DNA from: Haliclystus octoradiatus
Taxonomy: Eukaryota > Cnidaria > Staurozoa > Stauromedusae > Haliclystidae
Length of the DNA stretch: 64,000 bases
NCBI GenBank assembly: GCA_916610825.1
Contig: OU744449.1
Coordinates: 9,196,243-9,260,242 of the forward strand
Reading direction: 5' to 3'
This document shows, piece by piece, positions 1 to 64,000 of this stretch (positions are counted from its first letter, which is position 1; every line of letters starts with the position of its first letter). The position numbers and the translations under genes were made by a program. The notes under the pieces are model-generated. The model was not told the origin of the DNA and made no database searches. It saw only the letters and a program-made list of their open reading frames with translations.

Positions 1-500
1 TTTCCCATGCTGACAGACATACACCATCCGATTCAAAGCTATATACGGTACGTCATTGTTGTACATAATATGAATTTTCACATCAGATAGTTCTGAGATG
101 TAAGAAATTCCTTAATTGAGATGATTTCTCACAAGTAACAAGACATTCCCAAAGTAGTTTTGTTGTTTGCATTTTTACAGTTGTTTAATTGTCATACCTG
201 TTTTTCCAAAACCCTTCTAGCAGTATTCCACACTACAAAAGTTGTTGTTGTTGCCAAGCTGAAATGCCTGATAAAGTTTTCAGCTGAATCTAGGTCTATC
301 GCTGTCCCGCTTGATTTGGTATCTTGTCTTGAAGACAGAGATTCCCATGCTGCTTGAGGTTTAATACTGGTTTGTTCTATTTGACCAGATTCTATTATGA
401 TGGGATTACGTTCCAGTTCCAGAGTACTGACTTCATCTTCTTCCAATTTTTCAACTGATGCTGCTACTGGATTGATCCATTTCAAATTATTAATCAAAAT
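1..500 (-). pseudogene. Partial minus-strand gene or gene relic at window edge, unrecognised
   Basis: On the minus strand a coding-looking stretch runs from about 464 down to 198. It is rich in Glu, Ser and Thr and ends at a good splice donor (CAG|GTATGA, donor at 197). A second open stretch from 92 to 1 follows a good acceptor (TTACATCTCAG) and encodes a Cys/His-containing tail (VYVCQHGK). The order, an aromatic and Thr-rich stretch then an Arg-Met-x-Tyr-x-Cys-x-His motif, recalls the N-terminal region of SWIM-finger/transposase-derived proteins; this is an inference from pattern only. The donor leaves phase 0, but the downstream stretch is open only in phase 1, so the two pieces do not join cleanly. 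Either the exon borders are wrong or the gene is decayed. No ATG is visible, so the 5' end is unknown. Confidence 0.25.
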
Positions 501-807
501 CCGTGATCCATGTTAAAACGAACAATAAAAGTATTGATCTCTTTGATCTGACGACACGTGTGATTTGAATCATATTTCCCGCCAAAAATCATGGATTTCT
601 ATGCGTGGGACGTTTGATTTAAAAGTCAAGACTTTGATTGAGAACGGGAGAAACAATTCAATTTTTTCATAATTTACGTTATATGTGAAGATATTATTAC
701 GGTTATTCTTATTACTGAACAGTAAAGGAACATCATCTAAACTTTTCGCGAATTTTTTGGGGGATTTTTGTTCTGCAATTCTTCGGCATGTTTATTCAAA
801 ATGACTC

Positions 808-1104
808 TCAACTCGTGTCAGCCTTAATTCAACTTGTATCAGCTTCATAAAAACATATCAAAATAGCAGCCAATTTCATCGCTCTGGATGCTTTCTTATA
901 GGGCATAAATGATCCAAACTGATGTAAAATGATGCTGTAAGACTTTGATGGGTTTTCTTGGTATATCGTAAGCATAAACAACAAACTACTTCTGTTCTTT
1001 TTTATATTTCTATACTATCAACTCGTGTCAGCCTCAATTCAACTTGTATCAGCTTCATAAAAACATATCAACATAAACAGCTAACATCATCGCTCTGGAT
1101 GCAT
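808..1104 (+). repeat. Two ~83-bp direct repeats
   Basis: A block at about 809-890 recurs at about 1019-1102 with few differences; both contain CAACTCGTGTCAGCC and end with TCGCTCTGGATGC. They are spaced ~210 bp and lie just upstream of the first Gypsy insertion. No coding content is seen in the flanking 500-1143. Confidence 0.7.
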
Positions 1105-1143
1105 ATATTATTGCGCTTGCCTCGCAAAATATGTTATCCTACA

Positions 1144-1295
1144 TGTTATAATGTTAGCCATCTTTAGTCTGTTACTTACTATTCATGTAAATGAGGCTAC
1201 TCAATAAGTTCAGTAGCACATGTAAGCTTAGGGAGAGCTTGAACTTATGATTACATACTTATACATTATTCATGCTTATTCTATACGTTATAACA
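1144..1295 (+). repeat. 5' LTR of Gypsy element 1
   Basis: 152-bp LTR, TGTTATAA...TTATAACA, with an 8-bp terminal inverted repeat. It is unusually short for an LTR. The target duplication CTACA immediately precedes it. Confidence 0.95.
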
Positions 1296-1331
1296 TGGTG
1301 TCAAGTGGGATTTAACACATAATTGAATAAA

Positions 1332-4300
1332 ATGGCATTAAATGAAGGTGGGTTAAGACCACCTGGACCTTTTGAAGCAAATAATAATCAAGACTTAAGC
1401 AAAAGCTGGAACGACTGGGAAGAAGGTTTTGAGTTTTACCTTATTGCTACCAATAAAAAGAAGCAACCTGAAGAAACAAAGGTAGCAATATTACTGACCT
1501 TACTGGGACAAAATGGAAGAACAATTTACAGAGGATTACAACTAGAGGATAGAAACAATTTGAAAGAAGTTTTAAAAGGATTTAGAACATATTACAACCC
1601 TAAACGAAATGACAGTTTTGAGAGCTATAAATTCTTTTCTAGAAAACAAGCATCAGATGAAGCTTTTGATACTTTTCTTACTGATCTCAGAAATCAGTTA
1701 AAATACTGTAACTATCCAGGGATACAATCAGATGATGGCGCAATGCTAGAAGACAGACTTCTTCGAGACCAAATAGTCTTAGGGATTTATTCGGACAGCA
1801 TCAGGGAACAATTATTATACACTGACGACTTAAGTCTGGAAAAAGCAATCCAGATTTGCCGTCACAAGGAGAGTGCAGTAAAAATTGGTAGTCAGATTAA
1901 TAACCAAGCTTCATCTGTCGACAGAATTTCTGCCACAAGCAACTCATCTAAAGTTAAGACAAGAAAGGAGAGGAGACAAATAACGAATTGCAAATATTGT
2001 GGCGGTGAACATTTACAAGGTAGTTGTCCGGCTTATGGAAGAAAATGCCATAGTTGTGATAAACTCAACCATTTTGCTACAGTTTGCAGAAGTAAATCAA
2101 GCAGTGACCAAAATAATCCAGAATCAATACACACTATAAACAGTCAAGTTAAAGAAATTGATCATCGTTTTGTTCTCCAGGTAAACAAAGCAGGACAGAA
2201 AAAAGAATGGATTATAAAATTGGGTTTAGAAAATGATAAATCATTCATAGCCAAAGTAGACACAGGAGCTGGATGCAATATTATGCCATCAGAAATTCAC
2301 AAAAGATTACTTCCGAAACAAACTCTTGAAAAATGCAATACAGTATTAGAAGCATACGGTGGTACCAAGCTTAAAGTTATTGGCAAAAGTAACATTTTGG
2401 TCCTGTATCAAGCAAAGTATCATCTACTAGAATTTATTATTGTCCTCAATGGCACAGCCACTTTATTGGGCTACCCATCATTAAGATCTCTAAATATTGT
2501 ACCACAACCAGAGCAAATACTTACAGTAAATCAACCTAATCATGAGATCGCAAAACGTTATGAGTCTGTTTTCGTTGGAAATGGCAAACTACCAGGTGTG
2601 CACAACATTAAATTACGAGACAATCATACACCAACTATCCATGCTGCACGCCGTGTACCATTTAGACTAAAAGACCAATTGAAACAAACACTAGATACTA
2701 TGGAAAATGATAAAATGATAACTAGAGTCACAACCCCCACAGAATGGGTCAATCCAATAGTCGTTGTTACCAAACCCAATGGCTCACTCAGAATCTGTCT
2801 GGATCCATTGTCGTTGAATCAAGCCATTAAAAGAGAACATTATCAAGTACCGACAGCTGAAGAAATATTTAGCAAAATTCATGGCTCAACCATATTTTCT
2901 ACGCTCGACGCAATGAGTGGTTTCATGTAAGTAGCACTTGATAAAGAAAGCAGTTTTGTTACAACATTTGGGACACCGTTTGGCAGGTATCGATTTCTTA
3001 GGCTTCCATTTGGGATCTGTTCGGCACCAGAGGTTTTCCACAGAATTGTAGCAGAACATTTTCAAGACTTGCCAGGTGTAGAAATATACATTGATGACAT
3101 TTTAATACATGGCAAAGATCAGGAAGAACATGACCGACGCCTGATTGCTGTTCTAGACAGGTGCAAGAAGTTGAATTTAAAACTAAACAGAAACAAATGC
3201 AATTTCAGTCAAACCAAAACCAAATACCTTGGACAAATTATAAGCGCAGAGGGCGTTTCACTAGATCCAGACAGAGTAAAAGCTATATGCAACATGCCAC
3301 AACCAGAAAATAAGGAAGATTTACGCCGCTTACTAGGCATGGTAACATACATTGCAAAATTCTGCCCGAATTTATCGCAACACACTGGAACACTAAGAGA
3401 CCTTTTGAAAGATCAAGTTGCCTTTACGTGGGATGAAAACCACACAAAATCATTCAAACAAATAAAGAGTTTAATTATCTCAGCACCAACTCTAAAATTA
3501 TTCAATGTGGATGCTCATGTTACTGTATCTGTTGACGCATCTAGCCATGGGCTAGGGGCAGTCCTTCTGCAAGATGGTCAGCCAATTGAATACGCTTCTT
3601 GCTCGCTAGATAAAACACAAAGAAATTATGCACAAATTGAGAAGGAAATGCTAGCAATTCAATTTGGATTAACACGATTCCATCAATTTGTCTATGGTCA
3701 AGCTACTACGGTAATCACCGATCATAAACCATTACTGGGAATAATGGCAAAACCAATATCTGATATATCACCAAGATTGGCTAGGATGCGCCTCAAATGC
3801 TTACGATATCATTTCACTCTTTGTTTTGAACCTGGGATCAATCTTGTACTGGCTGACACAATGTCGAGAGCTCCGCTATCTATCGAATGTGCCGACTACT
3901 CAGATTCAGAGATTATTCGCATATGTGACGTTATTGTACCGGAAAAAAAGATTGATACGTCCGAGGTAACAAAGAAGGATCCTACCCTTCAAGCGGTTAT
4001 TCTCTATTTACAGAATGGTTGGCCAGAGAAGAAAGCCCTACTACCAAATGCAGTAAAGCCATTCTGGGGTGAAAGAAACAATTTATCGTATTATGATGGC
4101 ATACTATTCAGAAATAGTCAAATAGTCATCCCTACATCACTGATATCGTCTACACTACAAGAGATTCATCATGGTCATTTTGGTATATCCAAGTGTATCG
4201 AACGTGCTAAGTCTGCCGTATATTGGCCAGGATACGTAGCCCAAATAACAGATTTAGTTTCGTCATGTGGTATATGCCAACAACATAGGAACTCTAATGC

Positions 4301-5255
4301 AAAAGATAACTTTATTACATACCCAATACCAGAGTATCCATTTCAAACAGTGTCAACTGATTTGTTTGAGATTAACAGCATACACTACTTATTAACCGTT
4401 GATTTATATTCAAAATGGACCACTGTTACACGGTTAAATCAAACAAAGTCTTTCGATGTAATAACGGAATTTAAAAAAATATTCGCAAGTTATGGCATAC
4501 CAGAAAAGCTCATCAGTGACAACGGACCACAATACGGCAGCCAAGAAATGAGGGATTATGCATTGGCAAATAACATAACACAAATAACATCAAGCCCAAT
4601 CTATCCGCAATCTAATGGATCTGCGGAGCGACATGTGCAGAACACAAAAATACACTTTATCAAGATGAAGGAGGAAGGGAAAGATCTGCAAGAAACTCTC
4701 ACAGCTCTTCGCAGCACTCCACTTGGGGATGGTTTGCCCTCACCAGCTGTTCTACTACAAGGAAGAAACTTGCGAACTGGATTACATAGCATAACACACC
4801 ATCTCAAACCACAATTCTGGAAGTCAACTGATGTCCGCCGAATACTTGCTACTAGGCAAGGCTCTGCCGCTTGGTATTATCAGAACTCAGCTGCCCATAG
4901 AAGTGTCCTCTGGCCTGGCCAGGCAGTGCGTCATAGGCAAGGAAAATTATGGCTACCAGCAAACATTATCAAACATGCAGATGCACCCAATTCATACATT
5001 ATTGAAACAGCAACAGGTCAAATATTACGACGTACAAGAAGTCACCTTCTTGTAGATTCAGAGAAGTATAATGGTGATAAGCCGGAAATATATTTTCACA
5101 CACCACAACCAAACAACCAATTCCAAGAAGAATCAAATCTTAGAACTATACCAGTTCAACCCAATAATGTTACAGATCACCAGCCTGACATGGAGCTTGA
5201 GAATAGAAAATCTGATCGCACAATCACGAAACCAAGCAGATACCTACAGTCTTAA
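1332..5255 (+). CDS. Gag-pol polyprotein of Gypsy element 1 (single in-frame stop)
   Basis: A single gag-pol frame starting at ATG 1332. The N-terminal Gag-like part is followed by two Cys-His zinc knuckles (about 1985-2100: CX2CX3HX4C and CX2CX4HX4C). An aspartic protease with DTGAG is near 2259. RT follows, with the catalytic YIDD at 3087-3098. RNase H has an Asp-Ala-Ser motif near 3532 and TDHKPL near 3718. Integrase has an HHCC zinc domain (about 4165-4290) and catalytic Asp, Asp, Glu in a TDLFE-type motif (near 4357), SDNGPQY (near 4514) and the SAERH region (near 4619). A TAA at 2928-2930 breaks the frame inside RT just after the LDAMSGF motif. The frame is otherwise open to the TAA at 5253-5255, so the copy is probably not autonomous unless the stop is bypassed. 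Confidence 0.9.
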
Positions 5256-5332
5256 TGTACTGTACCTATACAGTAAAAATAAAATAAAATAAATAAAAAC
5301 ATTATAATGATATAATCAGTGAAAAAGGGAGA

Positions 5333-5484
5333 TGTTATAATGTTAGCCATCTTTAGTCTGTTACTTACTATTCATGTAAATGAGGCTACTCAATAAGTTC
5401 AGTAGCACATGTAAGCTTAGGGAGAGCTTGAACTTATGATTACATACTTATACATTATTCATGCTTATTCTATACGTTATAACA
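5333..5484 (+). repeat. 3' LTR of Gypsy element 1
   Basis: 152 bp, no difference seen from the 5' LTR; preceded by a polypurine tract and followed by the target duplication CTACA (5485-5489). Confidence 0.95.
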
Positions 5485-5489
5485 CTACA

Positions 5490-7491
5490 TATTCCCCTTA
5501 TAATTTTGATGAGCAATGAAGTCAAGGCAATCGTGAAAGCTTATATGTTGCAGCACGCTTGCAGTTACTAAACTACGAGACGGTAGAGACAAACGCCATT
5601 ACTGAATGCGATTAAGTTGACGTTAGACGCAAAAGCAACATTACGTGGAAACGTAACCGCGCTCGTACTATTGAAAAAGTAGACTGGATACTAAATAGAG
5701 CTGACGCGAGTTGAATTTTCCGTTTACCGGCACCAGATTATGTCGAATTTGGCGCAAAACGCAGTCATGTGATCTTGAGCCGACACAAGATTACAACGAT
5801 GCAGTTAAAACCTTGTAATCTTCGTAACTACGTTGCTCAACATATTTTTTGAAGTTTTATGTTTTGACAATGTTAGATAGAGCTTACTTTGAATGTCCAT
5901 GACAATTTAATTACGTTTAAACAAAATAGCGAGTAGATATGGTCAATTTAATTCACCATGTTTTGCGGTATATTTCACCAAAATATTGCTTTCATCACTT
6001 TTGCAATTTGCAAATTAATGTTTGTAACTTTGAAAAAGAAAATGTATGTATACACTTATAACTAACAAATCAAAATCAAGCTGAAATGTTCACTATAAAG
6101 TAATTGCCCTTCTAAATGAGAGGAATACAGTTTACAGCTAAGCGGCCTATATAGGTCTATGACATACAAGTAGCACAAAATACACTCAACAATTTTCATC
6201 ACATAACAAATAATCGGTATAGTGTATGTATCACAGCAGAGGGAATGAATACACGACAAAAATTTTGCAAGCAATACACAGAATGAACAAGATATGGTTG
6301 CAATATCGATAACTGGTATGGTAAACTAAAACACTTGTGGAAACATTCAGTGTCGATGTATTACATTTGTAATTACGTTATGTTACACTCACATTTACAA
6401 TGAATTTTATACAACATCAAATTATGGATGTTCACCTTATTATTCAAATTAATGTTGATTTGCTGTTACTTTAAAGTTTGAATTTTCTTTTAATTTGTTC
6501 CTTAGCGATTTCTTTTTCAATTCCAGATTCTCTTTTTCAATTCAAGTTTCTCTTTAAAGTTACAAGCAGTAAGCTCATGCCGTTCGTGTACGAAAATCAT
6601 CTCACTTCATATAATAAAATATAATACGTGTAGACAAATAAAACATAAAATCCTCAGTATTTTGATTGTTATCTTCTAGCCAGAGTGTTGTGCTGCTACA
6701 TCCCAGGTAGATTATTAAACTTTTGGGATTTCTAAAACATTCAAGCGTGTTTGCTTCAAGAGTCCATCTGATCTCCTTATGGATAAATTACGAAATTCTT
6801 TTACACAGTTCCACAACAATAATAAATAGACTTCCAGAAGGTGCTCATCTACGCAATGAATTTCAGATAGATGTTTTTATTACTGCCGAGAAGATTTGTA
6901 GGGAATAGATCAAAATCGTTGAATATATTTGACACATCTCCAGAAATGTCCGAAGAAATATTTACTCATTCGTAGTAGCTTTTGAGAAGAGTGAGTCATT
7001 TGGTCGTGAATAAATTAAGTTGATAAACCTTCATCTTCATCGACTCGATGGATAATTTTATATCAGTGTGTTTTGATCGTGTGTGAACGGTTACGGACAC
7101 TGTTAAATCACCTTTAGTTTTCCAAATCCTTCAGCAATATTAGCATTAACGTAAACTTCTCTGTAGGTTCTAAACTTTCATCGATAGAGTTCGCCATTTT
7201 CTTCATCGCCTTTCACGTTTAAAAAATTAGAGGTACTGAAAATTATTGCTATTTAATTGACCATCCATTGCAAAAATAATGAAATAATCAAGTGTACTTT
7301 TACTAGCCAGCTTGAAGATATGAACGATGATGATAAAATGAGTAGAAAAGTAGACCGCGTTGTTGTAATGACCCTTCTGAAAATTTGTCACAAAATTCTG
7401 TGTCGGCTCAAGAACACGAGTTTCCGGTAAATCTCAAACAAAAACATATTTCGTGCCCAGACCTTAGTTGCCAATCCCTGTATTCTATACA
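5490..7491. other. Intergenic, nothing recognised
   Basis: AT-rich DNA. Only short random-looking reading frames are present. A possible minus-strand exon around 7100-7230 ends at a donor-like CTAAAG|GTGATT but contains a stop and was not accepted. Confidence 0.5.
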
Positions 7492-7745
7492 CCCTATCCG
7501 TCTCCAAATCACATTACTGGTAAGGGTGATCCTGAATCTTGAATCAATATGTAGAGTAAGATGATTTTAGGCTACTAAATCTCCTGAAATCTCCCCAGTC
7601 TTTCAGATTGGAATTAGAATCGCGAAATCAGATGAGACTTCATCAAAAGGCCAGCAAGCTGCCTTTCATTTCTATCGAAACTCACTGATAAATTTCAGAA
7701 TCAGATCCTAGCAAGATCTAAAAATACTATTGTATTGGAATAATA
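7492..7745 (-). repeat. Left arm of long inverted repeat; copy of the sequence upstream of METTL27-like copy A
   Basis: This block is the reverse complement of about 15988-16240. Across the best ~228 bp I count three substitutions (about 99% identity); similarity fades toward the inner end. The outer end starts CCCTATCCGTCTCC. The matching right arm ends seven bases before the copy A start codon. No target duplication is visible outside the arms (flanks ATACA and CGACA). Confidence 0.9.
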
Positions 7746-8002
7746 CACTCTATCCATTCAAAGGTAAGTCTTCTTTTATTCGGGTTATTGTAATGGAACG
7801 TTCTATTATGAGGATAAACACAGCTATTTTGGATAACATATGCCCGATAATAACGTAAATATGTCATGATCAAATGACCAATCATGACCAATTGACCATG
7901 AGCTATCAATTAAATTATTAGTCCTAGCTTTTCATCTTGCTATATGGTCTGTCTCAGTAATTTCCTCGTACACTGCACGATTATTTGCTATCAGACAGCA
8001 TA

Positions 8003-8436
8003 GCCAAATTCTGGTGCAATTTTGCGTGGGTGGATTAATTAGGCCTTTACATTTAAGAAAGGTTTTGATATTAAATGTAAATAATCATGGAAATGTTGAC
8101 ATTTTCTTGTAAAACATGGATAAAATTACGAAATGCCAGCAGCAGGAGTGCTCGCGCGGCCAAGATCTTGCCTGAAAACAGCATTCTTCCAATCTGGTCG
8201 CATTGTCCGTTGCTGTGCTCAATGTCCCAATCGCAGTGTTCCAGATTGGAAAGGTTGCATTGTGCGCGGCCAAGGTGGTATTATTGCTCTGAAAATGCGC
8301 GGCTGAAAGCCAAATTCTGGTGTAATTTTGCACAGACGTCGGACGGATCACATATGTTGGCAAATTTTGGATATAACATCTAAATAATCATGGAAATTAT
8401 GTCATGTTCTTATAAAATACGGATAAAATTATGAAA
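8003..8436 (+). repeat. Direct repeat, ~130 bp, two copies 305 bp apart
   Basis: About 8003-8135 recurs at about 8308-8436 (AGCCAAATTCTGG... to ...AAATTA-GAAATG). A related fragment with TCTTGCCTG and GGCATTCTTTCC recurs at about 8740-8773 compared with 8162-8190. The short reading frames here are on both strands and look non-genic. Confidence 0.7.
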
Positions 8437-8779
8437 TGGGTGGTTTGAATTTCAGCCACGAAAATGATTGCGCGTCTCAATTTCAATAAATTAAAACAGA
8501 TATGATAGTGAGTCCATGACTATTGACTACACACCTTTAGGCCTACATTTCTGTGTTTCTCTCAAAAAACTAAATTTTGGAGCATTTGTGTGTGCAGCCA
8601 AAACAGACATGCAAGCTCTTTTGGCATGGACATTCAACAAGTATGCTGAAGTGATTTGATTCTATATAAATTTGACATGATATTAAAAATGCATCTAGGT
8701 AGGGTTTCATCAGCAAAAGCGAATCTGCGTTTAATATCTTGCCTGCAAACGGCATTCTTTCCAATATTGAAATTATTAC

Positions 8780-11018
8780 AATTTGAGCCAACAGTTACAT
8801 GGATAACACAGCTCAGACCATATTTACTCCACACACACATATCAACCTTAATAGGCCAGACTGCTTACACCTATAGATACATCTAATAACTTTAAATCAA
8901 AAATACTGGTTCATGACCAATGATGTTAGGTAGATGCTCATTGAAACGAAAAAATTATCAAAATACTAGGCTATTTATATTGTCTACACCAATCAAAATA
9001 ATTCAAAATTTAGTTCACAGACTAGGCCTACCAATGTATTGACTTCATTAGTATTTCGTTGCAAGATTTTACTTCTGCAATCAGATCTATTATATAGGCT
9101 ATAAAGCTACTTAGAAAGGAATGATAAAGCAGCCATGCAATAAATGGAAACAGCTCCAGTGTCTGATATGCTATACTGTATTATGCTTCACTACAAGTTT
9201 ACTTCAGCCTTGACCAACTGGTCAGGATCATCTCATGATATTACCAATGATTGCTGCTTTGCTTTAAATAGATCAGTTGTGTTATGGTTTGCTTCTTTGT
9301 CTGAATGGCTGCTTATTTCATATCAAGTTCTAAAGATATACTGTTTTTACACAAGTAGATAGAGAAAAAAGCGAATAAAGTTAGACCTATATACTGGTCA
9401 TCCCACTTTAACTGTTTTGAAAAATTAATTCTCATATTATAGGACCTACTTTTTAATCAGCTTGTTTACAAAATTAGCTAGCTAGATTTGCTGGATTGTT
9501 TAAACTGTTGAAAATAGTGTGGTAACTGAACCACTAAAGTTTTAACCATTACTGTATTTGACAAGTAGACACATATACCAAGTTGTCTACCGGTAGAGCT
9601 TCTATAATCAATTAATTGCCAAACATGCATTTGTATAACAAACAAGTTAACACTTGCTGGCAATAATCTGAAAGTAGTTGCATTCAAACTATAGCATTTA
9701 CAACTGTGTTACTAATTAACCAACTATTTGTCAAAACAATGTCATCCCATCTACATTTTGAAGATTTTAGAAATACTTTTTAAAAATTTTACTAGTTCTG
9801 GATTAATGCTTTTTCTAATATCCTGTATGACATTTCTTTTTCATGGTCAAGTTAATACTTCTGCCCTAGTCAATTGACTCATTAATTCTGGACGTTCCAA
9901 CAACACAACAAAGATGTAGAATTTGTTCTAAATATGACATGCTTCTTACTCAATATATTAACTTCTTGTTATCCAATCTTTTATAGGATATGAGGACAAA
10001 TAGCTTCGTGCCAGAGGTCGTTTCTGTGTAATGCACGATGGGATTGGTTATTCCAAAGCTATTATGTCCAATCGGCATGAACAAGTTGCCAGATATTCAA
10101 ATTGCACAAATCACCTTATTTCATAAACTGAGACCATATGATTTATCATCTGTATCTGTTTACTCTATGATGTTGAACAATAGCAATATGGCAAGCTAAT
10201 GCTGAAACCATTGTTTGCACCACATTGGAATAAAGGACATCACTAGTTCCAATAACTATATTATAACACTTTGTAATGAACTGTTTGGAATATTGCTAAA
10301 GTAATGACCACCATAAAAAGATGATTAATTTACATAAGTTACCATTAACCAAGAATATGACCAATTTGATTTGTACTTGAGCAAAACTTGAAGAAACCAA
10401 ATACACCTCAGACTGTGTTTACATGGCAACACCTGTAAATTTATCATGATCATTTTACATCTGTAAACAGACTGTTTGAGATTGTAACATTAGCTATAAA
10501 TTGTATGCCGCCTACAAATTTACAAATACTTTAAATTTGTACAACAAACTCAATTGGAATAAAGTTGGGATTATATAAGACTGTAACTAATGTAACATTG
10601 ATTATGCTCTAGAAATGTTTAGAAATCTATTATACATATGATAATAGCTATATATTGAATATGCGTTAGATTTTGTGATTGATTGTGTTTGTTCCAACTT
10701 GCGACTCTGCAATAGGTAGGTCATATATCTGTGCTATAAGTCAATGTATCGAGATAACTCAATTTACGTCATAGAGACAGTAACATTGCCTCTTGAAGAA
10801 TTTAGTTTCAATGATAATCTCCTCTTAAAACTGTTACTGTTAAACGCCTGAATGCCTCTTGATATGATTTCTTTCTTAAGGTTAACAACATGCTACTAAA
10901 TGGGTTTACTATGCAATATTTGATGACTTTCACTGCATTAAAACCATTCCTCATCAACTATTGACATCTATGCAAAATCCCCAAAAGCAAGAATGCGTTA
11001 GTTTAACCTTTGAAGTAA
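8780..11018. other. Intergenic, nothing recognised
   Basis: AT-rich, no supported exon, RNA gene or clear transposon. Frames up to about 75 codons occur on both strands at chance levels. Confidence 0.5.
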
Positions 11019-12530
11019 ATGTTCGCTAAAATTCTTAGGAACTCTTTCTCTGGTGTTCTTACATCTCCTGATGTGATTTTCTATAAACAAATGACTGAAA
11101 TAGCTATTGAACGAGAATTGTGCATGTCCACTGTATATACCCCATCCCACAAAACAGTTTTTGAGTATAAAAACAACATTTCAAAATTATTTTTATTGAA
11201 ACTAACTGGAATACTTTATCTAGTGTAGATAAATACTCTGGTATGATTTTAAGTAAAATATTATCAATTGACTGAAATACCTATTGAACGGGAATTGTGC
11301 ATGTCCACTGTATATACCCCATCCCACAAAACAGTTTTTGAGTGTAAAAAGAACATTTCACAAAATTATTTTTATTGAAACTAACTGGAATACTTTATCT
11401 GGTGTAGATAAAGACTCTGGTATGATTTTTAAGTAAAATATTATCAATTGACTGAAATACCTATTGAACGAGAATTGTGCATGTCCACTGTATATACCCT
11501 ATCCCACAAAACAGTTTTTGAGTATAAAAACAACATTTGAAAATTATGTTTATTGAAACTCGCTGGAATACTTTATCTGATGTAGATAAATACTCTGGTA
11601 TGATTTTTAAGTAAAATATTATCAATTGACTGAAATACCTATTGACCGAGAATTGTGCATATCCACTGTATATACCTTATCCCATAAAACAGTTTTTGAG
11701 TATAAAAAGAACATTTGAAAATTATTTTTATTGAAACTAACTGGAATACTTTATCTGGTGTAGATAAATACTCTGGTATGATTTTTAAGTAAAATATTAT
11801 CAATTGACTGAAATACCTATTGAACGAGAATTGTGCATGTCCACTGTATATACCCCATCCCACAAAACAGTTTTTGAGTATAAAAGCAACATTTGAAAAT
11901 TATTCTTATTGAAACTCGCTGGAATACTTTATCTAGTGTAGATAAATACTCTGGTATGATTTTTAAGTAAATTATTATCAATTGACTGAAATACCTATTG
12001 AACGGGAATTGTGCATGTCCACTGTATATACCCCATCCCACAAAACAGTTTTTGAGTATAAAAGCAACATTTGAAAATTATTTTTATTGAAACTCGCTGG
12101 AATACTTTATCTGATGTAGATAAATACTCTGGTATGATTTTTAAGTAAAATATTATCAATTGACTGAAATACCTATTGACCGAGAATTGTGCATATCCAC
12201 TGTATATACCCTATCCCACAAAACAGTTTTTGAGTATAAAAAGAACATTTGAAAATTATTTTTATTGAAACTAACTGGAATACTTTATCTGGTGTAGATA
12301 AATACTCTGGTATGATTTTTAAGTAAAATATTATCAATTGACTGAAATACCTATTGAACGAGAATTGTGCATATCCACTGTATATACCCTATCCCACAAA
12401 ACAGTTTTTGAGTATAAAAAGAACATTTGAAAATTATTTTTATTGAAACTCGCTGGAATACTTTATCTGGTGTAGATAAATACTCTGGAGTGATTTTGAA
12501 GAAAAATGTTGACAATTGATCAAAATACCC
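11019..12530 (+). repeat. 178-bp tandem satellite, about 8 units
   Basis: The motif GACTGAAAT recurs at 11093, 11270, 11450, 11628, 11806, 11984, 12162 and 12340, with spacings of 177, 180, 178, 178, 178, 178 and 178 bp. A decayed junction follows near 12518. Units are about 90-97% alike by eye. Variants repeat every third unit (11628 with 12162; 11450 with 11984), hinting at a ~534-bp higher-order unit. Minus-strand frames of 74 codons are products of the repeat, not genes. I found no hammerhead core in the unit. Confidence 0.95.
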
Positions 12531-12599
12531 ATTGAAGAAGAATGTTGTATTTCCACTGTATTTCCTATAGCAAATAAAATATACAAAATAATTGATACT

Positions 12600-14040
12600 A
12601 ATCTTCTGTCTTTTTTATTGTGAATTTTTCTAGTGACCAGTATAATAGTTCATCTTACCATCCAGATAAAATAAAGTTGTAAACATTCCTAACATAGAGG
12701 ACACGTTGTACGAGTTAATTCAAATTGGCTAAAGTTTGTTGTAAAAACTAGTCTCAGATTAAGTAATTCTATAAGACAAATCAGGGAAGTCTCTGAGAAA
12801 AGAATTCATGTACGATTCATGAACGTGAAATTACATACATTTTCATGAGACATCCTTAATAGTTTGGGCAATTTTGCATTCACAGACACATGATTGCTTT
12901 TCTCCAGCTCAGAAACATGATTTGAGATGAAATACAAAACAAACAAAAACCGATGAGCATTATAGTTACATGGACTGATACAGTTTACAATATATAATAT
13001 CCCCATTGTTTGTCTGTTTTCATGTTTCAACAATTTTTGAAACACTTCTTATAAGAGTTGAACAGGTCAAATGAGGTCCATTGTTTATATAGAAGCAGTA
13101 TAATAGCATTATTTTAAAACAGTAATCAGTATTTGTAATCAAAAGAGGAATGATAAAATGGACAAAGCTGGGAGTCAGGAAAGCAAACATTCATATGTCA
13201 TCAGACGCTAAACTCATATTAAGACATTCCAAAATAGACACAAATAAAAATATTAACATTTGAAATACATTGTCCCTCGGCTCTAAATGTTGATATATTT
13301 ACATATAAATGATTGTCTGATACCTTGAAGACTATTTTACAATAAACTTAAGAGCAGCATAAACAATTATTGTATTGTGTGATATAGATAGGCCATAGAA
13401 AAATTTCACAGATTTTGACAGCATAAGTTTCAGGGATGTAAGTTATTTGAGTATCCATAGCCATGCTTTAATTTGATAATCAAGATTCTGAAGTAATGAT
13501 TTTAAAATCCAGCTTGCAATACAATATGTTGGTCTAGTACTGTAATAGTAGATAAACGTCGGATAGCAAAGAAAATTAACAATTGAAAATGTGGAATAAA
13601 TGCAATTTTGGTATTGTAACATCCATCATTTTGTATCACCACTGAAAGACCCAAAGTCTTGTCATCATGTGTCTCTTCGATCCATCACTTAGTAAATCAT
13701 ATAGGTCAATTGGTTGATTGCATTTGAATTTTTGAAATACATATGCTTTTTGTCAACTTGATACCAAAGGTGAGCAATGATTTATAGTCCATGATTTAAT
13801 CTGATTTAGCACTCTCCAATACACATTTTCATTCATAATCCAGGAAGGAAATTCTTAAAGTCACTTGTACTTATGTTAGTACATTTGTAGAGCAGATTGT
13901 AATTTCCACAGCCTAACATAAACAAAGCATAGAAACATAATGAGAATGAAAATCATTTACTAATACAAAAGTCCAATGTTGAAATGGAATATCCAAGAAC
14001 ATTTTTTTATGGAAGTATATCAACAAAACAAATATATCCT
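12600..14040. other. Intergenic, nothing recognised
   Basis: AT-rich sequence without a supported gene. Confidence 0.5.
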
Positions 14041-14052
14041 CGGAGATAGGAA

Positions 14053-14128
14053 GCCTGCGAAAAACAGTTAAGAAGTTCATGAACAGTTTATGAACAGTTC
14101 ATGAACTCCTGAACTGTTTTTTGCAGGG
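14053..14128. repeat. Imperfect 76-bp palindrome (hairpin element)
   Basis: Starts CCTGCGAAAAACAGTT and ends AACTGTTTTTTGCAGG, with GTTCATGAAC repeats inside. The same start (CCTGCGAAAAACAGTTCAGG) recurs at about 60797 beside the long CATA microsatellite, so it is a dispersed element. Confidence 0.65.
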
Positions 14129-14139
14129 GAAGGGACATA

Positions 14140-15480
14140 GCAATCGCCAGGGTCTGATTAAGATGCAAAGGGCTTTTAGTGCATCGATATGCGTATGATA
14201 GGTTTAAAAAGGAGTCGAGTATGATACTCCTTTTAATCATGAGCAGCCTCTGACATAAGGTTTAGCTTTCTGGAATCTTACAACATTTTCAGCATTTCCT
14301 TACAAATTTTTTGTTGAGCTTTGGCCTATAAATCAAGGAGTTATCGATTTTCTTCTGAATTTGCTCTAGCCTTCCGTAATCTTTTGTCAGATCCTGATCA
14401 TGAGCACATTCTAAATCGTGAAACTGCAACGAGCAGCTGTTGCAGAAAAACAACTGTCTCTCAATTTCCATAATATTTCACAAAAGCAAGTAAATCGAGC
14501 AATAAAGTGATATTCATAGACAATGATGATCACGTCATTTAATTAGTTTCATTTAGTTTACCATCGGTATTTTGAGGCTAAAGTTTACCCTGTAATCAGG
14601 ACTTCTTGGATTGTAGCACCTCAATTGAGGATTAATTGCACATTTATTTTAAAATCCATGGTACCCAACTTGGTTACAAATTATATTGCATCAGTCCTTT
14701 CGAAAAAACGTTTTTATGTAAACTGTTCTCTGAATAAGAAACGACAATTATGATGCATACTACACAGCTTTGAAGTAGCATTCTTGAATGTAATATTTTC
14801 TCATCCAATTATTATCGGAAGCTGCTGTTGTACTGCACTGTTCCTAACAATTTTTCTAAGAAACTTGCTTATTAAATTGACATCTATATAGTGTTGTGAA
14901 AATATTTAGGTAATTTCACAAAACATTTCACAATGCTGTTACAGTGTAGCTCAGTTAATATCGCTAGGCTACTGTTGTTATCAACCTGCTTCGTATGAGT
15001 AATTTTCCAATTTAACAGTTCATGTCAAACTCAATTATTTCACTCCATTTAACATCACAACCCGCTTAATAAGTCCATTTTTTGTTGCCCAGTGATATGA
15101 ATGAGGTTACATTATATTCTGAAAATGATTAATTGGTCTCTGACGTATGCCCTATATTTATTTCCCAAATTGAGTTGCCTAGTTGCAAAGAATTCAGAAA
15201 ACTTGGTTTTGCGCGGAGAATGCACTTATTTGCCAACAGAATTTATTATCAACTCCTGAAGATTGCGCGGGATTACATTCCCCACAAGGACAATTCTTTT
15301 CAACTGGGCATTGGTAGAGCTCTTGGAGCGCCAGAGGAATAACTGTCCCAGACGCAGGCGCTACAACAGAATTTTTCCGTCTTTATGGGCAGGAAAACAA
15401 TTTTTGAGATAAAATTGCGTAAAATAAACTTTTGCGGGCGGCTTGAGAGACTTGAAATCATGTTGAGGGCAGGCCTGTGC
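14140..15480. other. Intergenic, one short Cys-containing frame only
   Basis: A 60-codon minus-strand frame with a true ATG at 14471 (to 14289) contains a FFCNSCSLQFHD stretch with two closely spaced Cys, but no splice context or homology supports it. Nothing else is recognised. Confidence 0.35.
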
Positions 15481-15500
15481 ATAATTTACTGTAATTACAG

Positions 15501-15716
15501 TCCATAGTGGAATCCATGTATGTTACGCCGGATATATCCGGCGTAGAACTGAGTTGATTTTACGCCAATTTGATTTCTTTGGCGTGGAAATTTGATAATT
15601 TTCTATAGTTTTCAACAAAATTTGGGCCTTTTGGCGTATTCTTGAATGCTGACTCTGACTTGGCGTAATTTTGGCGTAAATATCCGGCGTTCCAAATTCA
15701 AGGATTCCACTATGGA
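15501..15716. mobile_element. 216-bp MITE with 6-bp target duplication
   Basis: Terminal inverted repeats TCCATAGTGGAATCC and GGATTCCACTATGGA, flanked by TTACAG at 15495-15500 and 15717-15722. The interior is rich in TTGGCGTAA-type motifs and has an inner inverted GCCGGATAT pair. There is no coding capacity. The superfamily is not assigned. Confidence 0.8.
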
Positions 15717-15987
15717 TTACAGTTAGTCCGAAATAAAATAAGTCTTAATGATTTGGTCTCTGACGTATGCTTCATGGACAATGCTTAAATCTGACATCCT
15801 AGTACTAAAGTAGCCTAGCAATTTCATTTTCACTCACCTAAATTTGCTTTTACCAGTCGCTACATTTAATGTCTTGAGTTGTATCAGTGTGTTACTTTAA
15901 TAACATACAATATTAACATCCTAAATTCAAAGAGGAAAGACTATTCTTCGTTATACTGCTGGTATTGATTTATCCTTTTAGTATATA

Positions 15988-16240
15988 ATTCATCCAATCC
16001 AATAGCTTTTTTAGATCTTGCTAGGATCTGATTCTAAAATTTATCAGTGAGTTTCGATAGAAATGAAAGGCAGCTTGCTGGCCTTTTGATGCAGTCTCAT
16101 CTGATTTCGCGGTTCTAATTCCAATCTGAAAGACTGGGGAGATTTCAGGAGATTTAGTAGCCTAAAATCATCTTACTCTACATATTGATTCAAGATTCAG
16201 GATCACCCTTACCAGTAATGTGATTTGGAGACGGATAGGG
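15988..16240 (+). repeat. Right arm of long inverted repeat, abutting copy A start
   Basis: Mate of 7492-7745 in inverse orientation, ending GACGGATAGGG seven bases before the ATG at 16248. It therefore covers the probable 5' UTR and proximal promoter of copy A. Confidence 0.9.
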
Positions 16241-16247
16241 CGACAAA

Positions 16248-19200
16248 ATGGCAGGAAAGGCGACAGGAATGCAAGTTCAGAAAGAAGTCGGATCTAGATT
16301 TGAAGAAAACTTTATTGAAAATAAAAAAATCACACACAATTCAACTGCTGAAGATGTTCAACAGATTTATGATAATTGGGCAGCAACTTACGACCAGGTT
16401 TGTGTCAGAATCGACAATTCAACACATTTTCGAATTTTGTTTTATTTGATAATAAAATGTAGAATTGTATGCTCCTTTTAATCTTAAATTCGTTTTCTGA
16501 TCAAAACGAGTATATCTCATTTCATTTGTTAAAATACATTGGCGACACATAAAAATAAAATGACAGGCCTACCAACAATAAAGCTCAAAAGCTGTGTAAG
16601 CAAGCAGTGGAATTATTTCAATCACTCTATAGATTTATTTATCAGAATCTTCTTGGTGATAATTTTGGTACAAAATAACAACACAACTAAGTTTGCACAA
16701 TGTTTCGACTGATTAACTTCAGCCATTCTCAAGTGAATGTTTTTTTATTAATAATTAAGATATATATATTCACCTATATATTCATATATATATATTATAA
16801 TTTTTTCACCATATTTATAACTCATCTTGACTTAGGTGTATTCTGAAGTCAGTTCCTGGTTCGCTCACTGAGCAGTACTGATGAAGGCTAATGGCCAGAA
16901 ACATGTACTTGTCTGCTGCTATATATATATATCAATTTTTTAGTATCACCGTCTGAAGATCGCAATAAAAGCGTGAAACTCCGAGTTACGGAAAAGGCTT
17001 TGCCTCGTCTCTGTTTTATACTCTATATTATGCTCTGTCCTAAAAAACATTGAGCACTTTCATATACATGTGTGTATAAGAGTTCACACTCAATACAATT
17101 AATTTTTAATTAATTATTATTGTATATATATTTATGTTTATCTAATAGCAGATAATATAGGGCTCTATGTCTTCATTTGACAGAGCGGTAAATAATAATA
17201 ATATATGGCGAAAGAGTCAAAGAATACACATTATTTACTGTCATTTCTGTCATTGTCATACTGTCTGTCATTTCTTCACAGTAAAGAATGTGTATTCTTT
17301 GACTCTTTCGCCATATATTATTATTATATATATAAATTGTTTGTCCCTTGAGGGTGAAGTTACATCATAAAGAATATTTACAATATGATATCGATATCAG
17401 TGACAACAGTAACTATGCTAACTAGCTTAGATATATTTCTAATCCTTAGAGGAAATGCTGTATCATGAAATGCATGCAATTATTTGAAAACTTTGGCTCG
17501 GATGGAATCGCCTTGGACGTTTAATGTTGGTTTCAATTCTTGAATTGCCAGCATTTCATTCACGAGACAATCGAATCTATTTTTGCACTGTTTTATAATT
17601 TTAAAATGTTTTTAAATATATCAATAGATATGCCGTTCTTTTGACCGACGTGTATACCAAGGTTACGTTTGTTATGTTCATCCTTGCGTTCATATAGGTG
17701 CCGGCTTGTATAGCCGACATAGTCTGCTTCACACAGACCACATTTAAAATGAAATATGACGCATTGTTGGGTTAACAAATCTGGCTTCTCCTCACGGGTA
17801 CGCAAGTCGTCGTTGAACTTCTTACTTTTAAAAATAGCTTTAAAATTTACACTCATTTTACAATTTAAACGGTAAAGTTCTTTCCCTGTTTCATCGCATG
17901 ATTGTTGATCTTTAAACGGTAAAACTATACTTAAATATTTTATATTATTGTCTGGTAAAACTGGAGAATTAAAATCATTACTTAGCATTTTATGCAAAAT
18001 AGAATTAAAAACACGGAGCGGATACTTAAATTTACTAAAAATGTTAAAAAGTACTTTACATTCAATGTTAAAATCAGCTTCAGAGGAACAAAGACGATGC
18101 GCTCTGTGAAGTATTGTCTTTAATATACCAGTTTTATATCTTGTGTCTGCGTGACTCTGATAATGTAAAAGAAGTCCTTTGTTTGTTGATTTTCGATGGA
18201 CACTCGTTGATATTTCTGTGCCGGTATTAGTCATTTTGATTCCAAGAAAAGGTAGTTGTTTACTTTCCTCTAACTCAATCGTAAAGTTTATCGACGAGTG
18301 TGCTGCATTCAGAATCGATAATGAGTTTTCTGCTTCTTTCATATTTTTTACAATTGCCAAGGTGTCATCCACATAGCGCCAATAGAATTCCGGTAATTTA
18401 TTAGGTTCTGATAAAAAAATTTCAATATTGCACATAAAAACATTAGCTAATAAAGGTCCCAATGGGGATCCCATTGCCACTGCATTTGATTGTTCATACA
18501 GCTCACCATTGAATTGAAACAACTGATCCTTGGTACTGATCAATAATAGCTCACGCAGATCGTCAGGCGTTAAATTCAAGGTATACTTTTCATTGAACCA
18601 ATTGTTAGAAAATGCATCCGTTATGCATGCACTCGTTAATGCATGGACTCCTCACCAAAAGAGGTTATGAAAAATTTTACAGCTTATAAAAATTAAAAAT
18701 AAAGCAATATACCAGCCAGCAAAGACTACTAATGGCTGCAAAGCGGAGTGTAAAACTACTACATGTATACAGAAATGACAGTAATACAGAATTGTTCAAA
18801 AAAAGACAAAGACTTATTACAAATCACATTTACGAAGAACAGCATTCGTCACAAAAAAAGCGGATAAAAGATACAGTAAATTTGTTAGAAATAGGAGAAA
18901 ATGAAATGAAAGAAGAAAGATTCTGGGAGTTTCCTATAGCCATGGCTGATACCAACGGTAGAAAGCAAGAAGACAAATTTCAAATTCTAAAAATATTTCA
19001 AAGCTTTTATAAGAAACTCTTCAACAGAACAGAACCAACAACAGAAAGAGCGAAAGAAAATGAATTGAAAATAAATAAGAAATTAATGGATATAGAAATA
19101 GAAGGAAAAAGTCAGGAAAAGCTAGAATACTCTGCAGAGGATATCAAAAACACAGTTAAAAACTCAAACATAATAAAGCAGCCGACAGCGAAGGGCGGAA

Positions 19201-22200
19201 AAACGAAATGTTAATAGAAGGTGGTTCAGAGATGATAAAGTCACTTACTAAATTGTTTAACAAACTTGCATCAGAAAATGTGACACCAGTTGAATGGGAA
19301 AGAATGGAAATAAAATCTATATGTAAGAACAAGGGAATAAAATCTGAAATGAAAAATAGAAGATTATTATTTTTTAACCAGCATTTTAAGCAAGATATAT
19401 GAAAAATCGATCATGAACAAAGTAAAGGATGATATTAAATTTATCACATTTCAAAATGGAGGCAGAAGAGAAAAATCTACAAAAGATATTTGGCTAGGAT
19501 TGATGATGATTATAGACAATAACAAGAGATTAAACAAAAATTCTTATATTTTGTTTGCAGATGCGGAGAAATGCTTCGACAAACTTTGGCTAGAGGACTG
19601 TGTTGTTGACCTTCACAATGCGGGTATGCGTATGCGGGTATGCGTTCAAGGGAGGTGGCAACAATCTACAACCTTAGCAGAAATGCATGGATTACGATAC
19701 AGACACCACATGGACCCATTTCTGAGATAGAGATTAAAAACATTGTTAAGCAAGGCACTGTGTATGGCTCTCAGCTATGTTGTGTCAGCAATGATCTGAT
19801 AAATGTTATTGGTAAACCAGCAACTACAATAGTAACACCAAATTTATTATTAAAATCATTGATTTATGTTGATGACATTGCAGCTGCAGGGAGCAAATAT
19901 ACCATACAAACAGTTGGAGAAAACCTGGGAATAATGGAAAAGAAAAAAAAGTTTACTTTTAGTATCGATGAAACAAGCTACTACCTGATAATAAAATCAG
20001 GAAGAAAAAACATTAGAAGAAGTAGTAATTAAGTTGAATAAAGGAAACATCAGTGAAACAAAAGAATATAAATACCTTGGAAATTGGATGGCAAGTAAAG
20101 GAACTGCAGAAAGAAAAATTGGGCAAATGGAAAATAATATTCATAAAATTATTAAAGAAATAAAAAGAATAGGCAAAAAGGAACATCTGGGTAAATACAG
20201 CACTAGTGCACATCTACTCATGTACGAAAAAACTGTAGTGCCAACCATTATTTATAATCTAGAGGTGTGGACTATCCTAAGAAAGTTAGACAAGGAAAAA
20301 TAGAAAAAATACAATCAGTGGCATTGAAATGAATTTTGCAGTTACCAAATAGCACACCTTACTGGGGCATCTTAAAAGAAACAGGTATTTAGCCGATAAT
20401 TATGCACATAACCTATCAACGTATCATATTATTACAAAGCATAATGACATCGGATAGCGAAAGATTGTGAAAAAAGATAATATTAAAACAGATGAAAGAA
20501 AATAGAGAGGACAGTTGGTACGGGAAACGAAGAGAATGGTGAAAGAACTGAGTATAGACGAAATGGAAGCATCCAGGGTGACGAAAATGGATGGAAAGAG
20601 ATAGTAAAGGGAAAGATTCAAGAAGCAATACGAAGAACAAGTATAGATAAGGAGAAAGTAATGAAAAAGTTAAGACACCAAAAGCAGTAGAAGTATCAAA
20701 GGCAAAAGTATTTAAATTCAGTAGGAATAAATGAGGCCAGTGAGTTAATGAGATTGAGACTAGAAATGTATGACGTTAGAAGCAATTTTGGGAAAGAGAG
20801 GCTATGTTGTTGTGGTATAGAACTAGAGACTATAGAACATTTAATAGAAAGCCCTGACGTGAAAAGCTTAAGTAAAAATGGCCGGGAAGTAGACGCTGAT
20901 CATCCAACAATTGATGACATTGATAAAACTGAAACACACTGTCTCCGCAAAGCAAACACGTTTGTAAAAATGTACATAGAAATGAGGAACAAAATAATTA
21001 CTGAAAAAGAAAAAAGACATATATCTAAAATAATAAAAAAAAGTAAAGATACATATAATAATAACAGATTAAGTAGTAAATAAAATTTAACAATATATAC
21101 AACGAAAAAAAAATGTAAATTTAGCCTTGCACTCATTATATTATGATGTGCTTGCCATAGAATTGCAAAGAGGGCACGTGGTAATAATAATATAATAAAC
21201 GGACCATTGATTAGCTCGTACGGATGAATGAATTAATCTTACGGATAATTATTTCCGCAGCTAAATATTCCCTTCATCGCAGCTATCCAATTCTAACTCC
21301 GCTTCTAAATAATCGCAACTATTCAGCTATTTTTCTCATAAACACACACTTCGCCGCATCAAATCGAAACATTACCGTGGCTAAAAGTAATTTCAATTGG
21401 TAATAACATATTTAATATTTATTTTTATTTTGCACGACGCTTCAATCACGACTTGTGATCATTTTCAAGCGATCTAAGAAATTTTATGAAAAACATAAAC
21501 TTATTAAACCTATTTTGAAAATTTTAAAAATGTGAAAACAATGGATTTACATGGATATCAATTTTTAAAACTTCCAAAATACGTTTAATAAGTTCATTTG
21601 AAAATGATCACAAGTCGTGATTGAAACGTCTTGCAAATTTAAAATCATCACAGCTATTTTATATAATTCATTCCGTTCGGTGTACATTCTGGCTTTAACT
21701 ATGATTCAATAGCAGTGGATTTTCGCGGATATTTTGCCTTCAATTTTATATGTTCGTAATTTATACATGAAACATTGATGTTCGAAATTTATTTTCGAAT
21801 GACCATCATCGAATGTACCAACGTACAATATATGTAGATCTTTTACTATGCATTAATGAATGAAAAATCAAAATCAAATCAAATGTTGTTATGTATATAC
21901 TCCAATGTCTGTAATAGTCTACATGTAATGAAAATACTACTCACACGCATTCTGAATTATTGTGCAATGCTTGCTACATCTCTACTACTATATAAAAATT
22001 ACCTTCAAAACTTTGTACGCGCTAATCTCTAAAACCATGCGAAGAAATCATGAATATCATACATCATTCGAAAGCTCTCTTTCGTGGTCTGAACATACGC
22101 TATATTTAATTTTGAAAGATAGACTGAATTTGGCGTAAAATTGAAAAATCAAGTTTTCCGTAAACTGAAGATCAGAGCCGCCGCCATCCAGATCAAAGCC

Positions 22201-25200
22201 GTGCAGGCAATGAACCATGAATGTGAGTGTTTCGGAATCTCGAACAAAGCCAGAAACATAAATTGGGATGATGACGAAAACTACTTTCTACTTTTGTGAT
22301 TATTTATGTTTAATTAACTGTCAGCTAAATTCTATTTTCTAGACGTAGCTCTCAGCTTAAAATCATTTGTGAACGTCATTACAGAGAGTGCTGTGTTTAC
22401 GAAATCAAAATATCTTTGAATTTTAAATAATATTTGGATTTAAATAACAGTTTGAATTGTAAAAACATCCCCAAACATCCGCTGTTTCAAATTATCTATC
22501 AAAAGTAATTAGTAACAGCGACAAGGAAAATCATAATGAAATGTAAACAGAAATAAATCTCAAATCTCTAAAGGCAACCAGACAAATGCAACGATTGCGT
22601 GGCGTGGACCATGCGTGGACTGTGGTAGGATTTTAGTAAACCACAGTCCACGCAATAGTATTAGGCTAGGGTAGGGTTAATCCGACAATGTCTCTGTATA
22701 ATTGTGCTTTGACATTCATCAGCCAGCTTTTAAATTAAAAGCCTATTAAAAAGTCATAACCGAAATGAAACCAGACCAACAAATGTTTTCCTTTCCACTG
22801 CTATCACGTGGGGATATAATTATGAAGATGAATGTAAAATGTGTATTATTGCTTCATCTAGCTATCCAATTAAGAAATTTATTTCGATAAAACAGAATTA
22901 ACGTACTTTTTTGATGAAACGGTATTGACGTATTTTTTTATATGGTTCATATTGAATTAGATATCTACAGTAAAGATTTATTAATATCAAACTGCAGTTG
23001 GAACACTGGAAAATCGTTTGGCAAAATCTTACTTCAATTAATACTTTTAAATCACGAAATATTATCAGTATATATAGTACTGGTATGGAAGGAATAGGAC
23101 ATTATAATTAACCCACTTTCACGGCTTTTAATAATTACGTCTCAATTTTCTTTACGACAGTTTATGGATTTTTATGGTGACGAATAAATCTTTTTTAATA
23201 TGACGGTGTCGAAATATATTTTTATATCTTTCACATTGTTAGAGATATCTGCAGTAAAGATTATTAATATGAAACTGCAACTGGAAGTCTTGAGGATACT
23301 TGGCAGAATTTTACTTTAATTAATACTTTTAAATCATAAAATATTAATAGTATTAGCAGGACTGGTATGGAAGGATTATGACCCCGATTAATTATGACAT
23401 TTTAATTAACACACTTTCATTTAGCTTTAGTTAATTACGTTTCAATTTACTTATGGCATTTTATGTATGACGTATTTTCTATATGGTTCATATTGAGTTA
23501 GATATATGTAGTAGATTATTAATATCAAACTGCAACTGGAAGTCTTAAGAATATTTGGCAAAATCTTACTTTAAAACTGTGAAATGCTATAGCATGATAT
23601 TAACTATGACTATGAAACTATGAAATCGAATAACGCTTTTGAAATCTTATAACGCTTAAATTTGTAGAGTCAATCTTCATTATATACCGTTCATGTTACC
23701 AATAGATTTTTGATTCTGAAATACATACTATGTATAGAGTGAAACCACCTCCTTAGTGAAGAAAATTAAGTACAGCTTCTCAACAGTAACAACATTGGGC
23801 CGAAGGCCCACATGGCCCTCCGCAGGAGCTAGCAAAAAGCTGCCGGAGGCAGCCTTTTTTTCTAGTGTATAATAATTACAACTGTAAATAATAAATTTGC
23901 ATAAACCAGACAATACTTATAGATACATCCTCGTTATTTAATTTGCGTTTAAAATTTTGTAAAATGCTTTGCAAATACACTATCATCAGGAATATAATTG
24001 TTCCAAGGCGGGATGACACGATCAAGGTATTTGATGTTTAATATAATTTGATTTGGGACCTACTGAAGATTCAAGTTTTATACTGTGACCCGCTTTCCAT
24101 ATTCTTCCACAGAATTGAATATATTCATTTATATTTAGGCTCGCAATAGCATGAACTATTTTAAATAGCAATGTTAGATATGTCTTTAAACGCCTAAGTT
24201 CAAGTGATTGCGTTTACACGACAAGTGGATTTACGAAACCCAGGGGAATTTTAGTCTGGATCGCCCTCGCGTCTAGACGTAAACAGGAAAACCGAGAGGA
24301 AATTTGTCCGCTTACAAAAGCTGTGTTGATTCACGTGGAATATAATTAGATATGAATAACAAAAGTCATTTTGAATGATTTAAATAAAACAAACATATCG
24401 ATCTGGAGCTACAGAATCGTAGAAGTATAAAAAACCTTGTGTAACTGATCACCTATCTGAACTTTTTGAAAGTGGACTTTCGAAAGACTTTTAAAAACCC
24501 GGGTTCTTGCCCTTGTGTAAAAACCTGGGTTTTTGCCCTCGTGTAAACGTAGCCTAAGTAGGCCTATAGTTCGCGTTTACAAATTTAAATCTAAATTTAA
24601 TTACCTCACGCATTGAAGTCGCTTCAGGAAAAAACTGGAAGGCCAAAATCTCGAGCCGCTGAGGATTCCCTCTCATTTTCTCCTTCATGCCTTCGTGTGG
24701 AAAATATATATAGTTCATAGTAAACTAACATACTTTTATACACATTTACTGTATCTTTCTCACTCAATGTTTTTGCACAAGTGCTTTTCCGCATATACGC
24801 GTTCAAATTAAGAAATCATTCTTCGTCATTTAGCTTCAGCTACTCGAATCTGTCTTAAAAAAGTTTTCGTGTCATGTGACTTCAAAGAAAGATCATGAGG
24901 ATGCCACCGAACAGAATATCTGAATGAGTAATATGCCCTTTCAAACAAAAAATGTATGGTGATATTGTGACTTATTCATTAGCAACGATATCAAAGCATT
25001 AACAGTTCTAGAAATAGCGGTATATCAAGAGTATAATTCCAATAAAGATTGTAAATTAAAATTAAATTAAATTTTGATAGTATGTTTTTGTCAATGTAAC
25101 GCCATTTTTATTTATTTTTGTATTTTCTTTGTAATTAGGGTTTTAAATATCTGGCCGTGATTCTACTTTGGAATTTTGATTCGTCCGATACCTTAAGGAC

Positions 25201-28131
25201 GGTACTGCAGTACTTGTAAATAGTAAAATCGTACCAAAATGACTTTCATATAATACACTGGGAAGTGGGCACTTAGTAGGCTTGGTAATTTTCCCATTTA
25301 GCATAAGTTGTACTACATCGACTGCTCAAAGAAATTGTTTAAATTCCTAATGTGTGTTCAAGCTATATCTAGCTCACCATCAACCATAAGCTACTATGCA
25401 TTATTGTATATCTTCATGTCCTTCCTTTACAATTTAAGCATACTACTACGCAGTTAAGGGTCTGTTCTTTCTACACAAGCAAATATATATTATAGTATTA
25501 CATGAACGCTTAGAACTGGAGTTGTATCGAATGGATTGCGAATGGCATCTGGAGTTGGTGCAAAATTTGTCATGATAGGTGTGCGCAATAAATCTTCCAT
25601 CCCTTATGAAGTGCTGGGAAACAATAAAGATATTTTGTACTCATTTGTTAGGCTGTGGGATTGAATATGGCCGTTTTCACTTGATGGAAGTTTCTCTGGC
25701 ATTTTCCTTGTTTTTGAAGTTCGCAACCATCTCCAAAAACTTTTAGGCTTGTAGCGTCACTCATCATGCCTCATCTAAACCCTTACCTAAATTTCTTGTT
25801 TCCCTTGAATTACCATCTAGATATAGTACTACTTTTTACTTTACTTTGGAATCTTCGTGGCTTTCCTCAATGATCCATAAACCCACAAATACCCACACAA
25901 AAATATTATAAATCCAATTTTATCGACTCGCCTTATTAATTGCCACTTTGCAACAAAAAGATAATACGATTGCCTATTCAGTATTCTAAAGATGAGACAA
26001 CTTTACTGCGCAGTATAGACACAATTTAAGGATATCTAAATGAGAAACCTTGCAAAGGTAGATTTTCAAAAAATTATTCAGAAGAAAGTCGACCAAGTTG
26101 AACAAAGATTTCACATTTGCAATTAGAGAGAAGTTGATAAAGGTGCACATCTGCAGAAAGTCAAATGGTTATAAACCGGTGCTGGTACCGTACCTACCAT
26201 ACTGATCTGTTGAGCATCTGCTATTTTATTAAAAGCTCTTGATTATCTACCCTATTATTTTATACTTATTTTATAATATTCTGTTCAGCGGCATCGAATT
26301 GGTCATTCTTTAGTTCTTTAGGAGAAATCACCTAACACTCAATCGGCCAAACAAGAAATTGCCAAAATCGTATTTGAGCTGATTTTGTAAGCGATTAAAT
26401 CTCTCCCTGGAAACAGATTTATGGCTTCCTACTAATTTTTTCTATGTTCCTGTAGTTTTGGGCCTTTAGTGACTATATATACACTGTCACTAATATAGTG
26501 ATTTAGCATCATAACCCTAAACCAATCAGAGTGATTGAATCATTTTCCTTAATATACAATATTTAATACAAAATCTGTTCTCTCTTCAGGATTTAATAAA
26601 TCATGGTTACAGTGTATGTCAGCATTCAGTCGATCTTTTTATAAGATACGTTGATGAATTATCTCTTGGTAAAGATATCCTCATATTAGATATTGGTTGT
26701 GGTACAGGTATGCTTGGTGAATTATTGAAGTCCAAAGGGAGTTTTACAAATATAAACGGTTTGGATTTATCGAAAGAAATGCTCAAGGTTGCATCCCATA
26801 AAAATGTGTATGGGAAATTAATTCAAAGCAAAATTGGTGATGGATGCGTGGTAGATGAAGCAGATAATTCATATGATGCGATTACATGTATTGGAAGTTT
26901 GACTGTTGGCCATATTAAATCAGATGCGATCAGAGAATGTGTTCGATTAATTAAGAAAGGTGAGAAGTATATGATCCCCGATAGGATCGCCATTGCATGT
27001 CCATTTTCCAATTCAAAAAACAGTATTATTCTGTGTCTGGAATTTTGTGTTTTTATCTACTACGCATTTTTCGAGTAAATTTGAGAGGCCTCTGAGGTGT
27101 GTTCACTTCAATTTGAAGAATATTTTCTAGTGTATATGGATGTTATGAATAACCAAATTGGTGTCTGTACTAAGTATATAAAGATAATATAATGAACTAA
27201 GAATGCGCAACTCAAATTTGCGTTTTTAAGAGTTTTAAAAGGTCTTAATATTATCTTAAATTTGAGTACAAAATGCAATTGCTAAACTGTAATTAACATC
27301 TTTAAACATTGATAATTCAATACTAAAAACAGCTTCTCAAAACATATCATCGTTGGTCCACCAAATCATTGAAAATAAAGGGTATTTTTTAGATGTTCTC
27401 GTTTGGATGCAAAAATAAATACGGATGACAAGTGCACAGTTATTCTTCACCGATTCTAGGATGTTTATGAGGCTTCCAAGACATCCTGATAAAATAATTC
27501 AAACAAACTGCATTTCGCGCGGTTTAAGTTAACCTGGCTCTGATATGTTTTGACCAGATCGAGATGTCAAAACTTTTAATAAGTTTGTCCTCCGTATTTT
27601 TAGCAAAAACATAATATTGAGGATGTAATTTATATCGGCCAAAGAAGATGTGTTTAGATTTTGATTATTCAATATTTGAACATGTTAATTACAGTTTAGT
27701 TTGGAGTATTTACCTAAAGGTAAGATAATATTCTGACCTTATTAAAATTCTTGAAAACGCAAATTTTGGTTGCACTATCTTAGTACATTGACTGTAGAGA
27801 TAGTCTGAAAATGTAACGGTCTGTTAATGGTCTGGTGACGACAAACGAATGAATGAATGAATGAATGAATGAATTCACCGTTGAAAGTCACAATACTAAT
27901 CATAGCTCAATAATTCTGTTTTGAAATTATTCAGGAGGGATACTTCATTTTAGCATAAGGAAGGACCAGATAGACAAAGAAGAAGGTGGTTTCAAAGAAA
28001 CAATTGAAGATCTTGTCAATACTTATCAGATTGATGTAATAGCTCAAGATATGACTGAATATTTTCATGATATGGAGGCTCTTCAAGATTTAAAACAATG
28101 TTATCTTTATACATGTAAAGTGATTTCCTAA
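16248..28131 (+). CDS. METTL27-like: METTL27-like methyltransferase, copy A (3 exons, 238 aa)
   Basis: A predicted class I SAM-dependent methyltransferase of the METTL27/WBSCR27 type; the substrate is unknown. Exons are 16248-16397 (donor GTTTGT), 26590-26959 (acceptor TTCAG, donor GTGAGA) and 27935-28131 (acceptor TTCAG, stop TAA). They join in frame with intron phases 0 and 1 to give 238 aa, close to the ~245 aa of vertebrate METTL27. Exon 1 ends with the family's Tyr-Asp-x-Trp-Ala-x-x-Tyr-Asp-Gln motif. Exon 2 has the SAM-binding motif I (ILDIGCGTGMLGE), the acidic motif GLDLSKEML and the motif YDAITCIGSL. Exon 3 begins GGILHFS and ends CYLYTCKV. No signal peptide or membrane segment is seen, so it is probably cytosolic. 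The first intron (10.2 kb) is full of transposons. Copies B and C lie downstream on the same strand. Confidence 0.88.
16702..16735 (-). ncRNA. Degenerate hammerhead-like motif, sense to Penelope relic
   Basis: On the minus strand a stem (GGCTGA/TCAGTC) is followed by GAAAC, as in stem II plus the GAAA core, but the CUGANGA box is degraded (TTGAGAA). It lies 3' of the minus-strand Penelope-like frame, where such elements carry hammerheads. It is probably an inactive relic. Confidence 0.3.
16871..16920 (+). ncRNA. Hammerhead ribozyme-like motif 1 (type I)
   Basis: All core boxes are present: CTGATGA at 16878-16884 and GAAA at 16898-16901. Stem I pairs 16871-16877 with 16914-16920 over seven base pairs, one of them G-U. 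Stem II is GGC/GCC (16886-16888 with 16894-16896) around a TAATG loop, with an A-A mismatch next to the core. Stem III is ACA/TGT (16901-16903 with 16910-16912). The cleavage-site nucleotide is C16913. Short stems match the minimal hammerheads known from Penelope-like elements, which may act as dimers. Confidence 0.6.
16949..16991 (+). ncRNA. Hammerhead ribozyme-like motif 2 (type I)
   Basis: Core boxes are CTGAAGA (16953-16959) and GAAA (16975-16978). Stem I is CCGT (16949-16952) with ACGG (16988-16991). Stem II is CGC/GCG around AATAAAA, with a U-U mismatch at the core. Stem III is ACT/AGT around CCG. The cleavage-site nucleotide is T16987. It lies 28 bp after motif 1 on the same strand. 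Confidence 0.5.
17192..17327. repeat. Inverted repeat with ~48-bp arms
   Basis: Arms 17192-17240 and 17279-17327 are complementary with about one mismatch over the central 34 bases; both contain GGCGAAAGAGTCAAAGAA in opposite orientation. The loop is ~38 nt and rich in TGTCAT. It lies between the Penelope frame and the hammerhead motifs. Confidence 0.9.
17484..18640 (-). pseudogene. Penelope-like element: RT plus GIY-YIG endonuclease, 5'-truncated
   Basis: On the minus strand a long frame (18579-17593) encodes the C-terminal half of a Penelope-type reverse transcriptase: AMGSPLGPLLANVF, the catalytic YVDDT, then QLPFLGIKM. A GIY-YIG endonuclease follows, with CGLCEADYVGYTSRHLYERK and a downstream His. 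The combination of this RT type with GIY-YIG is diagnostic of Penelope-like elements. Homology continues upstream to about 18640 and, after a frameshift near 17590, downstream to about 17484 (NEMLAIQELKPTLNVQ). The N-terminal half is missing. The copy sits antisense inside intron 1 of methyltransferase copy A. Confidence 0.92.
18732..21198 (+). pseudogene. Decayed LINE (non-LTR retrotransposon) reverse transcriptase
   Basis: Broken frames in series encode a LINE RT. An N-terminal piece is at 18732-19214. The palm motif with FADAEKCFDKLW is near 19549-19590. A KQGTVYGSQL motif is near 19747. The catalytic YVDD is near 19864-19880. EYKYLGNW is near 20065, and a C-terminal Cys/His segment CCCGIELETIEHL is near 20798-20836. 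The last frame ends at 21081-21083, and an AATAATAATATAATAA tail lies at 21182-21198. Order and motifs fit a full LINE 3' half on the plus strand. The KQGTVYG signature suggests the R2/R4-type (restriction-like endonuclease) group; that placement is an inference. Several stops and frameshifts make it inactive. Confidence 0.8.
21431..21640. mobile_element. ~210-bp foldback MITE
   Basis: The left half (TTGCACGACGCTTCAATCACG...) and right half (...CGTGATTGAAACGTCTTGCAA) are near-complete inverted repeats. The inner parts (ACTTATTAAACCTATTTTG and its mate) also pair. Almost the whole element can form one hairpin. No coding capacity and no clear target duplication. Confidence 0.75.
21650..22900. 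other. Intron 1 of copy A, nothing recognised
   Basis: AT-rich intronic DNA. A short palindromic pair (GCGTGGACTGTGG / CCACAGTCCACGC) lies near 22613-22653. No gene signal. Confidence 0.5.
22925..23580 (+). repeat. Three diverged tandem repeats of ~255-284 bp
   Basis: The segment TTAATATCAAACTGCA and its surroundings recur near 22983, 23265 and 23521. Shared flanking phrases include GTATGGAAGGA, TTAATACTTTTAAATCA and TATGGTTCATATTGA. The third unit is truncated. Non-coding, within intron 1 of copy A. Confidence 0.75.
23793..23862. repeat. GC-rich hairpin cluster
   Basis: An island of GC-rich sequence in AT-rich DNA with small stems (GGGCCGAAGGCCC and GCTGCCGGAGGCAGC). Probably part of a dispersed repeat; identity unknown. 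Confidence 0.4.
24208..24560. mobile_element. Possible MITE with CGTTTACACGA ends
   Basis: CGTTTACACGA at about 24210 is the reverse complement of TCGTGTAAACG at about 24540, with internal repeats of AAACC-GGGTT and TTGCCCT-GTGTAAA. Only ~11 bp of the ends match, so the call is weak. Confidence 0.3.
24570..26589. other. Remainder of intron 1 of copy A, nothing recognised
   Basis: AT-rich, no supported gene or repeat; ends at the exon 2 acceptor (TCTCTTCAG). Confidence 0.5.
27190..27795. mobile_element. Foldback element in intron 2 of copy A
   Basis: About 27190-27320 and about 27665-27795 are inverted copies: CAAATTTGCGTTTT near 27216 faces AAAACGCAAATTT near 27755, and CTAAACTGTAATTAACAT near 27284 faces ATGTTAATTACAGTTTAG near 27683. 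A related end (CAAAACGCAAGTTTGAGTTGC) occurs at about 59978 in an intron of the Q/P-rich gene, so it is a dispersed family. Confidence 0.7.
27846..27874 (+). repeat. (GAAT)n microsatellite
   Basis: About seven GAAT units. A tail-like repeat of this kind often marks a LINE 3' end, but no LINE coding region is visible upstream. Confidence 0.9.
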
Positions 28132-28251
28132 AAATATATATTAACATTTGTTTTCATAAACGTTCGATGTTTTGATTTTTGATTGGTCGATTTGTGCCAC
28201 GTGACACCCTGATATCTTATAGTACGCAGTGACTATTTGGTAGGCAGTTTC

Positions 28252-28678
28252 TAGCCTAATTCCATCACGGCCCTCATTTCCGCGCGGCGCTCCAGTGAGG
28301 GCCTAATAAAATTCAAGGTTAAACAGTGTGCCAGAAACCAAAAATATGGTGTGCCCACTGCCCAATTACGGCGCACATTGGTGTCATGTGAGTTACAGCC
28401 AGGTGTTGGTTTGTCGGCCCATCGAAGAACAATACAACGAGGTATGAACAGAAATTGAAATTTGCAAAATTGACAAATATACGATCGAAATATAAACTTT
28501 GAAAATGATTCAAGCAAGTTTGTTTACATTTTTAGTGTTTTATTCACCAACCGGTGCTCGATAAAACTTAACGTGATACAAAGGTGCGCTGTGATTGGGC
28601 ACACCATATTATTGGTTTCTGGCACACTTTTTAACCTAGAATTTTATCAGGCCCTCACTGGAGCGCCGCGCGGAAATT
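28252..28678. mobile_element. Long-TIR MITE, copy 1 (truncated right end)
   Basis: The left end begins TAGCCTAATTCCATCACGG and continues through GCGCGGCGCTCCAGTGAGGG. The right part is its inverse, with CCCTCACTGGAGCGCCGCGC near 28652, and stops abruptly after GGAAAT near 28677, so the terminal ~25 bp are lost. Inner TIR shared blocks include AGTGTGCCAGAAACCA and ATATGGTGTGCCCA. Same family as 49559 and 57288. Minus-strand frames here are TIR artefacts. Confidence 0.85.
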
Positions 28679-28679
28679 A

Positions 28680-29880
28680 GGAAATATCTACACAACACGT
28701 ATTGCCAATGAATATGAAACAAAAATACTAATACAATTTCTCATACATAAATGTGCAATGTTCAACAATAAATTACATTGCCTGGGGGTTTTCCTCGGGG
28801 GTAAAACAAAATTTGCAAAAGAAGACAAATCCCTTCCCCGTAGGGCATTTATTTCTCATAAAAACTCAACTAATCTCCCTGTGAGCCTAGGGGTGACCCC
28901 GGGGAAGCCGATGATACACGCATTACATTGAACAACGTCCCCTAATAACGTTTGAAGATAAATTTTGAAACTAATTGAAATTGAAACTAAGGATAGGCAG
29001 CTATGCTATCAAATTGAATGAGTACAAGAGTTGAAAGCTGGTATATTAATGTCAATAGAACAATTTTTGAAAGCTTACTGAAGCCCGTAATTAATTACAC
29101 ACATCTTAAACATAAACATTGCACATTGTAGTCTAAGTTATGATAAAATCACTCAACCAGTTTAATTTCACATGATATAAACATACATACATGCATGCTA
29201 TTAAATTGATCAAAATTATTTCTCTTCGCAGTTAAATTTGCGATTTTATTGCAATTCTTTGGAACATTGCTTATTGCCTATACAATCCTCCGCAAAATAT
29301 GTTGAATTTGAGTTGCAAGAAGTGAAGATATGGCAAAATGATTTCACAAAATATAGTATCATCAGAGTGTTAAGTTTGTTAATGGTTCAACCGTTCAATT
29401 CCAGTAGTCATGAAATAATGTAACAGGACTGCCAACATCATCTATGTTGAAACGAAGAAATCAGCTAACAAGTGCCAGTTGAATAGAATTGACCAGGATG
29501 ACCTGCAGTCTCGACCAATCGACCATAGTAGTAAAAGTTAAGCAAATTATTCACCCATAACAGGGTAGAAGATCTCCTTTACAAGTTTAGTGGTAAAATA
29601 ATTAAAGTAAAATTTTTTATAAATTTGGATACATATATACATTGTTAGGTACATAGTCAAATTCTAACGTAAAATAAATGATTTGTAGCTATAAGGGTAT
29701 GAACGGAAACTGTTATTATTATTAATTATATATATAATATTTTTTGCAACTAAAATTGTAAAACTCGAGAGATTTTAGAATGCTGTTCTAGTGATTTGAT
29801 TGGTTAACTCCCGTGCTGGGATCACGCAAGCCAAAACAACTTAGACATCACGAGAGAAAAAACATCCAAAATTTCTAAAT
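28680..29880. other. Intergenic, nothing recognised
   Basis: Mostly AT-rich. A GC-richer patch at about 28780-28910 (GGGGGTTTTCCTCGGGGG, CCTAGGGGTGACCCCGGGG) may be part of an unknown repeat. Confidence 0.45.
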
Positions 29881-29893
29881 AATTGCAAATAAA

Positions 29894-30149
29894 ATGTTGC
29901 ATTATTAACATCGTTGATGATATATATGTTTCAGAGTACAGTATTATAATTCAAGGCATTCTTGCTCTTTGCGTCATTTGTTTGGTTATGGTGGCTATTG
30001 CGAGACAAAAAGGCCCTATAAAACCGGCAAAAGCTTGTGACACAGCAGAAAAGAGAATCAAGACAGATCAAAATTATAGAGTTCGAAAGAATCGAAAGTG
30101 TTTCGAAGTAGAACTCTGGATCTGTGATTTGAAGAAAGGCAAGATATGA
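29894..30149 (+). other. Unrecognised 85-codon frame with one hydrophobic stretch
   Basis: From ATG 29894 a short frame has a membrane-like segment (IIIQGILALCVICLVMVAIA) followed by a basic tail. No family recognised, and nothing in the splice context supports it as a gene. It precedes the Gypsy relic. Confidence 0.2.
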
Positions 30150-30308
30150 TGAAGACGTGAAGATTTATAGGAGAAAAATGATCTAATCAGTCAAATCTTT
30201 TTATGTTAAATTCGTTTAAAAATAGTAAAAATATGTTTTATTTCACAAATGGGTTACTGAACACTGATGATGATGCATCATTAATTTCTTGAGAAGTGTT
30301 ATCCCAAA

Positions 30309-31485
30309 ATGATATGTGCTTGGCGGACATTTAACAGTCAGACATTGTCACAGGGACTGAAACAGTGTCTCAGACATTGTAGCTGTAAATTTCACGCCCT
30401 TGAGTGCATTGGCACAATCACAGCAAAAGTCGAATTTGAAGGACAGAGCATACCCACAACATTTTATCAGCCCTGGCAACATTGGCTCTATATTGTCCTG
30501 GTCAACCTGAAGAGCACTTAATTTATTTTCAGCAACATATCCACTCCCTACTACGATGTGTGTATATTCTATTACAAGTGCAAATCAACAGAAAGAAACA
30601 TATCTCTCTGGACAGCGCCCTACCAAACCATTTCAGCAATTTTCAGCTGGCACAAAAGATGTTCTGGTATGTGTCGACCACTGTCTGGATGGCCATGTGC
30701 ACATGATTACACTGCTGATCCTACTACTACTGATGGTCACTTATTCAATGAAAAATTTCTTCAGACATTACGGAGCTCCTATAAAACTTCCCACTGATGG
30801 TAGTCCGCAATTTAAATCAGACGAATTTTATCAGTTTTTCAAACATTGGGGAATCAAATATGAGCCATCATCCCCTTACAAAACTCACATTAATGGTCAT
30901 GCTGGAGCTGGCGGCAAAACCATGAAAACAACCATCAAGAAATTCGTTACAGAACACAACCATCTGAACAAAGCCAAGCTAAATGAAGCTATTTCAAAAT
31001 ACAATTTCGCAAAACGCCGAAAGCTGATGGATTGTCACCAGAATAAAGTATATTTGGTGTCCCTATACGAACACGTCTTTCTACTCATCATATTGTATTT
31101 GACAAAAGAAAATGGTTCAATACCGCTACAGGTGCTGATCAACTTGCTACAAATTCAAAATTAACCATCGTTGGTTATTACAATAAAGATGTCCGCAACC
31201 TTATCCCATTGGTCAATGGCGACGAAGTCTGAATTCAAGATACTAGCAGTAAACTCTGGGATAGAGTTGGTATCATTGTAACCACTTTGCAATGTCGACT
31301 CTATCTTTTCCAACTTCCATCTAGTACTGTCCTAGCAAGAAGCAAACGACACCTCCGGAAGGCAAACAAGACTCAGCCAACATCAACATCCAATGACGGG
31401 ACGACTCATCCAACATTCAATGAGAAGAAAAGTTACCCTACACGACATCCAAAAAGCTCACGCTACTATGGACAGCATTTCATCA
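30309..31485 (+). pseudogene. Decayed Ty3/Gypsy integrase region
   Basis: Frames on the plus strand encode an integrase core: FFRHYGAPIKLPTDGSPQFKS near 30750-30820 (second catalytic Asp), then SSPYKTHINGHAGAGGK near 30868-30920 in place of the usual NG-x-AE motif, so the catalytic Glu appears lost. Downstream, after a frameshift, a C-terminal region reads NLIPLVNGDEV then a stop, then SSKLWDRVGII, and ends with a TVLARSKRHLRKA basic stretch near 31325-31370. This is the usual C-terminal layout of Gypsy polyproteins. RT and LTRs were not found. Confidence 0.8.
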
Positions 31486-31499
31486 ATATATATTACTAA

Positions 31500-33530
31500 A
31501 TAACATATCTAGCAAATGAACATCAATATATTAAGGGCATGGTAACCCCAGAAAATACAAAGTTTTCTAATAAAAATCGAGTTTTTTAATTTTGTCTCCT
31601 AATGCAGTTTAATATATATTTTTTCAAATTCTGTAAACAATTTTTCGCCATCTATTTGATATAGAAAAAAGGATTTTTTTTATTACCTTATTGGAGATAA
31701 TTTGATTATTTTCCGCAAAACCTGAGCAATTTTCCTGTTTATTTTCAACTTTTACCGTTTCTCCTACCAAGGCTCAATAATAACATGGCGTATATCATTT
31801 TGTTGCTTACACTTTGAACTTGAAAACAATGGTATTCTCAGTTTGATGTTTACAGCCCTTGAGTAGCTACAAGCAGTCCAATATTGGCTGCTTTCCACTT
31901 CAAAACAATAGGCCAATATTAATAATGAGATGCACGAGAGGCTGATTGGTTCAGAGATTATCATCTACTTTTAAATTTACGCTATTTCCATTTTATGTAA
32001 GGCGGGGATTCACGATGCCATTTTTGATGCAATTGACTTGAAACACATATCAATGGATTCGTTATTATCCAGAGGCGTACATGGCCGGCTTCATTTCTTA
32101 AATAAATACATCGAAGTTGATAAAAACCAATGAAAACTGTTTCCTTTTCAACAACAATGCTTTCTCAGACTGAAGCGCTAACTTAGAAGTTTCGCACTTG
32201 AATGAATTTTGATTGTCTCGCAAATACAAAACAGCACAATCCTTTGTTGCGACGTGACAGATAATTTGTGTATTTTCATCGTAGTAATTATCAGAATGAA
32301 ATTCAAACGTAAACAAACAAAACAACACGTATATTTATATGGAAGTGAAACGAATAAGATGTGTCATCATCTTATCTTCAGTTGGAAATTATTTAATGAT
32401 TGATCATAAATTATTATTTAAAAATGACTTGAATATAAGGTTATGAAATTTGTAAACAAACCCGCGTTATGGAAATTAATTTACGAAGATATAAAATAAA
32501 AATATTTCCTGATTATTACAGCCAGTGTTAAATTGTACAGTACTGCAATGAAATTTAATTAAAATATAGAAACAATTGCAATACCAACTTCCACTTCATC
32601 AGTGACAACAACTAAATTAAAATATAATAAAAGAATGTACATTGACAGTAATTAATAAAATAAGATGTAAAGATGATAAATAGTTTCTCATTTTATACTT
32701 TTTCAGAAGTCACTTGTAAATGTGAATAACCACGTTATGAATAAAAAATAATCAATCAAATTTTTTCGGGATGTGCCAGTGTTGTTAGGTGGAACATAAT
32801 AAAATTTAGAAAAAACCCCAATAATTGTTACCTTGCAGCTTTATGACACTCGGGTTAGAAATCAAATGTTTCTTCGATTTTTTTGTTTTGGGGGGGTGTA
32901 TGGTTACTTAAAATCCACTTTTTACTTCTCAACTTTTTGCTTCTTTGAACAGCAAAAATAAAATAGAATAATTTCTGAATTAAATTTCGGCTTCAATCAT
33001 CTTTTCTACATAGATTTCTTCATGCATTTATTAGAACCAGTCAAGCCAGATTCACAACTCAATATAAGCATGCATTTGCATGCAACTCGAAATCTAGTGT
33101 GATAGAAAGCGCTGGAATTCATAATGGCGGAACTTCGTTTGAATCACAGCTGATTGCATTCCCACTCCGTTTTTATAGCGAAATGAAAAACAAAAAGTGC
33201 ATTTTCAGCATTATAGTAGAAGGAATCTTCAGATAAACAATTATAGAAAACATTTAGAAATCCTTGGGACGTTTTATTTATCAACAGATTGCTTGCTTCA
33301 TTGATATTTTTCAAGGCTGAACATCATAAAGGTAAGAAATTATGTCTGATATAATTGTTTCTTATTTGCTCTCAATTTGTGTTAGCCCTTTACTTGTGAT
33401 ATTGTAGAGTTTATATCTATAAATATATTGATATTTTGGGCTTTCTAATGTATGGGCTGGACGTCTTACGCTATCAAGTTCAAATTTATAAAGTGACAGT
33501 CAACAGTAACCAATAACGAGTTCATCGACA
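31500..33530. other. Intergenic, nothing recognised
   Basis: AT-rich; a poly-G run lies near 32890. No supported exon. Some of it may be the non-coding flank of the transposase relic downstream. Confidence 0.45.
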
Positions 33531-33538
33531 AGTGAACA

Positions 33539-33570
33539 TGAATGAATGAATGAATGTGAATGAATGTGAC
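33539..33570 (+). repeat. (TGAA)n microsatellite
   Basis: Interrupted GAATGAATGAATG and GTGAATGAATGTG tract. Confidence 0.85.
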
Positions 33571-33839
33571 AATCAACCATCTACGTCATTATCAACATGA
33601 ACAGTGCCAACAAACATGCATATCTGCAACAGCATCATCTTCCTCACTACCAGCACTTGAATTCTTGTCTGCACCTATTGAAAACTATGATACCATTACT
33701 GGCAATCGAACCTTTAATGTGTGCACATTGTTTCATTTGTAACAACCTTATGTTGACAATATTGTGGCTGCAAGCTAGGATTCGACAAAGAACGTCTCCT
33801 GGAAGCTGCATGCACCCTGAAAATTATGTGTTCTTGTGA

Positions 33840-34270
33840 GGAAATCACAAAAAGTATGAAGATGGTGAGGAAAAGTCAAAGTCAAAACAGGAAAAGTGGA
33901 CAGCGTACCAACTCTCTCACCATATGCATCATAGAAGTGAAACCCGTCTTTTATGGCTTGGTGTACTTTACTTATTGTCCAAATATCTACATGATGGTCT
34001 GACGCAAAACGCCAACGAAAGCTTCCATCATCAAATCTGGTCTGTGTCCGAATTGGCTGTTATAGGTTTAATACGTTGGCTGTTGATTCTGCTGATATCC
34101 AACATAACGATGGAATACTGGCTAAGCTTCCTGTACTGACCTATCTTGGTATAGGTGACAATAGTTACGCAGCAGAGCTGGAGATTAGACCAGGGTAAAA
34201 CACTCAAAATCGCGAAGAAAAAGCGCAAAATCAATCAGGAGAGCTTTTACGCTAGTAAAAAAGACTATGC
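33840..34270 (+). pseudogene. Possible Mutator-like transposase relic
   Basis: The plus strand encodes LHDGLTQNANESFHHQIWS near 33990-34045, and in a shifted frame HNDGILAKLPVLTYLGIGDN near 34104-34160. The phrases G-x-TQNANES-x-x-x-x-x-W and Asn-(Asp)-Gly...Leu-Gly-Ile recall the C-terminal part of proteins with a Mutator-like transposase domain. Frameshifts and stops show decay. The assignment rests on memory of the motif and needs a profile search. Confidence 0.4.
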
Positions 34271-34279
34271 TAGAGGACT

Positions 34280-35700
34280 TGCAGCCGATACTTAACATTA
34301 ATTATTTAACCTTATATATTGCTCCTAGAGTGTAATTATCCTATATAGTACAGACAACTGACATTTAACAATTTTTTGGAGTTTTCCATCACACTTATTT
34401 GTCTTGTAATTTTTTCTGCTCTTACTCAACGATTCGTTTCCGCATGTTGCGGCATGTTTAGCTCGATACATCTCAAGAACCAAATGAGCTATGAACTGAA
34501 ATTTTGGCTGTGAGGTACTGATGTAGTCTTTATTATTTTAGAGCCTGATATCCTGTGATAAAGGTGATATTACGCCGAGACGAAAAATTATTTGGTTTTC
34601 TAAATAGCCAATAATTTCGAGAATGCTTGAGGCACATGAAAAGTTGTAGCTCAGTTTGAAGCTATTGTAATGCCAAAGCTCGCACAGAAGTTTCCCACAG
34701 AAGTTTGATTAACATCGGCTCATGGAATTTTGAAATATTCAAAAGTTTTTAATTTTGCAAAAATGCTGAATCAGCAAAAAAAACAGGGTAATCGAAGCAA
34801 TAATCTGAATTTTTTCATATTCCAATACTTAAGGTCCCCTTTCACAATCTCAGACCATTTTAAGGGGTTCTACATTAGAATTGTGGATTTAATTTGTGAT
34901 TAAATCATTGTTGTTTTCATTGTCAATGTTTTTCAAAATCGAAAATAAAATACATTAAGTAGATCACTAAAATTTATAGTAGAACCATAATTTTATTAAT
35001 CTTAAAAGGGAGGTGTAGAGATATTGGAACTGGCCTCTCAACGATGTCACCTCTCTTCTATTTAGGGATAGATCCCGCCTTTATGGAACCAACTATTCGT
35101 TGTACTTTGCTACATGCAACCAGTATATTACATAATCAGAGTTATATAAAGTGTATTGATTTGCCACATGAGTTCATGTGTCTGACGTTCATGATACCCA
35201 TGGTAACAACCAGACACATTTTCATGCTGCCGCTGAGCTTCTCGTTGGCTAACAAGATTATCACGTGATACATGGGCGCCATTTTTGTTCGGGATTGCTG
35301 AAAGTTTTTAACTTCGCGTTGAGATAATTTACGTGTTTTGTATTGAACGGCTGTAAACATTGCAAACTATGTCGTAATAAAATAGTTATATTTGCAGTCA
35401 TTGGTATGATGTTATAAATTTACATGTTCTGATGATAGACAGATTATTATTATATATTTTGAACATTTCAACTTGAAATATTACAAGCTTTGCTATTTGA
35501 TAGAATAAATATGAAATTAGGAGTTGGATCACAACATATATACAGTACTTAGTCAAGAGGTATGATTTCCAAATGCTGCATAATCAACAATGTAAAAACA
35601 CTAATAGTTGAAATTACAAATCACAACCTTTTGGAGACAAGACTGGATAATTATGCTTTTTTGTTGGACACAAATCATGACAAATGCACACGATAAAAAT
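34280..35700. other. Intergenic, nothing recognised
   Basis: AT-rich sequence without a supported gene; may include the 3' flank of the transposase relic. Confidence 0.45.
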
Positions 35701-35710
35701 AAAAAATTAC

Positions 35711-36647
35711 TAAAGTGTATATCCCGGTGGAGGTTTGCATCTTTAGATAGAGAAAAATTGTCTATTCGTACATGATCTTCTTGTATTTTTACTTAGCGCG
35801 ATCATTTCTCCTTCAAAAATGCAGTCAAAGTGACGATTTTGGGTTAATTTTGTGTCTCAATCTTTTTCCTCCAACATGAACCCGTTTATTTTCAACAAGA
35901 GAGTTTACACCGGAAAAAACACTAAACATTTTACTTATTTATCTCTAAATAAAAAATCGCTATACCAAACGACAATCTGCTTTCGGAATGAAGTTTTCAA
36001 CGTTCAGCTGAAGATGTAGAGATATATTTGATCAATATTCAAGATCCAGGTAAAGAGATATAAGTTTCTAAAGTCAAAAGTTCTTAGTTTTGTGTTTTTC
36101 TCACTCGAGGTGCTCACTCGATTAACACCTCTTTACGACTTCGTCTAAGCATAGTCGGCATAGTTGATGTGTATTAAAAATAGTCACACACCTTCAATAA
36201 CCAGCAGTGATAACCTGCTTAGACGAAGTCGTAAAGAGGTGTTAATCGCGTGAGCACTTGACTGGGAAAATCCAAAACTAAAAACTTTTGACTTTAGAGG
36301 CTTATTATAGCTTTTTCTGGATCCCGTACATTGATCAAATATAGCTCAAAATCTTGATCTGAACGTTGAAAACACCATTCCGAAAGCAGATTGTCATTTG
36401 GTTTGGCGGTTTTTCATTTAGAGACAAATAAGTAAAATGTTTAGTGTTTTTTCCGGTGTAAACTTTCTTGTGTAAAAGAAGCGGAATCCTGTTCGAGGAA
36501 AAGAATTAGACACAAAATCGTCACTTTGATTGCATTTTTGAGGGGGAAATGCTTGCGCAAAGTAAAAATACAAGAAGATCATATACGCATAGAAAATTTT
36601 TCCCTATCTAAAGAAGCAATCTCCTAAAATCCGGGATATACACCTTA
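35711..36647. mobile_element. ~940-bp foldback (long palindrome)
   Basis: Arms about 35711-36150 and 36217-36647 are imperfect inverted copies over their full length, from GTGTATATCCCGG / CCGGGATATACAC at the tips to TAACACCTCTTTACGACTTC / GAAGTCGTAAAGAGGTGTTA near the centre. The loop is ~66 nt. No open frame of note. No clear target duplication. Confidence 0.9.
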
Positions 36648-36755
36648 ATATTTTGGACGATTTTGTGAGGAAATTTATTATAATAAGTTTACTTTTTAAA
36701 ATTCCAATAAAGATACGCTGTACTGTATTACACAAAGTACTAACTAAACAGAGAC

Positions 36756-36910
36756 TGTTGTATTCTAACAATACGTATTATAATCAGTTGCTAGGCAACA
36801 TTGCTTATGCACATATCCTGTATGCTAATATTAAATATACTCAATACTTATTTGCTACTCAAAGAGTGTAGTCGTTGTCTTAGTTCTTTACCTTGTTATA
36901 ATCAAACACA
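36756..36910 (+). repeat. 5' LTR of Gypsy element 2
   Basis: 155 bp, one difference from the 3' LTR; followed by AATTGGCGACGAGG. Confidence 0.9.
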
Positions 36911-37034
36911 ACAAATTGGCGACGAGGATAAATTTTATAATTTTATTCATATTATACATATATACATTCAATTGTTTAATGATCCATATACATTCATTAA
37001 ATTTTTATTCTTAACTCATTATTCGTCACAAGTC

Positions 37035-39815
37035 ATGGCAGAGTTAAAAAGTATACCAATCAGATTACCACCACCATATCTAGAACATCCAACAGATGAA
37101 AGACCAAACTGGGAACGTTGGCTACGACAAGTCGAGGACTACATCGCAATATATAACCACGGTTTGTCAGAAAACAAGCAACTAACTGGAGATGTTCAAA
37201 ATCAATTTTTTAGAAGTTTGCTAGGTACCGAAGGTATGCGATTGGCAGAAGGCAATTCAACCTTATCAAATATACAAGGACAGAGTTTTGATTCTATAAA
37301 GAAAGCAGCAGCATCTATATTCGAAGAAAAAGGCTGTGAAATTCGATCAGCAACAGAATTATTCACACGAAAGCAACACAAATCAGAAACTATTGCTGAA
37401 TTTGTTTCAGAACTTAGAAATTTCTGTCGAAAATAAAGTTGGAAGAAAAAGAGGACTATGTGTTAGCAGCAGGAGTTCATTCAAAATCTACACAAACAAG
37501 ACTTCTACGGGAAACCAAAATTGAATTGGAGTCCTTTTTAAATATATCGCAATCTGAAGAAGCGGCACGTAAAGAACAAGTAAAACTACAAGCCACAAAT
37601 ACAAATCACGCAAGCAATATACAAGCGGTAAAGCAAACAAAGAAGGTATTCGCATCCAAAACAAAGAACAATCAATCACAGAAACAATCGACTACAACAG
37701 AAAATTGTTGGTTTTGTGGCTACAAACGTCACGAAAACGGCCGAAATGATTGCCCAGCCAAAGAGGCAATATGCAATAGCTGTGGATCAACAGGACATTT
37801 TGCCAAAGTCTGCAAAAAATCAAACAAGAATGATAAAAAGGTAAGTATCATCAAATTCACCGAAACTACAAAGGAGTCATCTACTACACAGCAAGAATCA
37901 GCCATTGATGATGTCTCTCAGACGGTAAACAACATTTATTCATGGAATACTACAATGGAAATTCACCATGGCAATAAATCAACGCAAATCACAGCTATGA
38001 TCGACACTGGTGCATGTGCTACAATAATCAGCCATGACATCTACTGCAAATTCCTGCAAGATCAGATACCATTGCAAAAACCAAAAGCCAATCTACTCAA
38101 TTATGATGGTACACCGATCATTGGTATAAAAGGAATAATAAATTGTCCAATTACTATTGCAGGACATAAAAACAACATTGACATTTACATAATTGACAAT
38201 AAGCAACATTCAATTATTGGCCAAAATGCCATTCGAGCATTAGGTCTTTGTCTAGACGGAAAGACCGGCACTATAAACTCAATCAAAGACTCAGAAAAAT
38301 TTCTAAAGCCATTCTTAAATTTACAAAAGACTGAAATTGGTAAATTTCCTGAGTACAGACATACTATTCTTCTAAGAGACAATTACAAACCAAATGCAAA
38401 CAAATTAAGAACAATTCCACTGGCTAAAGAAGAATTAGTAAAGCAAGAAATCAACAACATGGTAAAAACAGGGATATGGGAGAAAATCGACAAATCAGAA
38501 TGGGCACATTGTATAGTTCCTGTCTGGAAGCCTGACGGATCTGTAAGAATAACTGCAGATTTAACAAGTCTAATGAACAAATCATCCCAACACGCCATCC
38601 TTTACCTAACATGAGCGATTTATGTCATAAATTAAAAGATTCTACTCACTTCACAAAGCTAGACTTATCTAAAGCATATTATCACATCGAGTTAGCCGAA
38701 GAAAGTCGTCCACTCACTGCATCTATCACACCACTTGGCTTATATCAATACAAACGTTTGCCTATGGGGTTAAAAGATGCAGCATCAGCATTCCAAGCAT
38801 GTGTTGAAAGAGCTTTGGCAAATATTCCAGGTTGTGTATCTTATATTGACGACATTCTAATCTATGCAAAGAATATTCAAGAGCATGATAACATTTTACA
38901 TCAAGTATTAAAAGCACTTAACGATAACGATTTCAGACTCAATCCAAAGAAGTGCATCTTTAATCAGCAATCTATTTCATTTCTTGGACGTCGGATCTCC
39001 AACAACAGCATTCAACCAGATCCAGAACGCTATACTGCAATTTCAAACATGCCTGATCCTGAAAATAAAAAACAATTACAATCATTTTTGGGTGTAGTGA
39101 ACTACTTTAGAGAATATATACCAAACGCTGCTACTAGACTAGAATCTCTTTACAAATTACTACGCAAAGATGTCAAATGGGTATGGACAGATGATCAACA
39201 AACTGCTACTAATGATATTAGAAAAGCTCTATCTTCAATGGTTAGTCTTCGTTTATTCGACCCGTATGCAGCTACAATACTCACTACAGATGCATCCGAC
39301 ATTGGTCTTGGTGCAGTTCTCACACAAATTCAAAATTCAAAAGAAGTACCAATTGCATTTGCTTCTCATGCTCTTAGCACTAGTGAACGAAATTATGCTA
39401 CTAATGAGAGGGAAGCACTAGGAGTATTATGGGCATGTGAACATTTTGAAAAATATTTACTTGGGTGTAAATTTACATTACAATCTGATCATCAGCCACT
39501 CAAGACATTACTGATGCCATCAAACAAACGAAAATCATCAAAATTCATTCGATGGTCTGAGCGTCTACAGTGTTTTAACTATACGTTTCAATACAAGCCT
39601 GGCAAGGAAAATCCTGCAGATGGTTTTTCAAGACTACCAACAACAAAAATATCGGACGCTACCATAGCAACTACGTCATATTCAGCTACATCAATCGACA
39701 TTATGTACATCACAGAAGGTATCAGTCTCGAAGACATTGCAGCCAGCGCCAAAAACGATGACAGCTATCAAGTTATCTCAAACTACCAGTGTTGTAAATA
39801 CTCGTTACTAAAGTA
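37035..39815 (+). pseudogene. Gag, protease, RT and RNase H of Gypsy element 2 (two frameshifts)
   Basis: Gag runs from ATG 37035 to a stop at 37434-37436 and resumes in another frame from about 37439. Zinc knuckles lie at about 37708-37815 (CWFCGYKRH...C and CNSCGSTGHFAKVC). A protease with IDTGA is near 38000. RT starts near 38390, shifts frame near 38600, then has LDLSKAYYHIEL, LPMGLKDA and catalytic YIDD near 38842. RNase H follows with TTDASDIGLGAVL near 39287 and SDHQPL near 39485. The frame is truncated at the nested insertion. Confidence 0.9.
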
Positions 39816-40610
39816 ACGCGTTACTCGTTACTCGTTACTTTTGGAGTAATTTTAGGAGTAATTAGTTACTTTTTTGAGAAAAGTAATAAGTAATCTAATT
39901 GATTACTTTTTGAAGTAACGAGTATTATTTGAGAGAAAGTAATTGACGTTACTTTTCAAATTACTTTTATGATTAAAAAATATTTGCTTTGTTGTCTTGT
40001 GATAATTTTCAAAGGTGCTGCTGTCACTAACTTCCGCTTTTTATTGTTCTGTCTGCGATGTAATCTCACATTATTTGCAGCTTTCACGAGAGATTGCTGA
40101 TGATGAAGAGATTACTGTTGATGAATAGATTCCATAGTTTTTTACTTTTTATTTGAGTGAGTTTCGAATATTGAAAAGATGATGTAAAATTTATGGCTAT
40201 ATGAATAAATTGATAAGACAAAAATAAACCATTTTGATAAATCAAATGAAACCATTTATTTGTCAACTTTATTAAAAAGTTTTCAACGTCAATTTATGTT
40301 CTGCTGAAGTCACCAGTATTAAATTAATATTATCAAATCGATCGTTCCCCCTTCGTAAAAGAACAAGATGGCCGCCATGATTGTCAAAACGAGACATGTC
40401 TTTATCGAAAGGGAGGCAATATCTTTTTTTTCACAAGTTAAAGTAATCATGAAGTAATTAGTAATTAATTACTTTTTTTGGTAAAGTAATTAGTAATTGT
40501 AATCAATTACTTTTTAGGCTGAAGTAATTAGTAATGTAATTAGTTACTTTTGAGGAAAAGTAATTTGTAATGTAATTTATTACTTATCAAAAGTAATTCT
40601 CACATCACTG
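39787..40610. mobile_element. 824-bp non-autonomous hAT-type element nested in Gypsy 2
   Basis: Ends CAGTGTTGTAAATACTC and (inverted) CAGTGATGTGAGAATTAC, flanked by a perfect 8-bp duplication CAAACTAC at 39779-39786 and 40611-40618. The sub-terminal regions are made of many GTAATTAGTTACTTTT-like repeats in both orientations. The 8-bp duplication and CAGTG tips fit the hAT superfamily. No transposase. Confidence 0.93.
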
Positions 40611-41890
40611 CAAACTACATTACTACACAATGGCCTTCACTACGCCAGATAAAAGATAATCCATTCTCATCAAGTCTACATCGTATACGAGACGAGTTAG
40701 ATGTACGCACTCAACACGGCACAAACATCATCCTACGTGATAATAAAGTAGTAATACCATCATCACTCCAAAGACAAATTCTTAGTCTAGCACACACTGT
40801 TCATCCTGGCATCGTCCGTTTGAAACAGAAATTACGATCAACATACTGGTGGCCTGGCATGGACAAAGATGCAGAAACATACGTCAAGCACTGTGATGGA
40901 TGTCAAGGAACATCAAAAAGCCTCCCAAAACGAAACATTACAGCCGACAAAAAGGTACCTCCACCAGTCACGCCTTGGACAAAACTAGCAATTGACATTA
41001 CTGGTCCATTCTTCGTAGCACCGAAATCTGAGCAATACATCATAGCTCTAATTGACTACACCACTAAATATGTAAGTCTACTACCAACAACAAACATTAA
41101 TAGCAACACAGTTATAAATTGGTTGGATGAGACATTTTCAATCTTTGGTCTACCACAAGACTTGGTAAGCGATAACGGACCGCAGTTTATTTCAGATGTT
41201 TTTGAACATTATCTGCAATCGCATGACATATGTCATATTCATACAATACCGTACCATCCAGAGAGCAACGGGTTAGTTGAGAGATTCGATAGATATTTAA
41301 AGAACGGCATTCAAGCATTTACACGAGCCAAGAAACCTTGGAAAGAAGGAATCCGCTCACTTTTGATCAATTATTTAGCTACGCCTAACGGCAATGACGG
41401 AAAATCACCTGGCCAACGACAGTTTAATCGTAATTTTCGTGCACCACATGAAGTCATTGTTAACAGAAGCTCAACACTTACATCATCAACTACATCTACT
41501 CAAAAGCATAATACAAGCATTACCGATGATTCTACAAACAACTATACTACTCCGACATCATCAAATTCAAATAAGAAATCATACACAAAAGGACAACAAG
41601 TACTTACCAGAATATTCAATCCACGAACGGGAATGTCTCCTTGGTCAAAAAAACCAGTCATCGTTCAACAATATGTTGGTAATCATTGTTATGACATTAG
41701 AACAAAAAACTTTGGAATTATTCGTCGGCATGCACGAGACATTCGACCTTACTATTCACCACCAGAGGAACATATTATTTACCCTACTGTACAGCCTGAA
41801 GCCAATGAAGCAAAACAAAAAAGACCAACTCGAGCTTCTAGAAACAACATACCATCTCATTTAAAGGACTTTATTGTATATCATAAATAG
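40611..41890 (+). pseudogene. Integrase region of Gypsy element 2
   Basis: The pol frame resumes after the nested element and is open to TAG at 41888-41890. An HHCC zinc domain (HTVHPG...CDGCQ) spans about 40793-40905. Catalytic Asp, Asp, Glu lie in LAIDITGPF (near 40988), VSDNGPQF (near 41167) and NGLVERF (near 41270). A basic C-terminal tail follows. The piece itself looks undamaged, but the nested element cuts it off from RT. Confidence 0.92.
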
Positions 41891-42015
41891 TATATTTAGT
41901 GATTAACGTTAATTTCAAGTTATCTTTAGTAATCTTATAATCTTATTATTCAATCACAATACAATAAAATACAATACATTTATTCATAAATATAACGTTA
42001 ATCAGAGCGGGTGTA

Positions 42016-42170
42016 TGTTGTATTCTAACAATACGTATTATAATCAGTTACTAGGCAACATTGCTTATGCACATATCCTGTATGCTAATATTAAATATAC
42101 TCAATACTTATTTGCTACTCAAAGAGTGTAGTCGTTGTCTTAGTTCTTTACCTTGTTATAATCAAACACA
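42016..42170 (+). repeat. 3' LTR of Gypsy element 2
   Basis: 155 bp, preceded by a short purine-rich stretch (AGAGCGGG) and directly followed by the tail side of a tRNA-derived SINE. Confidence 0.9.
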
Positions 42171-42179
42171 AATAAAGTA

Positions 42180-42545
42180 ATGTAGACGGTGTCGCCCTAC
42201 CGAAGGCACCCGTACCACTCCTCTATTTCTAGATGAGTGGCTTTTTTCGCTGAGAGCAATGATTTTAAACGCTCTTTGTTGATCTCAGCCGCGACACTGC
42301 AGATCAATTTCAACAGATTTCATGGCAGATAGGTCTTGATTGTCAATGCGCAACGATGCGCCGCAGCTACTCACAATGCAATTCCCTCTGAACCATTCCA
42401 TCCGCCATCCTCGGATGGTACTCATTTGATGTTTCAGATAAAGTCAAGGCTGAGTTAACCTTAGGGGGATTTGAACCACAGTCGATCAGATATGATCCGA
42501 TCTGAAGCTCGGTTGCTCTGCCATCTGAGCTAATCCTCCTTCAAA
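42180..42545 (-). mobile_element. tRNA-derived SINE
   Basis: On the minus strand the head (about 42545-42460) has a pol III A box (TAGCTCAGATGG) and B box (GGTTCAAATCC) in tRNA spacing, starting GGAGGATTAGCTC. The anticodon and acceptor stems do not pair well, so this is not a functional tRNA gene. A non-tRNA body of ~270 bp follows down to about 42180 (GGAGTGGTACGGGTGCCTTC...). Confidence 0.65.
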
Positions 42546-42549
42546 CATA

Positions 42550-43439
42550 TCACACAATCAAACACAACAGAGACCATATAGCGTCCCCCAATAACGATAA
42601 ATAATATCGAAATGCTTATAGCGACATATGATATGACAGTTCAGCGATGCAGATTATAGTTTCCGAATCAAAATCAAAAATAAAGGTTTCTTGAATTTAT
42701 TCGAAATTGATTGCAAGCTCCTTACCTACAATAGATAGATAGAAATAGGTTAAACTATTATTTCATCTGCATGATTTCAGACAAACAAGAGATGCTATGC
42801 TATTTGAATCTTCTATCACTATCGGCTTTGCTGCATCCGTCAATACCCTCAATAGCTGTTAGAGTTTAAAAAAACTTCTATCAATTGCTTCCAAAAATGA
42901 AAATTCAATTTCAGGAAGCAATAATTAACATTGTGAGTCAGAGTCAACAAGACGCTATCGCTACTGCCTACAGTCATCCCGACTTTGACGATGCTCAAAT
43001 GAAATCATGAGATATACTGTAGTATTATGAGATAAGTCGAGATAAGCGACGCGATATTTGTGTGCGAACACGATGATTTATGTAGGTGTATGATAGACAA
43101 TATTACAGAAAGGGTGTTAGTTAGTATGGAAGTGCTCCCGGGATCTCCATCCTTTCGCTTGAAAAAATCATATTAGTCAATGACGATGCTTCTCAAAATT
43201 ACGTCTACTAAATTAACTCTACCGCTTGTTTTCCTTTAAAACTTATTTCAAAGGAATTTTCAATAGAATCCAATGAAGCGTATTGTATAAATAGGTTATC
43301 TTTTGTTCATGTTTCGTTTAGGTTTTTGCACATACTAATCGATACGCAAGCTTTCAATCTTCTTTGAGTAAATTTCAACATTATATTATTTCTCAAACTC
43401 GAATTATTCGTCTCAAATTCTGACTGTAAGAAAAATGAG
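42550..43439. other. Upstream region of copy B, nothing recognised
   Basis: AT-rich; presumably holds the copy B promoter. No clear TATA or known site chosen. Confidence 0.4.
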
Positions 43440-46230
43440 ATGGGAGAAGTAGTGGTATCGATTTTAGATGAATATTTGGAAGATAAAGAATTAGGATGTG
43501 ATACCTCTGACACAGAAATTCAAAGCCTGTATGATCGATGGGCAGAAACATACGAGAAGGTATACACGTATATTTGAATTATGTACCATAACCTGACCGT
43601 TCATGATCGTTTGGTCGATGTCTAACAGCTGTGTCATGTCTGCTCAGGCTAGAGTCTCGTGAACAATTCAGTCGCAAGCATTGCATGCTTTAATATTGAA
43701 GAATTCAATACATACATGCGGATGCGGCTTTGGCTGAAATATCCACGTATTATTGAAATTTCATGAAGATGATGGATTGATGGTATTTGCGATAAAAAAC
43801 ACACATCAGAAAGGTCTCTGATGAGTTCCTTGGCAGGAACAAAACACGTGTCAGGCCAGCCTCATAAAAAAAACACATTTGATTTAATCTAAAATTTGAG
43901 TTGAAAAGTTACATGAATATTTATATAAAATCTAATTTTAATTTGTCATTAATAAATTCTTATTTATTAAATTTGAGATAAATGACAGCGATAAAAGAGA
44001 CATGATTGGCAATATTTCGTTATCTTCATAATAATATCGTCACTCGTCAGGCAAGAGAGTGATAAAAGAAATTTACAAAATATATAGTGAATCTAAATAC
44101 ACTGTAAAATTACAACAAAAGAGTGCTAATAATTAAACAAAGTGTTCATCACAAAGCTACTGATAGCGGTCTACTATTACATTATCAGAGTCATGTAGAT
44201 TCTAGCTATAAAAAGGCATTATTGATTACCATTCTTGATCGTACTAATCTGCTCTCATCAACCGATAAAAACTTTGATTAAGAATGTATTATAATACGTA
44301 GTAGATTTCTAGCTTTAAAATATCCAAGTCAATTGATTGAATTTTATATCAACAAATTTAAAAAGCAGCGTGTTGAAGGTACACTTGATCTGCCAGTCGC
44401 AAGCAGGAGTAAAAATGATATCAACATAACTTTACCCTCTAAGGACCAAATTTCAACAAATACATTAAGAAAACAGCTGTCAAATTTAAGTGGTAATATC
44501 GGCCAAGCTGTAAGACCGATTTTTTATACTAAAAAACTTGTCGATGATTTGCGATTACGTGAGCCTAAGCCATCGCTCTTGTCTCGTCCATGCGTTGTCT
44601 ATTGTTTTCAATGTGACTTGTGTGATGCAAGTTACGTGGGAAGTTACGTTGGCTTCACCATTCCAACACTTTGTCGATTGAATTTATTGCAACGATATTA
44701 TACTTGTTAACAATGGCAAACAATGATTGCAGGAGAGGTATTTTAGCACAAGAACTAATTACCTTGCCTAAGGATGATTTCGAAAAAAATTTAGATTAAG
44801 ATTAAATCGAAACTGTTGCATCAATTATTGTGTGTTTCTTATTGCATATAATACCATCATTGGAATCATATCAAGCAAGTTAACCTTTACAAAGACATTT
44901 GTGAAATTTAAGCTCAAAATATTGATTTATCATTTGTAAGGGATAAACTATCTGAAGTTTTGCATTTCAAAATATAAACCTGGACCATATTTTTGTTGTG
45001 GCACGGAGTTGCATGTCCGGTGGTAGCTTCCATTGCGCTTCAACGGGGTTGTTCAAATAGAATTTTGGGAGGATGGCCATAATAATGTTTCAGATCATGA
45101 AAAAGATCCCCAAATATTTTTTAAAGAACATGTTACACTAAAAAAAAACACAGAAAACAGAACCTTGTTATGAAAAAAATTGTTAATGATAAAAATGTAT
45201 ATTGTTTTAAAAAATGTTTCGGCACCTCCAATTAAGGACGGAATAATGTTATGCCATCTTTCCAACAGGATCTCTCAAATCATGGCTACGTGGGGTCAAA
45301 ATCTTCCGCAGAATACTTCACAAAATACATTGATAAGTATTCACTTGGACGTGATCTTTGTATATTGGAGGTTGGCTGTGGCCCAGGGATGGTTGGTGCT
45401 GAATTAAATGCAAGAGGATTCACAAATATAGATGGCCTGGATTTATCTCGAGAAATGTTGAACATAGCCGCAATTAAAAAGGTTTATGGAAAGTTAATTC
45501 AATGTAAAATTGGCGATGGTAATGTGGTAAATATAGAAGACAATAAGTATGATGCTATTACGTGTGTTGGAAGTTTCATTCCTGGTCATATCAAAGCAGA
45601 TGCCCTCAATGAATTTGTACGATTGGTGAGAAAAGGTAATGCAAGATTCTTAAATTGTATAGAAAAAATAAAAATGGTCACGTACAATACCTGTCATGAG
45701 CGACCAGTAATCATATCAATTAAACCATCGTTGAAACAGGTAAGTTCCACATGAATGTTAAGCTATATAAAGCTGTTTCGTGGATCTGGTGCACGTTATA
45801 TGCTGTTTTAAACATCGAACAAGGATCAAATTAAATCCTACAGCTTTTAGCAGATTATATATACTACTACATGCCTGTATAACGAATCCTCTGGAATATA
45901 TAAATTCACAGTAATAATTTGTTGGAATGCCTAATTAACGGTTCTCTCTTCACGGTGAAGTAACATTGATTGAACAATTTAGTTAATTCGTTTTCAATTC
46001 TATAATTATGATTTTTAGGTGGTATCCTTCATTTCAGTATGAGGCTGTCAGCACTTCATCTAACTGAAGATGGGTACAATTACACTGAAATAATCAATGA
46101 TCTCGTTTCCAACGGATCGATAGAAATTATTGCCAAAGATGAGGCTGAATATTATAATGGTAAAAGTATCATTTCAAAAGATGAAGATTATAGAAACTGC
46201 TGTTTATATACATGTCTTGTGACGAAATAA
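43440..46230 (+). CDS. METTL27-like: METTL27-like methyltransferase, copy B (3 exons, 232 aa)
   Basis: Same family and layout as copy A. Exons are 43440-43559 (donor GTATAC), 45269-45635 (acceptor CAACAG, donor GTAATG) and 46019-46230 (acceptor TTTTAG, stop TAA). Phases 0 and 1 are kept and the joined frame is 232 aa. Exon 1 ends with SLYDRWAETYEK. Exon 2 has the SAM-binding motif ILEVGCGPGMVGAEL, the acidic motif GLDLSREML and YDAITCVGSF. Exon 3 starts GGILHFSMR and ends LYTCLVTK. The start was chosen as the first ATG in frame; the ATG at 43435 runs into a stop. Intron 1 holds a Penelope relic; intron 2 (383 bp) is compact and shows the ancestral state of the copy C intron. Substrate unknown. 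Confidence 0.88.
44138..44840 (+). pseudogene. Second Penelope-like relic (GIY-YIG end) in intron 1 of copy B
   Basis: The plus strand encodes GLLLHYQSHVDSSYKKALL near 44169, matching the same region of the Penelope element at 17484. After a stop it continues through KKLVDDLRLREPKPSLLSR to CDLCDASYVGS...YVGFTIPTLCR, a GIY-YIG start with a small internal duplication (AGTTACGT twice near 44630), and ends at 44708-44710. A hammerhead-like remnant (CTAAGGATGATTT ... AAATCGAAAC, about 44769-44814) follows, with one change in the core. Confidence 0.8.
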
Positions 46231-46239
46231 TCATAGTCA

Positions 46240-49200
46240 TATATTCCCCTTATTGTGTCCTTATGACATCGATAAATCATTCTGACTTCCTTTATCGTGT
46301 TCATACATCACATTTAATTTCTCGTATCATTTTGAACGTTTAGTACTTCTGCATCAGCACTGAGCAGCACTCACATTTCTTGTTCTCGACAATCCATTGC
46401 GCAAATGTTTTCTTCATTACATATAACCATTTGCTGTTGACCGTGATCGATTCAAACATATATATATATATATAAGCACAATTTACAGGAGGTAGTAAAC
46501 ATTTACTGTGCCTATACTATTTCAAGTATGTGGCTTGTGATTTTAATTCAAGGTATAATTTACCTTCACTCAAGCTATCGAGCTTCAAATTTAAATTGTG
46601 CTTTTTATATGTGTCGTAACGTACTTTACTTAATCAACCAGACAATCGATCACACATGTTGGTTTAGCTTGAAAATCACAAGATTTATTTATGACGAACG
46701 GTAACCGGGGTAAACAAGAACACTGTTCCGAATCCTTCTTCGACGATTTGAGATTTTCTGAAGAAAATATTGAACGATACTCGTGATCATACATGTACGG
46801 TGAAGGATTTGTTGAAAACGTATAGGATATTTCTATTTTATAAGCCAAGTCTTAAATACTTTCTTGTGTATCATGGGCTATATAAACACTAGGGTTGTTA
46901 TTAGGAGCTCAGAAGGTTTCAGAAGATCACTCAATATGACAGCTCTTGGTTTTCTTACGCCTTCCTCGTACCTTATACGCAACACTCGTGTTTGTATATA
47001 ACCCATAATGCGCAGAAAGTGTTTCAAAATGGGGCAATGCGAAATAAGGCAAGATGATTATAATGAGGATTATGAATCATTAATTTTCACAACATACGAA
47101 ACAACGTGACGGAAGGTAGAAGGCAAAATATATATCAGAAATTATGGGATTATTGTAAATGTGTGGTCATAAGGCCCAAGGAAACACAATTGTAGGAATG
47201 TATATATAATAACAATAATAGCAAGGTCTAAGGTTGGTGACTCAAACATCGAGTCCGTATACAAATAATATCTACAAATGACCCTATGAGGCCCAGGCCA
47301 ATAATATATTCAGCAATGTAATTCAAATGGCTTATGCCCAACAAATGCCCAACACATACACGAGCATGGTACAATTTATAGGTGTCTTGGCTAGTTAGCC
47401 CTAGATCCCCACTTACAATTATCCGTCACTCCTTAGGTAACATCCACTATCATTCAACAAGAATATTTAACTACTAGTGACCACGATTAGCTTGTTGAAA
47501 ACTACGGCATAGACGTTACATAGCAGTCAACATGGTAACCCATATCAAAAGCAGGCATGCTGGAATTGAATACACTATTGGGCTCATCTAACACGTTCAT
47601 ATTTTAGTTATTAGTTAATTAAACTATTATCAGATGTTATTGTTAATTCCTTTAATCTATCTATTTGTAATTTGAACAATAAATTAGTTCCAGTTTGGCT
47701 GTCATTGTGCTTACTGGTTCTCAACGTCGTTTATAGCGAAAGCAAAGCCTGCTAAATTAAGAACTTAAAATAGGTTCAATTTTCAAAAAAGGTTGTCCCC
47801 CGCTCTAGATGTTTGATTTCACTATGTTTCTTTGATTTCAAAACATATTTTGTTTGCTTAGTTATTATTTTTTATATTTTCATTTAATTTTTCTTTCTCC
47901 TTCGCTTTCGTTCTAATATTCTTTTAAAAAGCAAAAAATAATTATATTATATATTCAATTTGACGTACCTTTGCCAGCCTTTTGTGCCATTATTCAATAA
48001 TTTATGGTAGGCCATGTGATCTCTATATTAATAGTAGTGTCTGTTTGTATATAAATTTTGTGTATATTTGTGGTCTGTCCGCACTTTATGTACGTCTCAC
48101 TGGCGAAATAATGCCATAATCTGTTATCGGGAAATTATGCAAACATTTGTGTCGAGATAACCATGTACAGTAACAGATTAATTGTATGAATATTAGGATA
48201 TTCTGGCGTTGTTTTGAAATAATAAACTTCCCTTGATATTTTATCTGATATCATTGTATTAACAAATTTAGAGATTTTAAAAATTTCATAGGTTGATAAT
48301 CTAGCGAGTAGATATAATCGAAGATGAATTGAAATTTCCAGAATGAAAACGTTTTGTTTTGAATTTAAGTTGCGAGAAAAAATTTAAACAAGTAGAACTG
48401 AATAAGTCAATCGGCTTTATGATAATTAAAATAATACAAAATATTGAATTGGTAAAATAAAAATGAATTAAAAATAAAATGAAAAAAAAGCATTCTATTT
48501 ATGAAAATGTAAATGAAAAAGAAATATTTTTGAAGTAATTGAATTTTTACGGTGGCAGCTCTCGGCCACTGTACATATAACATTAACATGTAAACATGTA
48601 TAAATAATAATTTTACAACATCTAATTAGTCGAAGTTATTCAGTTCTTTTTCCACTTATTTAAAGGGTCAAAGCAGACCGGGAAACATTGCGCGCGAACA
48701 CTTTGAATAGTGCACGTAACATTTAAACACTCATTTCCAAACATGGCTTTGCCTCGCTTAGAATGTGTTTGTCGTAAAATATTTTTAAACCATTCTTGAA
48801 CAAGAGCTATACTTATACTAGCGTATACTTTATTTCTAATCTTCGATAATTTTAATAACACGAATGCCAAGTTTTCTGAATAGCCAAAACAAAAGGGGGT
48901 AAAAGGTAAAGAGTAGGTAGAAAGGCCACCAAAAACTCAAGAGCTTTCACTACAGCTGAGCAAGAGCTTTCATCAGGATATCTGTTTGCATGCTGGGGCG
49001 ATAAACCACAACAAAGTTATACCTAGATTTCGTGATTTGCAAAGACTTTTACAACATTTTTCAATATTATATGGTGTAATAAATTCTTTCGAAAGGAACA
49101 CGTGAGTGAAGATTTGATACTGTTTTCTCATTTACAAACCTATATCAATGTGAGATTTCTTGCAAAGGAAGAAAAAACGAAGCTCCATTTTCACAACCTC

Positions 49201-49555
49201 AAATCATGCTCAAATCAACGGCTTATTAACATTGTATTTCTATTTTCAATCACACGTCTTGATATTTATGGAACTTCGACCAAAATGAAATAAACATCGT
49301 ATGTAAATTTCACTGTTATTCTATATGTAATGATACTGAGGATAATAGCAAACTCTAATTAATGTCAATGTGAATTATGTTAAACATCAATTTCTACTAT
49401 ACTATGTTAGCTTTCCATTAATTTTAAATATTGGTATTCATCAATTTAACTAAACAACTTAAATTTAATGATACTATACTTTAAAATTACTCTAATTTGA
49501 TTAAAATTTTGCTATCTTTCTTGGTTAATTTGTATTATTTTCAGAGATATCTAGC
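46240..49555. other. Intergenic between copy B and a MITE, nothing recognised
   Basis: AT-rich. An (AT)n run lies at about 46459-46474, and a 12-bp inverted pair (AAGCACAATTTA / TAAATTGTGCTT) at about 46475 and 46590 may mark a small MITE. No supported exon. Confidence 0.45.
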
Positions 49556-49558
49556 ATG

Positions 49559-50285
49559 TAGCCTCATTCCATAACGACCCTTAACTCCACGCAGACGCTC
49601 CGGTGAGGGCATAATAAAATTCAGCTAGCAAAGTGATGCGTTCAAAATGGCTCAGGACGGAAAAATCTTCCTGGCGAATCACAGAGCAGAACGCTCTGTG
49701 GTGGACATCAACTCAATGATGATTGACTCTTATTACTTCAAGAAAACAAAGGAAGTTGTTTTGCGTCAAGGGTTTCAAAATTTATGTTTTGCAAATAAAC
49801 AACAAACTTCGATACGGAAAATGTAAATAATTTAATCTAACTTCAGTCTTCAAGCATGAACGAAGGAAAAATAGAAGATTATTTTGGATTGAATTCCACA
49901 CACACAATATTGAGCAACATTTACGAGGAATTTCTAATTTAATATGGCAAATCATGGGGAAATCTTAACTGTTCAACAACTGAAGGCGAGATGTGAGGAG
50001 GTCTTCGATAGTAACCTTGTGTGGCTGCCGATGGTAAATATAAACTAATTAGATAATATGCTTGTGGATGTTGTAGCCAAATTTGTTCAGCGTGTGTATC
50101 TTTTTACTCGAAAGATAAAATCATATTCATGATATTGAAAATCGAAATTTGAAACAAAAACTCAAAAAAGTGTCATACGATCGAATCCCACGTGATAAAT
50201 ACTGCCTTGTGATTGGCCAGTACGATTTTCCTGCTTGGCAGCCATTATGAACGCATCAGTTTGCTAGCTGAATTTAATGGTGAGC
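49559..50285. mobile_element. Long-TIR MITE, copy 2 (diverged)
   Basis: Starts TAGCCTCATTCCATAACG and has the family's CGCTCC-GTGAGGGC-TAATAAAATT block. The inner inverted arms AATTCAGCTAGCAAAGTGATG (near 49619) and CATCAGTTTGCTAGCTGAATT (near 50254) face each other. The right outer end is missing or rearranged. It represents a diverged subfamily. Confidence 0.65.
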
Positions 50286-50299
50286 CTCATGTCAAAGCG

Positions 50300-51295
50300 G
50301 GTTCGTCTGGTCTGACGTCAGGTCACGTGTTTAAATATTATCAACGCATGCGTGCTATCTTACGTACCACACTTCATAAAATTGACAATCAGGACAGGAA
50401 GAATTTCACGAAGAAGAAAGAATTAAATAATTTGGCAGAAAATAAACTTCATAATAATTTGAACGATATTTTATGTGTACCAGTATGGATTGGTTGACTG
50501 ATCTATAAGTCCCGCCTTGATATACCGCACTTTGACGAGCGGTAAGCTTACCAACATATCAAAATCGTCAAAGTAATAGTGAGACTTGGGCAAGTCAAAT
50601 GGATTGATTGTATTTATTTTATATATTGCAGTTACTTCAGAAGGTTGAATGACTCAATGATTGCAACAGAGATCAATCATTACTTGTTTGTTTCTTACAT
50701 GAAACTCAACTGAAAAACTATCATCTTTGTGTTAGCATTATGAACTACGTATCCCGTGGTTTATAACATAAGTGCTAAAACATAACGTTTCCCTTTTCTT
50801 AATTTTACCAATGCTATCTATGTGTTGACTGCAATCTTGTTACTGATTAAAGGATTGATGTCAATCTCAACTTACATTCTCTATTATTTTGATTATTTTG
50901 AAAAGTTGAAAATCATTTTTAAATCTATATCATTGATTCTACTGCTATTTAACTATCCATCATTAATTTCTGTAAACTAATCAGTCGTTTTATTTATTTA
51001 TTTATTTTTCCGTAATATGCCGGTCCTTCTCTAGACCTAGATGGGTACGTTTTATGATGTAAATCCCCATTCGGTGATCCATCCATCTTATCATCCCCTC
51101 TATTTTGTCAGTGTTGGTTGCTTTGTCTTTTTGTTGTGGATCTTAATCCAGAAAGTGAAAAGGAGAACATTGTGAACAATATCAATAATAAGCTAACAAG
51201 AATTGGACGGAAGTGGTCCCCACCAAAGCGATTTGGTTTCAATAGTATAGTTTCTTAGAACTATTTAGATATCTTAGAAATGTAAATTGCTAACG
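50300..51295. other. Intergenic, nothing recognised
   Basis: AT-rich, no supported features. Confidence 0.45.
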
Positions 51296-51302
51296 GATGT
51301 GC

Positions 51303-53986
51303 TCAAATAGCAAAGTTTGTGTTGATAATTGCGTTAAGGACAGTATGTAGTCGTTCAAGATTCAAATGGTTTTTATTAGATTTATATGAAATGAGTGACT
51401 CTGATGTTTTTTGGGATTTAGAAGCGTAGCTTACAACAGTCTTCATGACTTCAGCTGAGCTTTGAATTATATGATCCACGTGCCTGTTCATTATTAAGCC
51501 ATTTTCAGTTCTCGAACTATACAATAAAGGTCCTGTTTCATTCAGTATGGTGGCAGGAAACCAAACCCCTTTGACGGTGTCTTTTACCATTACTGTAGAC
51601 CCTGGTATAAACTTTCGAGGATCATCGGAGTGTATGCTCTCAGTTCGTACATGTGTTTGTAAATTGGGTACTAGATAGGTGTAATGGTGTACGTAATGTT
51701 CGTTTCATTAGTACAGTAATTCACAAGGAGCAATTGCCGTTGTAGGATGTGGTGTTTTCCGATAGGCGAAGATGGAACGATGTAAACGTCAATAATTATC
51801 AGGAAAAGCTTTCCCATGAACGGTCCTGCATTATCAATATGTATTCGTGACCATGGTGCAGTGGGAAATTGCCACGGATGTGTTACTGCTGTATCTGGCA
51901 TTCTTGCATTTTCTTTACAGATTTGGCATTCATGTGCCAATGATTCTATATCTTTGTCAATACCCTGCCACCAGATGAAACTGCGCGCCAATCCTTTCAT
52001 TTTTGCAATCCCTTGATGTGGTTATTTCTTGATGCTTTCTTAATTTCCTTGAATGTAAGTGCACTCTCTCCTAGTGTTTCAACCAAATGAATTGTGTTTG
52101 AAGGGGCCGGAGTCTTTTTCTTGCTAGGTGGTGATCCCACTGGTAGACGAATGAAGGCATCTACATGATATTATCTTTTCGTCTCCGTTTGGATATATAT
52201 GTGACATTACTGCACTAATCCCATATGGTGATGCATCACATGCTAAATTTATGGGTAAATTTTGGTCATAGTGAACCAGGAGACGATCGCTATTCAATGC
52301 ATCTTTTGCTTTTTTGAAAGCAATATCTCCTGAAGTACCCCAATGCCAAGTTAACAACTCTGTAGTGCTTGGCAGAAATTTTGCATAATAATTAAAAAGA
52401 CCAAGCCACGCCCTAAGTTGTGTTAAATCTTTTGGTGCCGGTGCTTTGCAGATAGCATCAATCTTTGCAGGTAAGGGTTTTAGTCAGCTTGCATTAACTC
52501 TATGTCCAAAAAATCAATTTCTTACAAGTTGAATTGATACTTCTGCCGTTTGAGTCTCAGCCCTGCTTTCTGAAGGCGTGAAAATACTTCTTCGAGGCGT
52601 TGGATTAGTACCGGAGTGCTGCAAGCAGCACATATAACGTCATCTAAATAACACGCTATCTCAGGAATCCCTGCCAATAACGGGTCGATCACCCGTTGAA
52701 AAATTGCAGGGCCTGACGATATCCCAAATGGTAATCGTGTATACCTAAATAACCCTCTATGAGTAATTAATGTACATAGTTCTTGTGAGTCTTCGCCCAG
52801 GGTAAGTTGGGTGTAGGAAAGTGCTAAATCTAGGCGTGTGAATACTGTACTGCCACCCAGTTTAGTGAAAAGAGTCTTAATGTCCGATATAGGATAAGCA
52901 TCTGTTTTGATATTGCAATTTACAGTCAGCCTGAAGTCACCACATAGTCGTACGGTCTTATCTGGTTTAACTACAGGTACGGTTGGTGAGGCCCAATTAC
53001 TGTGTTTCACAGGGCAAAGCACTCCTTTCGCCAAAAGTCTATCAATTTCTTGATCAATCATACGGCGAATTGCAAACGGTACTGGTCGTGCTCTTAAAAA
53101 CTTTGGAGTAGCATTTTCTTTTAAATGAATTTTTACTTTACCGCCAGTATAGCGTCCTAAATCTTTGTTGAATAGATTGTTATAATTATTTAATATTTCA
53201 TCAAGTTTTGGTTCTGTTTTACCACTAATGAAATTGATTGGGAAAACGTTCTTCCAATCGAGGGGTATTTTATAAAGCTAATCTCTCCTAATCAAAGCTG
53301 GTGTACTACCTTCCGCTATAATAAGAATTGAGTTTTGTAGTCCACTTTCACTATGGTTTTTCCCCGTATCAGTATTCTCTCCCCGAGTATGTCTTCAATT
53401 TGATGTTTGTGTCCGTTAACGGTAGCGTTTGTTGATTAAAATTATTCTCGTACAGTTGACGTCCAATAATGGTGCGGGATGCACCTGTGTATACTTCCAT
53501 TTGAATGGATTTACCGTTAATACTTAATGTCACCATAATTGGCTTTGCACGTTTAGCAGTTTTATCTTTGATGATCTGCATCAGTCGGTATTCGTTTTCA
53601 CTAGAATTACTACTGTCTTCTGTATCTGTAGTCTCTTGCTGCGTATGTACTTCAGTAGAATTGTGTTTTGCTACGCAAGCTCTTTCAATGTGTCCTATGT
53701 TTTTGCAAAAATGACACTTCATAGACTTGAATTTACAATTTCGCGCCAAGTGATCATCACTGGCGCAACGATAGCAAAATTGTGTTGCGTCAGTTTTAGG
53801 TTTATCTTGTCTAACTTTTTCACTGTATGTTGAACGCCCTCTGTTCTTATTAGACTTCTTAGTTGTATGTCTCTGTTTCTCAACTCGATTTGTCGATTCT
53901 AACTGCGGTACATCTATTGTCGACTGATATGATGTTGATAATCTGTCAATCATTTGTTTAAGACATTCCCATATTGTGTTACTCAT
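51303..53986 (-). pseudogene. Decayed Ty3/Gypsy element 3 (nucleocapsid to integrase)
   Basis: On the minus strand, in order: zinc knuckles (FCYRCASDDHLARNC and CHFCKNIGHIERAC, about 53770-53690), protease region near 53490 where the catalytic Asp of the DTG motif is Tyr (VYTGA), RT from about 53061 with GDFRLTVN, LPFGIS and catalytic YLDD near 52650, RNase H (LACDASPYGISAVM near 52240), integrase zinc domain and core (FIWWQGIDKD...CQICK and IHIDNAGPF, about 51970-51830), and a C-terminal piece to 51303. Multiple frameshifts and stops separate the pieces. Gag upstream of the knuckles and the LTRs were not found. The relic begins ~100 bp upstream of the copy C start codon, in the opposite direction. 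Confidence 0.9.
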
Positions 53987-54086
53987 CACCTTTTGGCCTT
54001 TCCTTTGTGTTTGAAGTCTGACTATCCTGACTACTTACAATCATGCAATCGTGTCGAGAATAGAAAAGTACAGACTGGAAAACACG

Positions 54087-57000
54087 ATGTCAATTTTAGA
54101 TGAATGTTTGGATGATAAAAGATTGAGTTGTAATCTTTCTGTCAAAGAAACCGAAAGTCTGTATAATCGATGGGCAGAAACATACGAGCAGGTACACACC
54201 ACATTTTGAATTCAATGTGATGGAATATATAAGATGGGCAGTTTACTATGCTGTTTATTTTGACTTTATAAAGAGTCATTTGAATCATTTAATTTCAGTC
54301 TACGTGGAACTTTATGTCTGATGTAAATTAGTTTGACGATTCCGATTGGCATTGTGCCTGTCTTCTTGAAAAAAAATTGATTGCTTGCAATGCTTCGTCT
54401 GTAAATCATCAAATATACCGCCATGACTCTATATTTAGCGCGTATATAACGGTGCTGCAAACAGAAGTGAAGTTGCCAGGGAAGGCAGTCGCTAGAATTT
54501 AGCGATGGGGTGTGTAGAGAAGAACTGAACTCTTTAATAAGCCAGTTGTCACAATCCCACAACAGTGAAACAGCTGAACTTTAAAGAAAAAGGTTGCACT
54601 CCAAAATGTTGAAGACTTGAAAATTTGCTGTTCCACGCAGCACGCTTTATAGGCTTATAGGAGCTCAGTCACGGCACCGTAAGTGAAATGTATTTAGTTC
54701 GGTGCGATAATAGCTCGCTCGTATAACGCGGCGATGAATTTAATTCACGGAGAAGAGCCTTGACGCACTTAATGTTTTTTGAGGAATGTTGACGAACAGA
54801 ATGATGTTATACGAAGCGCGCTATCATGAGATTTAATTCGAATGAATGAATCAATGGAGTTCGGTGCGTCCATATAACCCTAGCCTAAGTTTTACAATAA
54901 CTTTTTTTCACAGGGCTGATTTACGTAATAATCTAAGGTAAAGGAATACACATAAAATAATTGATAAAAATAATACATATAAATGTATATACAGCTACTA
55001 GGTTAATCCATGTTATTCTAATTAAATACTAACTAAACAGCTAAGATGCAGTAATTTTATGGTAGATGAAATCTTGTCTTGGTCGTATTTGGTTGTTGAA
55101 ATATATGGGAGGGCAGAGGAGGAGCTAGATTGAATTTTAGTTTGTGTGTTAGCATAAATTGGTATGAGGTTATTCTGTCTCGACAGAAAGCCAACCAAGC
55201 CGACTTTGCATATCAGAGATTCGAGTGTGATAATTACAACGGAGTACTGCCCTCATTCCTCTGTTTCGAAATCTCTGAAGGCGGTCAAGATGTTGAACTT
55301 TGCAATTCCTCATGCTACAGAGCAGTAATCAAACTGTGGCAAAACAATAGAGTTATAAATTAATTTGGTTGATTCTTGCGGAATCAAACGCCTTATGAAT
55401 TTGAGGACACCCATCCCTCTATTTGAGGACAACCATCCCTCTATTGATTGTCAAACTCGCTTTCAAGCATTTACGTAGTACTTGTAACACATTGTATTTT
55501 CAGAGCATCGTTTCTTCCAGATAACAACAGAGGCAATACTAAAATGCTGTTGGTCTTCTGAAACTTTTTAATCAACATTATTTTCTATACCGAAAATCTA
55601 CATTCTCAATGTGAAGATTAATTTTCAAACACATTCATAGAATATCATGAGAATATCTAAAACTCTTTCCTGTTGCCTATCTCGGTCACACACCAATCTG
55701 GGGAAAAGCAAGCCCATCATTTATCTTACTCCCTGCTTTAGGATTGTAATTGAATGATATGCTTCCAATAAATAGGATCTCTCAAATCATGGCTACATAG
55801 GGTCAAAATCTTCTGCAGACTACTTCACGAAATACATTGATAAATATTCACTTGGACGTGATCTTGGTGTATTGGAGGTTGGCTGTGGCCCTGGGATGGT
55901 TGGTGCTGAATTAAATGCAAGAGGATTCACAAATATAGATGGCCTGGATTTGTCTCAAGAAATGTTGAACATAGCCGCAACTAAAAAGGTTTATGGAAAG
56001 TTAATTCAATGTAAAATTGGCGATTGTAATGTGGTAAATATAGAAGACAATAAATATGATGCTATTACGTGTGTTGGATGTTTCGTTCCTGGACATATCA
56101 AAGCAGATGCCCTCAATGAATTTGTACGATTGGTGAGAAAAGGTAACGTCATCCATATAAATTGTTACAAATAGATTAATTATTTTTTTTTACGCATGGT
56201 AGCTGCCCAAGATTACATTCCTTTTTTTTAATAATCACTTGATCAAAATGCGATTAATAATTGGCGGATTTGTATCACGTTGTACCCTGCACGGTCTACA
56301 CCCGCCATAGCACGAAAGCCCATATATTTTTATTGGCTGCCATGGAATGTCGTAGGTATTTGATTGATTGATTGATTGATTTTGTCAAAATAAAAATGAG
56401 AATTTTGACAGGCAAATAAAGGGAGTCTGAAACAACTCCATTCTCCACTTACATACAGCCTTGCCGTGAAAAAACATTACAGTTATAAAAAATTTATTTA
56501 ACCGTTACGTGATTAATGATTATACTTATTTATGTTTTGCAAAAATCAATATTATTTATAAAAAAATCTATAGAAATTGCAAATGTTTTAGAGCTAAAAA
56601 TATCTTGAAACAAGGCCTTCCACAATGGTGTTAAACGGTGACAGAATAGATGCTTGGTAGTATCAAGGCGTGGCATCTTTAATGCTTTCAATTTAAGATG
56701 ATGTCCACGTAAAGTGTACTTTGATAGGTCAAATTTGATTGACAATATAGGCCTATCCATATTTAGATCTTCCAAGTTATGGATGACTTTGAATAACATC
56801 GTTAAATCAGATTTTACTCTTCTTAATTCCAATGATTCTAACTGACGAATCTGTAAGCGATGAGTGTAACTCTCATAGTACAAATGCATTTGCATTCCTA
56901 TACAAACTCTTGTCTTGACATGACTGCAAATCACGTAGTACAAATCCGCCAATCATGAATCGCCTTTTTTCAAGTGATTATCAATAAGGGCGGCCTCGTT

Positions 57001-58466
57001 TACGATATGGATTTCTCGTTTGTTGTTGGTGAACTCGTGTAATCCTTTAATATCAATAAAGCCATCGCTGAAACAGGTAATTTTAGTATGGAGTTTTAAG
57101 CTATATAGTTTGACCGTTGAACTCAGAGCCATCTATTTACAAATGTATTTGTAAATAGATGGCTCTGGTTGAACTAGCACAGAACTGGCACAGGATCTAT
57201 TTTGTCTTTAAAGCAACAATCAGTTATCAAATTAAATTATACGTTCCTTAGAAGATTACATATACTACTGTAACTCTACTGCATGCCTAGCCTCATTCCA
57301 TCACGGCCCTCATTTCCGCGCGGCGCTCCAGTGAGGGCCTAATAAAATTTAAGGTTAAACAGTGTGCCAGAAACCAAAAATATGGTGTGCCCACTGCCCA
57401 ATCACGGCGCACATTGGTGTCATGTGAGTTATAGCCAGGTGTTGGTTTGTCGGCCCATCGAAGAACAATACAACGAAGTATGAACAGAAATTGAAATTTG
57501 CTGAATTCAGCTATTTTGAATTTCAACATTTTGTAAACAAACTGTAGAAGAAAACTAAAAACGTCAAGTTTACGGTATTATTTTGGATCAAATTGGAGCA
57601 ACAGAATTATAAACAATAGATTACATTATCTCGATGGACTGTATGAAACATTATGAAGGCCTTTTATGGGCGTAGAATACAAAATAAAAGGAGAAAACAT
57701 CATTTGACGAAGCGATCGCCATCGTTGGAAAATTGTAAGCACTTCCGTCGTTTTGAATCATGATTTAAATAATCAAAATCAAAGAAATATTCAAAATTAA
57801 AGATCAATTCTCCAACATACAGCATTACTCTGATTCAAAATTCCATTTTTCCGTAAATATATAATTAGAAATTGACAGAATAAACGATCGAAATATAAAC
57901 TTTGAAAATGATTCAAGCAAGTTTGTTTACATTTTTAGTGTTTTATTCACCAACCAGTGCTCGATAAAACTTAACGTGATACAAAGGTGCGCTGTGATTG
58001 GGCACACCATATTTTTGGTTTCTGGCACACTTTTTAACCTTAAATTTTATTACGCCCTCACTGGAGCGCCGCGCGGAAATGAGAGCCGTGATGGAGAGAG
58101 GCTACTGCATGCCTTTATAAGAAATTCTCTGAAGAGAAAAAAATTTTCATCAGAAAAATGTTGAAATGCCCAGTGGATAGATGCAGTTTAACAATTTAAT
58201 TACTTTCTTTTCAGTTCTATAGATTTCTATAAGTTCTATAATTATGTTTTTTAGGTGGCGTCCTTCATTTCAGTATGAGGCTGTCAGCACTTCATCTAAC
58301 TGAGGTTGGGTACAATTACACTGAAGCAATCAATGATCTCGTTTCCAACGGATCGATCGAAATTATTGCCAAAGATGAGGCTGAATATTATAATGGTAAA
58401 AGTATCATTTCAAAAGATGAAGATTATAGAAACTGCTGTTTATACACATGTCTTGTGACGAAATAA
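54087..58466 (+). CDS. METTL27-like: METTL27-like methyltransferase, copy C (3 exons, 227 aa)
   Basis: Exons are 54087-54191 (donor GTACAC), 55776-56142 (acceptor AAATAG, donor GTAACG) and 58255-58466 (acceptor TTTTAG, stop TAA), phases 0 and 1, 227 aa. It keeps all class I methyltransferase motifs: VLEVGCGPGMVGAEL, GLDLSQEML, YDAITCVGCF, and exon 3 from GGVLHFSMR to LYTCLVTK. It differs from copy B at 9 of 122 residues in exon 2 and 3 of 70 in exon 3, but at about 12 of 34 aligned residues in exon 1. Intron 2 is 2.1 kb instead of 383 bp because of a LINE piece, a 44-bp hairpin element and an 817-bp MITE. The upstream region is mostly a Gypsy relic. Confidence 0.88.
55400..55443 (+). repeat. 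Two 22-bp tandem copies in intron 1 of copy C
   Basis: TTGAGGACACCCATCCCTCT and TTGAGGACAACCATCCCTCT in tandem. The rest of intron 1 (54192-55775) holds nothing recognised. Confidence 0.8.
56362..56952 (-). pseudogene. LINE 3' fragment (RT C-terminus) in intron 2 of copy C
   Basis: A minus-strand frame (56952-56530) encodes the conserved tail of CR1/L2-like LINE proteins: RLQIRQLESLELRRVKSDL, LFKVIHNLEDLNMD, TLRGHHLKL, then FCHRLTPLWKALFQD. At its 3' side a (TGAT)n microsatellite (about 56362-56384 on the plus strand) lies where such LINEs end. No upstream RT is present, as expected for 5' truncation on insertion. Confidence 0.78.
57116..57175. mobile_element. 44-bp perfect palindrome with 8-bp target duplication
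   Basis: 57124-57167 consists of two 21-bp arms (CAGAGCCATCTATTTACAAAT and its exact complement) around GT. It is flanked by GTTGAACT at 57116-57123 and 57168-57175. The duplication length and CAG tips fit a hAT-type miniature element reduced almost to its ends. Confidence 0.85.
57288..58104. mobile_element. Long-TIR MITE, copy 3 (complete, 9-bp target duplication)
   Basis: 817 bp, TAGCCTCATTCC at the left and GAGAGAGGCTA at the right. Long TIRs share GCGCGGCGCTCCAGTGAGGG and AGTGTGCCAGAAACCA. Flanked by CTGCATGCC at 57279-57287 and 58105-58113. The matching site in intron 2 of copy B (about 45870, CTACATGCC once) is empty. A 9-bp duplication with long TIRs fits a Mutator-like (MULE) origin; this is an inference, as no transposase is encoded. 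Confidence 0.92.
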
Positions 58467-58469
58467 ATA

Positions 58470-59095
58470 ATTCCCAATGATTGTTAACAATTACATTGAT
58501 AAGATACATGAAAAATTACTTGATCTTATAATAACGAAAGATTTGTGTAAGTCCGAGGACACGGAAATGTCTGCCATTTTATTTTGACCTTGCAAGAAGT
58601 ACTACTCCGATATCGTAATGTTAAATACGTAAACTGCACAAATAAATTATACATTTCAGCTTTAATTACTTATAAGTTAATAACACTGCTTCTCTTTCGA
58701 TTTTGAATAAATTTTCCCTTCTAGATTTTCCGAAAAGACGTTATTGCACTCGCCCAGCGAGTAAAAAAATCGCATTACTGTACTGCCAAATAGTCTTCAC
58801 AATAATTGAGAAGCATTTTCAAAAGCATCTCGTACACTAAACTTATGTTGACATATATTATTTAAATTTCAACTCCGCGGTTTCTGATCTATCATTTGAT
58901 AATGTGAAAATGGCTCATATGTTTGATCAACACAGAAAGAAACAATAAATAAAACCAACAAAAGTTCTCACAAATGTCTCTTTCGAGCATGCAGCAATGG
59001 TTTAACCACGGTCACACACACGGTCATTTAACCGTACGATTAATTTTGATAATTATTAATTATTATAATTTTAATAGCTTCTTCTTTCATATGAA
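58470..59095. other. Convergent intergenic gap
   Basis: 626 bp between the stop codons of copy C (+) and the Q/P-rich gene (-); should contain both 3' UTRs. AATAAA occurs at 58462-58467 overlapping the copy C stop, and again near 58640. Confidence 0.5.
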
Positions 59096-61087
59096 CTAAT
59101 TTGCAATAGATTCTTCCTTAATTTTAGTAGTATCTAAAGGTGCATTTTGATTAATGCTATCATCTAATTTGTTATCTATTAAAGTGTTATTGTTTTCAGA
59201 TCCTACAGTAGAAACATTATCTTGCGTAGATGTATTACATAAATCTATCTTACTATCATCTTTCATATTTTCATTTGAATCTATCTTCTTTTTATTATCA
59301 ATATCAACAATTTCTGTTGCAGTCGTTGCAGAAACAGTTGTAACAGTCTCTGATTTAGTCGCTGAAGTCTCTGATTTAGTAATTGATGACGTAATAGTTT
59401 CTATGTTCTTACGATACAGTCTCAATTTATACTTGGGATGGTGAAAGTTTTTCAGCGTATGATGCGCTTTGTCACTAGATTTAAATGTGACTAATACGAT
59501 TGGTAGGAAATTGTTAGTAGATGGTAAAACATCAGCATCAGAGATTGGAGATTCTTGTGTGGTGTGGTTGATCTTTGAGATTTGACCACCTAACTCTCCA
59601 AGGCTACTCGTAAGCTCATCGATTTCATCGATTGTGACATCTTGTGAAAAATCGTATGCTTCAAGAACATGACCTAGAATTGAAAGTATGAAATATAGAC
59701 AATAAACACTTTGCAGTCTATAGCCACACAAGAACAACTACAGAACTAGATATATAGTGTGGTATCATTCGTGAAAACAATCTTAATCTAGATTTTATAC
59801 ATTTTATACATATCAATCAATAGCATCTCTTGAAATATAAACATTTTCAAAGGCAACAAAGTTATACGTATCAAATTAAAAATGTTGAAGAATAGATAAA
59901 GTTAATGACAGTTTAGTTGGATTGTTTACGTATTAAGATGAGAAGTAAGATAGTATTAGAACCTTTGTAAACTCTTCAAAACGCAAGTTTGAGTTGCACT
60001 ATACGTTAGTTCTTGTTACCTTGAATTACTGTCAATAACTTTATCCTACCTATAAAATTTATAAGATCTTATAATCATGACCTATCATGTTATTGTTCTT
60101 CCATTTCGTTCTACTTTCACTCTAACGATATCTTTTACTCGAAATATATTCATATTACGAAAAGAGAGTCTAGCCTCACTTCTCATGGTCATGAAACATT
60201 TCTATGGTCATTTTGCTAAAGTTCTATTTGAGCAACTCCGTTGAAGCGCAGTGGAATGTACCCTCCGGATACTTAAGTCGATGAACTGCAATTCAGTTAA
60301 TCAAATATTATGACTTGAGTTAAAGTTTTTTTTTACCCATATGATAACATTTGATTTGTTTCATTACATTTAAGCCAAGCAGTTTCAAATCAATTGTGTT
60401 AAGCTACATAGGAGTATGAGACATACCGTGATCTTTGTCTTTTCGTCCGTGACCATGTGTTGTATTATATCTTGGATTACCTTTCCGTGATTTTGATTTA
60501 CGATGAGGAGGAAATACTGGAAATAAAGGATTAGCCAAAGGGAGACCAGCTGGGTGATAAGCAGCAACTACATGGCGATATCCTTGATACATCTGACTAT
60601 TAAAAGGTCTGTTGAAATAAATGTCATCGGAAATACTATTTTATTAGCAGACAAAATAATTCAAATTTCAAAAATATTCTGAAATCAGGGAGATCCTTAT
60701 CAATTGAAATTAGCTGAAAAGTTTGTATCACTGACATGCTGTTATGAATACGATGTTGTAATCGCCGTCCAAAGAAATATCAGTTAAGAGAGCTCCTGCG
60801 AAAAACAGTTCAGGAGTTCATGAACGTTAAATGCATACATACATAAATACATACATTCATACATACATACATGTCTACATACATTCATACATACATACAT
60901 ACATACATACATACATACATACATACATACATACATAAATACATACATACATACATACATACATACATACATACATACATACATACATACATACATACAT
61001 ACATACATACATACATACATACATACAGACATACATACATACATACATACAGACATACAGACATACATACATACATACATACATACA

Positions 61088-61119
<32 letters not shown>

Positions 61120-63572
61120 CATACATACATACATACATACATACATACATACATACATACATACATACATACATACATAAATACATACATACATACATAC
61201 ATACATACATACATACATACATACATACATACATACATACATACATACATACATACATACATACATACATACATACATACATACATACATGCATACATAC
61301 ATACATACATACAATTTATGTCAATTATTGTTTTGTTATTGATTTGATATATTTTGAAAATTTAATAGACAATTTAGATTATTTAAGATATCAATAGTCA
61401 ATTTTGTTCTGCGGCTTTTACAAATTGTATACATGATGATATTTGTTGGCAGTGTAAAATATGATATCGATCATTTGCTGAATCACCACACTCTTTACAT
61501 AGGCAATTTTCGTCAGGATCATGAAAAATACTATTTGTACAGATAAGATGGTGAAAGCATACATACATACATACACCAAAACAAACAAAAAGGCATCATT
61601 AAAACCAATTCATGAACTGTCTCACCTTCTTCCGATTGGGTATGTTGGTCCAGGGTGTTGTACAGGCATAACTGCAATATAAGGACGTGGCTGTGTCCCA
61701 GTCATGTTGTATGGAAGGATTCCTGAGCCTTGCATACCACCATATCCAGGGTGCATTGCTTGCTGATAATGATGATAAGGTATTGCTTCACGTTGACGTA
61801 GGAATTGAAACATTTGAGCTTCTTGCGGTGATTTGGGTGGGATCTGACCTAAATGAGGACCAGTGCTAAATTGAAAATTGGATGAATTGACTGCTAAAGG
61901 AGATGTACCCCCACCAGGAGAAAGGTTCAAAGCACCAGGTGCGACTTGTTGCGTTTGTAGCATACGAGGAGGTGATGTAGCTTGTTGAGGTGGTGGTGTG
62001 TTTTGTATGGGTAGAGTAGGCCCAGGAGAAGGTGAAGAAGCACCATATGTTGGGCTTAGTACAAGTGGTGATGACGGTCTTTGTTGTGGTAATGCAGTAG
62101 CAGAGGCAGCATAAGGATACCTAGGCATTGCTGAAGATGGATCGACTTGAACAAATGATGTGCCGTATGGTGTTTGTACCATGTGACCAAGAACAGCACC
62201 TTGCGGAGTCATCTGATATGAAGGTTGGATGTTTCTAGTAAACGGTTGTCCGGCACTGGGAGATTGTTGTAAAACTATGTAAGAAGTTGGTTGTTGTTGT
62301 TCTTGTTGGATGGGATAAGATGAGAGGATACTTGGTTGTAATTGAATTGGTTGCGAATAATGTCGTTGGGGTTGGTCTTGTTGTTGCTGCTGTATAGATT
62401 GGAACCCAGTAAGTTGCTGTTGTTGTTGTTGCTGCCTTTGGGTTTCTTGGTATTGTACTGCGCCCTGAGTTTGAGCTGTTGATTCGTCAACACTATCATT
62501 TGGATTAGAAGTAACACTTATAGCTGATAGCTGATTAGTTACATCTTGGACTTGAGGAGTTGGTAATATTGACACTGGACTTTGGATATCCTATAGAAAT
62601 ATATGACATCACATTAACTTGTTTACATTGCAAAATATCAATTGAAGCTCATTCTTATTCCCGTTTGCTGCATGTTTAGCTAATATATATTCATTGTAAT
62701 TATCTAGAATCTTTTTAATTTAAAGTGTGGTACTGTATTTTGGTCCCCCTTGTTCTAGAAGTGCGCATGTACGCAACAAGCATGCAGCTGCAATGTTTTC
62801 CATAATTTAAGCCCTAGGTATTAGTATTAGAACCATTCAAAGTATACCTAAAAACTGGAAATTGTTTTCTGGAACAAATATAGTTTAACAAAATCATGAA
62901 TTATAGTACTGCTTTTGCGAATACATGAAGATATAGAAAGTATCCAAAAAATATCTATAGTATGTATAGTAAGGTGGCTAAAAACAAACATTTGAAAATC
63001 AGGAATATAATGATCAATCAGGAATGGATCCCAACTGGTGTCAAATGGTCTACAATCATTTTGTTCAAAATTGTATTGCAATATTAGCACAACGCCAAAG
63101 GGTAGCGCATTTCAATTTAAATATATATCATAGAGGGGGGGGGGATTATTCAAGTTATTTACCAAATTGCGCTGCATTCCATTTACATTGTATTATAGTT
63201 ATAGGGTTCTATTCTAAAGGCAAATCATTTATACCTGTGCTATAGGCATTTGGCCTTGTTGATAAAAGACAACTGGTGATAGAGACGCATCTGTGGGTTG
63301 ATAATGAACTTGCCCACTATTTGTAACTTCACCATACTGTTGGGAATCGAGTTGTTGTTGTTGTTGCTGCTGTTGTAGTTGTAAATCTTGCTGCGTTCTC
63401 TGATTGGTTGGTGATTGGACAATAGAAGGTGAAACAACTGTCTCTTCTGATTGTAATGATGCAGATACTTGGCTGCTCTGTCTGGTTGATTGTTGTTGCT
63501 GCTGTACAAGATGGGTTGGTTGCATTTGAGGCTGTTGTTGCTGCGGCCCAGGATAACTCATCATATAAACAT
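59096..63572 (-). CDS. Q/P-rich protein, 3' part of gene (4 exons seen), possibly R3H-domain family
   Basis: Minus-strand exons join in frame: 63572-63235, 62590-61626, 60608-60427 and 59673-59096 (stop TAG). All have AG acceptors and GT donors, with phases 0, 2 and 1 between them, giving about 686 codons. The first two exons are rich in Gln and Pro with several poly-Gln runs. The third is basic (HRKSKSRKGNPRYN). The last begins HVLEAYDFSQDVTIDEIDEL and continues to VLVTFKSSDKAHHTLKNF, a pattern like a divergent RRM-type fold, then a Ser/Thr-rich tail. A long Q/P-rich region in a putative RNA-binding protein recalls the R3HDM1/2-ARPP21-Encore family, but the R3H domain would be outside the window, so the name is not given. 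It is the convergent neighbour of copy C. Confidence 0.75.
60836..61315 (+). repeat. (CATA)n microsatellite, ~480 bp
   Basis: Nearly pure ACAT/CATA repeat with scattered single changes (CAGA, AAAT, a TATACA slip near 61118), in the intron between 61626 and 60608 of the Q/P-rich gene. Long Met-Tyr-Val-Cys or Thr-Tyr-Ile-His frames on both strands come from the repeat. A short outlier lies at 61557-61575. Confidence 0.97.
61396..61545 (-). pseudogene. LINE C-terminal fragment beside the CATA microsatellite
   Basis: The minus strand encodes FHDPDENCLCKECGDSANDR followed by YHILHCQQ and a stop, the CX2C...HX3-4C signature at the C-terminus of many LINE proteins. The microsatellite starts ~80 bp 3' of the stop, where a LINE tail would be. 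Confidence 0.65.
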
Positions 63573-63579
63573 CTGATTA

Positions 63580-64000
63580 TAAAACATTCAAACAATCTGA
63601 GCAGGGTGTCAAACATATTAGCCTTCTGCCTTAAAATACAGTGAAATCTATATATAAGAGCCAACTATGAGGGGTAGATAAATCGACCACTATATGCAGG
63701 TGGCCTTTGTACACAGGGTTGATTCAATAGGAAATAAAATTTTAGACATACCAAGAGTGGCCACTACATAAAGGTGGTTGCTAAATAGATGTGATCCTTT
63801 TAACAGATTTGATTGTAATTTGTAGCTGAACATTTTGCAACCAAAATAGCTGAAATTTGACTTGTTGTTGTTTTGAAAATGACAACAAAGTTAATAACTG
63901 AAAAATGTATTGTTTTGCGGTGGTACCCTGGGAACAAGGTCTCCAGGATCTCCAACATTCAGCATCAATAATGTGCGGATTTCAAATCAAGGGCCTTGTG
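63580..64000. other. Probable intron upstream of the first seen exon
   Basis: No further minus-strand exon with good splice sites was found up to the window end. Confidence 0.4.

Follow-up and report, generated by a model that had tools for sequence, protein, structure and literature searches.

Two hammerhead ribozyme-like motifs lie in tandem close to a Penelope-like element (PLE) frame of Haliclystus octoradiatus, and both of them are antisense to it. Are they the two halves of one dimeric ribozyme belonging to a single element, or did they arrive separately, and what might a hammerhead contribute to such an arrival? We analysed the locus within a window of 64,000 nt (GenBank assembly GCA_916610825.1, contig OU744449.1, positions 9,196,243 to 9,260,242), and all coordinates without a locus or contig name are those of the window. 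The window most likely belongs to chromosome 4 of this stalked jellyfish, whose mitochondrial COX1 shows AGA/AGG at several sites that normally encode Arg, as well as in-frame TGA, which reads as a cnidarian code. The features that bear on this question are collected in Table 1.

Table 1. Positions of the two hammerhead motifs and the insertions around them (unit positions count from +1, the first base after the predicted cut).
Feature	Position	Strand	Remarks
5'-truncated retrozyme monomer (unit 146-261 plus +1..+8), ending in (TA)n	16799..16921	+	122/129 aligned positions as in the L093 unit
Hammerhead motif 1	16871..16920	+	descriptor match; same core throughout its family
Motif 1 stem I	16871-16877/16914-16920	+	7 bp, one U-G
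Motif 1 boxes	CUGAUGA 16878-16884; GAAA 16898-16901	+	
Motif 1 stems II and III		+	A-A mismatch, then 3 bp of stem II; stem III 3 bp
Motif 1 predicted cut	before 16914	+	H17 = C 16913
TGCTGCTA, first 8 nt past the predicted cut	16914..16921	+	usual retrozyme 3' end
Solo pLTR fragment of the motif 2 PLE (-53 to +142 around the cut)	16934..17127	+	190/196 aligned positions as in L089
Hammerhead motif 2	16949..16991	+	descriptor match; core repeated genome-wide
Motif 2 stem I	16949-16952/16988-16991	+	
Motif 2 boxes	CUGAAGA 16953-16959; GAAA 16975-16978	+	
Motif 2 stems II and III		+	U-U mismatch, then 3 bp of stem II; stem III 3 bp
Motif 2 predicted cut	before 16988	+	H17 = U 16987
Bulged stem-loop of the motif 2 PLE, GCUC-UGUC..ACA-UU-GAGC-ACU	17032..17062	+	between the two alternative 3' ends
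Arm of head-to-head insertion, third hammerhead PLE family	17130..17241	-	inverted repeat I1; lower limit approximate
Second arm, third hammerhead PLE family	17278..17330	+	starts at 17278, precisely where the cut is predicted
3' part of the neighbouring PLE (ORF 17593-18579, RVT_1)	17325..18640	-	family boundary about 17325; upper limit approximate

Both motifs satisfied a descriptor for type I hammerheads, with the CUGANGA and GAAA boxes, three stems, an allowed H17 and stem I open, which confirms what the sequence-only reading had described at these positions. Each core recurs throughout the genome: at up to two mismatches, 772 matches were found for motif 1 (393 forward and 379 reverse) and 153 for motif 2, and the reversed-pattern control gave 0 in either case. 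Within the window, searched on both strands, they are the only complete descriptor matches. Among 400 simulated first-order Markov windows, 395 contained no motif, five contained one and none contained two. The covariance-model search that had been proposed as a check was negative with the public Rfam hammerhead models, which matched neither motif at gathering scores or at any score up to E = 10. Similarly, the minimum-energy fold of the monomer was not the hammerhead for motif 1 (z -0.78) or motif 2 (z 0.26), the hammerhead fold lying 2.1 and 3.0 kcal/mol above the minimum, respectively. Since Rfam and monomer folding were negative, the case for hammerheads is carried by the descriptor, the repeat families and the comparative evidence.

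The comparative evidence comes from 13 PLE hammerhead variants collected from the loci, in which 6 of 11 pairs had changed on both sides, with such changes in stems I and II. Their covariation score was reached by 0 of 500 shuffles and the number of both-side-changed pairs by 2 of 500. When the structure was slid along the variants, the paired fraction dropped to 45% or less; because the variants had been picked by a descriptor that requires pairing, this percentage is biased, and the compensatory changes are less so. R1, a model made from 13 PLE hammerheads with the motif 2 sequence included, recovered motif 2 by construction (16947-16993) and gave no match to motif 1. The mismatch at the base of stem II, which the first description had pointed out in both motifs, proved to be a family trait of the PLE kind, as the standard pair is absent there in 9 of the 13 variants. 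The sequence of motif 1 has a 3-bp stem II above its A-A mismatch.

The core of motif 1 sits within a non-coding unit of 261 bp, which is often tandem. In array L093, seven hammerheads, the largest number in any of the arrays sampled, follow each other at 261-bp spacing and the units are identical. Non-coding tandem units of 150-450 bp with one hammerhead each characterize metazoan retrozymes, and by this organization the motif 1 repeat belongs to the retrozyme kind. The units diverged by 0.05% within arrays (23 pairs from 5 arrays, 15 of the pairs from L093) and, when 12 arrays were compared by their first units, by 2.95% (66 pairs); near-identical units within arrays would fit a single circular or multimeric template. 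For the ends we sampled 42 distinct insertions, of which 41 were used as one ran off its locus. The 3' end fell at +8, +9 or +13 (TA repeats prolonging the alignment) in 32 of these 41, mostly inside an A/T-rich tract immediately before a bulged hairpin. Genome-wide, exact TACTTGTCTGCTGCTA followed by seven A/T bases occurs at 233 places. Candidate target-site duplications were found at two retrozyme loci, L051 and L052.

Motif 2 lies in the pLTR of a PLE, and in this respect the link of the motifs with Penelope-like elements, drawn from the sequence at the outset, was correct. Tandem copies of this element are spaced by 2,519 bp at L089 and C5:8388097-8393163, and its hammerhead lies in the 5' pLTR, sense to and upstream of the open reading frame. 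The protein matched the PADLOC reverse transcriptase (RT) profile with E = 6.5e-6 over residues 91-253 and, weakly, an NCBIfam RT (E 0.007). Pfam, run on the L089 frame and five pieces of relatives, gave no RT family, RVT_1 included; PDB searches, by sequence or by profile, returned nothing, and the L089 protein had no match in phages. A profile comparison of A4 with the PLE frame of the window was weak (E 0.065). Of the fold comparison, which consisted mostly of unrelated folds of similar Z, I-TevI alone was taken into account. We take the motif 2 PLE to encode an RT and, probably, a GIY-YIG endonuclease. The element has two alternative 3' ends, at about +44 or +140. Its solo pLTRs often start a short distance before the hammerhead, between about -41 and -57 (L002, L059, L062, L064, L074, L076, L081, L083, L085, L087, L090 and the window, in a sample of hammerhead-containing copies), a cluster that possibly marks a transcription start or an RT stop.

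A bulged stem-loop with the consensus GCUC-UGYC-loop-GRCA-UU/UC-GAGC-ACU follows the hammerhead in many PLE copies. GAGCACT was present at +57..+80 in 17 of 30 hammerhead variants (in at least one copy among those listed), and of 95 distinct copies 36 had the stem-loop and 52 stopped in A/T ahead of it. The outer stem formed part of the selection. For the inner stem, both-side changes occurred in two pairs, and 96.4% of the cells were paired versus at most 54% when slid; its covariation score was reached by 2 of 500 shuffles, but the number of such pairs by 276 of 500. R2, a model of the PLE stem-loop, matched the one beside motif 2 by construction, and it also found a stem-loop of a third family at 17155-17186 (E 6e-4), a sequence outside the model. 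In the retrozyme unit GAGCACU occurs twice, at +39 and +106, each time behind a hairpin with a UU bulge, and the retrozyme 3' end lies just ahead of the first of these hairpins. A bulged stem-loop descriptor, composed after the sequence was known, found two matches in the unit, and among 20,000 simulated 300-mers it found 28 with one and 0 with two. The match of R2 to the retrozyme hairpins was not significant (best E 0.08, and the 5' strand of the pairing was not the expected one). As R2 thus gives no significant match to them, the sharing of the stem-loop is a lead rather than a proof. In the window, GAGCACT occurs six times over both strands, one of them within the motif 2 stem-loop.

The adjacent PLE frame is a further, separate family and insertion. 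Neither motif belongs to it, and the second element that had been invoked to account for the antisense orientation was therefore rightly supposed. A fragment at 44132-44641, interrupted by an in-frame stop, is 40% identical to the protein of this neighbouring PLE. Between the motifs and the frame lies a head-to-head insertion of the third hammerhead PLE family, which is also present, with a hammerhead, at L008. The first arm starts at 17241, precisely where the cut of the family is predicted, and has a longer 3' end that includes the stem-loop at 17155-17186; the second arm has the shorter 3' end without it. Among 23 head-to-head pairs in the loci whose two arms come from one family, whichever it is, a tally that leaves out three pairs of unlike families, exactly one arm carried the stem-loop in 19, one arm carried it beside an unclassified arm in two, and neither did in two. 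The spacers of head-to-head pairs contain short ACAG-like repeats of the first post-cut bases (about 2330-2377 in L005, 17242-17277 in the window), a pattern that would fit a jump or slip of the RT on reaching the RNA 5' end.

Elsewhere in the window, a tandem array at 11088-12561 has 8.3 copies of a 178-bp unit with 94% matches, and R1 found no match in it. The long inverted repeat at 36023-36343, which on both strands has a below-threshold score for a microRNA precursor family, is probably a MITE-like hairpin. Two LTR-retrotransposon-like gene sets with RT, RNase H and integrase domains were found at 3069-5255 and 37439-41890, and a (CATA)n array of about 120 copies at 60834-61313.

Retrozyme 5' ends show an excess precisely where the cut is predicted. 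They are scattered across the unit, yet 4 of the 41 insertions start at +1 itself (P about 2e-5 versus a uniform spread), and the highest count at any other single position was 2. When the genome was searched with a pattern in which +1 is preceded by a base other than C, 20 matches were obtained. Sixteen were true ends, mostly in A/T repeats; the remaining four were three tandem junctions with a mutated base and one that looks like a deletion. The same search at three control positions following C gave 9 matches with 1-2 ends, 9 with 2-3 and 15 with 3; as the true ends were judged by eye and the pattern detects exact matches only, these are partial tallies. In the sampled loci, the +1 word stood in 12 contexts, and 5 of these were 5' ends (one ambiguous by one base); the counts near the control words were at most 2 of 17, 1 of 18 and 1 of 20. 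Three of the 16 copies starting at +1 are 268, 268 and 269 nt long. This length of one unit plus about 8 nt is simply explained by a template that was cut upstream and whose hammerhead on the 3' side stayed uncut. In the motif 2 PLE, 5' ends at the cut were hardly enriched: the six matches comprised one clean-looking end, one inverted-repeat junction, one unclear case and three mutated hammerheads. A related family gave 5 of 11, a count made without a control position.

The ends at +1 could instead reflect a transcription start or a preference for microhomology. PLE pLTRs are thought to contain promoters (PMC3846280), and in most of the 16 cases an A of the flank directly precedes the initial T, which leaves one base ambiguous. 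However, the three control positions likewise follow C and begin with T, and they gave 1-3 ends versus 16. Moreover, both arms of the third hammerhead family in the window start exactly at their own predicted cut. We thus consider a source of these ends other than the ribozyme cut unlikely.

The reading we prefer, with a probability of roughly 0.8, is that the two neighbouring insertions derive from RNA templates that a ribozyme had cut and that a PLE enzyme copied by target priming. Multimeric transcripts of tandem units would be cut by the hammerhead, perhaps via dimers that extend stem III, and the PLE protein would nick an A/T microsatellite. Priming of the cDNA would follow in an A/U-rich tract that lies past a hammerhead left uncut, at +8 for the retrozyme and at about +44 or +140 for the PLE, and this priming site would adjoin the bulged stem-loop ending in GAGCACU. 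Synthesis would run 5'-ward, so that an early stop would leave truncated copies, while run-off at the 5' end made by the upstream cut would yield copies that start at +1 and span one unit plus some 8 nt. Arrays of near-identical units may come from one circular or multimeric template. More tentatively, with somewhat less than even odds, the hammerhead cut may set the 5' end of the copied RNA, upstream sites being cut and the one at the priming site left uncut, and the shared stem-loop may let PLE enzymes mobilize the retrozyme. If true, minimal hammerheads would gain a role in retrotransposition that they have lacked so far. Against the proposed mechanism we count the Poseidon PLE of Anolis, whose ribozyme is dispensable for insertion in vitro and for which no RNA-seq ends were seen at the hammerhead cut (PMC11167929). 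The negative Rfam and monomer-fold results, the lack of an R1 match to motif 1, the core pairing in the motif 1 homodimer, the weak match of R2 to the retrozyme and the scarcity of motif 2 PLE 5' ends at the cut weigh against it as well.

An ordinary satellite would offer a simpler origin for the 261-bp repeat, spread by amplification at the DNA level with the hammerhead as a relic that plays no role. Near-identical units within arrays also fit local duplication or homogenization. But the copies lie at dispersed places on both strands, prefer a 3' end at A/T repeats, are truncated at the 5' side and include the two candidate target-site duplications, all of which look like retrotransposition, and copies starting at the predicted cut are left unexplained. 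Hence, a satellite origin seems improbable to us.

The families also answer the question of the dimer. The first description had considered a tandem dimer of one element; the assignment of motif 1 to the 261-bp retrozyme repeat and of motif 2 to the pLTR of another PLE shows this to be mistaken, and the motifs are two neighbouring insertions from two different hammerhead retroelement families. Cofolding gave -31.6 kcal/mol for the motif 1 pair versus -24.4 for two monomers, and -20.4 versus -12.0 for the motif 2 pair. Same-motif pairs are thus predicted to gain about 7-8 kcal/mol, and the mixed pair (-18.2) equals the sum of the monomers, with no gain. At its minimum, the motif 2 homodimer is essentially a hammerhead dimer in which stem III is extended and each strand has a single additional core pair; the pure hammerhead dimer has -18.0 kcal/mol. 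The minimum of the motif 1 homodimer is a non-hammerhead structure in which core bases 10-14 are paired to 39-43; the hammerhead dimer of this motif has -28.6 kcal/mol, 3 above the minimum. Homodimer action has been reported for PLE hammerheads (reviewed in PMC7761336), and these energies make it plausible for motif 2; a mixed dimer of motifs 1 and 2 is not supported by the calculation. That both motifs work together as the dimeric hammerhead of one element is very improbable: they share a strand with cores 75 bp apart, at one further place (L002) both point the same way, and on contig C1 motif 1 lies within 300 bp of 2 of 17 motif 2 places against 0.017 expected (zero-mismatch places only), but the two repeat families have separate ends, each motif is found on its own at many places, their orientations are opposite at C5:15979765, and the mixed dimer has no predicted interaction energy. 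Both motifs are inside A/T repeats, the usual end sites of both families, and this shared preference suffices to explain why the families are found together.

Hammerheads of retrozymes and of PLEs are already known. Searches for literature linking Staurozoa with retrozymes, or Haliclystus with hammerheads, found none, and the 261-bp family and its occurrence in this host, the surplus of insertions that start at the predicted cut and the possibly shared stem-loop appear to be new in the literature surveyed. Metazoan non-LTR retrozymes are portrayed in PMC7229834 (Cervera and de la Pena 2020) as short non-coding tandem repeats of 150-450 bp with a type I hammerhead and many copies, and that paper already suggests PLEs as their helpers. 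The Haliclystus repeat agrees with this account, as its units are non-coding, 261 bp long and in tandem, and PLEs are present in the same genome. It differs in its 3-bp stem II above an A-A mismatch, which is nearer to the minimal kind ascribed there to PLEs, and it goes beyond that account in its 3' ends at A/T repeats, its 5' ends at the predicted cut and its PLE-like hairpins.

Compared with other PLEs that carry minimal hammerheads, the motif 2 PLE likewise has tandem units, a hammerhead in the pLTR and an RT frame with a probable GIY-YIG domain, together with A/T-rich targets and copies arranged head to head, one side of which may bear an extra tail. That one of two inverted pLTRs can carry a tail is already known (PMC3846280); unlike in those other elements, the optional tail in Haliclystus is about 100 nt long and contains a conserved stem-loop. 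In Anolis, both target strands are cut and extended by Poseidon (Frangieh et al. 2024, PMC11167929). As in that element, there are two internal RT start sites near a stem-loop and the targets are AT-rich, whereas the AC-rich stem-loop of Poseidon lies inside the ORF and that of Haliclystus, GCUC..GAGCACU, in the pLTR (PMC11167929). The role of minimal hammerheads in PLEs is called a mystery in PMC7761336. The hundreds of matches in the Haliclystus genome form a readable record of insertion ends, and with the excess of 5' ends and the possibly shared stem-loop, both a role of the ribozyme and the PLE-helper hypothesis become directly testable.
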